This document shows, one piece after another, positions 1 through 64,000 of a stretch of DNA of 64,000 nucleotides. The notes beneath the pieces are model-generated. The model was given only the letters and a program-made list of their open reading frames with translations, was not told the DNA's origin and searched no databases. The stretch's first letter is position 1; every line of letters begins with the position of its first letter. A program made the position numbers and the translations under genes. The stretch comes from Adineta ricciae (taxonomy: Eukaryota; Rotifera; Eurotatoria; Adinetida; Adinetidae). The DNA lies in the NCBI GenBank assembly GCA_905250025.1, contig CAJNOJ010000049.1, positions 310,001-374,000 of the forward strand. The letters run 5' to 3'.

Positions 1-2
1 TG

Positions 3-539
3 ATGCCACATTGTCAACAACAATCATCAGATGTAATCAACAATTACATAAAAATCGTTCAGTATGGTATACGTTGCATAAAAAAGTATAAATATTACTA
101 TAAAAATGTTGATGATAAGTTTATTTCACTCTACCGTCTGCTTCTATCCCACCAATCGATGTTCTTTGTTCAATTATTCGACGCACAAACTATTTTGTCA
201 AAGAACTTACATGAATATTATCGAACAGATTTTGTGAACCTATTGACGAAAAACATTTCCAACTGTGGCTACTTGAATACTCAGCCATGTATCAACGGAT
301 GGACACCACACAATTCAACAATCGATGATCAAACGCGTTCTCGTTTAGCCACATATGATGAAGTACTTCTATTCAATTGGCTGTTGATCTATGATAACAA
401 GTGTGTACGAGTGCATAATCAATCTGGTGAGTTGGTTCTTGTCAAGCAGCAATTGTCGATAGTCAAGGATAAGATGAAACTCGTTCAAAATGAACATATT
501 AGGAAGCGTTCGACATTACTGAGTCACAGTCCAATATAA
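3..539 (+). CDS. Uncharacterised protein, 3' part only
   Basis: An open frame of 178 codons ends in TAA at 537-539. It runs to the left edge, so the true start and upstream exons may lie outside the window. The protein has no motif I recognise; it is rich in Tyr, Lys, Asn and Gln with scattered Cys. Support that it is real comes from a degenerate second copy near 2295-2460, which keeps the phrase around 'VQ(Y/F)GIR' and 'LLLSH(Q/R)S' at DNA level. Function unknown. Confidence 0.45.
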   Translation: MPHCQQQSSDVINNYIKIVQYGIRCIKKYKYYYKNVDDKFISLYRLLLSHQSMFFVQLFDAQTILSKNLHEYYRTDFVNLLTKNISNCGYLNTQPCINGWTPHNSTIDDQTRSRLATYDEVLLFNWLLIYDNKCVRVHNQSGELVLVKQQLSIVKDKMKLVQNEHIRKRSTLLSHSPI

Positions 540-699
540 TTACAGCTTTTTTCTTCTCCTATTGTTATTTATGTTAATTTGAATGCGGCGAGATGTGTGA
601 TAAATATTTATTTATATCAATCAATAAAAGAGAAAATGTACAGAATTCGATAGTCATGTTTGTGCTGATACAGCGTGCAACCGATGGTTCGTTGTTGTC

Positions 700-785
700 A
701 CGTACCAGTACCAAGTAAGACAGTACAATCTTGATCTTGACAATGAAAGTGCGTATCCCATATCTTGAAAATCGCCTCAGTTTGG
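700..785 (-). pseudogene. Relic of a LITAF last exon
   Basis: Read on the minus strand, this stretch resembles the last exon and its acceptor in the LITAF gene at 2768-2827: the phrase 'caagtaagacag(t/c)acaat' is shared and followed by a decayed match. The Cys codons are not all preserved and no upstream LITAF exon follows, so this is a remnant. Together with the gene at 3-539 it mirrors the order at 2295-2827, which suggests an old segmental duplication. Confidence 0.4.
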
Positions 786-1111
786 ACGGTTAATCTAAAT
801 TTTTATTGAAATCGACGATTACTTCATCAATAAGAAATGTTTGTTTCGTTGAAAGTATTGTAAATCAGCTCTTTTCGCAAAATCATCTTGAGGATGTGGG
901 TGGATGTGACAATTTTTTTCTCGATGATACATATCGAAAACTACATCATTCGATAGAGAATTAAATTCTGAGTTCAGCACAACCATTTTTAGACTCAGCG
1001 CACGTTCTTAGGCGAATCTGGACAAGAATTAAAAAATTTTCAAGTATCCAGGTTATCATGGCTGTTAGCGTTTGTGATGAGTCACACAACGCTAGACTAG
1101 AGATTAAGATA

Positions 1112-1185
1112 GTCCTTCTAGTCTAACTGGATTAGGACATCTGCCCGGATAGCAGAAGGTATGGGTTCGAGTCCCACGAAGGTAA
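1112..1185 (+). pseudogene. tRNA-like sequence, probably a tRNA pseudogene
   Basis: The stretch has a good polymerase III A box (TAGTCTAACTGG at 1119-1130) and B box (GGGTTCGAGTCCC at 1163-1175) at tRNA spacing. The anticodon stem TCTGC/GCAGA closes a 7-base loop CCGGATA, and CCTTC/GAAGG forms five acceptor pairs. Against a working tRNA: position 33 is C instead of T, the two outer acceptor pairs do not form, and the T stem has a mismatch. It could also be the head of a tRNA-derived SINE. The identity of the amino acid is not safe to call. Confidence 0.45.
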
Positions 1186-1224
1186 CTTTTTCTTGATTCT
1201 TCTCTCTTTCGCTGATGTCCCTAT

Positions 1225-1462
1225 AGTTTGAGCTAACAATGGCTTGGTCGGTTCCGACAGGTTAAGTTCGTTTTCCAACGATATCCTTGCCGGCGGATTC
1301 CAGCCGGAAACGGTCAGAAACTGATCGGATATTTCCGGATCAATTCTGGCGGCAAGGATTTTGCTGGATCCTACTGGAATCGACAAAAGCTGAACCGGAA
1401 CCGACTCAGATTTCAACGGATCCGATCGCCAGAATAATCGACCTGGGCGCATCCTCATTTTA
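1225..1462. repeat. GGATCCG/CCGGA-rich dispersed repeat, copy 1
   Basis: A GC-rich island in AT-rich DNA is packed with short palindromic words (GGATCC, CCGGA, TCCGATCG, CCGGAACCG) and ends in 'TCGACCTGGG' (1438-1447). The same words and the same terminal 'TCGACCTGGG' recur in the copy at 6885-7025, and a short piece lies at 6205-6250. It sits directly upstream of the coiled-coil gene at 1467. A minus-strand open frame across it looks like a by-product of composition. Confidence 0.5.
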
Positions 1463-1466
1463 GCAA

Positions 1467-1682
1467 ATGGGTTTAATCCAAAAGCTGGTAGCTCCGTTAT
1501 TAAACGAGCTTGAACAATTGCGAGAATCGCGCAGCGAAATTGATGAACTGAAGCGAAAACTCGAAGATATTGATCGAATCAAGCAGGAACTCGACGATTA
1601 TAAGTCGATGTTCGCTTTTCAACGAAAAATTGCTATACTCGTTTTTCCGTTAGCAATATGCGTATGGTGGTTCAAGATATAA
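1467..1682 (+). CDS. Small coiled-coil tail-anchored membrane protein
   Basis: 71 residues. Residues about 13-48 are charged with heptad-like Leu/Ile spacing (ELEQLRESRSEIDELK), then a C-terminal hydrophobic segment (residues 53-68) ends in a short tail, the layout of a tail-anchored protein inserted after translation with its N-terminus in the cytosol. The family is not recognised, but the layout matches the 96-residue protein at 8717-9114 and the dead copy at 6110-6490, all beside LITAF genes. The ATG follows 'TTTTAGCAA', which could be a splice acceptor, so a short upstream exon is possible. Confidence 0.55.
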   Translation: MGLIQKLVAPLLNELEQLRESRSEIDELKRKLEDIDRIKQELDDYKSMFAFQRKIAILVFPLAICVWWFKI

Positions 1683-1699
1683 ACATGATACAAACACAT

Positions 1700-2294
1700 T
1701 TGGATTTTTCCTCAATAATAAATAAAACTCCATGCATTTGTCACTTGCTCTATTCAAAGGTTTTTCGATTGGATCTGTGATCTCCTTATGTTTCTCTACA
1801 CTTGATTCAGATCCGGAATCTACTACAATACACTAATTGACTTTGCCATTGATCAGTTGAACAGTTTTTGTTCCACATACAGTTCACCAAACGAACTGCC
1901 TCTGCTACCAATAACAATCAACGAAACAATGATCCACAGAATGTTTTATCTAAAACGAGATTGTTTATTTATGGACTTTATGCAAGATTTTCAACAATCC
2001 AACAAAGTCACGTTCGTTTTTCAATTAGTGTCAAGCATAGATCAACACAGAATATCGACATACTCATTACCAGATGTATTTCATTATTTTTAAAGTACGA
2101 TCTTCTTCGTACAGCAGTCTTCTGCATAACAAAATGTGACACGACGTCGCTGTTTTGATGAATCATAATTAATGGTTTGACAGAATGACTTGTCGTCTTT
2201 CGATGAATATATGCTACTAGATCAATGTGTCTCTCCTTTGAATATTCTTTTAGACTTGGATTATCTTTATAAATCATTTCGATATATACAAAAA
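1700..2294. other. No convincing gene
   Basis: Two overlapping plus-strand open frames (1857-2093 and 1868-2158) and one on the minus strand lie here. None has a recognisable domain or neat splice context. Because the degenerate copy of the left-edge gene starts just downstream (2295), this stretch may be the decayed 5' part of that duplicated gene, but the matching upstream part of the original lies outside the window. Confidence 0.4.
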
Positions 2295-2460
2295 CGTATC
2301 TGGTGTCACATGTTTAATAACTATATATAAGATTTGTTCAGTTTGGTATACGTCATAGAAAATATTGATGAAAAGTTCGTTTTCGTTTCTCATTTACTTT
2401 TATCACATCGATCAATTTCCTCTCGGTGATAATTCCATCCAAAACTATTTTACAGTTAGT
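2295..2460 (+). pseudogene. Degenerate copy of the left-edge gene
   Basis: The DNA matches 40-205 of the window with substitutions and small deletions: 'AATAACTATATA..GTTCAGTTTGGTATACGT' parallels 'AACAATTACATA..GTTCAGTATGGTATACGT', followed by matches to 'GTTGATGATAAGTT', 'CCACCAATCGATGTT' and 'CAAACTATTTTG'. The reading frame is broken by indels. It lies about 310 bp before a LITAF last exon, just as the original lies about 160 bp before the LITAF relic at 700-785. Confidence 0.65.
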
Positions 2461-2767
2461 TCTTGCTGAACGACAGTTGTTGATACACAAGTAGACCATA
2501 AAAGAGACTTAGAATGGAACATACCGAAAAGCATTTTATATTAATGAGCTATAATATGATCTAATTGCGTTCTTGTTCTTCAATTTACTGTTGTTTATCT
2601 ACCTGTTTGTTTCTCAATGGAGTTTTTGCCGCTGTTATTATTATTCTTAATCTAAGTTGAAATGGAATTAGATGTATAATGGGCATTTATATAAATTGAT
2701 GATTAGGACAATATTCACAATTTTTAAGTGAAAAAGTTCATGTGTTGTTGCAAGGCGTAAAAATTCA

Positions 2768-3417
2768 CTACATACGTCGTCGTGTGCCAAGTAAGACAGC
2801 ACAATTTGGACAGTAATGTTCTGTGTCCTATGTAGAAGATAAAAGGCGATTTTATTTTATTTTAGTTCAGTAAGAAAACTAAATTACTTTGAGACCATCC
2901 ATACAAAATGGAATAAGGCAACAGCCTAACCAACCACCAAATAGAAGAATTCCACCGCAAACCAACCACGGTACTAGACCCGTTCGCCTTTCTAATCGCG
3001 TTGCGATTGTCTGATGACAATAGGGACATACGCATTGAATTGGATGATCACCATATATTAGTGATTGTGTTGTTATAAGCATATGACTGGCAACAGGTAG
3101 ACCTTGAGCTGGTGGATTCGTGCCTGCTGTTGGATACGAACCAGCGCCGATGGCCATTGTATTGATCGGTGGGTACATACCATTAGGAGGTGGAACCATC
3201 GGTGTTGGTGAATACATATTCATTGGCTGTTGTTGAGGTTGCAAAATTGTTGCTGAAGGTGAATGCATTCCAAATAGAGATGGAATCGGTGGTGCTTGTG
3301 GATAGTTAGTGGCTTGTTCTAGGAATGAGTGAAAATATTTAGTTTTAGATAAGCAATTTTATTACCATAAGTTGGTGGAAAACTCTGTTTCTCATCTTTT
3401 GGATAAATACTCGTCAT
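2768..3417 (-). CDS. LITAF-domain membrane protein 1
   Basis: Three exons: 3366-3417, 2888-3318 and 2768-2827, all phases consistent, 180 residues. The N-terminus is Pro/Gln/Tyr-rich with PPTY (WW-ligand type). The C-terminal LITAF (SIMPLE-like) domain has a CxxC half (CVCPYC), a membrane-inserting hydrophobic stretch beginning LVPWLVCGGILLF, then a CC..PFC bridge and HYCPNC in the last exon. In animals such proteins are monotopic late-endosome/lysosome membrane proteins whose paired Cys motifs bind one zinc. It is the first of a local family; last-exon structure is shared with the gene at 3852-4322 but not with the next three copies. Confidence 0.88.
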
Positions 3418-3851
3418 TTGCTTTTCTATGACGTTGAGCTTTACGATAAAGATTCCTTTTCTAAAGAGTCGCAGAACTCTGAAAATGTCACCATTTTTTT
3501 CACTGTGGATGCTATTTTTTTCTATAAATTTTTCTTGTTGTGTTTGCGTTAGCAGAAAGAAAAGATAAAATCCTTTTCTACTCTTTTCTCGCCATTCTTG
3601 TTTCCTAGTTTTTTTTTCTTCGCAATGAATAGCTTAACACGGAAAACATGACGTCATTGAACAAGGAGATAAATGAAGAACAAATAAGAACAGCTCAAAA
3701 TGAATTCGAAAACCTTTTATTATTAGTCGATTAATATGAATAACGTATTCATACGATTAAGTTGTTCATTCGCAGAATATTTATCTTTGAAGATTAAAAT
3801 GAAAATAGCAAAGACCGACAACTTATCAAAGTCTCATAACAGTTGATATCC

Positions 3852-4322
3852 TTATAGTTTCTTGTTAACACCGAGTACTGCACTACAATTTGGACAATAA
3901 TGCTCTGTATCCTATGGAAAATATATCATGAGAAGAAGCATTTTCTTGTGGCAAAGATTGATTTACTTTGCAACTATCGACACAGAACGGTATACAGCAG
4001 CAAAGCCAAAACCCGAATAAAACAAGACCACCACAGATAAGCCAAACTAAAAGGCCATTCTTTTTTTCTGTACGTGTAACAATCTGTCGCGCACAATGAG
4101 GACATGTGCATTGCATTGGATAATCACCAACAACTTGTATTGGAGCTCCAATGTATACTGGTTGAATCATAGTCATAGGTTGAACTGGCACCGACTGTGG
4201 TGGCGGTGCTTGTTGATAATTCGTTGGCTTTTCATATGCTATAGCAAAAAATAATACTAAATAGAACCAAATTTAAAGAAAGTGTTTTGCTTACCGTACG
4301 GTGGCGGTGGTGCCGAACTCAT
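3852..4322 (-). CDS. LITAF-domain membrane protein 2
   Basis: Three exons: 4295-4322, 3967-4238 and 3852-3911, giving 119 residues. A short Pro-rich N-terminus (APPPPY) leads to the LITAF domain: CTCPHC, a hydrophobic membrane hairpin ([19 protein letters not shown]), PFCVDSCK and, across the last intron, HYCPNC. Intron positions match LITAF gene 1 exactly, including the split between CK and DTEHYC, so these two are the closer pair. It lacks the longer Gln/Met/Pro-rich linker of gene 1. Probably an endolysosomal membrane zinc protein, by family. Confidence 0.88.
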
Positions 4323-4815
4323 TTCTTCTACGACAATTGCTGCCTAAGAAATCTAATGAAAGTAAGAAATAGAATTTAACCGAGGAAAACACGCTGGTTT
4401 ATATAGAGTGGCACGTTAGCTGTAATAAACGTGCATAATTGTGAGAGTAGCAACGGCAAACAAAAGTACGTTGTTACCAAGAACTCTTTGTAACGAGTTA
4501 AATAATAATACAGGAAGGCAACAGAGGAATGACTTTGGAAAAACTTCATCTTCAGTTGTTAAAACTGATAGAAATCAAATAATGACTAAGACAGATTCTC
4601 AATCAGATTTCATTTTGTTCTACCTATGTTTCACACTACTCCTAGTAGAATATTCATTAATCATAAGAAAAAACATGCGACCAAAAAACTTATTATTTTT
4701 CTCAAATTTATTTCTAGCGACATCAAGCACTTTAATCATATATATTTCAGAAATTGACAAACATAAATCAACAAGTCACAACTCAGCTGTTTTGCTTTCC
4801 GCTATCTCCTTGGAT
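4323..4815. other. Intergenic, no supported gene
   Basis: An open frame covers 4441-4842 on the plus strand but begins with GTG, has no family resemblance and overlaps the tail of the next LITAF gene on the other strand. The stretch just left of 4322 contains the likely promoter of LITAF gene 2 (TATA-like 'TTATATAGAG' near 4398-4407 on the plus strand). Confidence 0.4.
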
Positions 4816-5277
4816 CTAAATAACATTTCGTCGACCAACTAGACTTCGACATGCAGGACACGTGTGTACAGCATCTTGACAACCTGACACACAAAATGGG
4901 ATCAGACAACAACCAAAAATACCGCCAAAAATACAGATTAGCAGTGCAATGAGCCAAGTGCCACCACCAGTCTCGTACTGAACTACGGTTACAATTTGCT
5001 GTTGACATCTCGGACATTGTACCGCAACTGGAGTACGGCCTAATAATGCAGTGCTCCAGATCGGTTGGAAAACTGGTACTGCAGGTGGCGGCGGTGCAGC
5101 TAAAATCAATAGAAACAAAAACAAATCATCAATCGTTCGTATTATAAGGGTCTTACCGAAATAGGTGGGTTGTATGGGTGGCTGTGGTGGCATTTGTTGT
5201 TGATATCCTCCACTAGCTTTGAGTTCGTCATGAGCTGTGTAGGGAGGTGGGTGCATTGGATCAGTCGCGTTGGCCAT
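4816..5277 (-). CDS. LITAF-domain membrane protein 3
   Basis: Two exons, 5157-5277 and 4816-5099, 134 residues. The Pro/Tyr-rich N-terminus has a PPPYTAHDE motif (PPxY, a Nedd4-type WW ligand). The LITAF domain has CPRC, a hydrophobic membrane stretch (GGTWLIALLICIFGG), PFCVSGCQ and HTCPAC. The terminal exon is fused here: the last intron seen in LITAF genes 1 and 2 is absent. I chose the ATG at 5277 because the frame upstream has only TTG. The 57-bp intron is nearly identical to those of the copies at 7297 and 18574, implying recent duplication or gene conversion. Compared with those copies the linker lacks about six residues (MYAPAT). Confidence 0.88.
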   Translation of the reverse strand: MANATDPMHPPPYTAHDELKASGGYQQQMPPQPPIQPTYFGKTLIIRTIDDLFLFLLILAAPPPPAVPVFQPIWSTALLGRTPVAVQCPRCQQQIVTVVQYETGGGTWLIALLICIFGGIFGCCLIPFCVSGCQDAVHTCPACRSLVGRRNVI

Positions 5278-6109
5278 GTCAATCGTAAGACTAGAAGCTC
5301 GTTCTTGTGTTTGTCGTTGAATCAAGTAAAGCTGAATCAGAATGTGCTCTGTATTTTATTAGTAATGTGATAGTTTATCGCCGTCATGTTCTTTTTTATT
5401 GTTCTTACCGAGTTGCGAAGAAAAAACGAGTTTGCTCATGTCGTTGTTTTTTATGATATTACTTTTTTTTTACCAATGATCTAGTAACATGTAGAACGGT
5501 ATTGACATTTTCTTCTTCAACAATAGTTCTAGCTAAACACGTGACAATTTGAGGTTAACAATTTGCAAAAACAACTCGAAATGAATACCAATTTTTAGTC
5601 AACGATATGAATTGAATTTTGAATTAATATGAGGATTTTGTAATTCTAGAATAATTACCGAATAGTATTATACGTCTATTCGATCATGATCTAGGAGAGT
5701 ATACGAAGTATTTGATTTAAAATTATTCGAAGAGGCGAAAAATGACGAAGGCTTTTTTCACGACTTTCTGTCGTTTATGGACATGATGGTTATAAGTCTG
5801 AGTCGAAATGTCAAGCTACATTTTCAATTGACATAAGAGAAATTAACAATTAGCTATTCGTAATAGAAGAATGATTATTTCGTTCTGTAATAATTGTATA
5901 AAAATGTCGTTCTGTTGCGAATGGAATAGATTACTGGTGGACAGTGCTCTTCGCTCTATGAAAGCGCAAAGATGTGAGAACAATAGACAAAGCGAAAATG
6001 TTTTCTTGATGCTCTTCACCGTCCACTATGTAACTGGGTATATTATAAACAGCTGCGTTTTCGATTTTCTGTTGAATCGAACTCGTTCAATCCTGTTTCA
6101 CTAGACGCC
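5278..6109. other. Conserved spacer between a LITAF gene and a coiled-coil gene
   Basis: No gene is supported. The right half (about 5880-6060) aligns with about 8500-8690: 'TTGTATAAA', a cluster around 'AAAGCGCAAAGATGTGA' and the Arg/Phe-rich pyrimidine stretch before the coiled-coil first exon recur in both. This is the promoter region of the coiled-coil unit, duplicated with it; the left part holds the upstream region of LITAF gene 3. Confidence 0.45.
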
Positions 6110-6490
6110 ATGTGCAAACTAAAATTCGTAAGTAATATTTTCCCGCCGATAGCACCGCTTCCCTTCCTTCTAAGTGTATTTAGATATTGTTCGCGTCTTT
6201 CCTGGATCGATCGTTCCGGCGACTGGATCCTTCTGAATCTGAGTCGGATCACAAGATTTTACAGAACTTAAATTAGCTACTAGAGCAGAAAAATAGTTAA
6301 ATACTAGCTTTGAAAGATCAAATTCATGTGTTAAAAGAAACAATTTCCAGTTTGAAGAAGTTAAATGAAGAATTGATTGGAAATCAACTATTTAATCCAA
6401 TGGACATTATACAAAACAACTTTTGAAAATGTTTACCTGTAGTGATGGTTATGCCAATTATGGCAATATACTGGTTGAAAACGTAATGAT
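6110..6490 (+). pseudogene. Dead copy of the coiled-coil tail-anchored gene
   Basis: It is a close relative of the gene at 8717-9114. The tiny first exon (ATGTGCAAACTAAAATTC, then GTAAGT) is still present at 6110-6127, and 6285-6480 encodes ALKD..LKETIS, then IIQNNF and the membrane segment. Three defects are visible: the Trp codon after QNNF is TGA, the region equivalent to the N-terminal half carries a TAA and deletions, and a GGATCC-type repeat fragment (6205-6250) sits in the intron region. The membrane segment remains open after the TGA. Confidence 0.8.
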
Positions 6491-6884
6491 ACTGTGTTAC
6501 TCGTAATGTGGTGTTGGACAAATGTATTAAATAATTTCACTGTTTATTTATTATTCTGATGTTATTCTTGCACTTATGAGAATCTTCTTGTAATTCTTCT
6601 GTCTAAAATACCTTGTATTAATTGTTTTTCTTCGACTTGGATGTAATCTTACCCGTAGAAATATTTTCTTTACTCAATAAAAGTATAGCGTTCGTCAAAT
6701 AGACGAGAATATGCGCGAAGAATGACTCTTATGGACATATTTAGAAATGATATTTCTTTGGAGTTCCTCAATTCTCAAGAACGAAACGTTGGAAGAAATT
6801 CGAATATCGGCTGTGCTAGTTTCATTTTAGTTTTATCTCATCTAATAGTACTAGTTACAGCTGTACTCAGGTCAATAAATTTGA

Positions 6885-7025
6885 TGCTGGATCCGACCTT
6901 TCGACAAAATCCGATCTGATTCCTGGAAACGGAATTGCATTGGAACCCGATCGGATCCGTCGAATTCCTGTAGGATCTGATAAAATCCTATATTGGATCC
7001 GAGTATGGGATTGTTCGACCTGGGT
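6885..7025. repeat. GGATCCG-rich dispersed repeat, copy 2
   Basis: It has the same vocabulary as 1225-1462: GGATCCGA, CCGATCGGATCCG, GGATCTGATAAAATCC and a terminal 'TCGACCTGGG' (7017-7026). Word order differs, so the unit is a field of short near-palindromes and not a coding sequence. A smaller patch is at 6205-6250. All three patches lie inside the LITAF/coiled-coil array. Confidence 0.5.
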
Positions 7026-7296
7026 ATCAAAAACAGCTAGGTAACTTGTGAAAATATTAATTTCGACTAGATGTCGAACGATCACAGTGAAATTTGGTAA
7101 TTATTCTCAGTTATCTAGTGAAACACGATGCGTCAATAAAAGGTCGGTAAACTATTTTCAAGATCGTGAAACACAGTAGTCCATTATCTGTTTTTTTCAC
7201 CGGTGTCATCCACTTTGATCATATATTTCAGCATTTGACAAACATAAATCAAGAAATTACAACACATGCGTTTTATTTTTCGGTATCTCTGTTGAT

Positions 7297-7785
7297 CTAA
7301 ATAATATTTCGTCGACCAATAAGATTTCGACATGCAGGACACGTGTGTACAGCATCTTGACAGCCTGGCACACAAAACGGAATCAAACAACAACCGAAAA
7401 TACCACCGAAAAGACATATGAGCAATGCAATGAGCCAAGTGCCACCACCAGTTTCATACTGAACAACAGTCACAATCTGCTGTTGACATCTCGGACATTG
7501 GACTGCAACTGGAGTGCGACCTAACAATGCTGTGCCCATGATCGGTTGGAAAACTGTCGCTGGAGCATACATTGGCACTGCTGGTGGTGGCGGTGCAACT
7601 GAAATCAATAGAAACAAAAACAAATCATCAATCGTTCGTATTATAAGGGTCTTACCGAAATAGGTGGGTTGTATGGGTGGCTGTGGTGGCATTTGTTGTT
7701 GATATCCTCCACTGGCTTTGAGTTCATCATGAACAGTGTAGGGAGGTGGATAGATTGGATCAGTTGGATATGTTGCACTAGCCAT
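7297..7785 (-). CDS. LITAF-domain membrane protein 4
   Basis: Two exons, 7656-7785 and 7297-7598, 143 residues. The N-terminus has PPPYTVHDE, then a Gln/Met/Pro linker with MYAPAT, followed by the LITAF domain (CPRC, hydrophobic stretch GGTWLIALLICLFGG, PFCVPGCQ, HTCPAC). It differs from LITAF genes 3 and 5 at a handful of residues and by a slightly longer N-terminus (YPTDPIYP in place of ATDPMHP). The start at 7785 is the first ATG of the frame. The intron is almost identical to those of its two sister copies. Expected role by family: late endosomal or lysosomal membrane, recruiting Nedd4-type ligases through PPxY. Confidence 0.88.
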   Translation of the reverse strand: MASATYPTDPIYPPPYTVHDELKASGGYQQQMPPQPPIQPTYFGKTLIIRTIDDLFLFLLISVAPPPPAVPMYAPATVFQPIMGTALLGRTPVAVQCPRCQQQIVTVVQYETGGGTWLIALLICLFGGIFGCCLIPFCVPGCQDAVHTCPACRNLIGRRNII

Positions 7786-8716
7786 GTCGATCGTAACACC
7801 CTCTACTTGCTCTCGTGTTTGTCGTTGAATAAAGTGAAGCTGAATCAGTGTGTGCCATGGATTTTATTAGTAATGTGATAGTTTATCACCGTCATGTTTT
7901 TTTTATCGTTCTTATCCGAGCTGCGAGAAAAAACGAGTTTGCTCATGTCTTTGTTTTTTTAAATAATATTGCTTTTTTGCAAATGATCTAGTGATATTAG
8001 AACAGTAAATACATTTTCTTCTCCAAAAAAGCTTCGTGCTAAGCACGTGACAAGTTATGCTCAACAATATGCAAGAACAAGTCAAGATGAGTACGAGTTT
8101 TCAGTCAATGTTATTAATTGAACTGTTTATTATAATATGAGAATTTCATAACTGCCGGATGATTACCGGATGTCATTGCACGTCTTTTCTCTCATATTCT
8201 AGGCGAGAAGACTAGATATTTGATACGGATTCATCTCACGGATCGAAGGACGATCAAGGCTTTCTCACAAGTTTTCAATACTTGTGAATATAATGGTGGT
8301 AAATCTGGATCAGAACTGAGTTCATTTCAGTGTTGATAACAAACGAAAAATAAGTTCAAACACACAATTTGATCAGGTGCTCGAAATTCGGTTCATGTGA
8401 TGGAACTTCTCCATAAATTCTAGATCAAGATTTGAAATGATATGAGATAAATCAGATATTGTCATCCGTAATAGATGGATGACTTTAGTCATTTCCAGTG
8501 ATTGTATAAATGTGCAGGTGTTCTCTGAATGAATTATTATAGAGGGCAGCGCAATTCGTTCTATTAAAACGCACAGATGTGAAAAGAAGAAACAAAGAGT
8601 AAATGTCTTCTTTATGATTTTCTTCGTCCGTCATGTTCACGCGTATATAGCCACATGTGCGTTTCACTTTTTCTTCAGATCACACTTATTTCATATAACT
8701 TGTCGCAATACGCACC

Positions 8717-9114
8717 ATGTGCAAACCACAATTCGTAAGTACTGTTTGTCGTTGTTGATAGCACTAGCATACTTAGTGTTTCCTTTTAGTGAATTACGTT
8801 CGTGTTTTTGGAAATAACGTTGTGAACATCATCCTTTATAGCGTGATATAATGGACTCCGATGAAAAAGTTTTAACAGATTTGAATCAACTTATCGAAGA
8901 AAAAAATGCCGAAACATTGGCTTTAAAAGATGAAATTAAAGCGTTAAAAGAAACAATTTCCATTACGGCAAAACGGTTGGAAGATATGGAGAAAACAATT
9001 GGGCAATTAAATCAAACGGCAAATCCAATAAAAATTATCCAAAACAACTTTTGGAAATGCGCCCCTTTGGTGATTACGCTAATCGTAGCAATATACTTAT
9101 TGAAAGCAAAGTGA
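8717..9114 (+). CDS. Coiled-coil tail-anchored protein
   Basis: Two exons, 8717-8734 and 8842-9114, predict 96 residues beginning MCKPQF; translation could alternatively begin at the ATG at 8851 (87 residues). I favour the two-exon model because the small first exon and GTAAGT donor are also conserved in the dead copy at 6110. The body is a charged coiled coil (LNQLIEEKNAETLALKDEIK and following) and the C-terminus is one hydrophobic helix (CAPLVITLIVAIYLL) with a short KAK tail: tail-anchored topology, cytosolic coiled coil. Family not recognised. It lies between LITAF genes 4 and 5, just before the 9281 insertion. Confidence 0.65.
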
Positions 9115-9280
9115 TGCTGTATTATTCGTGATACAAAGCTTCGGACATACACACTTCACAAAATTATTATTTGCATGTTATTCTCATATAGATCTTCTAT
9201 CAATGACAACTTTCTTGTAATTCTATTTGAGAAGTCTCGTATTGTTTTTTTCCTACTTGGATGTAATTACCTGTAGAAAT

Positions 9281-10377
9281 TCCCTCGACTGAAAGGAGGG
9301 TCATATTAAAAAAAAGTTTGTTTGTTTGTCTGTCTGTCTGTCTGTCTGTGTCAGGGTCAAAGGTCAAAAAAACATGTTTTTGAAAATGCTCAAAACTTCA
9401 TAAAACATCATTTCCGAGGAGTATTGAGACTGGATCTTGATGGAGGGGGTGGGTGAGGGTCGAGGGTCAAAGGTCAAAGGTCAAAAAAACATTTTTGCGA
9501 AAACGCTCAAACCTCAATAAAGGATCGTTTGGGAGGAGTCTTGGGGCTGGATGTTGATGGTGGAGTAAAGGACGGGATGAGAAGAACTGTGCCGGCGACA
9601 TCAAAGGTTAAAAACACTCCTCCCTTTTCCGAAATGCTTTAATTTTTAAAAAAAATCGTTTGAAATGGGTTCAACCATTGACCGAACAACGCTTGTATAT
9701 CCGAGAGATATGCCGTACTGCCTTAGCTCGAAATTTACTAAATCTCTAATTTGACTATATCAATAGTGTATTGAGGAGTGGTACGAGGACTAATTGGATG
9801 TTCTTTCGTGCGAAGGGAGAATCGTATAAGAAAAGATTGTTTGAATGGTGTGTGCTTGCATCATGATTCAAGACCAATATTAACAGAAACTTCACGAATA
9901 ACGTGGGGAGATAGCTGAGACTGATTGGTAGCTATCGTAGATTACAAAACTGACCAATCAGGTATCACGCGATGTAAGGCTGAGAAATTAGGTATGTGTC
10001 TAGGATGCATGAATCAGGCATTGAATATCTTAGATGCTTTTGTCGTATGGCCCTATAGATGAGAATCAGGGTGGATTTCCTCTTATAACGTCTAGTAAAC
10101 AAAAGACAAGCTCCAGCTGAAAGCTTTCTTGGTATAGATTTAGTTGAAGTAGTTAAATTGTGTGTGAAGTGTCGGAGAGGAAGGCGAGTGCCATCTGAGG
10201 CCGTGTATATGCTATAAACACTATCGAGCAGTCGGGAGTGGCGGACCGAAGGGACGCCGATGACCGACTGCGAGATCAGAGCATTGATACATCTTTTGAA
10301 AGGGTCTTATGACAAGAGTCGAATTGAAAGTGAATCAGTCGAGGGCTTAGCGAGTCGGCCTCGGCGAGCGTTACTTG
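9281..10377 (+). mobile_element. Helentron/HINE-like non-autonomous element, copy A
   Basis: The left end 'CCCTCGACTGAAAGGAGGG' is followed by a (GTCT)n tract (9328-9350) and repeated 'GGGTCAAAGGTCAAA' words. The right end is 'TCAGTCGAGGGC' then a stem-loop (GAGG..CCTC) and 'GCGAGCGTTACTTGT'. The left CCCTCGACTGA is the inverse of the right TCAGTCGAGGG, that is, subterminal inverted repeats. A GTCY-type microsatellite, subterminal inverted repeats, a 3' hairpin and insertion between T residues are the described hallmarks of Helentron-derived elements. No transposase is encoded. The ends match copy B at 16981-18033; the middle does not. A small open frame at 10260-10502 is not convincing. Confidence 0.6.
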
Positions 10378-10505
10378 TGATTAAGATCGAAGCAATATTT
10401 TTTCATGGTCTATTGCACATTTCTTCTCTTCGTACGAAACACGTGCACGATCGTATTTATTTAATTACATATTCAACTAGAAATTATAACAAACGCAAGT
10501 AAGAA

Positions 10506-13500
10506 ATGGATAAAATACGCGAAAAATTTTGTGAAGCACAACAACGAACATTTTCGACATCGGATCAACGATTACGAACTGAATCAGTTATTTTCGATAA
10601 TAAATTTTCTCAGTCATGTTTACAATCAGCAAAATTAGAATATATTGAAACCTATGATGATGATGTTTATATTCTTTGGTTAACAAATAACGAGAAAATG
10701 GAAACTGAATTATTAAATGATATAAAAATAAGAATATTTCATTCAAATAATGATCTTATTGATTTTATTAGTGAATTACAAACATCAAATATATTTGTAA
10801 TTATTGATTATGAGTTGGTATCAAATATTTTATCATTTTTGGATGATTTTTCCCAAATTTTATTTTTATATATTTTAAAATCCGAAGAAATTATTGATAC
10901 ATTAGTAATAACCGATTCGAAAAGATCAATTCGTCAAATATGTGATAATAAAACGAAACTTTTGAAATTCATTCTTGAAGATATTGAAATATGTACAAAA
11001 GATTTTATATGTTCAAGTATATTTGATATAACAATAAAGGAAGAATCAACCAATCAAACAAATAATCTTTCATTTATTTGGTATTATCTTTTATTAGAAA
11101 ATCTATTTCATTTAAATGTTTATAATCATCGAGCAAAAGAAGATTTAATCGAATATTCTCGTCAACAATATTTCAATAATCTAATGCGACAAAATCAAAT
11201 AACACAATTTGAAAATAAATATAAATCAGAAGATGCTATTCAATGGTATACATCTGATTCATTTATTTATCGTTTATTAAATAAAGCTTTACGAACACGT
11301 GATATTGATCAAATTTTTAAATTTCGACTTTTTATTATTGATTTTCAAAAACAACTTGAACAACATTATAACAAAGAAATAATAAACTCGACGGAAATTT
11401 TTTATCGTGGACAAGATATATCTTATTTCGAAATAATTAAATTAAAAAATAGTATACGAAAATATATTTCATGTAATACATATTTATCAGCATCACGTGA
11501 TAAAGCAATTGCTTTGATATATGCAAGTGGTTCCACATCAGTTTTATTTGAAATTGAAGTGAATTTTTCTACATGTATTCAAAATCAACGAGTTTATCCT
11601 GTATGTGTACAAGATAAAAGTTGTTTTCCCGATGAATATGAAGTAATCTTTCCAATTGGTTCAACTTTTTTAATAAATTCAGTTGAAAAAAAAGATAATC
11701 AATGGAACATTAAATTAAAATTAATAGATGATAATGATTATAATGAAATAGTTGATGTTATTCAAGCAATATATATGAAACAGATACCATCTAAAGTCCA
11801 ATTTGCTTATCTTATTATTTTATTAGGCGATTATGAAAAAGGTGAAAGATTTATTGAAATGTTAATTCAAGATTTACAATTAACTTCTGACAATAAAAAT
11901 TTAGCTTATGCTTATGATTTTATTGGTCAAAGTCAATATAAAAAAGGTTATTATCAAAATGCATTATGTTATTTTTTTAAATCATTAGATTATATTGAAG
12001 AAGATAATATATATTGTGTAAATATATATTGTAATCTTGCAACTTTATATTGTGATATGAAAGAATATAATATTTCTTTACAATATTTAGATCAAGCATT
12101 AAAATATAAACATCAAACAGATGGATTAAAACTGGCAGATTTATATGATATATTTGGTAATGTTTATAAAGAAATGGGTCATTTTGGTACAGCTTTGGAT
12201 TATTTCAATCAATCATTAGAAATTCGACGATCAAATAAATCTACTCATCGTAGTTTATATTGTACATATTTTTCTCTTGCATTACTTTATCAAGCAAAAT
12301 TTGATTATATTTTATCATGTAAGTTTTTTAAACATTCATTAAATATTGCATCGGAAGTTTTACCAAAAACTCATCCATTTTTTGTTATTTTGCATGCATA
12401 TATTGGTTTTATACTTTTTAAATGTAATGAGTCTTCATTAGCATTGATTCATATACGAAAAGCTTTAGATTTAATAGAAATTACTAAACAAAATTTGAAT
12501 CCTGTTATACATATATCTATTTGCAATACACTTGTAGACTTCTACATATTAGATCGTGATTTAAACAATGCATTTTACTATGCTAAGCAAGCCTTTACAA
12601 TCTATAATCAATTTAAAAACAGCATAATAAAAGCTGATTCTATTATAAGAATTATATATAGAAATATGGGATTAATTTATCAAAAAATTTGCGATTACAT
12701 TTCTGCATTAGATTTCTTTTTAAAAACGTTGAATTTTTCGATCACTGATAACGATCGAATAGAAGTATTCTACGATATCGGAATGGTTTATCTCGATCAA
12801 AATAATACAGAACAAGCATTGCATTATTTTAATCAATCACTTGATCTGATTTCGAACAATATTCCTTCAACTGAAAATGAAGATAAAGTTTGCTATATTT
12901 ATTATCATATGGCTACTATATATAAACGTGAAAATAATTTGGATAAATCTATATTTTTCATTAATAAAGCATTAGAATTACGATCACATCAAGGAAATAA
13001 AGACTATGGTTTTTTTATTCTTAATTGTTATACAAAATTAATATTCTTATGTCCTGACAAAATAAAAACATATATAGAAGATATTCTTAATATTTTAGAA
13101 AATTATGATTTAGGAACTAATTATAGATGGCTTTATTATATTATCATTGGAAATTATTACAGAGATCAAAATGATATTTCTAAGGCAATTTTTTATTATA
13201 AATTGTCTGTAGAAGATCAATTAATGTGTTTCCCACCATCTTATCACCAATTGATTGATACATATTTATATATTGGTGATGCATATAAGTCAGTAAGTAC
13301 AGATGTTTCAGATGAAGCATTATTTTATTATGAAAAATGTCGTGATGTTTATGTGAAATTATTAACAATGGAGAAAATACCGATCAATGATGTATCACAA
13401 ATATGTTCAAGTGAAGGATATATTTTAGAAAATATTAATCAAAGTTCACATATGATGGATACAATGGTTCATGTTTATTATAATATTGCAACATGTTATG

Positions 13501-15005
13501 TTCAAAAAGAAAATTATCAACAAGCTTTAAATCATCTTCAAAACATAGAAGAAAGATTTAATGAATACAAAGGACAAAAAGAACTAACGACACAAAACAT
13601 AATGTATTTTTCACTTGGTTCTATATACTTATCAATGCAATATCATAATGAAGCAATTATCTGTTGTGAAAAACATCTAACATTTCTATTAAATGATTCC
13701 AATCAATATGGTTATACCTTTGTCATAATTGCTCATGCTTATCAGCTTAAAAAAGAATATTTAATGTCAATATCAAAATGTAAAATTGCATTAACATTGT
13801 TACATAATTCAGAGTCTATTGACCATGAAAAACTAGCTCAATGCTATATTATAGTAGCAATATCTTATCAAAATTTAGAAAATAATAACTATGCTTTTAT
13901 TTATTCGAAAAATGTAATCAAACATCGTTTGTTATGTGATCCAATTGATTATGATTTGATCATATCAGCATATGTTCTTGGTACAGATTATCTATATTCT
14001 TCAAGACGATGGAATTGTAGGGAACCACTAAACTATATTCTATCAGCAATGAAATATAGTTCGTATGATTTAAAAGATAATTCATTAGGAGATCTTTATG
14101 AATCAATTGGTTTCTTTTACTTTTTAAATGGAATATATAATACTGCTCTGTATTATGACAATAAAGCACTTGAATATTCAAAAAAAGCTGATAATATTAT
14201 TAATATTTATGGTCGACAGTGGTTATGTTTTGAATTAAATGGTCAAATAGATCAAGCATATAATATTATAAAAAAGAAAATAAATTATCAATTCAATTCG
14301 AAGACTAATTGTTTTATCAATATTTCAAACTCATACATTGACATGGGTATGACTTGTCATCGACTCGGAAATTATAAATTAGCGTTAAAATGTTATCGAT
14401 TAGCGTTCTACATTCTTCATATATATCAAAATAATAAAACTCATGAAAACTATAGTCGTATTTATACTAATATTGGTAGAATTTATCTCGAATATGGTCA
14501 AGTAAATGATGCATTGAAATTTTGTTCAAAAGCGCGAGATATTTATTTCTCGAATAAAGATAATACATTTTTCCCTATTCTTATTTATATTAATTTAGGT
14601 TTGATTGAATGTAAACTTAAAAACTATTATGAATCATTAGATTATTTTGGAAAAGCATGGGAGTATCTATTTAATGAAAATCTTCATTATCATCTCTTTT
14701 ATCGAATTTTATACAATTATATTGGGTTTGTTTATTTTAAACTTGGACAAATACAGATAGCTATTAAATACTATTTAAAATCTTTATCATTATTCAATAA
14801 TATTAAAAACCATTCAGATCTTGCGGTAATTTATCAAAATATTGGTTCGATTTATGAGCAAGAGAAAAAAACATATCCAATTGCATTAAAATTCTATAAA
14901 CGTGCTTTAGAAGTTGTTCCAAACAATAAACATCCGAATTATATTTTCTATAAAAGTATGATTGTTACATTAGAAAAAAAACTGAAAAGAAAAATGAGTA
15001 TTTAA
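10506..15005 (+). CDS. ADP-ribosyltransferase-TPR protein
   Basis: Single uninterrupted frame of 1499 residues. Residues about 1-230 are an unrecognised leader. Residues about 240-410 are an arginine-type mono-ADP-ribosyltransferase fold with the R-S-E signature: Arg301 in FYRGQ, Ser328/Ser330 in YLSASRD, and Glu377-Tyr-Glu379 in DEYEVIFP, the ExE form that transfers ADP-ribose from NAD to arginine. Residues about 430-1490 are a long series of TPR helix pairs (recurring 'YNIA..Y.....Y..AL.YY.KAL'), a protein-docking solenoid. No signal peptide or membrane segment is seen. Neighbouring genes have introns; this one has none and is distinctly more AT-rich, as expected of a retrocopy or acquired gene. 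Such ART-TPR proteins are, to my knowledge, abundant in bdelloids. Substrate unknown; the domain layout suggests an intracellular effector aimed by the TPRs. Confidence 0.85.
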   Translation: MDKIREKFCEAQQRTFSTSDQRLRTESVIFDNKFSQSCLQSAKLEYIETYDDDVYILWLTNNEKMETELLNDIKIRIFHSNNDLIDFISELQTSNIFVIIDYELVSNILSFLDDFSQILFLYILKSEEIIDTLVITDSKRSIRQICDNKTKLLKFILEDIEICTKDFICSSIFDITIKEESTNQTNNLSFIWYYLLLENLFHLNVYNHRAKEDLIEYSRQQYFNNLMRQNQITQFENKYKSEDAIQWYTSDSFIYRLLNKALRTRDIDQIFKFRLFIIDFQKQLEQHYNKEIINSTEIFYRGQDISYFEIIKLKNSIRKYISCNTYLSASRDKAIALIYASGSTSVLFEIEVNFSTCIQNQRVYPVCVQDKSCFPDEYEVIFPIGSTFLINSVEKKDNQWNIKLKLIDDNDYNEIVDVIQAIYMKQIPSKVQFAYLIILLGDYEKGERFIEMLIQDLQLTSDNKNLAYAYDFIGQSQYKKGYYQNALCYFFKSLDYIEEDNIYCVNIYCNLATLYCDMKEYNISLQYLDQALKYKHQTDGLKLADLYDIFGNVYKEMGHFGTALDYFNQSLEIRRSNKSTHRSLYCTYFSLALLYQAKFDYILSCKFFKHSLNIASEVLPKTHPFFVILHAYIGFILFKCNESSLALIHIRKALDLIEITKQNLNPVIHISICNTLVDFYILDRDLNNAFYYAKQAFTIYNQFKNSIIKADSIIRIIYRNMGLIYQKICDYISALDFFLKTLNFSITDNDRIEVFYDIGMVYLDQNNTEQALHYFNQSLDLISNNIPSTENEDKVCYIYYHMATIYKRENNLDKSIFFINKALELRSHQGNKDYGFFILNCYTKLIFLCPDKIKTYIEDILNILENYDLGTNYRWLYYIIIGNYYRDQNDISKAIFYYKLSVEDQLMCFPPSYHQLIDTYLYIGDAYKSVSTDVSDEALFYYEKCRDVYVKLLTMEKIPINDVSQICSSEGYILENINQSSHMMDTMVHVYYNIATCYVQKENYQQALNHLQNIEERFNEYKGQKELTTQNIMYFSLGSIYLSMQYHNEAIICCEKHLTFLLNDSNQYGYTFVIIAHAYQLKKEYLMSISKCKIALTLLHNSESIDHEKLAQCYIIVAISYQNLENNNYAFIYSKNVIKHRLLCDPIDYDLIISAYVLGTDYLYSSRRWNCREPLNYILSAMKYSSYDLKDNSLGDLYESIGFFYFLNGIYNTALYYDNKALEYSKKADNIINIYGRQWLCFELNGQIDQAYNIIKKKINYQFNSKTNCFINISNSYIDMGMTCHRLGNYKLALKCYRLAFYILHIYQNNKTHENYSRIYTNIGRIYLEYGQVNDALKFCSKARDIYFSNKDNTFFPILIYINLGLIECKLKNYYESLDYFGKAWEYLFNENLHYHLFYRILYNYIGFVYFKLGQIQIAIKYYLKSLSLFNNIKNHSDLAVIYQNIGSIYEQEKKTYPIALKFYKRALEVVPNNKHPNYIFYKSMIVTLEKKLKRKMSI

Positions 15006-15948
15006 ATCAATTTTTATAATATAATCGGGTTAAAAACTTCTAAAACCTTAATTATTATGTATCTCATACAAAGTTTGTTCATTCGCAGATACTCATCCGA
15101 CAATTCAAACGAGAAAGAACGGAATCTTCGAGAATCAGTTGAGCGTTTTTGGAATTCCAAAGTTGTAGACAATATATTAAATTTGGTCAAACGGAGCGAA
15201 CTTTCTCAAATTTTCCAGAATTTTCTAAATAGTTTCTTAGGCTGCTTAAAATTCTCTCCGTTGAATGAATCGTATTGAATATTAAAGTTGCAAATACTGT
15301 CAATTTCTATTAAAGATATATTCAGAGTTAATCGAATAGGATTATTCAATCGAACTAAAATCGAGTTGAACTGATCAATCATTGTTGTAAGATTAGCTGA
15401 TACGTAGTCCGACTGCACTAGAATATACCAGTTTTATATGTAATACAAAACCGTCTATAAGACTCGAATTGAAGGAGATATAAGAAAGTATCGAAGAGGA
15501 TAATTAGGGTGTGAGGATTAGATTAACTATCATGACCGGTTTCGATTCAATTACGAATCTCATTAGATGACTTAATAACTTAAAAATGATTAAAATCAAT
15601 AAATTTCAGCTTAAATAAGCTAAAATTCATTAATTTCAATCAAATTCGAGCAAAATACACTGTTTGAAGCCAAATTTAAGTAAATTTAGCTTAAAATTGT
15701 GTGTATACATAGAATAAGGATAGTTTGGGATGAAGGGCAGTAGGAATTATGATATATTGGAAGAAGGATTTATTTAATTATGTATACTCTTGAATTGTGA
15801 ATAAATAGATAGTATCACTGTGGATATTTATAGAGGGAATAGGAAAAGTGAAGTTTTAGTTCTACTAGGCAATAATATATGGGGGAAAATTTTAATCTAA
15901 TGAGTTATCCGAGTTAGTGTTGAGAATGGTGTAGTTTAAGCAGAGGTA
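15006..15948. other. AT-rich intergenic stretch inside the inserted block
   Basis: A 73-codon plus-strand open frame (15057-15278) lies here but has no family resemblance and no clear gene context. The stretch around 15590-15710 is an A/T simple-sequence field built on 'AGCTTAAAT/AATTTCA' words. Nothing else is recognised. Confidence 0.35.
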
Positions 15949-16130
15949 TTCCCTTTTCTGAAAGAAAGGGTTATTCAATGATTAATTCATGGGCTTGAAA
16001 TGCTAAAAGTTTGTATGTCTGTCTGTCTGTTTGTCCATATTATCGAATCAGCAAACAGCATTTCGTAAGTCAATGAATTTGTATGGAAACTTAACCGGAA
16101 GTTGGTGACCGAAGGGTTTTCGGGGTCAAG
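15949..16130 (+). repeat. Related but diverged 5' end of the HINE-like element
   Basis: 'TTCCCTTTTCTGAAAGAAAGGG' at 15949-15970 and a (GTCT)n-type tract at 16014-16033 ('TGTATGTCTGTCTGTCTGTT') mirror the start of copies A and B, including the spacing to the microsatellite. The following sequence differs and no matching 3' end was found before copy B begins at 16981, so this is either a diverged subfamily or a fragment. Confidence 0.45.
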
Positions 16131-16980
16131 GAACACGAATCTGATGTCAGTTTTTAAAGTCATATCGAAGTGTTTTCATGAGAGCTTCGACGGCCATTTG
16201 GCGAACGAGAGAAAGCAGTATCCTCGGATGTGAGGTCTGTTATCTTCACATGAACAGGAAGAATGGCTTAAACACTTATTGTGATATTGTGAAACGGAAG
16301 AAGAATAGTTCTAAATTATTGTTTTCTGTGTTGCTCCTTCTGGCTTGACTTTGTGCAAAAGATTTGGTTGTGGATTACGAACTGTTATATTGTGAGAAAT
16401 TCATTGATTTAGTAGTAGAATAAATGAAAGAGTCATTCTGAACAGGATTTGATGCCACTTATGGAAGTAATAGGTTTATCAAAAGCAAATAGAATACCGC
16501 TTTAACGTAGTTCAGTAAAAGAAATGTTTATAATTATAAATAAACATTTATTTAATAAAGTCGTAAACATTTCTAAAACAAGTCATGAAAATCGAAATAA
16601 ATACATCTAATGCCAAACGAACAAATGTCCGATTAATATTAATTGAAACTGAGAAAGACTTCGTTGATTAGTCGAAAGTTAAGTGCTTGGTTTCCTACAG
16701 ATATTACGAAAGAAGAATCAATATGATATGGTCAAAAACTGAGTGAAAATAAGTTCTCAAAATAAAGAGAATTATTTGCAAAAACAGCACTGTCGTTTTT
16801 AAGTAATTTCAATATTTTCAGTCAGAAATCAAGCTAAATGAATAAATTGAACATTTTGATATGTTTTAGTCTTGTCGTATCATTGACTGGAGGATCGAGT
16901 TTGCTTTTGGAATATGCTTTTATTTCAGTTCACTTATAAAATTATTAGGATTTTCAGTGTTTTATCGAATACCAATTATT

Positions 16981-18033
16981 CCCTTGACTGAAAGGAGGGT
17001 CATACGAAAAAAAATAGTTTGTATGTTTGTCTGTTTGTGTCAGGGTCAGAGGTCAAAGGTCGTAAAAACATTTTCTTGAAAAACGCTCAAAACTTCATAA
17101 AACATGGTTTTTGGAGGGGTGTTGAGGTTAGATCTTGGTCGAGGGGAGGTGAGGGTCGGGGTCAAAGGTCGAAGAAACCTTTTTTTCGAAAATGCTCACA
17201 ACTTCATGAAACATCGTTTGGGAGGGATCCTGAGGCTCGAGGTTGGCTGGAGGAGGGTTGAAGGGGCAGGGACGTGACATAAATGAAGAAAACATTTCAT
17301 CCGCGACTGAGAGGTGGGCTACATAGAAGAGTTGATTACGAAAAAGTAGAAACACACTCGGTTGACTGTCGCATACCAAAGGCCAGTAATCCAAAAATAC
17401 ATTTATTCACAAGTTACATACTGGAGAGCAATCTTAAATGCTGAGCTGCGATATATTGAAAGTTATTGTAGGCCTTTAAGCCTTTTAATTAAGGAGATAG
17501 CCTTAAATGTTCGGACGCGGATAATTTTATCTATGAGATGTTGATGGAATGCTAATTAATTTTCGATACTTTTTAGTAGCACACGAGTAATTATATGATA
17601 GATAGGGACAGCTTTGGAGCGCCGACGAACAACGAGCTGCAGCTGGTAATCTAGCCAGTTACCAAAGTATCAATAATCCGACACGTTCGAATGCGAAATT
17701 TATAGTCTCATTTGGTTTTACCGAAATTATCTTTCTTTTAGAAAAAGGAGGACATGTTTAAAAGTGCAAATCCATAATAGCCATTTATAGCGAACTTCTG
17801 CTTCCTGTGAAGAGTGATTGTCAGTCAGCAATATAGAATAATTAAAAGCAGCACAAGTAGTCCTTTGACTCTTGTGAAGACTGTGAGGCGAATGAAGATC
17901 AGTCTCTGGGGACTCTTTCAAAGGTTATACTTCTGTCTTTTTTTTTGCATAAAATGCGCATAAGACTATTTTATTTTCAGTCAGTGGTTCAGTCGAGGGC
18001 ACAGCGAGTCTGCCTCGACGAGCGTTACTAGTT
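16981..18033 (+). mobile_element. Helentron/HINE-like non-autonomous element, copy B
   Basis: It starts 'CCCTTGACTGAAAGGAGGG', has a TTTGTCTGTTTG tract, then the shared 'GTCAGGGTCAGAGGTCAAAGG' type words and 'AAACGCTCAAAACTTCATAA', all in the order of copy A over about 330 bp. It ends with 'TTCAGTCGAGGGC', the stem TCGAGG/CCTCGA around a 14-base loop, and 'GCGAGCGTTACTAG'. The middle 500 bp is unlike copy A. Length (about 1.05 kb) and orientation match copy A. Several short open frames inside are not convincing. Confidence 0.6.
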
Positions 18034-18573
18034 TTGTTTATTCAATAAAAATAAAATATTCGTCAAATGAACGGAAATAGGAGAGAATACTATGCTTATA
18101 AACATACGTACGCGGTTGGTATTTCTTCAGGGTTTCGCAATTGGAAAGAGGGAAGTGTTGGAAGAAATTCTGACATCAATGAGACTTACTGAAGTTCGAA
18201 TTTATCTTATGTAATTATCGTTTTTAGCATTCGATCAAAAATAACTCAACTAAAAGTGAATATTGAACAATTCAGATGAGATCGGATAGTTATTTAGTTA
18301 TCTGGAGAAACACGGCGCGGCATCAACAGGAACAGTGAAATATTGTTGACATGGTGAACTAGAGTATAGAAATCTTTTGAAAAATAGTGCTAATGTGTTG
18401 TCCAACGTGTATCTTCATCGATGGCATGAAGTAAAGTTTTAGTTATAAATCTTTCCCTTTATTATGTTTCTTTCCAACGGTGTCATCCACTTTGATCATG
18501 TATTTCAGCATTTGACAAACATAAATTAAGAAATTACAACACATGCGTTTTACTTTTCGGTATCTCTGTTGAT

Positions 18574-19053
18574 CTAAATAACATTTCGTCGACCAACTAG
18601 ACTTCGACACGCAGGACACGTGTGTACAGCATCTTGACAGTCTGGCACACAAAATGGGATCAGACAACAACCAAAAACACCACCAAAAATACAGATTAGC
18701 AGTGCAATGAGCCAAGTGCCACCACCAGTTTCATACTGAACAACAGTCACAATCTGCTGTTGACATCTTGGACATTGTACCGCAACCGGAGTACGGCCTA
18801 ATAGTGCAGTGCTCAAGATCGGTTGGAAAACTGTCGCTGGAGCATACATTGGTACTGCAGGTGGCGGCGGTGCAGCTAAAATCAATAGAAACAAAAACAA
18901 ATCATCAATCGTTCGTATTATAAGGGTCTTACCGAAATAGGTGGGTTGTATGGGTGGCTGTGGTGGCATTTGTTGTTGATATCCTCCACTAGCTTTGAGT
19001 TCGTCATGAGCTGTGTAGGGAGGTGGATGCATTGGATCAGTCGCGTTGGCCAT
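18574..19053 (-). CDS. LITAF-domain membrane protein 5
   Basis: Two exons, 18933-19053 and 18574-18875, 140 residues. It is nearly the same protein as LITAF gene 3 and differs from it mainly by keeping the MYAPAT linker and by FCVPDCQ. Domain order: PPPYTAHDE (PPxY), Pro/Gln linker, CPRC, hydrophobic stretch GGTWLIALLICIFGGVFG, PFC, HTCPAC. The N-terminal exon and the 57-bp intron match gene 3, whereas part of exon 2 (for example 'CCACCACCAGTTTCATACTGAACAACAGTCACAATCTG') matches gene 4, a mosaic expected from gene conversion. It is the right flank of the 8.7 kb insertion. Confidence 0.88.
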   Translation of the reverse strand: MANATDPMHPPPYTAHDELKASGGYQQQMPPQPPIQPTYFGKTLIIRTIDDLFLFLLILAAPPPPAVPMYAPATVFQPILSTALLGRTPVAVQCPRCQQQIVTVVQYETGGGTWLIALLICIFGGVFGCCLIPFCVPDCQDAVHTCPACRSLVGRRNVI

Positions 19054-20078
19054 GTCAATCGTAAGACTAGAAGTTCGTTCTTGTGTTTGTCGTTGAATCA
19101 AGTAAAGCTGAATCAGAATGTGCTCTGTATTTTATTAGTAATGCGATAGTTTATCGCCGTCATGTTCTTTTTTATCGTTCTTATCGAGTTGCGAAGAAAA
19201 AACGAGTTTACTCATGTCGTTGTTTTTTATGATATTACTTACTTTTTTTTACCAATTATCTAGTGGCGTTAAGAATAGTGAAGAATTTTATCTCGCTACT
19301 TTGATATAGGAATGAAACGAAAAAACATTCAAGACTAGAAATACAATTTAATAAGTGAGCATCTGACAATTCGTCAACAATTCTTACCGAAATATGAAAA
19401 ATAAAATCCAAGTTAAATATGTCATTGTACCATTTTATTCTTCAACGTGGGCTTGTAGTATTTCCGTTAGAATATATCCGATAAATATGTGAATTTTTAA
19501 TCTATGAAAAAATCTGAATTTTCACCCATATGAGCATTTTATACCCATAGGACGATTACCGAAAAGAATCCTATGTCTTGTTAATATGTGCATATGTTGA
19601 TTGAGTCCTATGAAAATATATCAAGTATTGGTATTTATTGAAATACAAGGACATCTCACGGGTAGATAGATGATCCAAACTTTCTTTACTAGACTTCACT
19701 ACTTGTGAATATGATGGTGATAAATGTTGACCGGTGTCTCCATTCATTTTGAATGCTTGTAACACAAGAGAGAGAATGAAGTTCGAAGACAATTTGATTT
19801 CGACACTTGAAAATTTCTCCGCATAGTCAAACGTTTGCTATAGATTAGAGAGTAACATTTTGATTTCACATGAGAGAAATATCGTGCTTAGATTTTTCGT
19901 TCTTCAACTTTAGCGATTATCGTCATCGAATGTGTCACATTGAAAGAAGTGCTTTTGCTTGAAAGATTACCTTATCATTTGTTTTACTTATTGATAAGGA
20001 TGTAATACTGAAGTCTGTTTCGGCACAAATTTCTTTTAGCACACTTTTTTTCAGACGCGTCTGTTCTCTGCATTGTCG
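19054..20078. other. Intergenic; upstream regions of two genes
   Basis: No gene supported; a 73-codon minus-strand open frame (19571-19792) has no resemblance to anything I know. The left part contains 'TTTTATTAGTAATG(C/T)GATAGTTTATCGCCGTCATG', shared almost exactly with the upstream regions of LITAF genes 3 and 4 (5357-5395 and 7862-7895), so the duplicated promoter extends at least that far. A pyrimidine tract ending TTTTTTTCAG at 20045-20054 lies 24 bp before the next start codon. Confidence 0.4.
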
Positions 20079-20898
20079 ATGTTTCCGCAGTCAAATTATC
20101 CAGTAGCAGTAGCGAAACCCATTGTACAATCTCGCTACCGAACACTTAACGATTTCATACCTAGTTTTCTACCGGGTTTATTAGGTGCTGGTCAACTATT
20201 TCTCTGGATGGCGATCATTGGTCTCGAAAGCGCTAGTGTATACTATGATGCTGGTCGTGGGACTATTTATGCTGGTTTTTGGTGTTCAATTGTTTTCTTT
20301 GTAACGTGGATCGCAACGTTTTGTTATTGTAAGTTTGTTGAAGAAATATCGGTTGGAGTATCTTTTGTTCTATCTTGTTTAATTAGTGTGTTGCGGAAAA
20401 TCAAGTGGCTGTGGAACTTATTTAGTTATTCAAAACATAATTAACATAGTCTTTGCAATCATACTCACTATATTTACCGCACGTTTTGTTAAAAATCCGT
20501 GTTTATGCTACGGTGCATTGTGTTATATTCCGAATTGGGATTTTATTTATAATGATGACTTTTACGATTATCATGCATACCCATGTACAGAAAGAACGTT
20601 CAAAAAACTGTCTGTATTAAAAGCTCTTCTTGCATGTGCAATTTTAATGCTTGTTTGCAATTTTATCTTCATCATTGCTTATATTGTCGCTTCAATACGA
20701 TTTCGTAATCATCAACAATCAAATTCACAACAGATGAATGTTGCATTTCAGCAACAACCAGCAGGCGTACATATGGGAGTACAACCAGCTTATTATCCAT
20801 CTTCCATGGGTTATCCTTCTAATGTGCATCAACAATCCGTTCCAACTCAATACCCATCAGCACCACCAAATTATTATCCATCGCTAGACAAATATTAA
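20079..20898 (+). CDS. Four-helix membrane protein with Tyr/Pro/Gln-rich tail
   Basis: Two exons, 20079-20328 and 20387-20898, 253 residues. Hydrophobic segments lie at about residues 33-55, 62-82, 93-117 and 165-190; the loop between the third and fourth carries several Cys (CLCYGALCYIP) and would be extracellular or luminal. The cytosolic C-terminus is low-complexity with PSAPP and YYPS repeats. The layout resembles the MS4A/TMEM176-like four-helix class, but I see no decisive motif. The ATG at 20079 directly follows a good acceptor, so a 5' UTR exon or trans-splice site is likely. Confidence 0.75.
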
Positions 20899-21286
20899 CA
20901 CACCATTTAAAATGTGCAGAAGGAGATGACATTTACGAGTACAATAAATATGACTTATAAAATGGCTCTTGAACTCCTTATGAGAGAAAAGATACCTTTA
21001 TGTGTTTACTACTTCAAACGTATTTAAGGATTTATATTCCTCCTCTACTATTACATTAGTTAATTTCATAATTTAACTGAATTTGAAAACAAAAGGAATA
21101 AATTGAGCACTTAATCATTTCATTCTTGACATAATTATTCGAAATTTTTTCTCTTAAATCATTATTTCATGTCCTTGAGTATACATGCTGAGCACGCATC
21201 ACTGCTAGATGTAAAGTTCTCGAATAAATGAATCAAATCGTCACATGTCGTTTTGAACTTAGGTTTCACTTGTATAATTTCCGGTC

Positions 21287-22272
21287 ATGTCGTTGATTTT
21301 ACAAATATTTATATGGATGAAAACCATTTGCTTTTGTATAATAATTTTTTTATCATTGATATACTTATTTCTCGTTAGAGTTGTTTTTCGATGTCATTAT
21401 CGTTCAGATATTCTTACATTTAATCTGTGTCTTTCGTTTACGTTTTGCTCTATCTATTGGCTACTCTTTTGTATTGACTGGGAATATTTCAATTTACAAG
21501 TGTTTCATTCTCAACCATATAATTTAAGTATATATTTTAAAGTTATGTTTAACTGTCAACTATCATTTGCGTTTGTTACCATACCGATCAATCGATATTT
21601 TTCTATTAAATATTCAACAAAGATGTTTTTCAAGACGAAAAAATGGCTAGTTTTGTGTCTTAGCAGTCAATGGATACTTGGACTTCTTGTCCCATTACCA
21701 TTAATTTCTTCACAGCATTCAGTAAGGCAAAAGTTTGTGTTGTTTGAACAAAAAGATTTTCTAGTCCATTTTGAAATTGCTTCACGAATGAGCGTTATTT
21801 TTCCTTGTAGAATCGTGTTGAATCTTGGTGGATGTCAATATATCAAATAATCATAAATGTCTTTATTCCTGCATTGGTTTCGTTTGTATTCAATACACTG
21901 ATTTTTGTGCATGTTCATTCCTCAACTCGTCGAGTCCGATGCTTTTCTGAAGATGAACATCACAGATCAGCAGTCACAATCAGTCGTCGGGATTTGTATC
22001 TCTTACGAAATATGATTTATACGTTTGCTGTCTACGTTGGAGGTTGTGGTCCAATATTTCTGCTAATTGCAATTGACTTTCAAGGGACAGTCACTGCAGT
22101 TGTCTATGTCATCCTTGCGATTGTCGCACAAGCAAGTTTATTCAGTATTATTATTAATTTATTCCGCTGTAATAAAAAAATAAGAACGTTACTAGAGAAT
22201 AAATACTATCGAATAGCTCAAAGATTGTTCTACTGTAAAAATTACCTTGTGGGGATTCTATTTATTAAATAA
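21287..22272 (+). CDS. Rhodopsin-like G-protein-coupled receptor
   Basis: Two exons, 21287-21721 and 21811-22272, 298 residues. The 89-bp intron (GTAAGG..TTGTAG) sits between helices 4 and 5 and restores the frame. Seven hydrophobic helices can be placed: residues about 6-28, 40-62, 85-105, 120-140, 152-178, 210-232 and 240-262. The end of helix 3 reads INRYF where canonical receptors have DRY, so the acidic residue is replaced by Asn; helix 7 lacks a clear NPxxY. No N-terminal signal or glycosylated ectodomain is seen. This type of short, divergent family A receptor forms large families in rotifers; ligand unknown. Confidence 0.75.
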
Positions 22273-22840
22273 ATATTAGCTGGTGTGTATGGCAATTATC
22301 GATCGTCTGGTTTCTATAGACATCTATTGAGTGACCTTTCAATACAAGAATTGTCGCTTTGAGAACTTATGCGTAAATCTTATGAATATATGTGAATATG
22401 AGTACAGCATATCACGTTAGTAAAAGTATTGTTTAGAAATGGAACTTACTTTGTTGAAAATGTTATTTTATTTATCAGTTCGAAAATCCATTGAAAAGAT
22501 TTGTCAATTGTGTAGGATTTGATCGATTTATTATTGTCGAACACCTTTTTTGTTTGATTACATGTGCGTCATTGTGTACTACTTTCTTCACAAAAAGAAG
22601 TTTATGTGTAAGAAAACATTTTTTTCTTTTCATTATGTTCTTGTTTTAAATGAACCACCTGTGTTATTGACAGTAAAAAAAAAGAAAAGACAATTTTGTA
22701 TTCCTTACTCTTCGTATATATACTACCTTAGTCAAACACTACAAATTAGGCAAATATGATCAATACTGCGAAGAAAATGTTTATTCGTTCTTATTCGAGT
22801 ATTAATAAAGTCATAAGCTACTTTTTCTTTCTAGGTTGAA

Positions 22841-23476
22841 ATGGATTATCTTCCCTATTTTTTAAAACATTTTGATCTTAATCTTCAACCCAGTAATTCT
22901 GAATATATCGATACTGACTTGGCTCGCTCGTATCTTTATCCTGGCGCACATATAGCTACGTCAAACCCATACGAACATTTTCATCATGGTATCGTCGTCG
23001 ATGTTGATACTCCTGAAATATCGATTATTCACTTATGGGGTTCTACAAAGGAGACTGGGCGAATTCAGACAACGACATTACCTATTTTTCTTGCCGGCGA
23101 TAAAAGTCTTCTTGGAACAAAAACGCGTCGTTTGTATTTAGTCAATTATGAAGGCGACACATTAGAAAAACAACAAGCAACAGTCGATGTAGCGAAGGAG
23201 ATGTTGGGAAAAGCGGATGAGATAAAATACGATCTTGCCAAATTAAATTGTGAAAGTTTTGCTTACTTTTGTCGAAACGGTCAATGGAAAAGTGGACAAA
23301 TTGATATGCTAAAAAAGATACTATTGGACAATGCATCAGAAATCTACGACAAAATCAAAGATGCTGACGAAAGTAACAAACGACATATAGCTTCACTTTT
23401 ACGAACTATTCCAATCGATGGTTTGAACTCAAAAGACAAAGAATTTTACGATGAACTTTGCCGATCTTTCATGTAA
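22841..23476 (+). CDS. LRAT-domain (papain-like NlpC/P60-type) protein
   Basis: Single-exon 211-residue protein. The LRAT fold is indicated by YEHFHHGIVVD (catalytic His at 48/49) and by the nucleophile motif LNCESFAYFC with Cys137, equivalent to the NCEHF motif of lecithin:retinol acyltransferase and the HRASLS/PLAAT phospholipid acyltransferases. The family transfers acyl chains from phospholipids through a Cys thioester. Unlike PLAAT proteins, no C-terminal membrane helix is seen; the last 60 residues are charged and helical. The ATG follows 'CTTTCTAGGTTGAA', a probable acceptor, so there may be a 5' leader exon. Substrate not predictable. Confidence 0.8.
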   Translation: MDYLPYFLKHFDLNLQPSNSEYIDTDLARSYLYPGAHIATSNPYEHFHHGIVVDVDTPEISIIHLWGSTKETGRIQTTTLPIFLAGDKSLLGTKTRRLYLVNYEGDTLEKQQATVDVAKEMLGKADEIKYDLAKLNCESFAYFCRNGQWKSGQIDMLKKILLDNASEIYDKIKDADESNKRHIASLLRTIPIDGLNSKDKEFYDELCRSFM

Positions 23477-23872
23477 TTTCAAATACAGTTCAGCATCCGT
23501 ACCATATCCGTCAATGCCATGTTACAATAATCAACAGCGGCATCTATCGGAACAATGTTTATGATAATTCTGAAACTTTGTTATTTTGTTTGAAACGAGT
23601 GATAAATGCGAAGTTCGGATAAAAAATGGCTGTACACTGATTTCAAAGCAATTTTATATCCAATCCTATTTTAATCAATGATTCATGTCATGTCGTTTTT
23701 TTTTCTTTGTTTCTTTCGTTTGTTCTTCTGATGATGACAACATGCATGCAACATTTGTCGTCATTTTTATTCTACTCGAGTGATCTTCAATTCTTCATGG
23801 TTTTTCCTTCTCATACAAGTCAATTGACTCGATTTTATTTCAGATCTTGTCCAATAATTCGATATCAAAAAC

Positions 23873-24473
<601 letters not shown>

Positions 24474-24711
24474 ATACACTTCGTCTTTGTTATCACCAAA
24501 ACTTTATTTTTGTATTGTGCAAACTTTATTGTAAATCTCTTAACCGCGCTCCTTCAATTCGTATTACATAGTCATATCAATCGAATGGATTTCTCTATCT
24601 CTTTTCTTCACGTTTTTGTGACTATTTATTGCGCATAATAAAAAAAGGAACACGAACTGAGATTTCATTTATGTACGATATTTTTTTTTCTTCTAGATCT
24701 GAAGATTTCCG

Positions 24712-25760
24712 ATGTCGACAGGTGCAGGTGATTCATTTGTAACATCAACGACAGTAATGAAAAAATCACATATAAAATCAGATGTAAGCGCGAATGTTGA
24801 TCAACGAAAAAAACAACGAGATGAACTATTTGACTCTTAGGAAATCAAACAACGTACAAGCGAATTAAAACAATCTTTAGCAATATGGCGTAATATTCTT
24901 CTTCCATTGAACAATTTACTCGAATGGGAGCATAAATACGATCCAATGGTTATTTTTGGTATTATTACTTTCATTTTCATGTAAGAATGTTTATTCTTTC
25001 GATAGAAATGACATTTTGTTTCATTTAGTTTTATACTTCAAGCAAATCCACCGGTATTAACACTTGTCAGTTGCGTCGTTCTCATCTTTGTTCTGATTGA
25101 TCTACTTGTACCAATTGCAATTCGTATCCTTTTCAAGAATGATCATTGGTATGCAATGCAAATTCTGCTCGATTGAAATCGTTCGTGTCTTTTAGGACAT
25201 CAGCTAAAGAAGCCAAATTCACTCGATTATGTGAACGTATTGCTAATTTCGAAGAACACATTAAAGAACTATGCGAATCAGCCTTGAAAATGCGTAAAGA
25301 ACGACCACTTATGGTAGAAGGCTTTCAATTGTTGTCAATCTCCTTTCATATTCGTGTTCTATTTAGTATTTAATGGTCGGAGCTATTTTTCTTGCTTTCA
25401 TCGCGTTTTGCGGTCAACGTATTGACAATCTTCTTCTCAGTTATTTAACAAGTAAAAGATTTTCATTGAAGCTTAGATACCATTTCAATATTCTTCTTTT
25501 CAGCACTGACAACCTGTCTGATTCCTGGTATTCGTAATCGTCAAGTAATTCCCTTCATGCGTCAACAGATTGTTGACTTCTGGAATAATAAAAAATCATC
25601 GAATTCATCTCCAGCACCAAACGTTTCGGTGTCAAGTTCAAATCCAGTATCAATTTCATCAATTCGTACAACTGCAGTTGTCCGACCAACGTCGTATCAA
25701 CCAACTCATACACTCTATTCGACAACATCGTACGGTATTAATAAGAGCAAAGCCCAATAA
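24712..25760 (+). CDS. ARL6IP1: ARL6IP1-like ER-shaping protein
   Basis: Six exons: 24712-24783, 24841-24980, 25029-25148, 25196-25313, 25367-25451 and 25504-25760; 263 residues. Four hydrophobic helices in two hairpins are separated by a charged loop (NDHWTSAKEAKFTRLCERI) that matches the animal ARL6IP1 pattern (W before T, then R..IC..L). LLEWEHKYDP before the first hairpin and GQRIDNLLLSYL in the second hairpin fit the family. ARL6IP1 is a reticulon-like protein that bends ER tubules. The last 60 residues (Ser/Thr-rich, NSSPAPNVSVSSS) are longer than in vertebrates (about 203 residues). All introns are 47-58 bp. Confidence 0.88.
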
Positions 25761-26798
25761 TGCAAATCGAACAATAATAAACTATTTTGTCATCAGACTT
25801 TCTTTTTTTTACCTTCTTCTACCTGTACAAACGCGCTCAAAGTGTATAGTTTCTCAAAATCTTGAAAAGACAAAAATATTGATGTTTATAGAGTGATTAA
25901 ATGATCAAACTTTATAGATAGATGTTCGTTCCTGTTTGTCTCTTCTTTCCTACGTTATCAAAAAATAAAGCACAGCTAATCTGGACGTTCTGTTTTTCGT
26001 ATTTGATATGTTTGTCAAACGAATCAAACTTCCTAATCTGAACTAATATTAATATTCTAGATCAACATTAACAAAATTGCTTTTTACCAATAAACTGTTG
26101 AGGGTGAGTGACGGTTTTTACTAATCATTAAATCGCTTAGCTATGCTTTGTCAGTATTTCGCTCAAAATCTACTGTCGTTTGTTTTTTTGTTACTCGAAA
26201 TAAACTTATGATAATTCGAATTCAGCAACATATGGCAATGAATATAAATATGATATATTCAGCGAACAAGGGCAAATCGTATCTCTTAAAAACATTTGAA
26301 GCCGTCTAGTTTGAAGTTTCATATACCTGAATTGTCAATATTCGGTTACCTGCGCTTAAGGAATACAAAGTGCGCATAGTATAAATTTGTATCACTAGAA
26401 TATCTAATGCAGTCAATATGATCTTCGCTGATCTGCGTAACATTTCGCCTACATACTATTAATCAATCCATTCCTATTGACATTTGTCATGTTCTGTGAC
26501 ATCAGTCATCGTTCGACAAAGATGAGTAATGATGATATACTCAATAGTACCAACGATTCCAATCGATTTTTTCCTCAATTAGTGATAAAAATAGATCGAT
26601 TTCGTGTAATTCAGATTTTGGATTGAATATCAACTGAATTACTTTTTTTTTGATAAAGTTAGAATTACGATGAAAGGATCAAATATACTTTTCTCCTAGA
26701 AAAATTAGAAACGAAGAGATATTGATATGCAATATCATCCGCGCGTTTTTTTTCAAATATCTCATCGTTATTTTCTCATTGAAAGATTCGATTGAATC
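25761..26798. other. Intergenic, no gene seen
   Basis: AT-rich DNA without a supported open frame. It contains the 3' end of the ARL6IP1-like gene (AATAAAG-type signal at 25965-25970) and, on the right, the upstream region of the next gene, with a pyrimidine-rich stretch near 26745-26780. Confidence 0.4.
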
Positions 26799-27807
26799 AT
26801 GCCCAAAGTCCGACGAAAGCGACGATCAACAACACCGAAAACAAATCCATTGAGTCGACCAAAGAAGACTTTAGCAAAAGAGATACCAACTCAGGTAAAA
26901 ATCATATCTCTTTCAACTCTTCATTACATATGAAAATGATATTTTTGTCTGCATAGGAACGACCAACAAAGCCAGTTTATTTTGACATAACTGCCGACCC
27001 AACTAATTCAATTAAATCCAAATCAACAGGCAATTTTATTAAAATAGGTAAACCACCACGCAATTTAAAAATTCCCAATAGTTGGGATGTAAAACCAGGA
27101 GACGTTATCTCATGGAGTGAAGGACGGCCAACAGAGACGTTTTTGTAAGATTAATTTGAATGAAAACGAATTCTCATTAGAAATTTCTTCTTTTCAGTGT
27201 TACTTCGGAAGGAACACTTCTGAAAAATCCCGATACATCAGGTTCAGGTTACTTAACATTTCCACTCTCAATAACTTCGCAATTTTCTGATGTACTCGAT
27301 TCGTATTCAACTGTTTTGGACGCTGTTGGGCGGAATAATGTTTCATCTATTGAACTTCTCCCTACAGACGCATTCTTTGCGGCACATTTTGCCAAACAAC
27401 CATTACCAGCATCAATTCGAAATCGGACTGATATCAAATATTCATTTGAGCCCAATGATGAAATTCTTTTTGTAACATTACCAAACAGTCCTGATGAATG
27501 TCGAGAATTTGCGTTAAATTCAGCTAAACTCGATGACATAATTCAATATATTTCCAATGAGAATGAAAGCAAAGGACAACTGGTCGTTAAATTCAATTTC
27601 GAAGGTAAACCGACATGTAGCAAAGCGCCACGCGGCATCGTATCTGGTTTACCAACTGGTTGGCAATGTCAACAACAAGGTTCCTTAATGTTTGGCGAAA
27701 CGAAAATTCAAGGCGAATGGATTTGTCAAGGACCTGATAAATCGAAAGATAAAGCTCGAAAAGCGATTGAAAAATTTTATAAAGGACTTAATGTAGAAAT
27801 AAAATAA
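26799..27807 (+). CDS. Unknown family, tandem copy A
   Basis: Three exons: 26799-26894, 26957-27144 and 27198-27807; 297 residues. The N-terminus is basic (PKVRRKRRSTTPK and PKKT), like a nuclear signal. The rest aligns with the next gene: WDVxxGDVxxWSxGRPTExFF, TLLKNPDxSGSGYLTxPxxIT, then VGxNxVxxIELxPxDxF, and a C-terminal region with QGEWI followed by KxxARKAIEKFYK. Repeated Gly/Trp/Phe and the SGSGYLT strand suggest a compact beta-rich domain, but I do not recognise it. The basic tail of copy A is absent from copy B. Orientation and 36-bp spacing to copy B show a tandem duplication. Confidence 0.75.
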
Positions 27808-27843
27808 TGAATATATGTGTGTTTTAATTGTAGATATAAAAGA

Positions 27844-28838
27844 ATGACATCAACGAGTGTTCTTGTTGAACAACCAGCCCGGTATTTCGATTTAGTGAAT
27901 AAACCAGAAACCTTAAAACGAACCAATGGAAATCCAATTCCAGATTCTGAATTCAAAAATGTTCCAGCGAATGGAAGCGAAGTGCCAACAGATTGGGATG
28001 TGAGTTTCGGTGATGTGCTTAACTGGTCACAAGGACGACCAACAGAAGCATTCTTTGTCCTTCAAGATCGAACTTTATTAAAAAATCCTGATCGAAGTGG
28101 CTCTGGTTATCTAACGATTCCATTCGCAATTACAAGTCAGTCAAACATCCTTCTTTCTTTCTTTCTTTCATTCATTCCTGTTTTTCACTTAGGAAATAGC
28201 CGAAATGCATTACTACGATATGAATATGTGATGGAAAGTGTGGGTAAAAATTACGTTACAACAATTGAATTACATCCGGAAGATGTTTTCATCAAGAAAA
28301 ATTGGGGAGATGTACCTAGTGGAATCCTTTCGCGCAATGTCGAGTTTATCTACGATCCACTAGAAGAATTTCTCTATGTTAACATTCCAAATACAAAAAA
28401 ATCCAAGGAATTCAAATTAGGTTCGACTACAATGAAAGATATTCAAACGTGGTTTGCTGGGTAAGTTTTTACATCTTTGGTTTCATTCATTTTCCAGTTG
28501 AAATTCTAGCGCTATGGAAGATCAGGCGTCCTTTCGAGTGAAGTACAAATTTTCCGGACCTGATTATCGAAAATATCATAATGAATATCAGTTGCAAAAA
28601 GAAAACTTTTCTTTGCCGAAAACCTGGTCTTCCGAACCAGGAACTACTGATCTTGGACATGATCACTGTCAGGGTGAATGGATCTTTCACGGTCAGTGGG
28701 TTTTTTTGCACTAATTTCCTTTCTTCCTAACGTGTCGTTTTTCTAGGCGATCGAAAGCATATGGCTGATGCGAAAAAACACGTACAAGATTTCTATAAAG
28801 ATCTACCAGTCACAATAGAAGATATTGATCGTAAATAA
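27844..28838 (+). CDS. Unknown family, tandem copy B
   Basis: Four exons: 27844-28135, 28193-28460, 28510-28691 and 28747-28838; 277 residues. It is homologous to copy A throughout (WDVSFGDVLNWSQGRPTE; TLLKNPDRSGSGYLT; VGKNYVTTIELHPEDVF; QGEWIFHGDRKHMADAKKHV). Where copy A has one long third exon, copy B has three introns, so either copy A lost introns or copy B gained them. It lacks the basic N-terminal extension of copy A. The ATG is preceded by 'TTTTAATTGTAG', an acceptor only a few bases after copy A's stop codon, which suits trans-splicing or a short leader intron. No function assigned. Confidence 0.75.
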
Positions 28839-29725
28839 ATCGTAATCACGAAAATTGCGACAAATAGTGCAACAACATTCTGTGATTTCTTTTCTACAAT
28901 GAAATTATTCCAGCGACTTGGTTTTTTTTTAAACTGTTACGAAATTCTTTTATTTGATTTCTATATGAAATTTTAAAAAAATTTTTTACTTTTTGAACAC
29001 AACATTTTATTTTTCAATAACGAAAAAACTCTTTTTCCAACTAATGAAACACACTTTCCCATCACGACTTGTGTTGATAAAAACCATTGGACGACACGCC
29101 CACATAGTCATCGAGATTATTCACCTCTTGATAGTGCAACACAGATAAGTCCATAGAATTTGTCGAATTACAGGTACATCAACGATGTGGGTGACCAAAT
29201 GAAGTCGTTCTCCCTGTACTTGGTTGTGAAAGTGGTGGTGGAGTTATTGGAGTATCGCATGCAACTTCATCGATTCCACGAGCTTGTTCAAAATCTTGCC
29301 ACTTTTCGTCGAACATATTGTCGTCTCTTTATAACTATTTAGTTTTTGAGTTGAGTATAAATGAAGAAAACCTACCTGCAATCATCGCCTATATATATAC
29401 CATACGTGAAGGAATATTTTTCTTCCTGCTTTGTGTCTTACACAATCTACGTGGCGTGTGTGGGACGATGTGGTTTGATTTATTTCCTTTTTCTCTTTGT
29501 GATTCAATTCGATAAGTCAGGTTATAAAGAAATGAATCAATATACGAACCTACGTCATTACTCTTCTGTAGATACCAAATAACACAAAATCATATCCACC
29601 TTCTCATCAAACACAAACTCATCTATAACAATCTCCATAGCGACCGACGTTAATTACATCATTCTTTCTCATATTGCGTCATACTTGAGTAATTCAAAAG
29701 TACATTTTTATTCAAGAAAATACAG
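28839..29725. other. Intergenic, no supported gene
   Basis: Three short overlapping plus-strand frames (29160-29582) have no resemblance to known families, no splice structure and differing phases. Long T/A homopolymer runs are present (28921-28931, 28976-28990). The 3' end of the minus-strand gene at 29726 lies at the right side. Confidence 0.4.
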
Positions 29726-30492
29726 TTACAAAATAAAAGGATAAAGTTCATTTTTTGTTCGTTTCGATCGATATTGTTCTGGAACATATAAATAATGATT
29801 CATTTCCTTCTCACGTCTACTCTGACCAATATTGTCAATATGATGATGACATTCACAATGACAACACTCCAGTAATTCCGGTAACGAATGCCAACCAGTC
29901 ACATCGAAGTTTGAAATGTTCATTTCATCATGTGGAATCACACTCACATCGGACAACGTCGACAGTGAACATGAGTCATCGGCGTGTGTGCGAGTCGATT
30001 GTAACTGCTGATGCTGCTGTTGTTGTTGTTGATGATGATGCTGAGATATGGACGAAAGAGATGAAATGTTGGAATCGAATGAGATGCCCGAGTCTCGCGA
30101 TGACCATGAGTGACATTCACTCAGATCGACCTACAACAGTGATAGATAAACATCAGATATAACAACCACCACAGCGAAACTTACATAGTCATTGTGTAAT
30201 GATGATGATGAGGGTTTGGGCTGATATGGGATGTATTCATAGTCTTGTGGTTTGGTGATTGAACAACATGATGAGGAGATTTCTAGAGAGAGGGAGAAAA
30301 GTGATAAAATAAGAAAGTGATATGAGCTGGAGAACAGCATACTTGATTTGATGGTGGATGATTGCTTTCGAGGTGATGCTGATGATCGAAAAGTGTTGTG
30401 AATAGCGAGAGCGATTTTCTAGAAAGAAAGGGTGGGTGTGGGTGAGTGTGAGTGATGATGAGTGAAGTTACTTGTCGAATTTGTTTGGACAT
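29726..30492 (-). CDS. Low-complexity polyglutamine protein, unknown
   Basis: Four exons: 30472-30492, 30343-30418, 30185-30282 and 29726-30130, phases consistent, 199 residues. It has Ser-rich and Tyr/Pro-rich stretches, a His/Gln run, then a conserved-looking C-terminus with a Cys/His cluster (CCHCECHHHIDNI) that could bind a metal. No domain is recognised. The 3' half recurs, inverted and almost identical, at 32191-32538, which is strong evidence that the frame is coding or that the region was duplicated very recently. No signal peptide or membrane helix is seen. Confidence 0.6.
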
Positions 30493-31759
30493 GTTTGATG
30501 CGTGAATAAGTTGATTGAAAGATCGAATGTTGGAATATATATATATTTGTTTGAGAAGAGCAGAGAGCGGTATCTGTTGCAAGAGAAGAGAGGAGAGAAG
30601 TGTGAGGTAATTAATTATCTTTTTGCTCATTCGTCTTTTCGAATGCATATCTAACTTTATTCTCTTTCTCTGTTTGCTAATTAGATACGTATATGTTCAA
30701 GTGAAATTCAATATCGATAATCCTTTGAACGTCATCAACGATAAGGAAAGTGATAAGTGTTGAGAATATTGATGAGTATCGTAATATATCAATAAAATCC
30801 ATAAAATCTTGTCCTTTGATAAGTTTATCGTTGAGAAAGTCTTACTTCATCATAAAGTTTTACCTTTTGATCGTATGTTCTGTTCAAGTGTGAGATTCTG
30901 GATCTCATAAAATACTTATAACTTTCAACTTCAGTACTATTTTTCTTCGATATTCGTCATTTCAATACGGTGAATAATATCTATAGCATCTGTTGGATAT
31001 ACAGTTACATATTCCAGGTTTGGTCAATGCGTGAAGAGAGAATTGAATGAGATTAGAGATATTTAATTAAACTTGAAATGATTCGCATATCTAATTACTG
31101 AGGAGAAGATAATTCAGACATAGAAAACGACGAATGAACGAGAAAGCATTATCATCTCATCTGCCTCTGCAACAGGCAGCACTTCCATTTATGTTCACAT
31201 AAAGCGTTGCATTCTCCACGTACATAACATTCAACTTGAAAATATGTTTTTTAAAAGACTCCTTGAGTGATTACGAGACATAACTAGATGGTAATCTCGA
31301 TCAAAATAAAGATGTCTTAAGTCTGAACTAATATAACCTATTCATCATACTTAGAAAGCCACACAAGAAGTTTGAGGGAGAACTGTGCGTATTTTAGCGC
31401 AAACTTAGCCAAGTTTCGAACCATATGTGCCACGGCGTTATATAAGGTCCAGAGCCTTTTATTTTTAAGGGAGATGAAGAGAGGTATTCATTTATCATTT
31501 TAATTTACTGCATTGTTTATTTTTTGTGTTTATATAAATGTTGTTAGGTATTTTAAGAAAAGTAAAAAATGTGATGAACTTTTCTTATAATACAGTTAAG
31601 AAATATAATACGAAATTTAAAAAAACTCAATGTTATTGATAGAATTGATAATGATCCCAAGAACTCGTTTTTATAACTCTATTTGAAGTTTTTTTTCAAG
31701 TTATAGGAAGGGATGGAACGAACATTTTGCGTCCCATATTATCCCACGCGGAGCCCTGG
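30493..31759. other. Intergenic, upstream regions of two divergent genes
   Basis: No gene is supported. A Py/Pu microsatellite-like stretch (30540-30600) and general AT-rich DNA are present. The right end holds the TATA box of the orphan exon at 31921. Confidence 0.35.
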
Positions 31760-31768
31760 TATATAAAG
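31760..31768 (+). promoter_or_regulatory. TATA box (TATATAAAG)
   Basis: A consensus TATATAAAG lies about 160 bp before the ATG at 31921, with a long untranslated leader or leader intron between them ('TTTTATTTCAG' at 31873-31883 is a good acceptor). It suggests a strongly transcribed gene whose body is not in the window. Confidence 0.4.
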
Positions 31769-31920
31769 TATATCTGTAACCTCGCATAGAGAAAATTGTG
31801 TTCATTATTTGCGTTCTACATGTGTGTTTCCATTATTAGTCTCTCTCTGCGTTTCTCTTTCTGTGTATATCTTTTATTTCAGAATATATTTCACAATCGG
31901 GAAGTCTATTTCGAAAATAA

Positions 31921-31968
31921 TGTCTCCTAACGAGTTTTTAGTGTCTTTAACAGAGGCTTTGCTTTCGG
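31921..31968 (+). CDS. Orphan first coding exon of a truncated gene
   Basis: ATG opens 16 codons (MSPNEFLVSLTEALLS) and ends at a strong donor GTAAGT at 31969. The upstream context is good: TATA box at 31760, acceptor at 31873-31883. No following exon continues the gene before the undetermined base at 32190, beyond which another gene's sequence starts on the same strand. The rest of this gene is therefore missing, most simply because of an assembly join. Product unknown. Confidence 0.4.
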
Positions 31969-32189
31969 TAAGTTGAATGAATATTTCTAACGAAAAGTAA
32001 ATATCTATTTATAAATGACAGATCTCAAATGATTGAAATCCACATATCACGAAGAGCTCGGAAAAGGGGGGAGAAAATCGATAGAAGGTGGTGCACCTGC
32101 CGAAATAATTTCATCCGATGAATAAAAATGCTTCCAAGGACAATAATTCCGGGAATAATACACCGACAATGTCTGGTGGCCGGGTCGGA

Positions 32190-32190
32190 N
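32190..32190. other. Undetermined base (n) at a sequence junction
   Basis: The only n in the window. Sequence to its right is the inverted copy of the exon of the gene at 29726-30492; sequence to its left is unrelated. This is what a contig join or a polished-over gap looks like. Confidence 0.8.
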
Positions 32191-32538
32191 TCATTCGATT
32201 CCAACATTTCATCTCTTTCATCCATATCTCAGCATCATCAACAACAACAGCAGCAGCAGTTACAATCGACTCGCACACACGCCGATGACTCATGTTCACT
32301 GTCGACGTTGTCCGATGTGAGTGTGATTCCACATGATGAAATGAACATTTCAAACTTCGATGTGACTGGTTGGCATTCGTTACCGGAATTACTGGAGTGT
32401 TGTCATTGTGAGTGTCATCATCATATTGACAATATTGGTCAGAGTAGACGTGAGAAGGAAATGAATCATTATTTATATGTTCCAGAACAATATCGATCGA
32501 AACGAACAAAAAATGAACTTTATCCTTTTGTTTTGTAG
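32191..32538 (+). pseudogene. Inverted partial copy of the polyglutamine gene
   Basis: Codes for the C-terminal part of the protein at 29726-30492, beginning SFDSNISSLSS and ending NELYPFVL (the other copy ends NELYPFIL). Differences are few: the Gln run is shorter and one Ile is Val. It begins abruptly at the undetermined base and lacks the first three exons and the start of exon 4. Downstream of the stop the two copies diverge at once. Either a true inverted duplication, an allelic copy joined in assembly, or a pseudogene. Confidence 0.7.
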
Positions 32539-32625
32539 TTTGAATCTATGTGTAAGAGCGCCATATGTTTTGCGTATGTCTAATTATCGGCTAGGAGTTT
32601 GTTTTTTATTATTCGAATAAAGACG

Positions 32626-33351
32626 ATGAGTAAGGAAATAACTCTAGAAATAAAATGTAACCTGAAATCATTCTACTGCAAACGTCGATTTCCCGTATCT
32701 GAATGGACATTGGGAGATTTTCGGCAGTTTCTCGAACAGTTACTTGACATTAACATTGAAGATATAATTATTCGTCTCCATTCTCAAGAATTACGAGCAG
32801 ACCAAGATCATACTTTACTATCTAATGTTAATGGTTTATGCGAAAATGAGATAATTACAGTCGATTCGCATCGTCGTTTTGATGATATCGATTATGTGAA
32901 TAGATTACCAGAAAAATATCGAATGTCCGATGAAGTGTATGCACAACGGAAAGGAACATTAAAAGATTATCTTCAGCGAAATAAATTAGGGAAGTATAGT
33001 GATCATTATTCTTCGTTGGCTTCATATTCGAATATTAAAAATAGAAAAGAATTGAAACTACGTGAATTAAATCGTCTAAAATTGAAACAAATAGAGATTG
33101 GAATGCAGATAGAAGTGAATGAACCATCGTTACACAAACGATACGGTGAAGTTGTTTATATTGGTACATTACGTGGAATCCGTGATGAATTTATTGGCGT
33201 GTTATTCAGTGAACCTGTTGGTGATTCAAATGGATGTGATGGAATCATCCGATACTTTGATGCGAAACGAAAATATGCAAGTTTTGTTCGACCTGAATAT
33301 ATTGAAATTCTTTCAAATGATCTCAATGAGAATCACGAGTGGAACAGTTAA
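32626..33351 (+). CDS. TBCB: Tubulin-folding cofactor B
   Basis: Single exon, 241 residues. Residues about 5-90 form the ubiquitin-like domain, residues about 100-155 a linker with charged coiled coil, and residues about 160-230 the CAP-Gly domain (RYGEVVYIGTLRGIRDEFIGV then YASFVRPEYIEIL). TBCB binds alpha-tubulin and with TBCE disassembles or folds the tubulin heterodimer. Two oddities: the GKNDG signature of CAP-Gly is GDSNG here, and the acidic DEI/DEM tail that TBCE recognises is absent, the protein ending HEWNS. I chose the ATG at 32626 because upstream in frame there is only TTG. Introns are lacking, unlike most neighbours. Confidence 0.88.
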   Translation: MSKEITLEIKCNLKSFYCKRRFPVSEWTLGDFRQFLEQLLDINIEDIIIRLHSQELRADQDHTLLSNVNGLCENEIITVDSHRRFDDIDYVNRLPEKYRMSDEVYAQRKGTLKDYLQRNKLGKYSDHYSSLASYSNIKNRKELKLRELNRLKLKQIEIGMQIEVNEPSLHKRYGEVVYIGTLRGIRDEFIGVLFSEPVGDSNGCDGIIRYFDAKRKYASFVRPEYIEILSNDLNENHEWNS

Positions 33352-34620
33352 ATTTTCAATGTTTTCGTTCGAATGATATCTATTTGAAGAAAAAACGATG
33401 TAGGAAAGAAGCTTTGATTTTATTGTAATTCTTATGAAAAGTTCTTGCTCATGATAATTTACATTGCATAATGGTTCTAGTAATAATCTGCTGTATTTTA
33501 TGAAGAAGATGGTCCTCGAAAATTCTCACGATCAAAAGTGGAATGTAACATACGAAGTGACCTTATTTTCTGAATTTCTCTGTGTGAAAGAGAACTTTCC
33601 AATGGATAATAATTGAAACAACGAAGTATTGTAGGTACAAACGTAAAGTACGTTTTATGCTTGAATAATCATTAGAAATGCAGAAACAGCTAACGCCTTA
33701 AATTGATGATAATCATGATTTATGATTATGAATAATAATTTTCGTCACAAAATAAAATACGAGAACTATTATTTGAAATAAGTTTTCATTTCCATGTCAA
33801 AACTCCATGAAAAATTTGGTATTTAGTCTATCATGGTAGCACACACTTCGTAATTTCGTACACATCATTGTAATTGCATCACACGACTTCGTTCGTTTCA
33901 CTGTACGTCAATATTTACTCATTATTACAAAATACTACGATTTTTCATTCAACGAAGGTTTGTAATGATGACATATGTGTATTTGCATAACAAAGGTGTT
34001 ATTGCGACAGAAAAATACTATATAATCTTTTCAATGTAAACCGGCTGAGTTTTCACTTTGTGTTGAAAACCTCTTCTGTTGTTTGATGTGAGATACTAGA
34101 CTATTCATGTAAGAAGAAGTAGGACAAGACGAATCGTGCGGTTCGCACTGAAAAAATGCCTGTTATGTTGGTCAGATTTTTCTTTCCGCGAAAATGATTT
34201 TATGCATGTCTACTTCCGAGCGAAAATGCCAACCATTGACGTTAATGTCTTGTCGTAAATAAAAATCAGGTAGAAGATGATTCAACGAAATATAATTTTT
34301 GCTTTTCTTCTTATCTGACCTTGGACATGTATGGTTTTTTCCCTTTTCGTATTTTAAAATTGGCCCACGTATTTATGATTTTTATTCTTGATCGCTATTG
34401 TGATGAGTCATCGAACTAAACATAAAATATGTAGACTATGGCATTTTTTCCTTAGTTCTTCCCATATGATTACGCATTAAGTACGTCTGCTGACAACGAC
34501 TACAGTCAGTTGCTTATAACACACTGTCGTTCTTTTTCCACCGACGTCATTACGAAAGTACACGTGCGGATCACATCATCTTTTTTTCTATTCTTGCGCA
34601 ATTCAGTGGTCGTGGCAAAT
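33352..34620. other. Intergenic, no gene seen
   Basis: AT-rich, with no supported open frame on either strand. It holds the 3' end of TBCB (AATAAAAT near 33751) and the upstream region of the small gene at 34771. Several ATGATAAT-like words near 33700-33730 are simple sequence. Confidence 0.4.
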
Positions 34621-34626
34621 GCACTC

Positions 34627-34635
34627 TATATAAAG
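34627..34635 (+). promoter_or_regulatory. TATA box (TATATAAAG)
   Basis: A perfect TATATAAAG lies about 140 bp before the ATG at 34771. The transcript would have a leader with a pyrimidine-rich region. A TATA box of this quality is otherwise seen only at 31760 in this window, suggesting an inducible or strongly expressed gene. Confidence 0.45.
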
Positions 34636-34770
34636 GCGATACTTTCTTCGGTTTGCTTTTATTTCTACAAATTTTACACTACGGCACACCTCATATTCAT
34701 TCTCTTACCTTTTAAATAAACTTTCGTCGTGTATCAACAGCAAATCTCTGTTACACACTTCGCTGCGAAC

Positions 34771-34995
34771 ATGGTTTATAATGCTCTTGATATAGCTCAT
34801 CAATTCATTCAAAAGTCATTGCCAAAGCCTCGCTCTGAGTCGTCTTCTCCTAAACAATATTTAATTACGAATTCATTTCAATCGTCTCGATTCATTCCAC
34901 TCATGGCTCGACCATTCGAAGTCATCAATATTACAGGTGAAACCACCGACAACACCAAGGATGATGGTAAGCCACCTGAACAACATCCTGATTGA
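34771..34995 (+). CDS. Small hypothetical protein with strong promoter
   Basis: 74 residues, starting at the ATG at 34771 (upstream in frame begins with GTG). Ser/Pro-rich middle (PKPRSESSSPKQY) and an acidic Thr/Asp-rich tail (ITGETTDNTKDDGKPP); no membrane helix or signal peptide. No family recognised. Its best support is the TATA box at 34627 and the ATG context; the predicted protein looks intrinsically disordered, as small stress-induced proteins often do, but that is speculation. Confidence 0.45.
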   Translation: MVYNALDIAHQFIQKSLPKPRSESSSPKQYLITNSFQSSRFIPLMARPFEVINITGETTDNTKDDGKPPEQHPD

Positions 34996-35356
34996 AGATA
35001 ACAACAATCTTAACTTGTGTTGGACTCTAAATAACCAGAATTTATTCATCTGGATCACACATCATTTCATCATATCTCATTGAAAAAATTAGTACGTACT
35101 GAGTAAATCTATTAGATTAGTTTTGTATTTCTTTTTATTATCATAGTGATGAAACAATTGACATGTGTAATGAGTTTGTGTTGCTCACAAACGGTAATCA
35201 ACTCGCCTAACAGTGCTGTGTCTCATTTATTAATAGGTATTTAATATTAAAAAATACGGATGATCGCGTCTTATTCGACATTTTGTTGTGTGAATGTGAT
35301 TGTTAGATTCATAAGAATTTACAAAATAAAATACTTGATGTTCTAGAAACTTTTTT

Positions 35357-35725
35357 TTTCAGTTTTTCAACTAATTCTATATCTAATGATGACCACTCTA
35401 AGGTTTCCAGATTTTCTTTCATATGTTGCTCATTTGCAGTACCGATTAGTATTCAAAAGGTCTAATAAGAGGCATTCTTCTCACGACAAAACTGTCGTAT
35501 GACATTGCGCAATCGAGTTTCAGCATAGTAACGATTTTGTTTGACTGATTATTTATGTTGAGCATCGTCATACAACCGTTTTCGATCTTCGGGATCATAT
35601 AAACCACCAATACTTAACTATTGTACTTGCTTAGATGAAGAAGCCTGAGGATTATAGGGTAATCGTTTGGATTGATCTTGTCTGTCAAGGAGCGTAGATT
35701 TTGTTTGAAATTCAACTAATATATG
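35357..35725 (-). pseudogene. Decayed copy of the aldo/keto reductase gene
   Basis: Minus-strand match to the second exon of the gene at 37261-38175: 'TTTTTCAGTTTTTCAA', 'TCTTTCATATGTTG(C/T)TCATTTG', 'ATTCTTCTCACGACAAAACTGTCGTATG' and 'AGTTTCAGCATAG(T/A)AACGATTTTGT' occur in the same order. About 130 bp are missing in the middle (between the two first blocks and the third) and another block around 35625 is missing; frames are broken. It lies 1.5 kb from the intact gene in the same orientation, so it is a dead tandem duplicate. Confidence 0.85.
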
Positions 35726-37260
35726 AATAACAGAACCTTTGCTGTACATTTTGGAAGGAAAACAAGTTGTAAAGACTAATAATTAACATTGATATTAATC
35801 ATTCGAATGATTTGTATTTCACCAACTTGAGAGTGTAGATACAGAGAAAAATGAATAGCATCAAATTCTTCCAGCAGTATCATAGACTTATCGTCCTGCT
35901 ATCATCTGTCACAACGACACAAATATCGATTAGTTATTATCAAGCTGTCTGTTTTATTTTATTTGTTGAGTTTTAAATAAAAACTTGAAAAACCAATCAG
36001 CCTAAACTTTTTAATTCATTAGTTTTATTCAGATATCAATTTCAAAGTCGCATTTAATCGTCATTCTCTTTATCCTAGTCGTGAAAATCTTACTTGAACT
36101 AAACAAAAGCAATCATAAATAACCGCAGATATGTAAAAGTCGTCCTCAAGATTGCATTCAAGTTTAATGCTTTACTACAAGTTCTTCGTCGATTACGAGA
36201 TAAAAAATAAGAAGAAAGTAAGTTACTAGTTATATTTTATCTGCATTGTTTTTCTTTTTTATCTTCGGTTAAACAACTGTAAAGCAGACGTATCGAACAG
36301 GACACGGTTGTATTTCACGGTGTCAGTTATGACTAAATAGTACTAGTGACTTTTGTAGTCGTAAAAATGTCGTTTTGTCACGATGGTTCGAAAACAGATA
36401 ATAAATGAGTCCCTTCAAACTGAATCGAGCATCCGCTGTAGAAAAATGGCTGAACCTACAATCAATAAGAAAACGTGTGTCGAATGGTGTGATTTCGTTT
36501 ACAAATATTTGTATAACGGTCCACAATTACCACTGATATATAGAAAAGACGCAAACATAATTGATCTAACACATCAAAAGCAGATTAATACCAATAAACA
36601 TAGTTATTCTTTCAATGAAAGTACCCATCGCTTTACTCGATGGGTTAAAATGTTTAATAACCTGTTGTAGAAAAAAATTAGTTTTGATTTTGAACGAGTT
36701 TTTGTTGTGCCGTTTTTTTCTGTCACCCGTATTATTTTCTTGTCTTGCTTTTTCCTTCTCGTGCTTGTTATACAATAAATGATTCTCGGCATTGAGCAAT
36801 ACAAGAATAGTTGTTTATATCATTCATCAAAATTTAAAAAGCAAAGAAGAAATCAAGTAAACATAAGTAATCAAAGATTTCAAAATGAAAAATCTGCGTC
36901 AAAATCAAACAAAATTTTGTCTTTCTATGAATTATTTTACGAAATGCGTTTCCAATCTTGTCTATCAAAACAACTAGAGAACGGTATCATTCATTTTCCG
37001 TTCTATTTATGAAGCCTTTAAATTCCAATCTACAATTAATACCGAATGATGCACTATATCGACGATTTGTTGTTCATTCTAAGCAATATACAACTATTAG
37101 TTCAACAGTCATATGCTTTTATTGTTGAATTCTAGCATCGTTAGTGTCAAAAGACAATGTCAATCAAAACCAATTAGAAAGTTCAATGCGAGTATATTTA
37201 AAAAACAACTATAATACAAAGCTTGGTTATACAAACTTCAGATGAAAAATCATTTTTGCG
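35726..37260. other. Intergenic, two dubious small frames
   Basis: Open frames at 36383-36670 (95 codons, plus strand) and 36779-37012 (77 codons) have no family resemblance, no convincing start context and a composition rich in Lys/Asn/Ile expected of AT-rich DNA. I do not call them genes. An inverted repeat-like pair, GTACCCATCGC / CGATGGGTT, sits at 36621-36645 inside the first. Confidence 0.35.
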
Positions 37261-38175
37261 TCAATCATGAATGAGTTTTTTCAGTTTTTCAATTGATTCA
37301 TTGTCGAGCGATGGCCATTCTAAGACATTTAGATCTTCTTTCATATGTTGTTCATTTGTCGTGCCAGTCAACGGTGTTAAACCAATATCTAGCAAAAATC
37401 GAAACAATACTTGTGCCGATGTACCATGCCGTTGTTGAGCGAGTTGCTTTACTAATGGATGACTAAGAATTTGTGGATTAGCTGTGAGTGTCCAAAAACT
37501 CTGATAAAAAATATTCTTCTCACGACAAAACTGTCGTATATCACTGTCAAATTGAGTTTCAGCATAGAAACGATTTTGTATGACTGATGGTTTATGTCGA
37601 GCATCATCATATAATCGTTTTAGACCTTCAAGATCATATAAATTACTAATGCCTAATTGTTTCACACGACCTTCATCAACAAATTTTTCGACTTCGCGAT
37701 AAACCTGCATGTTCAAGTCGTGTGATTGTAATGGACTATGAAGTACCAATGAATCAATATAATCTGTATTTAAATTTTTTAATGATGTTGCGAATGATTG
37801 TTGAACTTGTTGAGGTAAAGATGCATGAGGATCGTAAGGTAGAGGTTTAGATTGGTCTTGTCCACGAAGCGGTGTAAATTTCGTTTGAATAAATAGATCT
37901 TTACGTGGAATATTATGCTTCGTTTCAAGTTCGACTAATGCCTGACCAACAAGATCCTCACTATTATAAGAAAAATAAATGAATTGATTCGTTCTCTATT
38001 ACTGACAATAAAATTACCTGTAATGTTTCGGTTGACATGCTGTGTCAATACCACGAAAACCATTCAAAATTGCTTTGATAACAAGAGAAATGGTTGCTTC
38101 TTTTTTCCAAGCTGTTCCATAGATTAAACGAGGCATCTGAATACCAGCATTAGTGGTTACCGTTTTTACTGACAT
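37261..38175 (-). CDS. Aldo/keto reductase
   Basis: Two exons, 38018-38175 and 37261-37960, 285 residues, about the family length (280-330). The catalytic tetrad is in place: Asp44 (GIDTACQPKHYSED), Tyr52, Lys80 (FIQTKF) and His127 (SLVLHSP). The NADPH-binding C-terminal half is present (SNLYDLEGL; PLTGTTNEQHMKEDL). It reduces carbonyls or sugars with NADPH; the substrate is not predictable. The QPKHY phrase following DTA is, to my knowledge, typical of fungal and plant-type members and not of animal ones, so horizontal origin is possible. The ATG at 38175 is preferred over one at 38250 because MSVKTVTTNAGIQMP matches the family start. Confidence 0.88.
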
Positions 38176-39624
38176 AGTTTTCTCTTGACAAAATTGTGAA
38201 GTGTGATGAGAAAAGAAAACGACATAGTTGGAGTATTGGTTATAAAACATGGACTTTCTCTATCCAATCGACTTACTCTGATATAACCAATTCAAATAAG
38301 TTCTACCAGGAAGACCTAATTTTTATTTTAGATAATTTCTTTTACATACAAAAAAGATGATCGATTTTTTTTTCTCTCAAAAAGGATTCAAGAGAGAATT
38401 TTTCAATAACGCGAATTCTTGAAATAAGAAGAGCGGTTTAAATATATTTCATATATGACTAAACCTCACTGGAAATCTTATGTTACCATAATAATAGAGA
38501 AATCAAAATCCCCATCGATCATTTTTGAAGGACACATAGAATAAAATTACCGTTTGACGTCATTCTCTGCATATCTGAATAAATGTTCACTTGACATTAC
38601 TTCGTTCGTTTTCATCATATCTGTTGTTTCATCTCTGTCGATATTATCTCACCTTTTTCGTCAAATTGCTCTTTAATGACCATTGATTTCCTCTCGAAGT
38701 TAAAACAGAATCTACCCCAGGAGTTCTTTCTCATCGATAGAATCTATCAATCCCTTCTATTGTTCGATTAATATTTCAAGAGATCACAAACATCAACAAA
38801 AACGTCAATGAAAATAGTCATTAGACGAACATTTCCATATAATATCCGTGTTATTTGTCTATGTAAAACAGCATGTTCTATGTTAGCTCGAATGTCACAT
38901 CCATATTAACCGTAAAACACGATCGGTGGGGATGATCATGATTATGATGATAATTTTGTTATTCTTAAGTGAAATACATCCGTAACCGACATATGTTCCT
39001 TCTTGTTTCGATAAGGTGTCATCTTTCTTGTGAAAAAAGGAAAAGTTTTCGATAAGTTCTTCTCCAAGCAAACTTTTCTAAACTATAGATAACTATTTAG
39101 CACTTGATCGTCGTTTCAATCACCACAGGATGATTCTGATTGATCAATGTCGGCGTTATTTTTTCTCTGTTCATTTATCTGAATGATTGATCAGAAATAT
39201 ATTTACAACGGTGTGTTAAAATCGAAATGTGTCTTCATTTTTCTTTCATCTTGAACAATCGAACAAAATCAAAGTTTCGATTCTCAGAAAGTTATGCTTT
39301 TGGAAAACTACTGACGAGATTACATTTTCATCGATCTACACACGTACAATTCAGTTGATGAATTACACTAATTGGTTTATTAGATTGATTGCAATTCTCT
39401 CGCTAAGTGTGATTTGATTACGAAGGGTGAAATTTTATTGGTTGATTCCATTTTTCTCAATCCAATCGAAAAGAGAAAAAGAGATGGTGAGAGAGAGAGA
39501 GATAGAGAGAAAGGAAAAGATAAATAGCATCATTTATTAAAAGTCATTCACAAATAAATAACTTCATTCATTCGAAATTTCAAAGCAGTCAAATAACAAC
39601 GAAACGAATTGATATTCTAATCAA
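38176..39624. other. Intergenic, upstream regions of two divergent genes
   Basis: No supported gene. It separates the start of the aldo/keto reductase (minus) from the start of the SoxE-like gene (plus). A (GA)n-rich tract (39481-39519) lies about 100 bp before the Sox start. 39229-39417 is open but begins GTG and resembles nothing. Confidence 0.4.
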
Positions 39625-40746
39625 ATGTCATCATCAGGAAGTTCAACGACCAAATCAGTAAGTTTAACAAAGAAAGACTTCAGATAGATTTGTAATTTTG
39701 AATTATAGAATGTCCTTCTATCAAGTATTGTAACATCAGCATTAAGTCAATTCAATTGGGCTGAATTGGAACAGAAACAACCAAAGCCTGCAAAACCTGT
39801 TCATGTCAAACGACCTATGAATGCCTTTATGGTTTGGGCTCAAACTGCTCGGAAAGCATTGACTGCAAATTTGTCTATTGTTAACAACGCACAACTAAGC
39901 AAAACGTTGGGCAAAATGTGGAAGTAAGTTCATTAAGGGATATGAATAGCTTTGATCTCATATGTTTGATTTTTAGGGAATTACCACAAGAAGAACGCCA
40001 ATTGTTTGTTGAAGAAGCTGAACGTATTCGTGAACAGCATAAACGTGATCATCCAGAATATCGGTATCAACCAAAACGAAAAGCTAAACGTATGTTAATC
40101 AACTAAGTTTTCTCCGACTTTATTAATCTTTCTATTTAAAGACGCTCGTTATCATCCATATTCTACTCCTAATACAAGCAAATCTTCTGCATCACCATCA
40201 TCATCATCGGTGAACGACACAAGTGTCCAAAGTGATCATCATCCACCTGCGGCTTCGTCTCCATGTTCATCATCGTTCGACGAACCGTCAGGAAATTCAT
40301 CTGTATTTCTTCCATCTTATCCACCACAACAGATCTATTCCCACAAATATCAACATTCTCACGAAGATCTCCTCGACAACGATGAAAACGCTTGTACTTC
40401 AAAAGAAAACTTTTCAGCAACATCTTATTACGTGCAAACACCGATTGATGCCGATCAACAATACGAAACGAACACAACTGGACACTATCCGACCGAAAAT
40501 TTTGCGTATCCAAGTAAGTACTTTTGAATCAGATTGTAGCGGTTGATTTGACATCTCGATTTAGATATGTACAATGCGTATTATCCATCGTTTTCTCATC
40601 ATTCTGCAGTGCCCGAATACAATTCAAACGGTACCCTCTACAATGCAAACTACGGTGTACTTTCGTACGACGCATCATATATGGCACATCCGTCGAACAC
40701 AATGAATTTCAATTATCTGAATGCTCATTATTCGTCTGGTCAATAG
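39625..40746 (+). CDS. SoxE: SoxE-like HMG-box transcription factor
   Basis: Five exons: 39625-39657, 39709-39923, 39977-40089, 40142-40513 and 40565-40746; 304 residues. The HMG box (about residues 35-112) starts [14 protein letters not shown] and continues [13 protein letters not shown], then [23 protein letters not shown]; this combination is the SoxE (Sox8/9/10) signature. An intron splits the box inside KMWK, and another follows the box. The C-terminus is Ser/Tyr/His/Asn-rich with repeated Tyr-Asn-Ala, a transactivation type. SoxE factors control neural, glial and germline fates in animals. The region between residues 120 and 300 shows no other domain. Confidence 0.88.
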
Positions 40747-40827
40747 ATGTTTCTAAAGATTGTTTCTTGTGTTATTTTTTTATATATATAAATTTGGTGT
40801 ATGAAATAAATTATGTAAATCTAAGAG

Positions 40828-41493
40828 TTAAAGGTCTTTTTGTTTTTCAGCAAGTCCAACGTCGATATTATCTTGGGGCGCTTTTTCAGGTTTTCGAGAT
40901 AATTCTGGATGAGGTTTGTCGGATGCTAATCGGCCTGCGTCGTTGAATTGTTGAGCAAGTACGAGTTGAAATTTGTCATCGAGTTTCGATCGAAGTGGTT
41001 CAAGAATATCGTTTTCTTCTTCCTTCAAATGATGCACTAGAAGGAAAGGTGAATGAAAGTTCATAGAATGACAGAGTTAATGATGTGTACTTAGTTTATC
41101 AGCTGATTTATGTATTTGTTTCCATGTCACTGTTGACTGTTCAGCTAATTTTTTCAATTCCTTTTCAAGTTGACGATGCTCTTTAATACCGTGTTCGATC
41201 AAGTGATGTCCACCTTTTTGTTCATCTTTTAAATATTTTTCAACCTTGGGATAGAACGCAATTTCTTCCTTATGACCATGAAGTGCAATATAAGCAATCC
41301 ATTGACGAGCACGTGAATCAAGTTCCTTTGTATTTTCGATTGTTTTCAATTGTTCATATTCGTCACGCATGTATTGATGTTCAGAAAAAATCAAATCAAT
41401 GATTCCAACGGATGACGTGGAAGTAACTGAACTTCCATACGGTCGACAAAAAATCAATAGCGAAGCAACAGGAAAACGTCGCAAAAAAAGCAT
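40828..41493 (-). CDS. Hemerythrin (HHE)-domain protein, possibly mitochondrial
   Basis: Two exons, 41091-41493 and 40828-41036, 203 residues. The N-terminus (MLFLRRFPVASLLIFCRPYG) has basic and hydrophobic character typical of a mitochondrial targeting sequence. The four-helix HHE domain carries likely iron ligands: His in IFSEHQYMRDE, HGHKEEIAFYP (HxxxE), HHLIEHGIKEHRQLE and, across the intron, MHHLKEEENDILEPL (HxxxE). Such proteins bind a di-iron centre and act in O2/NO/H2O2 sensing or iron homeostasis. The C-terminal 40 residues are Pro/Asp/Lys-rich and disordered. The 3' end lies 82 bp from the end of the SoxE-like gene, convergent. Confidence 0.82.
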
Positions 41494-41992
41494 TGTTGAT
41501 TATCTAATAGAATGAAAGAAACGGGTTGTACTGAATGAACTGACTCGTAGAATCGGGTCGTGATAACTGGTCGAAGAGAGTAGCAATCAATGGAAATGAA
41601 TTAGCGAGACCTATCGGAAAGAATGGAGAACATGAGTAATGAGAAAAGATGCGTGTGGAGAAATCAACCGAATCTTTATTAATAAAAAAAAACAGAATTA
41701 ATATATAAGAGCACGTGCGAATGTTGTGTATTATCTTTTGTTCTACAGCATGCACTCATATACATGAACCAAAACACAGTAAAAAAATAAGAGAAGAAAA
41801 ATAATGTGAATAAGAGTACATAAAGTGAGAATGAGAAAAAAAAACGTGAAGAAGTTTAATGGCACGCACGTATGTTCACTTTCGTATTAACACAAAGATA
41901 AGACAAGAGAAATACTAGACTAACTTGCTTTTTTCGTCTCTATATAGAATTTGAGTATGATAGAATGAAGCAAAAAATAAATAAATAAATCT
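41494..41992. other. Short intergenic stretch
   Basis: No gene. It contains upstream sequence of the hemerythrin-domain gene (left) and 3' sequence of the second HMG-box gene (right), with AATAAATAAATAAAT at 41976-41990 on the plus strand directly at the stop codon. Confidence 0.35.
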
Positions 41993-43100
41993 TTATAGGC
42001 ATAAAAAATCATAAGATAAATATGACGAAGATGATGATGGCATGGAGATAATATCTGCTGTATTTGTAGCAAAGTTCGATAATGGTGTATCAATATAACC
42101 ATTACCATCGTAGTGTTCAGTAAGATCCATTAAATGATTATCTGTTGAATCTTGCAATAATTCATATCCTAAAAGAAAAGAATTGCAGATTTTAGAATTC
42201 ATTGAAATTATCAAGTTGTTTACCAGTTATATCATCTATGGCAGGTACTAAATCCTGTTGATTATTTGAAATATTGAACATAGGACAAGTATTGGTTAAA
42301 TAATCAACTAGGGTTGATGTTGTGTCATCGAGTGTAACTGACGATGATGATAGTGGTGATGGTGTCATTGGTAGTAGTGTTGGTGGTGGTAAAGTAATAT
42401 CGTCGTGTTTATTGATGATTTGTATTCGTACAGCTCGTCGCGATGTTACTGGAGATGTTTGTGTTCGAGATGGAGGTGCAATAATAACAGATTGAGGTTG
42501 ACTAAGAAGTTTAAAAAACCATTCATTATTAGAACTATTATCCGTTGATTCGCTTGGAATCATTGCTTGACACATTGTTAAAACTGTTGGTTGAATTGAA
42601 TGAGGAGTGATATTGGACATTAGTGATGACGATGATGTTTGTTGTGGAAGAAATGGAGATAAAGATGATGAATTCATAGTTGACAGTTGTCGTTGAGCTG
42701 AATAGAAATGAAGAAATGCTAACTTCTATATATAGGTCAGTCGGAACTGACGCTTACCTGTAGGCGAGTGATGCTTTCTTGTTATTGTTTTATTAGCGGT
42801 CGTCGAACGTTGTTTAGATTTGAATCTATAGTCGGGATGATCAATATGATATTGTCTTTTCAGTGCTTCAGCCATGTCTAAAAATGGTTGCTTTTCGTCC
42901 ACAGACATGTGTCTAAACTCGAAAGTGTCTTTTCTTTTGTCGGCAAAATGAATTTGATTTGCTTACCGCCATGTTTCACCTAGGAATTTACTCAAAGATG
43001 TTTGACTAACACCATAACCATCACTTGACACGCGTTTTCTTTCACCACGGGCCCATAATAAGAACGCGTTCATAGGTCGTTTTATTGTGGAATTTCGCAT
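41993..43100 (-). CDS. Divergent HMG-box (Sox-like) protein
   Basis: Four exons from the ATG: 42967-43100, 42758-42912, 42224-42697 and 41993-42168, 312 residues. The HMG box starts at residue 4 (TIKRPMNAFLLWARGERKR, then SLSKFLGETWR, and HMSVDEKQPF..YHIDHPDYRFK); this is Sox-like (the RPMNAF motif and the HPDY end), but not assignable to a group. An intron interrupts the box after ETWR, at a similar place to the SoxE-like gene. The long Ser/Thr/Pro/Gln tail has no known domain. The frame stays open upstream of the ATG to an acceptor 'CCAATAG' near 43208, so another 5' exon may exist. Confidence 0.78.
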
Positions 43101-43716
43101 AGTTTTTGTTCTAGTAGAATTAATCTCATCAAAGGATTCTTCGAAACGATCGTCAGTAAATTGTAGTGGTGAAAACGATTCATTTTTAAATAAAAAATTC
43201 TCTATTGGTACGCACTAAAAATTCAAGAAAACGTGCAAAAACGAATGAAGCGAGGTGGAGAAATCACTCACATCATGAAAAGATGAGGTCGGAGTTGATA
43301 TCATCATCATCGTGGTCGAATATCTACCGTTTAAATTCTAAACTAGTGACTGTTATATGTCGAGAGTGGAAAAGAAGAAAAAGAATAGAACATGTGTTTC
43401 TGTACGTCCAGTAGAAATAAATCATATGCAAACACATGTCGAAAAAGGATATACGAGAGAATATCTGTGTGATGAATATGGACGTGGGTATTTAGCGACG
43501 AAATTCTCAAAAAACATGCTCTTTCATCTAGAAGAAGAATAACAAAACAAGTACTTTCGATTCGCAATGAACTGATTAACGAGAGCAAAGCATTTCGATT
43601 GTGTAGCATCTTTCTATTTAGACATGAAAAATGGAAAAACAAACAATGTTCAATACAAAATGTATGGAAAAATAAGAGAAAACTGTAACGAAAAAGAAAG
43701 TGTTCGCTGGCGAAGT

Positions 43717-44130
43717 TTAACGATTAACAGTTGGTGCCCCTGGAGAATATGAAAATGAATGAAGATAGAAGATTTTTCGTTGAAAATTCAAAGAATACGA
43801 ACATCCAGCTCGACGTGGTGACATGTATATATAGGGCGATCGATCGATCTTGGAAATGGATAACGATGGAACAGGAGATGAAGTTGATTTTGATGACGAA
43901 GAGTCTCTTTGCAAATAACAAAAGATCAGAATGATTTCTTTTTTCTGAAAGAAAACATACTTTGCTTGGTGTTTGAGTCGATCGTTCGTTTTAGTTTGTA
44001 ACCATTGTTTAGCTTCTCGATTGGTGACAATAATTTCCGGTGTATCATATGTTGGGTTATAATGTGAAATGTGTTGAGGTCGTTGAACAGCGCATAGAGA
44101 TCGGCTTAAACGAAATGCTAGAACAAACAT
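43717..44130 (-). CDS. Small hypothetical, possibly mitochondrial-targeted
   Basis: A 137-codon frame, ending TAA-type stop at 43717-43719. The N-terminus (MFVLAFRLSRSLCAVQRPQ) looks like an amphipathic targeting sequence; the rest has a Lys-rich stretch (EAKQWLQTKTNDRLKHQAK), then Ser-rich sequence and Tyr/Arg. A 54-bp in-frame intron (GTATGTTTTC..TTTGCAAAG) may be spliced out; because it is a multiple of three, the frame cannot decide. I recognise no family. Confidence 0.35.
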   Translation of the reverse strand: MFVLAFRLSRSLCAVQRPQHISHYNPTYDTPEIIVTNREAKQWLQTKTNDRLKHQAKYVFFQKKEIILIFCYLQRDSSSSKSTSSPVPSLSISKIDRSPYIYMSPRRAGCSYSLNFQRKIFYLHSFSYSPGAPTVNR

Positions 44131-44276
44131 TTGAAATTATCGAATGGAACAAAGAATGAAAAATATCACTTGTGAGGAAAGAAGGTCGACGACGAATATT
44201 ACCGGCTGTTCGACCGCCGATCCAACCCGGAGAAAGAGATATTGTCTTGAAAATCAAAAGAAATCGATGATGCGGA

Positions 44277-45258
44277 TCAGAAGAAGCTCGATATTACTTC
44301 ATTGACCGTTATAATCGATTGTTCATGAATCGGATTCAATGTTCGTTCGAGACAAGCTCGTGTTTGATCTAAATCCCAATTTCCATTGATAACATCAAGT
44401 AAAACGACTCGATTATATTGCCGAGTAAGTATTATTAACAAAGGATAACTATCAACATAAGTAAAATGGGATAAACATTCGAGAAGAATTTGTCGAGCAC
44501 TTCCACTTCGTTCCAAAAGTCTGCAAAAACTAGAATATACATAGTGACGAGAGATCTTTTTGACGAACCGTTGTTTATTCAACGAATAAGTGACATCCCA
44601 TGGCCAGAGAATGCATTTATACTTAATTAAGACATTTAGAACTGATGATGAACAAAGTATCTGCCGAGAGAATATTGTGGTAAATGAAGATTTATCATGA
44701 TTGAGGAACACAGCGAATGGACTATGCTAAAGACAAAGAAAACGATGAACTGATGTTGAGGAAAGTTCTTGTTACTGATTGATTGATCGCATTTTCAAGT
44801 GTTGATTTAAACCATATTGGCCATCGAGAAACATTTGCATGACGTTCTTGAAATACTCGTTCGAAATTTCGAATACCTTCCAATTCATTCAAACATTCAT
44901 TAGGAACTAAAGTTAATTAGACAAATTGGGAAGAACAGATTCACTTTTCTCATACTCAATGGTTGATCGATGCTTACAGGTGACTTTCTCTGTGTAGAAT
45001 CAAAGTTATCTAACACATAATTGATTGCTTCCTACAATGAGCATGTTTTCAATGAAATTACAACGGAAATTTAAAAAACGATAGATGTATTACCAAACAA
45101 TTCCATCGAAATTGTTCTAAGATTTTGATACATTCATCTGTATTAAATATGGCTGTACGAGACTAAATAAAAACTGCATATCGACAACAAAAACCAGCGA
45201 CTATGTGTACTTGAAATTGTATGAGTGTTTCATGTCGTTGATTCTTCAGCATGGTCAT
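44277..45258 (-). CDS. FAF1-like UBA-UAS protein lacking a UBX domain
   Basis: Five exons: 45211-45258, 45094-45162, 44956-45031, 44776-44906 and 44277-44726; 257 residues. The start carries a UBA-like helix set (TDECIKILEQFRWNCLEAINYVLDNF), as in FAF1/FAF2. Exon 5 is the UAS domain (thioredoxin-like): FAVFLNHDKSSFTTIFSRQILCS, then LIKYKCILWPWDV, and SYPLLIILTRQYNRVVLLDVING, closest to FAF1. FAF1 binds ubiquitin chains through UBA and p97 through UBX, and its UAS binds long-chain fatty acids. Here the protein ends right after the UAS (SSFF then TGA), with no coiled coil or UBX, less than half of the usual about 650 residues. Possibly a split or shortened gene. Confidence 0.75.
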
Positions 45259-45733
45259 CGATAGAATCGAAACACGTGATAATTCTTTAATCGATCGCAC
45301 TCGAGACGAAAAATTAACGCCCTCTATTCACTTATCCTTCACAAACACAATCAAATATATCAACCGATCAGCGGTGACAGACAATCATCTTATCTCGATA
45401 TCACTAAGTGAGCATTGTGATCAACAGAAGACATCAGATATAAATTGTTTAGTTTCGAAAAACTAAGATACCTCTTTATATTAATTTCAACTATTTCTCT
45501 TTGTTTGTTTTGTTCTTATACAACAAGAAATACAAACATGTTACGCACAAAAGTTAGCAAAAAAAAAGGAAAACAACGATAGTAGAAGAAAGTCAGGAAA
45601 AAAGACAACCGAAAACTAATCAATATTTTCGATTACACAAAAAAAAACACATGCAGATATCTGAGAGGGAGAGTAACAAAAAATACAGTTAACAGTTCTT
45701 CCTTGAGTGAAGTTAATTAAGATAAGAACGAGT

Positions 45734-48700
45734 TCATTCTGAATTGGATGTTGTTGCCTGCAAAGATGTTTCTGGCTGACAACCAGCAGGCGGAGCAGCA
45801 GTATCGACGATAACCGACGAATGCGAATGCGAGACAGAAACATCATGCCGTTGAAACACAGAACCCATCTTGTTCATATACTTCTTGATGTAAACTTCCG
45901 TTTTTAATCGTACACGATCGTTTAATACTGGCAACAATGGAATTCTTTCGTCTTTGGCCTTCTCAATTTCTTTATCTAACACTGCTAAGGTGAATTTTTT
46001 CACTAAGTATTTGATGTCATCTGTAGATGCTATACGTCCTTGTTTGCATGTTCGCTTTGTGTATGGTTTTAAGGTTGCATGAACGTGTTGAGAAATATTT
46101 TTACGTAGGAGATCACGATTGATTTTCGAGGATGATGATGCATTGTTATTGTTGGATTCGTTGATATCATCTTTAATCGTAGTTGATCCATTGATTGCAT
46201 TGGTATCTTCAGTGGGTATTTTCGAAACAGAGACAGATGTTTCTTCGTCGTGTTCCAATGATTTATTAACATCGTTAGTTTCCTCTTGTTTGATTGTTTT
46301 ATGTAGCATGTTTTCTGATGGGCCTTCAACGTCTGGTTTAGTAGCAGCTGCTGTGTCTGTTCTTGTTGTTGTTGTTGTTGTTACAGGTCGTTTTCGTTTG
46401 TTACTATTAGTAGAGCTGATATGATGATGTTTATGAGTACGAGCGTGACGATGCGGATGTTTCACTAATTTCATATTTGAATGCGATGACGAGGATGAAT
46501 GTTGATGATGATGAGGAATCGGAAGGGGTCGGCGTTGTTCAAGTATGTGTGCAGATGAGAGTGGACTTAAGTCAAGAAGAGGAGCAGACGTGTTTGCTGA
46601 AGTTGCAACAGATGGTGGTGTCCAACTAGTCGTATTGGTTTCTCGATTATAGAAATAAACAGACGAGTCAGTTGGACACATGGCAACGGACCAACCCGAA
46701 GGCAATTGTATGATATGTGAGAGTTCTGCTTCGTTCTCAGGTCGTGCTGGCGGAGGAGGGACAGGTTCATCCTTGTCGACCTGAAAGAAGGACATGGACG
46801 TGAAAATCGTTTAACAGAATAAATCATTGTATTTACTGAAGTGGCGGATGCTGAATTTTCCTGCGCACCAATCGAAGCCATATACGAACGAATATATTCA
46901 ATAGGAATCTGTGATAGATGTTGGTGAATCCAAGATGTCTGATCCATTTGATTTGGATATGCCTACAAACACAAATCAACAGCAAAAAAATAGATCATCC
47001 AAATTCTCTTGATCCTTCTTACTGATGACAATTCTGGTTGAGGTGGAGTGTGTGGTATCATCGATTCCGTATTGTCAGATGTTCGTTGTTTTTTATGCGG
47101 TGGTTCATTTTGTGATCCTAAATATTTTGAAATGAATAAACAGTTAAGTTTGTATCAAATCATCAATTGTACCTGGACTTTCGCCGTTGACTGCTGCCAT
47201 TCTTGCCTGGAAAAATTCAGATCACTGTATAAAAGTTAACTAAATCAAAAACTCTTTACTTTCTCTTCATCTTCATATTGTTGTTCAAATAATTTTCGTC
47301 GTTCATCTTTCGACAGTTGTTGTTCCTGTGTTCGTGGTGTTTCACGTACAGTATACGAACGTCGACTATACGACCGATCGTAAGGTTTTTGTTGACTGTA
47401 CGACGAACGTGTTGTAAAACTTAATCGCGAAGATGGCTCTTCGTGACGATGCTTCGAACTGTAATGATGATGATGGTGATGACGGTGATGGTGATGGTCA
47501 GAATCTGCTTCCGGTTCTTTTCGTTTTGGGATAATAAAACGTTCTTTGAGTGAAGTCCACGTTGAATAAATATGACAAAGTTTGGCAACTATTGGATTCT
47601 CCAGATGATCAAGCATGGAGTTCATCAAAGAGTGAATTTGTTCTTCATCTGTCATCGAATTCATCTGATCATTAGGTTTCGATGGTAATTGTAACTTTTT
47701 AGCCACTAAATCAAACAAACCATTTTTAATCACAGTTGTTCGATCTTTGATGGGTAAAACTAGATGAATGAAATCTAATAATTGATATTTAAATTCGTCC
47801 GAATAGTGTTGTTGCTCATCTTCATCAGCATTTTCAAGTAAAATATCTTTCATCCACGAACATAACACATGTAAACCATTGCATTCGAGAAATAATCGTG
47901 GTAATTCCAGATGTTTCTGTGAGCTTGATTTGATTAAGTTCAATTCAATTGTTCGAACATTTTCACCATCTGTTCGAGACATTATTTGAATTAATTGACG
48001 AATTTCTTCGATAGTCTTCGGTACAACATATTCGTTCGTATGTTCATCGAGTAAATAGTCGAGTAATTCATCATCATCCAACGGTTGACGGCGATTTTGT
48101 CGTTTAGTTGAATTATTATTGTTTGGTTTAATACTAATCGTTCCACGACATGTCGGTGCGCCACAATAGCATTTCTCATTCGCTAGATCAGCCGCATTTG
48201 ATGATTCAAAACGATAATCAATTGTAATTTCTTCGTTGACGTCCAAATCACGCTTCGCAAATATTCCCATTCGATATTCACCATTGACAAGCCATTTTTC
48301 AGCAACACAATTCGGTTCACAAGAATGATTGATAAATCTCGCCCAATTGCCCTTCATTGTTGAATCAATTACTGTTCCATGGATTAATGACATGACGTAT
48401 TGATGAATATTTCCGTCGCGTTTGTATTTCTTGTTTCGTCGAGCTAATTCATCCATGTCGATAACTTCACCGACATATTCGGCAAGAAAACGACCTTTAC
48501 GAATTGTGGAAGTTGTTCGTAAGCCATGGCCTTTCATTTCAGTTTTAAACAGCGCTAACTTGTGTGCAGCATACGAATGTCGCTGAAATCGACGATTGGA
48601 ACACCATTGTCCGCATGGACATAGTGGACCACATTCGATTAATAGCATGCGATTAAGACAATCCGAACCGCAAGCTTTAATACCACGGGAACGATCATAT

Positions 48701-50533
48701 TCACTTGTGGTACATTCGCATTCCATCACTTCACGATTATGACGCTTCTGTTGACGACGTGATGCGGGTAAACAATTGATGTTTTCACTGATTTGAGTGT
48801 AATTTAATGGTGTATCGACGGGTATGTTTGTATTTATAACTGGTTCGGATGATGTGGTCGAAGTGACATCGGAAAAACGAGATACTCGAGGTGGTCTGCT
48901 CGATGGTGGGCGGACTAAAATTTTAGGATAAACGAAAAGAGTTGAATTGAAATATTCTTCCTTACCGATTGTTGAAGAATCGTTGGACTGAGAAATTTTA
49001 CCCGATCCCACATCATCAAGTGTTGATGATGAAACTGGCTGAATTTCATTGAATACTGTACGAGGTATTGCTGCTACATCTGTTGTTATTTCTTTTAAGC
49101 AGCGTTGTTGAAGTGGTAAGTTGAGAGGTGGCGGTGGCGCAGAAAATCCAGTGAATCTTTCCGGATAGAATACATTGGGTTCTGGAAGCGATGCTATGGG
49201 CATATCCAATGTCGTACTATTTGGTGGTATGGGTAAGTAATGTGTTGTGGGTGCCGATGAAGAAGGTAAAGCAGGATTCTTTTGCGTAGAAACGGCTTCA
49301 ATTGATTCCGATGCTTTTAGAAATAGTTTTTCTAATGTCGGCGAACGACGATTTTTTTTCTCATGATAATAATGATTAGTTCGTGAAGACGAACGGGATG
49401 TTGAGGAAGATGATCGAGAAATTGATGTATATGACGATGAACTACTTGATGAAGATGATGATGTTCGACTCCGAGTTCGACGGCGAGGTGAAAATGATAT
49501 CGATGACGATGTTGAAGAAAAATATCTTGTACGACGGTGACGAGAACTCGATCGACGACGCTGACGTGAGTTCGATCGACGCCGCTGATAATGATGACGA
49601 CGATATCTGGGTGATGGTGATCGATAGTGATGATGATGGTGGTAATGTACATAATGAGTATTTGAATGGTATGGACTTCGATGACGATGATTATGATCAC
49701 TTCGTCGATCATATCGAGCTGAAGAATCATGCTGATAACGATCTGAAGATCGCCGTCGTCTTCGTTCTCGATGATCGCTATGTGTAGATGGAATAGATGA
49801 TCCCCGGCTTGATTTTTTATCTGGATTTATTGTTGCATGGTCTAAACTTCAGTTTAAAAAATGAGATATTGTAATGAAAGTATCGTTACTTGAAATGGAA
49901 TCTTTTTCTTGATTTGTTTTTGTCTTATTGAGTGAACTATCATGTGAGCTAGATGGCTCAATGGTTTTTCGATCGATCTTTCTTTCATGAGATCTCGACC
50001 GATGTCGTGATGATGTTGCTTTTGTTGATTTCGATTTGTCTCGTTTGACCGATGAGGAAGGTTTTTCTGATTCAGAAGATTTGACTATGGTCTCATCATT
50101 TTTCTAAAGACCAAATTGAAAAAAAAACACTTTTGACTATGCCGAGATTCCTACTCGTGTTTTGTCATTCGTCGTGTCTGAACTACGTTTTCTACTGTAA
50201 CGATTCGAAGGTGATGTGGAATTTGTTGATTTAGTAGCGGACATCGAGTCTGTTATTTCTCGATTGGATTTTGCTGTTGTAGAACATCGGTTGTCTGTCT
50301 ACATAAAGAAGCAGAATGAATTGTAAATAACTTAGCGATTTAAAAATTTACCTTAGGCGATGGGTGTGTTTTCGTTTCTAATCGTTCCGTTGTTGTGTGA
50401 TGAGATTGGGATGGAGATGGAGAAAGTGTTATAGATAAATCAGGTTGATGATGTGATGAAGAATTCGGTTCGAATTCGAGTGACGATCGTGTGGAGATAA
50501 TGTCGATTTCTTCAAAGATGGTAATTTCTCTTT
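45734..50533 (-). CDS. SETD2: SETD2-like histone H3K36 methyltransferase
   Basis: Exons (minus): 50352-50533, 50155-50298, 49890-50103, 48966-49841, 47260-48914, 47173-47206, 47023-47117, 46837-46962 and 45734-46780, about 1456 residues; the 5' start is not resolved (candidate leader exon within 50600-50820). Domain order matches SETD2: Ser/Arg/His-rich leader (RRRSRSR-like stretches), AWS Cys cluster (CECTTSEYDRSRGIKACGSDC), SET (ARFINHSCEPNC; then EITIDYRF), post-SET (KCYCGAPTCRGTI), a helical middle region, WW (LPSGWSV..YFYNRETNTTSW) and a C-terminal SRI-like domain (YLVKKFTLAVL..YIKKYM). SETD2 rides RNA polymerase II and trimethylates H3K36. The WW-SRI end is retained although it is often lost in small homologues. 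Confidence 0.88.
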
Positions 50534-52301
50534 CTAAAAGAAAAACCAATCCAAATCAGGAATATATTTGTTATATCTTTAGTTGTAAGTGAAAAGACGC
50601 GTGTAGTCGTGAGGTCAGTTAAAATATAACTAACTTTTACTATTATTTCACTTTGTGTGGGATAATAATAAAAGACCGAAGTAGAGCCGAATACCGAAGC
50701 TTTTTGATTTTGACCGGCCGCCAATGAATCATATTGTTCAGTCGACCAATCAGCGCTTCTTCGGCCGCTTTCGGGTGGTGGCGATAGGATACATTCACTC
50801 GACAGTTGTAAGAATAAGTGAACCAAATTTATTTATTTAACGTCAGCAGCCAAACTCGAATCCATAGTTCATAGTTTGTTTATTTTATCTATATATGATA
50901 TATAACATATATCTCGCTAGATGGCGTTCTAAATCGCGTTAATTTATATAGACTTATGATTTTTTTCTTATATCTTCTACTACAGTATTCAAGCGTGCAA
51001 ATGTTAGCATCTGAAAAACTATATATATATATATATATATATACGTAAAATTTTGAAATTATGTAAAGTAGTCTTTTGTTTCGGTTTGTCACAATCAATC
51101 GTTCGAGATACATAGATTTATCATGCTTAAGATAAGAGCTTAAATTATTTCTTGGCTATTTCAAAGTTTGCTCATTATTATATACCTGATGAAAATAGAT
51201 GACTTATATTTCCTTATATCCTACTCATTGAATGATATTTGAGAGTGTATATTAAAAGAACACAGATCGGTACTGTCTAATACACGAATGAAAAACATTT
51301 CTTTTGAATTATATATTTGTTTTTCTTCTTATCATTTGCCATGATGACATCCTGAGCTTTTTAATATCATTGCGAATATAACAGTCATTTCAAATATAAA
51401 AAATTTATCCGTTTCGTCAATACTTTAATAACTTTATAATCATACGTACATATTAACGATAACCACGTTTTACTACTTTTCAGATAGAATAGTCAACGTT
51501 AAAGAAAAGATCTAACTAAAAACTAATATTTTCTGTCTCATAAAAATTAACGCGATTATCTTTCAGATAATATTCAATTTATCAAATCTTGAGGGTGAGG
51601 AATACTATATAGCTTTGTAAACTACCAAGTACAATAGAACCGCTGATACCGAACAACCTATTAAACTGAACGCTCTCCGCAGTCCTCCCGATTCTGAATG
51701 TGAACAAAATAAAGGGTGTCATTGTAATTTGAATTAGCGCGATGCATTCTATTTCCTACTTTTATGCTTGAAATGTTGTCTATATATAACACAATTAAAT
51801 CACATGTACGTCTCACACGTTTATGTGTTAAATATAAATTATTACATGTCACAAATTGCCATGAAGTTTTTTTTGGAGAAAAGCAGAATTTTTGTTAAAA
51901 AGAAAAAAAGATAAGGTTTGGAAAATGGACATGCGATTACGAGCAGACTAATTAACAACATAAAACTGCACTCGAAACATACGGGATGTAATGCAGTTTA
52001 TCGATGTGACAAGACACATATCAATCAAGTACGATATAATGACGACAAAGAAGCCGAGCATTGTCACCCGATTCTCTTATCAATAAAAGGAAAAAATATA
52101 GTATAGACCAGGTGCGCGAATGATTACTGCATTACATCTTTTCTTTGTACGATCAAAAGATATTAAACATCTTCAAGTCAGATGAATTGATATTGACAAC
52201 GAGCCAATTACAGACATAATTAGACAAAAAACCGTCGCATGTCTATAACAATCTAATTAGAATAATCGAGTGACACTTTTAGTTTTCGATTAGAACGAAC
52301 T
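50534..52301. other. Gene-poor 1.7 kb between SETD2 and let-7
   Basis: The left part (50640-50820) may hold the first SETD2 exon. An (AT)n microsatellite lies at 51020-51043. No convincing open frame is present; several frames (50889-51113, 51661-51852, 51918-52106) are short and without resemblance. The right part could be the primary transcript or promoter of the let-7 hairpin. Confidence 0.4.
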
Positions 52302-52376
52302 CTGGTCTGAGGTAGTAGGTTTGTTAGTTTGATCTATGTTGAAACTAACTAATCAACCTAGATTACCTCATACAAT
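52302..52376 (+). ncRNA. let-7: let-7 microRNA precursor
   Basis: The 5' arm at 52308-52329 starts UGAGGUAGUAGGUU, an exact match to the let-7 seed region and first 14 bases, and continues UGUUAGUU where classic let-7 has GUAUAGUU. The 3' arm (52342-52370) reads AACTAACTAATCAACC, then TACCTCA, so the stem pairs TGAGGTA/TACCTCA, AGGTT/AACCT and TTAGTTT/AAACTAA, with an apical loop around GATCTATGTTG and bulges on the 3' side. This is the expected let-7 hairpin. let-7 times development and is found in most bilaterians. miR-100/miR-125, its usual cluster partners, were not seen within 1 kb. Confidence 0.92.
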
Positions 52377-52606
52377 GAGTTTGATATATGAGAAACATTC
52401 TTACCAGTAAGTAAGATAAGATGGTAATTGTCGTTCAAATCTTTAACACAAACTTTTCACATATTTGTTTTCAATTAGAAACTAATTCAACATTGATCCA
52501 CTAATGATTTCTTGACTTTTTCTCCCACAGTAACGTAAATAAATATCGATAGGCAATCCATAACAGCAAATTTCATTTCTTCTCTATACACTGAAAACTT
52601 AACATT

Positions 52607-52991
52607 ATGGATTCATCGAGCGATTCAGCAGCACTGTTAAAAGCTACTGGTATCATTGGTATATCATTCGTTGCTTGTTGTTTATTACTCTGTTGCACCG
52701 GATACATAATCGCAAAGAAAAAAAACAAACAAAACCAAATTCATCGTACAAGTCTCCATCATCATCATCATTTCCCAACACCGTCGCCGGTTTTCTCAAT
52801 TGACGTACCCACTCCTGATATTCCTGAATCGTCACCTGATTATCATTTTGATTCACCACCACCAGCATATGAAGTCAAACAAGATTCATTACCAGGTAAA
52901 ATATTTCTCATCGAAACATGCAATATATTCGTGCTTTCTAATAGTCGCAGAAAATGATTCTACCGTTCGAACATCTCTTGATCCAACTTGA
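52607..52991 (+). CDS. Small single-pass membrane protein with PPxY motif
   Basis: Two exons, 52607-52895 and 52945-52991, 111 residues. Residues about 12-36 are one hydrophobic helix rich in Cys (ISFVACCLLLCCTGY), followed by a basic stop-transfer patch (KKKNKQNQ), so the C-terminus should be cytosolic. The tail has a run of His, then Pro/Ser/Asp-rich sequence and PPPAYEV, a PPxY ligand for WW domains of Nedd4-type ligases. The layout recalls small Commissureless/WBP1/VOPP1-like adaptors, but no family can be named. It begins about 230 bp after the let-7 hairpin on the same strand. Confidence 0.6.
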
Positions 52992-53404
52992 AAGACACAT
53001 GCTTTCTACATCATAAACTCATTCATATATTTATAATCCTCTAATTTTTTATTTGTTTGTTTTTGAAATAAGCAATGATTAATGAATAAATAGTGCATCA
53101 GCCATGGATGATCGCTCTGACAAAGCAACAAGAGTACAACAAGAAAGATGCAGAGAGAACCTGCTCTCCAAAAGGAAACAACATACCAAAAAAACTAACA
53201 AAAACAAAAATCAAAAGTCGCTGTACAGCATATTCAAATCACAGAGCAAAACACAAAGAAACAAATCAGCTTAGCACTCAGAAGAAAAAACACAAAGCAA
53301 AGCAAAGCAAAGCAAAAGTATACATACAACAATTATTCAGAAATGTGAAAATACGGAAAAAAAGAAAACAAACAAAACAAGCTCTGACTATTTCTACATA
53401 CTGT

Positions 53405-54289
53405 TTAGGAAAATGAACGACCACAATGAGGACATTGTTTACAACATTTCTTCTCATTACTGACAATTCGTTCGGTGACTGTTGACTGCCATTGGATTGT
53501 TTTGGTATTTTCGTTGTCACTTACTCGTTCGATACGTGGTGGCGGAAGTAGTGGTGGGAAAAGCATTGACAATGGACTCGATGATAATGGCGGAGAAGTA
53601 TTGACCCATCCGTTGGGTTGTGGTTCAGGTGACAAACGCCATGTATTCGAGGAAGGCGGAGTCAATGGCATCCATGTTGGCGCGTCCGGTGACAAAGACG
53701 AAGATGTCGTCAATAACGGCAATGGGCGATTTGTCGAAAGAGCTAAATGAAGAATCAAATAAATAAATAAAAGAAAAAAAAAAGAAAGAATGTTGTTTTT
53801 ACAACTGGATAACTGACATCGAAAAGCGGCTCGAGCAGGTGTTTGCGGTGGTGTGGTTGAAATCGATGATGTTGGATGATTTTTGGCGACAGCCAAAGAG
53901 ACCTTTTCGAAGCGAAATATAAAAGAAATTTGGAAAAGATATCCGATTAACATACCGTAATTTTTCGTCCGTCAGCTATAGTACCATTTTTGACTTGCAT
54001 GGCCCGTTCACCATCACGTCGTCGAAGAAATGTCAAAAATCCAAAACCTTTCGATCCTTGTGCATTTGAAACAACTTCCACATCATCAACGGGACCAAAA
54101 ATCTATCAAATAAATCGAAATTCAATCGAAATAACCTATTTCGTTTTCACTCACATCAAATTGTTCTCGTAAATGTTTATCCGACCAACTAAATGGAATG
54201 TTTCCCACATGGATACGTAATGAACCATCATCCACCAGTGATATTTGACGAGATACTATTACATGATTACTATTATCCTCATTAGACAT
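53405..54289 (-). CDS. RBFOX-like RRM protein
   Basis: Four exons: 54155-54289, 53956-54102, 53818-53902 and 53405-53742; 234 residues. The single RRM (about residues 20-95) has RNP2 as RIHVGNI and RNP1 as KGFGFLTF; the phrase FGPVDDVEVVSNAQGSKGFGF resembles the RBFOX family (Fox-1) and its GSKGFGFVTF. RBFOX binds UGCAUG to control splicing; the Phe residues of RNP1 are kept, but I cannot confirm specificity. The Pro/Ser-rich tail lacks the RBFOX C-terminal domain and ends CCKQCPHCGRSFS, a CxxC-CxxC-like Cys patch. The frame opens with MSNEDN; no upstream exon is needed. Confidence 0.72.
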
Positions 54290-54827
54290 AATTGAACCTT
54301 GATTGAATTGATGAAAGAACTAAATATGCATAATGACAGAAAAAAAAACCGGGTATTTTTCTTAATCGTCTTTGCAAAGCTACCTGCATGATTGCTTGAT
54401 GAATGTTCAAAGATAACGATGATGATAGTTTTAGTGACGGACTAGATAATCTGAAAAAGACATAACGAAATATCGGAATTTCTTCCAGATATGAAAACCG
54501 GTCGATGTCTGCACTTTGCATATTTCGTCACAGACTCGACTAATATAAACGAACAAGTTGTTCGGACATTTAAAATCGTTCTCTTCCCTTTCTTTTCTCT
54601 TTTTCTTCGGTCTCCATGTGAATAGATACACACCGAGACATACGCGCATAAAACGCACATGTTCGCGACTATGTCGTTATACTTTTGTATGAGAGAATCG
54701 ACAAGTTACTACACAAATGTTGTCTACTTGAATTGCCCATCCAGGCCTTCGTTTTGTCTTGTTCTCATGACGAATCGTTATTGTCGATTGGTAGGAACTG
54801 ATCTTTTACATTTTAGATCGGTAGATC

Positions 54828-56288
54828 ATGCCGTTTACTTGGGATTTGAAAAACAATTTCATTCTTATACATTCGGTTATTCATCATCAACAACAGTCAG
54901 GGGTGAAAATAATTGATTGGGCATGCGTTGTGAATGACATTCAATTGGAAATTTTATCAACACCAGTTCAATTGGAATGTCAATATGATTATTTGAGTAA
55001 AACGTTCGACTCCAAACAAGATTCGTAGGGTTTCATTCGCAGAGTCGTTACAAAAATTTTAGATTCTCTCTTTTTCTTTTAAATCTAGAATGGCTCTTTA
55101 TCTAAGAATGAAGACTGTGTATTTACAATCATTATGTAAAAAAATGGAAGAAAGTGTTCAAAACACATTGCAAACTGCGTATGAGCTGATCAGACATGCA
55201 CGTTCGAAACGAATTTCCGCTCAAGATATCGAACAATTAATTAAGGAATGGAAGTCTAAGTAAAAAGTCAAAACCATTAAGTTTAAAACGAACAACTTGT
55301 TCTTGTAGTTTTTCATCGGATGAAGAACAACCGAATAAGCAGCATCTTTTAAAAATATTAAACCGTATTGTTCATTACATTAAGACAGTACCTAACGATG
55401 CTCCACACTTCAAACAAATACAATACTCTAACATAAATCAATCAACGCGTGTTGACAAACTAATTCGAGATGAAAATCGAGAATCTTTATCAGATAGTAA
55501 AGACGAACCTGCAGTCATCGAGAAACAAAGTAGTTCTACCGCTACATCAAATAGAGAAGTATGACGATCGTAATTTATTCTACCCCATACTTGAATCTGT
55601 TCATTTTGATTAATTAGAAACCTTTGCTTACACGTCGTCGTACTCAATCGTTGACAATATCTGTTGAAAATAAAGACGATCAAGTGAACGTTGGTGTTGA
55701 ATGGTTTGTACCAAAATATAAACGTCAACAAAGATCTTCATCTATACATACTGAATATCCATTAATTTCTTCAGCAGCAGCAGCAGCATCGTCATCAGTA
55801 GAAAATCAACAACGTGAGTCAAATTGAATACGTAAATGTATTCGTTTCTCACACACTTTCAGTTCTGTTTGATTAGTTTTGACTACAATTGATAATGATG
55901 AATCTTCGAATTCAACGAATCCTTCACATGTTCAATCACCATTATCGTGTTTATCGCATGCAGATGACCAGGTTACTAGAATCATCTCGGAAAACACAAG
56001 ATTTTATTTGGAATTTTTTGCTTTCAAATAGATTACTGAAGAGGAACGTCGACAAACAGATTTGAAACTGATTGATGACCAACAACTGGTAAAAGAATTC
56101 TTTCTCCCTCCTTTCATTGAAAGTTCTCTGAACTATTTTAGGATGATGTATCTTCTACAGATTCAGAATCGATCCAAATTCAATGGTCTTCATCAGCTAA
56201 AAACAAACTACCTCCCTCATCCATGTCTCACCAAGTTGATGATGATCATCAAGAAAACAATTCGTCTAAACGACAACGACTCGCTTGA
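54828..56288 (+). CDS. Seven-exon unknown protein, Ser-rich tail
   Basis: Exons: 54828-55024, 55089-55259, 55309-55558, 55618-55813, 55877-55971, 56032-56088 and 56142-56288; all phases agree, 370 residues. The first 65 residues look like a small beta-rich head (MPFTWDLKNNFILIH), followed by helices (residues about 70-120; ELIRHARSKRISAQDIEQLI) and a long Ser/Asp-rich acidic tail ending in a basic KRQRLA. The order head, helices, acidic tail with basic end is reminiscent of XRCC4/XLF-type repair scaffolds, but sequence support is weak and I do not assign it. 'TTTTAG' just before the ATG suggests a leader exon or trans-splice site. Confidence 0.6.
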
Positions 56289-56588
56289 ACACCATAAAAC
56301 ATTTTTGTACATAGTTATATATTAATGACAATATTTCTTTTCTAAGATAGCTAATTGACATTCAGTATTTATGATAGGAATCATTATTTATAATGTTCAA
56401 TTCTCTTTTTCTAAAAATAATATTTCGTGTATTGAATAGTTTGTTTGACTCAATAAAAATTAGATTGATTTTTTTTTAAAGGTAAAGCGCTCTCTATCCG
56501 ATTGTTTAACGCACACCTTTTCTTTGATTGGCCTTTGTCTGCGATTAACTAATTCATACAAAAAAAACTTCCTTGCAATCAAATAAAC

Positions 56589-57506
56589 ATGCATCGCATT
56601 GTTTGTGCCGTTAATGAATCGCTCTACTATCAAATGCTTTGTAAAGGGCTTCTTCAATCTCTACTCAAATACTGTTCAGCACCATACAAATTGACTGTAC
56701 TTCTTGATGGTAATTATGCTCAACCATTGGACGATCTTCGTGAGAAGATTGAAATTGTATCTGTTAAACCTCTTGATATTGTTTGTGGATGTGTTCCATC
56801 GAGGACGACTTTTGCTCGATTGGAAATTCCTTATCTATTTCCTGACGAAAAACAAATTTTATATTTGGATGTTGATATGTTTATCATGAACGATATTCAA
56901 GAACTTTTCACCACTTCATTTGATACATTAGCAGCTGTCGTGCCTGGTCAAGTATTAACGATTAAAGAACTTGTTCAACGAGAATTCCAATCGAATTTAT
57001 CGAAAATGGATTATAAACTGAATGGTATAACTTATTCTTGTGGTGTAAAAGATCATCGATACTTCAATGCAGGTAGATGATAAACTGTACTCAGAATATA
57101 TTTTGCTCAAGTTTTCTATTCAGGTGTGATGTTAATTGATCCATACAAATGGCGTCAACTCCGTATAAAACAACATGTTGAAGCTCTTGTTCTTGCTCAC
57201 CCATCTGCTATGTACACAAGCGATGAAATGGCATTGAATTTGATTTTTCGTGGACAGTTAACCGATCTTCGGCCTTGTTATAATACATTTATTTCGACTG
57301 AAAAATTTCTAACTGAAACACCACGAATTTGGCATTTTAATACTTGTAAACCAATTCTTCATCTCCCATTGAGTCAATGCCAAACATGGTTGTCTTTATT
57401 TCATCCAAAAGATCAGATATTCTTAACGAAATTAGAAAATATCACAACACTATTCGGCAAGGCAAGCTTATTGACCATGAAAAGCGAAGATTATAATAGA
57501 ATTTGA
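56589..57506 (+). CDS. GT8-family glycosyltransferase
   Basis: Two exons, 56589-57072 and 57124-57506, 288 residues. The start MHRIVCAVNESLYYQML and the DxD motif at Asp94-Val-Asp96 (ILYLDVDMFI) followed by FNAGVMLID and the conserved AMYTSDEMALN region are typical of glycosyltransferase family 8 (glycogenin-, galactinol synthase- and LPS galactosyltransferase-like). DxD binds the metal and the UDP-sugar. No signal anchor is seen, so the enzyme is probably cytosolic. It is not a close match to animal glycogenin, and substrate and origin are open; bacterial-like GT8 genes have been reported in bdelloids, so horizontal origin is possible. Confidence 0.75.
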
Positions 57507-57584
57507 TGCAAATGATCTATTTATGTCAAAGCAATGGATTGTAGACATTTCTATTTCAGATAATTTTATTAATAAATCCAGAAA

Positions 57585-58429
57585 ATGGAGCAAGAGAAAA
57601 TAATTCAATATTTGAAGGCTTTTTTCGAAAAGATTCCTGAACGTATCCGAGGTGCAATCTTAATTGGCTCATTTGGAAGAGAAGAAGGTTCATTGTTATC
57701 AGATATTGATATTGAATTACTTGTCATTGAAGATCAGCTTGACATCGATGAATTTACGAATGAAATTGTCGAACTTTTCAAACATTCCGAGGAATCATTA
57801 ATCGTTAAACATACGATTTGGTTAGCAAACCAGCGAAAGCTTGCTCTTTATCATGGATCTGAACTTCTCCTGACAGAACTTTATCTTTACAGTAAACAAA
57901 TCATTGTTTTCCAACTAAAATATTCATTTTCTCTCGATTTCTAGCTGAACTATCACAATTTGATAAATATTTTCTCGGTTCTCGCATAACTGACTTAAAC
58001 AAATGTATTTTAATTGATCACTGCAATGTAATTCGTCCGCATCTCGAAACTATTCTCAAATTGCCTTACGATGATCCTCAAGGTTTAATCCGTGAATTGG
58101 TTTCCAGCATACAATTCACATTAGAATCAACCTACACAGCTAAACGACGCGATGATCCATACAAATACTATTTTCTGTTCAATATTGTTCTCCATGAACT
58201 TGTTAGACTTGCTTATGTCTTAGATGGCAAGATAGAATACAATTACAATCCCCCTCGATCTGCTGTCAATGCAGATTTGTTACCCTCGATGGATTTAACG
58301 AAAAGCGATATGCATATGAAAAATCTCATTGCGTTTTTTTTTCAACAACTCGATCGAATCGATAAGAACGAAGCGATTTTAACAAGAAAAGCACGTGAAT
58401 TTTGTGAAGATTTAATGAAACGAAAATAG
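57585..58429 (+). CDS. Nucleotidyltransferase-fold protein
   Basis: Two exons, 57585-57891 and 57945-58429, 263 residues. The N-terminus has the polymerase-beta superfamily signature: GSFGREEGSLLSDIDIELLV (Gly28-Ser29 and the metal ligands Asp40/Asp42), the MNT/aminoglycoside-adenylyltransferase type. The C-terminal half (helices; KYYFLFNIVLHELVRL) resembles the all-alpha companion domain of that fold. Such enzymes transfer nucleotides to a small molecule or protein. It is only 78 bp downstream of the GT8 gene on the same strand. Animal genes of this type are rare, so an acquired origin is possible; no substrate can be predicted. Confidence 0.7.
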
Positions 58430-58896
58430 TGGAGAATATTTCGAATAATTAGACATTAGTAATGCTCGATGAAACCACCGGGTACAAACGTAGATCATTA
58501 TGACAAATAAATATGTGTAAAAATGTGAAGAAAACTGTTGAGCATGTCCATATTTTCATTGAATCAAAGTGCTTTAACAATACCCACTCACGAACAAAAG
58601 TGCTTTTTTCTATTTTTCATCAATATGTTGACGTCAGTGACAGACTCGGTTCATTTTTCTTTCTCTCACAGACAATCGCGTTGTTCTCTCGCGACTATTA
58701 TTTTTTATCTAACTATGAAATGATTTAAACGACAGCAAAAAGAAGGAACTCGAAGGGTTATGCATACAGAGAAGAAGAAAAAAGATTCGTCGTCAATTAA
58801 CTTTTCTGTTCTTTTTTCTTTGGAATGAATATAAATTTACTATTCATGATTTTTAGTTTATTATTACTTCATTAGTATTAAGAAAAAGATTGCGTC
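58430..58896. other. Intergenic, two overlapping dubious frames
   Basis: Overlapping 61- and 71-codon plus-strand frames (58513-58728) occupy the same bases in different phases and neither resembles a known protein. The right side is the upstream region of the calcium sensor gene, without a clear TATA box. Confidence 0.4.
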
Positions 58897-59869
58897 ATGG
58901 GAAATAAGGTCGTTGTGAAAGGTGGAACTTCCAAAGATTTAACGGCAGATGGTTTGTAGGACTTTTTTTGGTTTAATTTGTGTATTTATTCGAATTGTGT
59001 ATGTATAGAACTCGTTTTTCTGAAAAAAAGCTCAAAACTTAGTGAAAAAGGTAAGGAGATCAATGCTCGAACAAATCTTTGAATTCAAATCTTTTTTCTT
59101 TTATTTTCATTTGAAAGAAATTAAAGATTTGCATGAAGTAAGTATTGAATTTGAACAACCGAAATTTCCGAATGTTGTTTTAAAGGCATTCTGGAATGAG
59201 TTTCCAGCTGGACGAATGGATAAAAAAGGATTTGTAAAATATTATCAAGAAATTAAAGACGAAGCAGATACAACTGGCATTCTCTGCGAGTATGTTTACT
59301 TATTAGTGCATTTTATTTGAAAATATCGTAGTTAAATTTAGTCATGTCTTTGCTGTATTTGATCAAAATCATGATGATACTATTGATTTTCGTGAATTTT
59401 TATTAGCTGTAGCAGCTGGAACACCCGGAGATCTTGATAGTCATTTAGATTATGTTTTTGAAATGTAAGGATGAGTTGGAGAATCAATAGATTGTTTAGA
59501 AATTTGATATGAATTTAGGTGCGATGTTTCAGGTGACGGACATTTAGATGCAGAGGAATTGGCAAATTTTCTTTCTGCTTCAGTAAGATTTCATTGAATT
59601 TGAATAGAATATGTTCGTTTTCGATTTGCTTTTAAGTTAACTATCGTTGGTAAAACTGATCAAAGAGATGAGTTGGATCCCAAAAGATTAGCTGCTGATG
59701 TTTTTCGAACACTTGGTATTAGTGAAGATAAAAAATTGACAAAAGATCAATTTGTTAATGGGTATTAATTGATTTATTTCAGAATGAAACGAGTGGAATA
59801 TTTCATTTCTTTCTGTTTAGATGCAAAAATTCGTCGAATCTTCGTGTATTATTCGGCGGTGGAAACTGA
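58897..59869 (+). CDS. Neuronal calcium sensor-like EF-hand protein
   Basis: Seven exons: 58897-58951, 59009-59050, 59118-59289, 59342-59464, 59519-59582, 59637-59761 and 59821-59869; 209 residues. MGNK provides an N-myristoylation site. FPAGRMDKKGFVKYY is the degenerate first EF-hand region (NCS proteins have CPSG there). EF2 (DQNHDDTIDFRE) and EF3 (DVSGDGHLDAEE) keep the Ca-binding ligands; the fourth site (LGISEDKKLTKDQF) is degenerate, so probably only two Ca ions bind. The C-terminus NSSNLRVLFGGGN is NCS-like. Myristoyl switch proteins of this family translate Ca signals at membranes. Introns are 49-67 bp. Confidence 0.84.
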
Positions 59870-60982
59870 ATTCTAACTGACAAATTCCAATTTTTTCTTT
59901 CTACTGTGATATAAACTCATTATGGATAAAAGAAAACCGTATAAATATGAGTTTGGATCACGAGTTTAGCAGTCTAATGACGAAATTGAGTGTAGAGGAG
60001 TATTTATTGCATCATGAAATTAAGACACAAAGAAGGCGGAAAGACAATTGTTCAGATGTGTGACCACACGAATACATATACGAAAGAAAATTATTATCAA
60101 AATGACATATTTTCAAATCTTCTATCCGAGAATTTGCTTCAGTACATATCTTGAATGTGTATATTCCTTCAAACTCTGACTTTTTTTATATGTGTAAACA
60201 ATTGTCGATATTAATTATGGACAAAATCAGACTAAATATAGGCAAAAAATGTTAAGCAGTATGGTCTTCTATTTCAATTATCGTACAAAATCGCGCAAAT
60301 ACTCTAAATTACAGCGCTTTCGTCAAGACAAATTTAATACTGTCAGTATTTCTTTTGAGAAACTGATATACTTCTCGGATATTATTTATACAAACAGTAG
60401 GCAAAAAACAGACAGTTTCTTCAGTCGTCATTGAGTTGTTATTTCCTAACAGTTTGATTTCGATACATCGCGTTTTACGCACGGTGAATCAAATTTCTAT
60501 TTATTCTGATTGAAAGAAGCTTCACTTCTCAAACAATTTCTTACGTCAAATGAATGCGAAGGCGTTTGCAAATTGTATTTCATACTTCAAATCAAAGGAC
60601 AACAAAAAAAAAACGAAGAAGAAGCAAAAGCTTTTTTTCTTCTATTTTCGATTGACATGTATTGTCAATATTTTTCACATGTCGATCACTCGTTGTACCA
60701 GCGATATTTGACAATCTTCATTGAAAGTGAATAGCAGAAAAATATCAAATTCGTTTATTCATGTAAGTTAAATATACATTTAAACGTTTTTCTCTTACTC
60801 AAAATTTATAAAAATACTTGGAGTAGAATCATTTTACACTGAAAAAGTAAGAAACATTACATCCTTATAGAGGTCTTTTCTCATTGGTCGGTTTTATTCA
60901 AGCACTATGGTCGTTCTATTTCATATACCATACATAAGCAGCTGATGTGTTGCTAGTAATTTTTTCTTTCATTAAATTAATC
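59870..60982. other. Intergenic, no supported gene
   Basis: Two plus-strand frames (60249-60434 and 60510-60734) have no resemblance and no splice context; the second overlaps a poly(A) run. The right end is the upstream region of the KCMF1 gene. Nothing else is recognised. Confidence 0.4.
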
Positions 60983-62230
60983 ATGTCAGCTCATGAAGGT
61001 GTTAGTTGTGATGCCTGCCATAAAAGTAATTTTTGTTACAAGCGCTTTAAATGTTTAATCTGTTTTGATTATGATCTCTGTTCAACATGTTATGAACAAG
61101 ACAATATATCAAGTCAACACACAACTGAACACCCGATGCAATGTAAGATGATTTGATTATTATAGAAATGCATGTATTGTTTGATTCTAGGTATCATCAC
61201 ACGACAAGATTTTGATTTGTATTATCGTGGTGAAACACACACTCTCGAGTTTCCGCAATCGTTGACATGTCCATTATGTGGTGAAATGGGTTTAGCATTT
61301 CCATATTTACAAGATTCATCCTCCGGAAACAATCATCACAATTCACAAAATTTAGATTTATTTCAACATCTTCAAATGAAACATGCAAATAATCAACAAA
61401 CACACGATGTGATTTGTCCAATTTGTGCTTCGATGATTAATGGTGATTCAAATTTTGTAACTGGAGACATTATTTCTCATATCGCAAATGATCATCAGCA
61501 TTCACAAGTGAATACACCATCATCGGCTGGTGGAGCACCGACAGGTTTTCTTCGACAAGCAGTACCAAGTCGAGATTACGATTTCGTTTTCGGTGCACGT
61601 GGTGGCTTTCGACGTGGTTCATCAAGGATCTTTCGTGGACGTGCAGGAATTGGAAGAGGTGGAAATTCGGTTAATCCACACTTGTTAGCTGATACTTTAT
61701 CAGGATCATCATCATCTACAAATGGAAACGATCCAATCAGCGATTTTCTTTCGCAATTATCCAATGCACGACGACTTACAACTTCGAACAACACTGGAAC
61801 GAGTACAAATCCTTCATTATCATCAGTTTTGAATACAATCAATCTTCAAAGTATCACTCGTCAACAATATGAACGCGAACGCGAACGTTTACGTGCAGCA
61901 ACTCGTTCACAACAATCGACATTAAGTCGAGTCTTGTCTGCTGATACTGATATATTTGATTCACTTTTCGAATCAAATTTGAATGATCAAACATGGACAC
62001 ATATTAATGCTCCATCGCAAACAACACCTGACCAATCATCACAACCTCCACCTCCCTCCTCTTCCACTAGTTCAAATACAGATCCATCGTTGTTACGTCG
62101 TTTGTGTAATGAATCTTCAACTTCTTCTAACCAACCAAATGAAAAATCGTCGAAAGCGAAAAGTGATTTTGTACAAAATTTACTTTTGTCTAGTTTTATT
62201 GATTCAATTAATAATCAGCCTACTGAATAA
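60983..62230 (+). CDS. KCMF1: KCMF1-like E3 ubiquitin ligase
   Basis: Two exons, 60983-61142 and 61191-62230, 399 residues. MSAHEGVSCDACHKSNF, then FKCLICFDYDLCSTCYE and HTTEHPMQC are the ZZ-type zinc finger with near family identity. IITRQDFDLYYRGE, CPLCGEMG and later CPICASMINGD (the Di19-type C2H2 region) follow, then a Ser/Thr-rich tail with an Arg/Gly-rich patch and the conserved DPISDFLSQLSNARR helix. KCMF1 is the partner of UBR4 and reads N-degrons. The last residues (FVQNLLLSSFIDSI) match the conserved KCMF1 end region. The start at 60983 is the ATG of MSAHEGV; in-frame sequence upstream begins TTG. Confidence 0.9.
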
Positions 62231-62405
62231 TCAGTTTTTTTGCTGGATTATTCATTTGATTTTCACCAATAATTCTTCATTGACTATTTTTCTAGATGTA
62301 ACAATCCGTTCTTCGGATTTTCTCATTCGATATTAATTCAAATCAAAATTCTTTTGTTAGTCAATTCTTTACCAATATTTACGAGAATAATTATTACACT
62401 TTGGA

Positions 62406-64000
62406 ATGAATACCATCTGTTATTCCATTCTTATCTTTTTTATTACATTTAATTGTATCTATTCATTAACCGTTCCAAATAAGGAAGAGTTCTATACCAT
62501 TAATGTGACAATGACTGATTATGAAACAGCACGAGTTTGTGGAAAAGTAACATGAAATTCGCAATTATCCTATATAATTTTTTTACAGGATGATCAATAT
62601 GCTTATATTCAATACAAACTACCTGATGAAGAATTAACCATTAGTAAGGGAACTTTGTAGTTCATCTTTGATAGTTGAGAAATTGCATTTTTCCAGTTGG
62701 ATACACACCGTTGGTTGATATGAACACAGCTCACCATATGCTTACATATGCGTGTGAAAAACCTGGCAGAAATAAGCCGTATTGGTAATTCTTTGTTTTA
62801 AAAAAAGAGACATAATTAGATTCATTTATATAGGACCGAAGGTGCAACATGTAAAGGTGAAGAAATTATTATCCATGGATGGGGTCGAAATGCACCTGCG
62901 TTGAAATTACCTGAAGGTTGATTGTAAACTTCATCCGAGTTGTAGAATATGCAATGTGATTTCGTATTTAGATGTTGGTTTCGTTGTTGGACGGAATACT
63001 CCGTATAAATATATTGTTGTGAATATTCATTACATGTCGAAATTGAAGAATGACAATTCAGGCAACCAACTACTTCTGAGTCGAACACCGTATGTGATTA
63101 TGAAAACGAAAGGAGAAGAAAATGAAAATTGGAGATTTCTTTTAGACGGAAATATCGAGCAGGTGTTCTGTTAAGTGGAACAAGCGATATCTATCTAAGA
63201 CCGAAAGCTGAAAGTAAGGAAAAAATATAGAAATAGGGCATTCAGTTAGTTTTCCTCTTGTTAAAATTTTAGCCATCCGAACTCCTTTTTCTTGTCAATA
63301 TGATGGACCACCGATATCGATTTTTGCCATACGTGTTCATGCTCATCAATGGGGTAGGATTTGTTCTTCTTTTATGATAAAAGAAGATATGCGTTGTCAT
63401 CCATAGCGCGAGTTAATTCTCTCTATCGTGTACGTGATAAAGAAATAACTCAAATTGCAAAAGGTGACCCTCAATGGCCTCAATCGTTCTATCCACTCCC
63501 CTCACCTATCACAGTCGAAGTTGGAGATTATCTTGTGGGGCAATGTGTATATGACAATAATGATAATCGTATTATTTATGCTGGGTAAGCTATACTTCAT
63601 GAGAACAATCTGAAGTTATGGAAACTTTTAGATCCACACACAATGATGAAATGTGTAATATTTATGCGATGTATTCATATCAACCATCACGAAAATCATC
63701 ACCACCTGGACTTTGCTGGGGTAATTCACATAACGCAATGACGAAGTAAGGAATCAAGTCTACATGCCGCATGATGTTGTTAAATCATTTTTGTAGTCTC
63801 ATACCTTTGGATAGCATCGTTCCTCCATTGAAACCATCTGATGTCGGTGAAACAAAGAATGATCATCACGCTCATGCTGAGCATGCGATGATTCCACTTG
63901 AAGGTAATGGCAGTTTCCTTATGTTTCTTCTGTTTTGTTTTTCGTAATAAAGTCAACAGGAATGAGAAAAGACTCATCCAGTGACGATGACGATCAGACC
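62406..64000 (+). CDS. PAM: Peptidylglycine alpha-amidating monooxygenase (PHM domain), 5' part
   Basis: Eleven exons seen, running off the window: 62406-62546, 62589-62643, 62697-62784, 62834-62916, 62972-63089, 63146-63213, 63273-63353, 63407-63584, 63632-63745, 63797-63903 and 63960-64000+. A signal peptide (residues 1-21, ILIFFITFNCIYS) leads to the PHM domain, whose copper ligands are visible: HHM at 78-79 (TAHHML), His in VVNIHYMS (CuA), HAH in RVHAHQWG and Met in DEMCNIYAMY (CuB). Paired Cys residues are preserved (TYACEK; GATCKGE; FSCQYDG; GLCWGN). PHM hydroxylates the alpha carbon of C-terminal Gly of secreted peptides; PAL then cleaves it. Whether a PAL domain follows cannot be seen. 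A His-rich linker (NDHHAHAEHAM) begins the next region. Confidence 0.88.

Follow-up and report, generated by a model that had tools for sequence, protein, structure and literature searches.

Helitron-like elements are known for the shuffling of gene fragments, and bacterial IS91/ISCR elements pick up a neighbouring gene by one-ended rolling-circle mobilisation. Among the Helentrons, HINE/DINE-1 elements are described as having a TT target, a microsatellite, more than one subfamily, subterminal inverted repeats (subTIRs) of 10-12 bp that begin at a distance of 1 nt from the 5′ terminus and of ~32 nt from the 3′ terminus, and two palindromes, one nested at the 5′ subTIR and the other at the 3′ side, while the target of canonical Helitrons lies between A and T (PMC4067079). 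The same account proposes end bypass or composite transposition for duplications found next to DINE-1, and it describes Helentron captures as fragments, for example histone pieces with frame shifts, as well as functional genes that were probably captured (PMC4067079). For Helraiser, about 11.7% of events were reported to have taken along flanking DNA although the 3′ end was intact (PMC4778049). Rolling-circle elements were estimated to make up 0.30% of bdelloid genomes on average, in a study whose main text does not contain the word Helitron (PMC7943196), and in Adineta vaga a host NRPS gene is described as framed by Penelope repeats (PMC3846280).

Here we describe a gene framed by two Helentron-like elements in the window, by which we mean the whole stretch of 64,000 nucleotides analysed (C49:310001-374000); the assembly searched comprised 130.46 Mb in 1,033 contigs. 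The inserted unit occupies 9281-18031 of the forward strand and measures 8,751 bp from the 5′ end of one element copy, A, to the 3′ end of another, B, as defined by the break in flank homology and by the T|TC and CTAG|T junctions. An earlier note had placed its end at 18033, which is here corrected to 18031, the last letter of CTAG. The note's claim that the block lies between the two halves of a spacer present elsewhere in the array held when the flanks were aligned. In BLAST searches of window stretches against the window, the left flank (8431-9280) is homologous to 5822-6662 of a tandem LITAF paralogue with 64% identity, and the right flank (18032-18170) to 6664-6801 with 70% identity. The two half-alignments break at 9280 (=6662) and restart at 18032 (=6664), exactly at the element termini and separated by the single paralogue base 6663, and the joined flanks give a continuous alignment to the paralogue across the junction. 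The spacer at 6640-6690, in the neighbouring LITAF unit, is by this alignment a paralogous empty site corresponding to the pre-insertion state. A LITAF array as host site was likewise borne out, since the one copy checked in Pfam is zf-LITAF-like (92.5 bits) and copies farther to the right share 88-91% identity in the same BLAST comparison. A genome search with 18034-19400 as query yielded nothing beyond the three LITAF copies of the window and a 203-bp match at 76%. The block is free of N, the sole N in the window being at 32190.

The site itself reads GTAGAAAT / TTTTGTTTATTC, and no target-site duplication was seen at the outer flanks, ACCTGTAGAAAT / TTTTGTTTATTC. The letters following A are TGATTAAGATCG and those preceding B are AATACCAATTAT; because neither the right flank of A nor the left flank of B matches the paralogous spacer, insertion of A alone or of B alone fails to explain the site. 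All four junctions of A and B bear a T, and its presence at both inner junctions is as expected of two older independent insertions.

Both copies lie on the forward strand and appear to be complete non-autonomous Helentron/HINE-like elements, A (9281-10377, 1,097 bp) belonging to a CTTG subfamily with two full-length relatives at 95% identity, and B (16980-18031, 1,052 bp) to a CTAG subfamily in which the closest full-length relatives reach 91-92%. Copy A begins TCCCTCGACTGAAAGGAGGG; its 5′ subTIR, CCCTCGACTG (9282-9291), is nested in a short palindrome (CCCTC..GAGGG), after which comes a GTTT/GTCT microsatellite, and the copy finishes CAGTCGAGGG-CTTA-GCGAGTCGGCCTCGGCGAGCGTTACTTG, so that the subTIR CAGTCGAGGG and the palindromic tail to CTTG form an apparently intact terminator at 10336-10377. 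Copy B is built on the same plan and differs in its final letters, the subTIR CAGTCGAGGG and the palindromic tail to CTAG (17990-18031) forming the terminator that the composite would have used. The earlier note had taken the two block ends for same-orientation copies of one element; the orientation and the common family stand, but the copies represent two subfamilies that are only ~67% identical overall and, as judged by eye, well conserved only over the first ~290 and the last ~50 bp. Compared with the majority of 8 chosen relatives, A differs in 13 of 949 columns (1.37%; 8 private), while B differs from the majority of 26 relatives in 37 of 932 columns (3.97%; 14 private). The 3′ palindromic words are kept across copies, and since fold prediction gives weak 3′ structures (z of -0.43 in A, not significant, and of -1.43 in B), assignment of a 3′ palindrome rests on conserved words and not on energy. 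The 5′ end, folded as DNA, is likewise predicted to be weak (z -1.15), and we have counted the weakness of the predicted hairpins against a composite insertion.

Across the whole genome we found 247 right ends (at most 3 mismatches) and 342 left ends (at most 2 mismatches), with 0 matches genome-wide to the reversed-pattern controls for either end; positions are known for 100 of each. With each distinct site of the fetched loci counted once and the two copies of the window included, left ends show T|TC in 57 of 61 cases and a T before the end in 59 of 61, right ends are followed by T in 49 of 51, and the right-end letters are CTAG in 27 and CTTG in 17 of the 51. Both CCCTCGACTG and CAGTCGAGGG recur, with some changes, in most of the listed copies. 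Body type and end are concordant in all 42 other complete elements from these loci, comprising 16 A-bodies ending in -TTG (CTTG in 14) and 26 B-bodies ending in CTAG (23), CTAT or CCAG. For this reason we dropped the idea of read-through forced by damage to a CTAG terminator in A, CTTG being the regular end of A's subfamily. The T|T target, the lack of a target-site duplication and the subTIRs agree with the definition of Helentron/HINE elements, and on these sequence features A and B are complete members of a Helentron/DINE-1-like family. Canonical Helitrons are not known to have inverted repeats at their ends; the subTIRs present here, together with a T|T instead of an A/T target, do not fit them, and outer flanks without a target-site duplication do not fit a cut-and-paste (DDE) composite transposon.

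Between the two copies lies an ART-TPR gene, identified from its open reading frame and from Pfam, which forms a single uninterrupted frame of 1,499 aa on the forward strand (10506-15005) and starts 128 bp beyond the end of A. Residues 235-410 match the ART domain (PF01129) with 30.3 bits (cut-off 22.3), and several TPR families also match the frame, their best stretches extending up to residue 1470. Downstream of the gene are a dispersed repeat of unknown kind (15506-15944), with partial matches of 69-87% to four other loci (L037, L041, L042 and L048), and, on the forward strand at 15950-16160, a decayed 5′ terminus that belongs to another Helentron-like family (T|TCCCTTTTCTGAAAGAAAGGG, with a TCTG microsatellite), which is 73-83% identical to 12 loci. 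A full element starting at 15950 was considered and rejected, the family match covering the first ~210 bp only and the search for a right end giving nothing convincing, just a weak candidate (CTTG|T) at 16871. As its closest relative the gene has a partial, decayed copy, 91% identical, that is split over contigs C225 and C771; a B-type element, with its right end on C225 and its left end on C771, interrupts this copy. To judge from the sequence, the two contigs appear to be one locus at which the assembly broke inside the B-type element, with N at the join. This relic provides a second empty site, as its B-type element sits at AA/TT inside the gene and the window frame represents the uninterrupted state. 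Among 458 codons compared between the gene and the relic, those with a single change comprise 61 nonsynonymous and 33 synonymous cases; 1 stop and 2 indel bases were also counted. The resulting nonsynonymous/synonymous ratio of about 0.5-0.6 indicates that at least one of the two lineages has been constrained, and it fits a pair made up of one constrained and one decayed copy, the constraint not being dated to after the insertion. Retroposition is not needed to account for the absence of introns, because long single frames are usual in the ART-TPR family: among 31 scored ART-TPR-like places the main match is without an internal stop at 29, and 27 (all but C49, C624, C771 and C225) report open frames of at least 825 aa.

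We consider it likely that the block arose as one composite rolling-circle insertion extending from the 5′ end of A to the 3′ end of B, which agrees with the suggestion in the earlier note that the gene was cargo of a composite element, the element here being of the rolling-circle Helentron type. At the donor locus, the intronless ART-TPR gene would have been preceded, at a distance of 128 bp, by an A-type Helentron and followed by a B-type one, both in the same orientation. A Rep/helicase supplied in trans would nick the 5′ end of A and displace the strand, transfer would pass A's own 3′ terminator and halt at the 3′ end of B, a terminator of the same kind, and the resulting single strand, from A's TC to B's CTAG, would be joined into a TT between two LITAF units without duplication. 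The breakpoints at the element termini, the empty site, the TT target, the match of A and B each to its own subfamily, save for the non-discriminating first ~130 bp of A, and the T at the inner junctions are observed and support this reading, and the block displays the pattern of Helitron-type 3′-transduction, namely one 5′ end, a captured flank, an alternative 3′ end and a single target. From these we infer the donor arrangement, the bypass of the terminator, the supply of Rep in trans and the continued use of the gene. The bypass in particular is an assumption, because A's terminator is undamaged and CTTG is normal for its subfamily. If the composite reading is right, the event postdates the insertion of A itself. 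A single instance of the composite was found, which gives no evidence of a second move.

Replicative transposition should leave a donor, and this expectation counts against a composite insertion. Among 40 scored of 268 candidates, no donor copy of the cargo above 91% identity was present, 16162-16977 was matched by the window alone, and the donor locus expected under 3′-transduction, which is not strictly required, was likewise not found. The donor could have been lost, excised, left unassembled or collapsed, or could reside in another genome. The last possibility extends to a gene cassette from a genome or haplotype outside the assembly, moved for instance as a rolling-circle intermediate between individuals; we regard this as unlikely, yet it agrees with the missing donor and, if true, would make Helentron composites a vehicle for whole genes from outside the animal.

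The earlier note had also proposed recombination through a resident element, by an extra circle or a chromosomal crossover. On this view a Helentron already occupied the TT site, and homologous crossover with it brought in the gene and a second Helentron on a circle or on a segment of chromosome. Such an event would fit the position of the outer breakpoints at element ends and the shared orientation of the copies; it would do without the terminator bypass, and the missing donor would be less of a problem. The subfamily identities of the two copies speak against it. In a comparison by 150-bp steps, the best match of A is of A-type (CTTG) at every step that starts at position 101 or later, and that of B is of B-type (CTAG or CTAT) over its whole length; at positions 101-250, A reaches up to 95% with A-type copies versus 76% with the best listed B-type, and B reaches 94% with B-type copies. 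A crossover is hence confined to the first ~130 bp, which include a microsatellite, or to the last ~50 bp, which are ~86% identical, whereas rolling-circle transfer running from A to B would require none. Within the first ~130 bp of A the best B-type match is 1.000 and the best A-type 0.982 (means 0.928 versus 0.902), the best match to A 1-150 is also a B-type copy, and the first 130 bp of B are equally near to both types (0.937 and 0.938). A crossover there, in either copy, would be traceless, and the room left for it in A counts against a composite insertion. No mosaics are known among the 42 other complete elements, a subset of some 250-340 copies. Apart from the opening ~130 bp of A, which carry no information on this point, neither copy mixes subfamilies, and a crossover with a resident element is disfavoured and, in our view, improbable.

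An error of assembly would have joined reads from a Helentron-flanked ART-TPR locus into a Helentron at the LITAF site. Such a misjoin is conceivable, and counts against a composite insertion, because the ends of the block are repeats of ~1 kb and because the assembly apparently broke in a B-type element at the C225/C771 relic, where N marks the presumed misjoin. No N occurs within the block, however, and misjoins usually leave subfamily mosaics, of which there is none beyond A's first ~130 bp; an element with an A-like left and a B-like right part would still be required at the site, and we give little probability to an artefact. Separate insertions of A and of B, with the gene segment coming in by some other means, are most improbable: this would suit the existence of two subfamilies and their unequal divergence from the respective majorities (1.37% versus 3.97%), but the right flank of A and the left flank of B are unlike the spacer, whose halves abut the outer ends exactly, and both breakpoints would have to agree with element termini by chance.

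A composite insertion calls for a Rep partner, and Helitron Rep domains gave 37 matching stretches genome-wide, some of which are pieces of one gene. The candidate on contig C68 has its Rep frame at 40512-41153, preceded by a left end (33401) and followed by a right end (46504) on the one strand, both ends matching those of the present family and being taken from 100 listed places of each end type, so that further ends may lie between. The Rep fragment scores 119.5 bits to PF14214, the right end consists of the subTIR and palindromic tail with a CTTG|T junction, and the left end adjoins a run of N. No endonuclease match on C68 was among the matches listed, while on C359 an open frame of 2,070 aa is reported by a Rep match and by an endonuclease match alike.

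The earlier note further saw in these elements a vehicle for the spread of ART-TPR genes, and suggested that other such genes be checked for flanking element ends. The window copy is framed as claimed, but it is the only copy known to be so among the 31 scored places, and the broader claim was not upheld. Those 31 were drawn from 939 first-look candidates, so the family is perhaps much larger, and C225 and C771, two of the 31, are probably one relic. Flanks were read beside the genes at C624, C225 and C771, and the other places were judged from the 100 listed ends of each kind. At C624 an intact 974-aa frame, with 47% amino-acid identity over residues 1-886, is preceded, at a distance of 429 bp, by a complete B-type element of the same strand, and the 1.7 kb read downstream contains no such element; this could be the kind of arrangement from which a capture starts, and is not itself a capture. 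In the C225/C771 relic the element interrupts the gene instead of framing it. A right end, from the 100 of 247 with known positions, lies within 1 kb of 3 of the 31 places, compared with 0.11 expected under uniform placement. Without the window copy the same ends are within 1 kb of 2 of 30 places (P 0.0055), within 10 kb of 3 (P 0.016) and within 20 kb of 3 (P 0.077), figures that rest on uniform placement as a lenient null and count C225 and C771 as two places. One of the two matches nearer than 1 kb is the element inserted into the relic, and neither is known to be framed. With the nearness in excess of a uniform, lenient null, the case for Helentrons as general spreaders of the ART-TPR family is weak.

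The locus may serve as a natural case of two elements of different subfamilies acting as one and carrying a whole 1,499-aa frame, and it offers a structural signature, an A-type 5′ end, a B-type 3′ end and a TT target, by which others could be found. It would also represent a DNA-based route of gene copying in animals for which a Penelope-mediated case is on record. Titles and abstract openings of the papers listed on bdelloid or rolling-circle elements, and on capture or duplication by Helentrons, Helitrons or DINE-1, yielded no such case, and a search on rotifer ADP-ribosyltransferase with tetratricopeptide found nothing.

Among the systems compared, IS91/ISCR shares with the block the one-ended rolling-circle transfer of an adjacent gene but is prokaryotic and belongs to another lineage of elements. 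The one Rep found between matching ends, that on C68, is without a listed endonuclease match on that contig, and the candidate partners of the family are a Helentron proper, with an endonuclease-fused Rep/helicase, and a Helitron2-like element. HINE/DINE-1 elements, as described, resemble A and B in the TT target, the subTIRs, the nested 5′ palindrome, the microsatellite, the existence of subfamilies and, as far as conserved words go, the 3′ palindrome; the present locus differs in holding an intact host frame between two subfamilies, together with an empty site (PMC4067079). The 3′-transduction reported for Helraiser likewise starts at the 5′ end, bypasses the 3′ end, uses a downstream terminator and moves the flank to a new site, whereas here a second element, from another subfamily, would supply the terminator, insertion is into TT and the evidence comes from evolution and not from experiment (PMC4778049). 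The Penelope-framed NRPS gene of Adineta vaga also is a host gene of an expanded family, framed by transposons of one family and copied elsewhere in a bdelloid, but that account concerns a retroelement with target-site duplications and retained introns, while the block involves a rolling-circle DNA element and no duplication (PMC3846280). Capture is thus known for Helitrons and proposed for Helentrons, and what is added here is an intact open reading frame between two subfamilies with the empty site alongside.

Composite transposition, which starts at the 5' end of one element, stops at the 3' end of a downstream element and carries along the DNA between them, may have occurred, or may find possible substrates, at other sites in the genome. 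Among the 100 right ends (3' termini) of the copy A/copy B family that were listed, of 247 in total, three same-strand pairs, including that of the window, and two opposite-strand pairs lie within 10 kb, as compared with 0.76 expected for both strand arrangements together. The same-strand pairs at C343:8997-14899 and C465:27574-33587, each spaced by about 5 kb, are possible substrates or products of such transposition.

An intact ART-TPR-like open reading frame of 974 aa is found at C624:3669-8011, with a complete B-type (CTAG) element in the same orientation 429 bp upstream. A decayed relative of the ART-TPR gene (91% identical) is located at C225:160143-163676 (locus L034) and C771:21171-24335 (L032); it contains a stop codon, is truncated on its left side by unrelated sequence and is interrupted by a B-type element. 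The assembly seems to be broken at this insertion, with an N at the point of sequence change. Beside this relic, L034:1-530 resembles a Pif1/Helitron helicase by eye, and the same contig carries three matches to the Helitron Rep domain within 14 kb.

Within the cargo of the window's composite unit, positions 15950-16160 hold what is left of the 5' end of an element from a second family, whose members have TCCCTTTTCTGAAAGAAAGGG at their ends as well as a TCTG microsatellite; this end is decayed. Other copies have common interiors with shifted registers, but the match of the window copy is confined to the first ~210 bp.

Rep and endonuclease matches at C359:29270-33454, each reporting a 2,070-aa open frame, mark a candidate autonomous Helentron. 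Another candidate partner for the copy A/copy B family is C676:5547-11646, where a left end of this family is followed 5.6 kb further on, on the same strand, by the best Rep match, situated within a 1,536-aa open frame.
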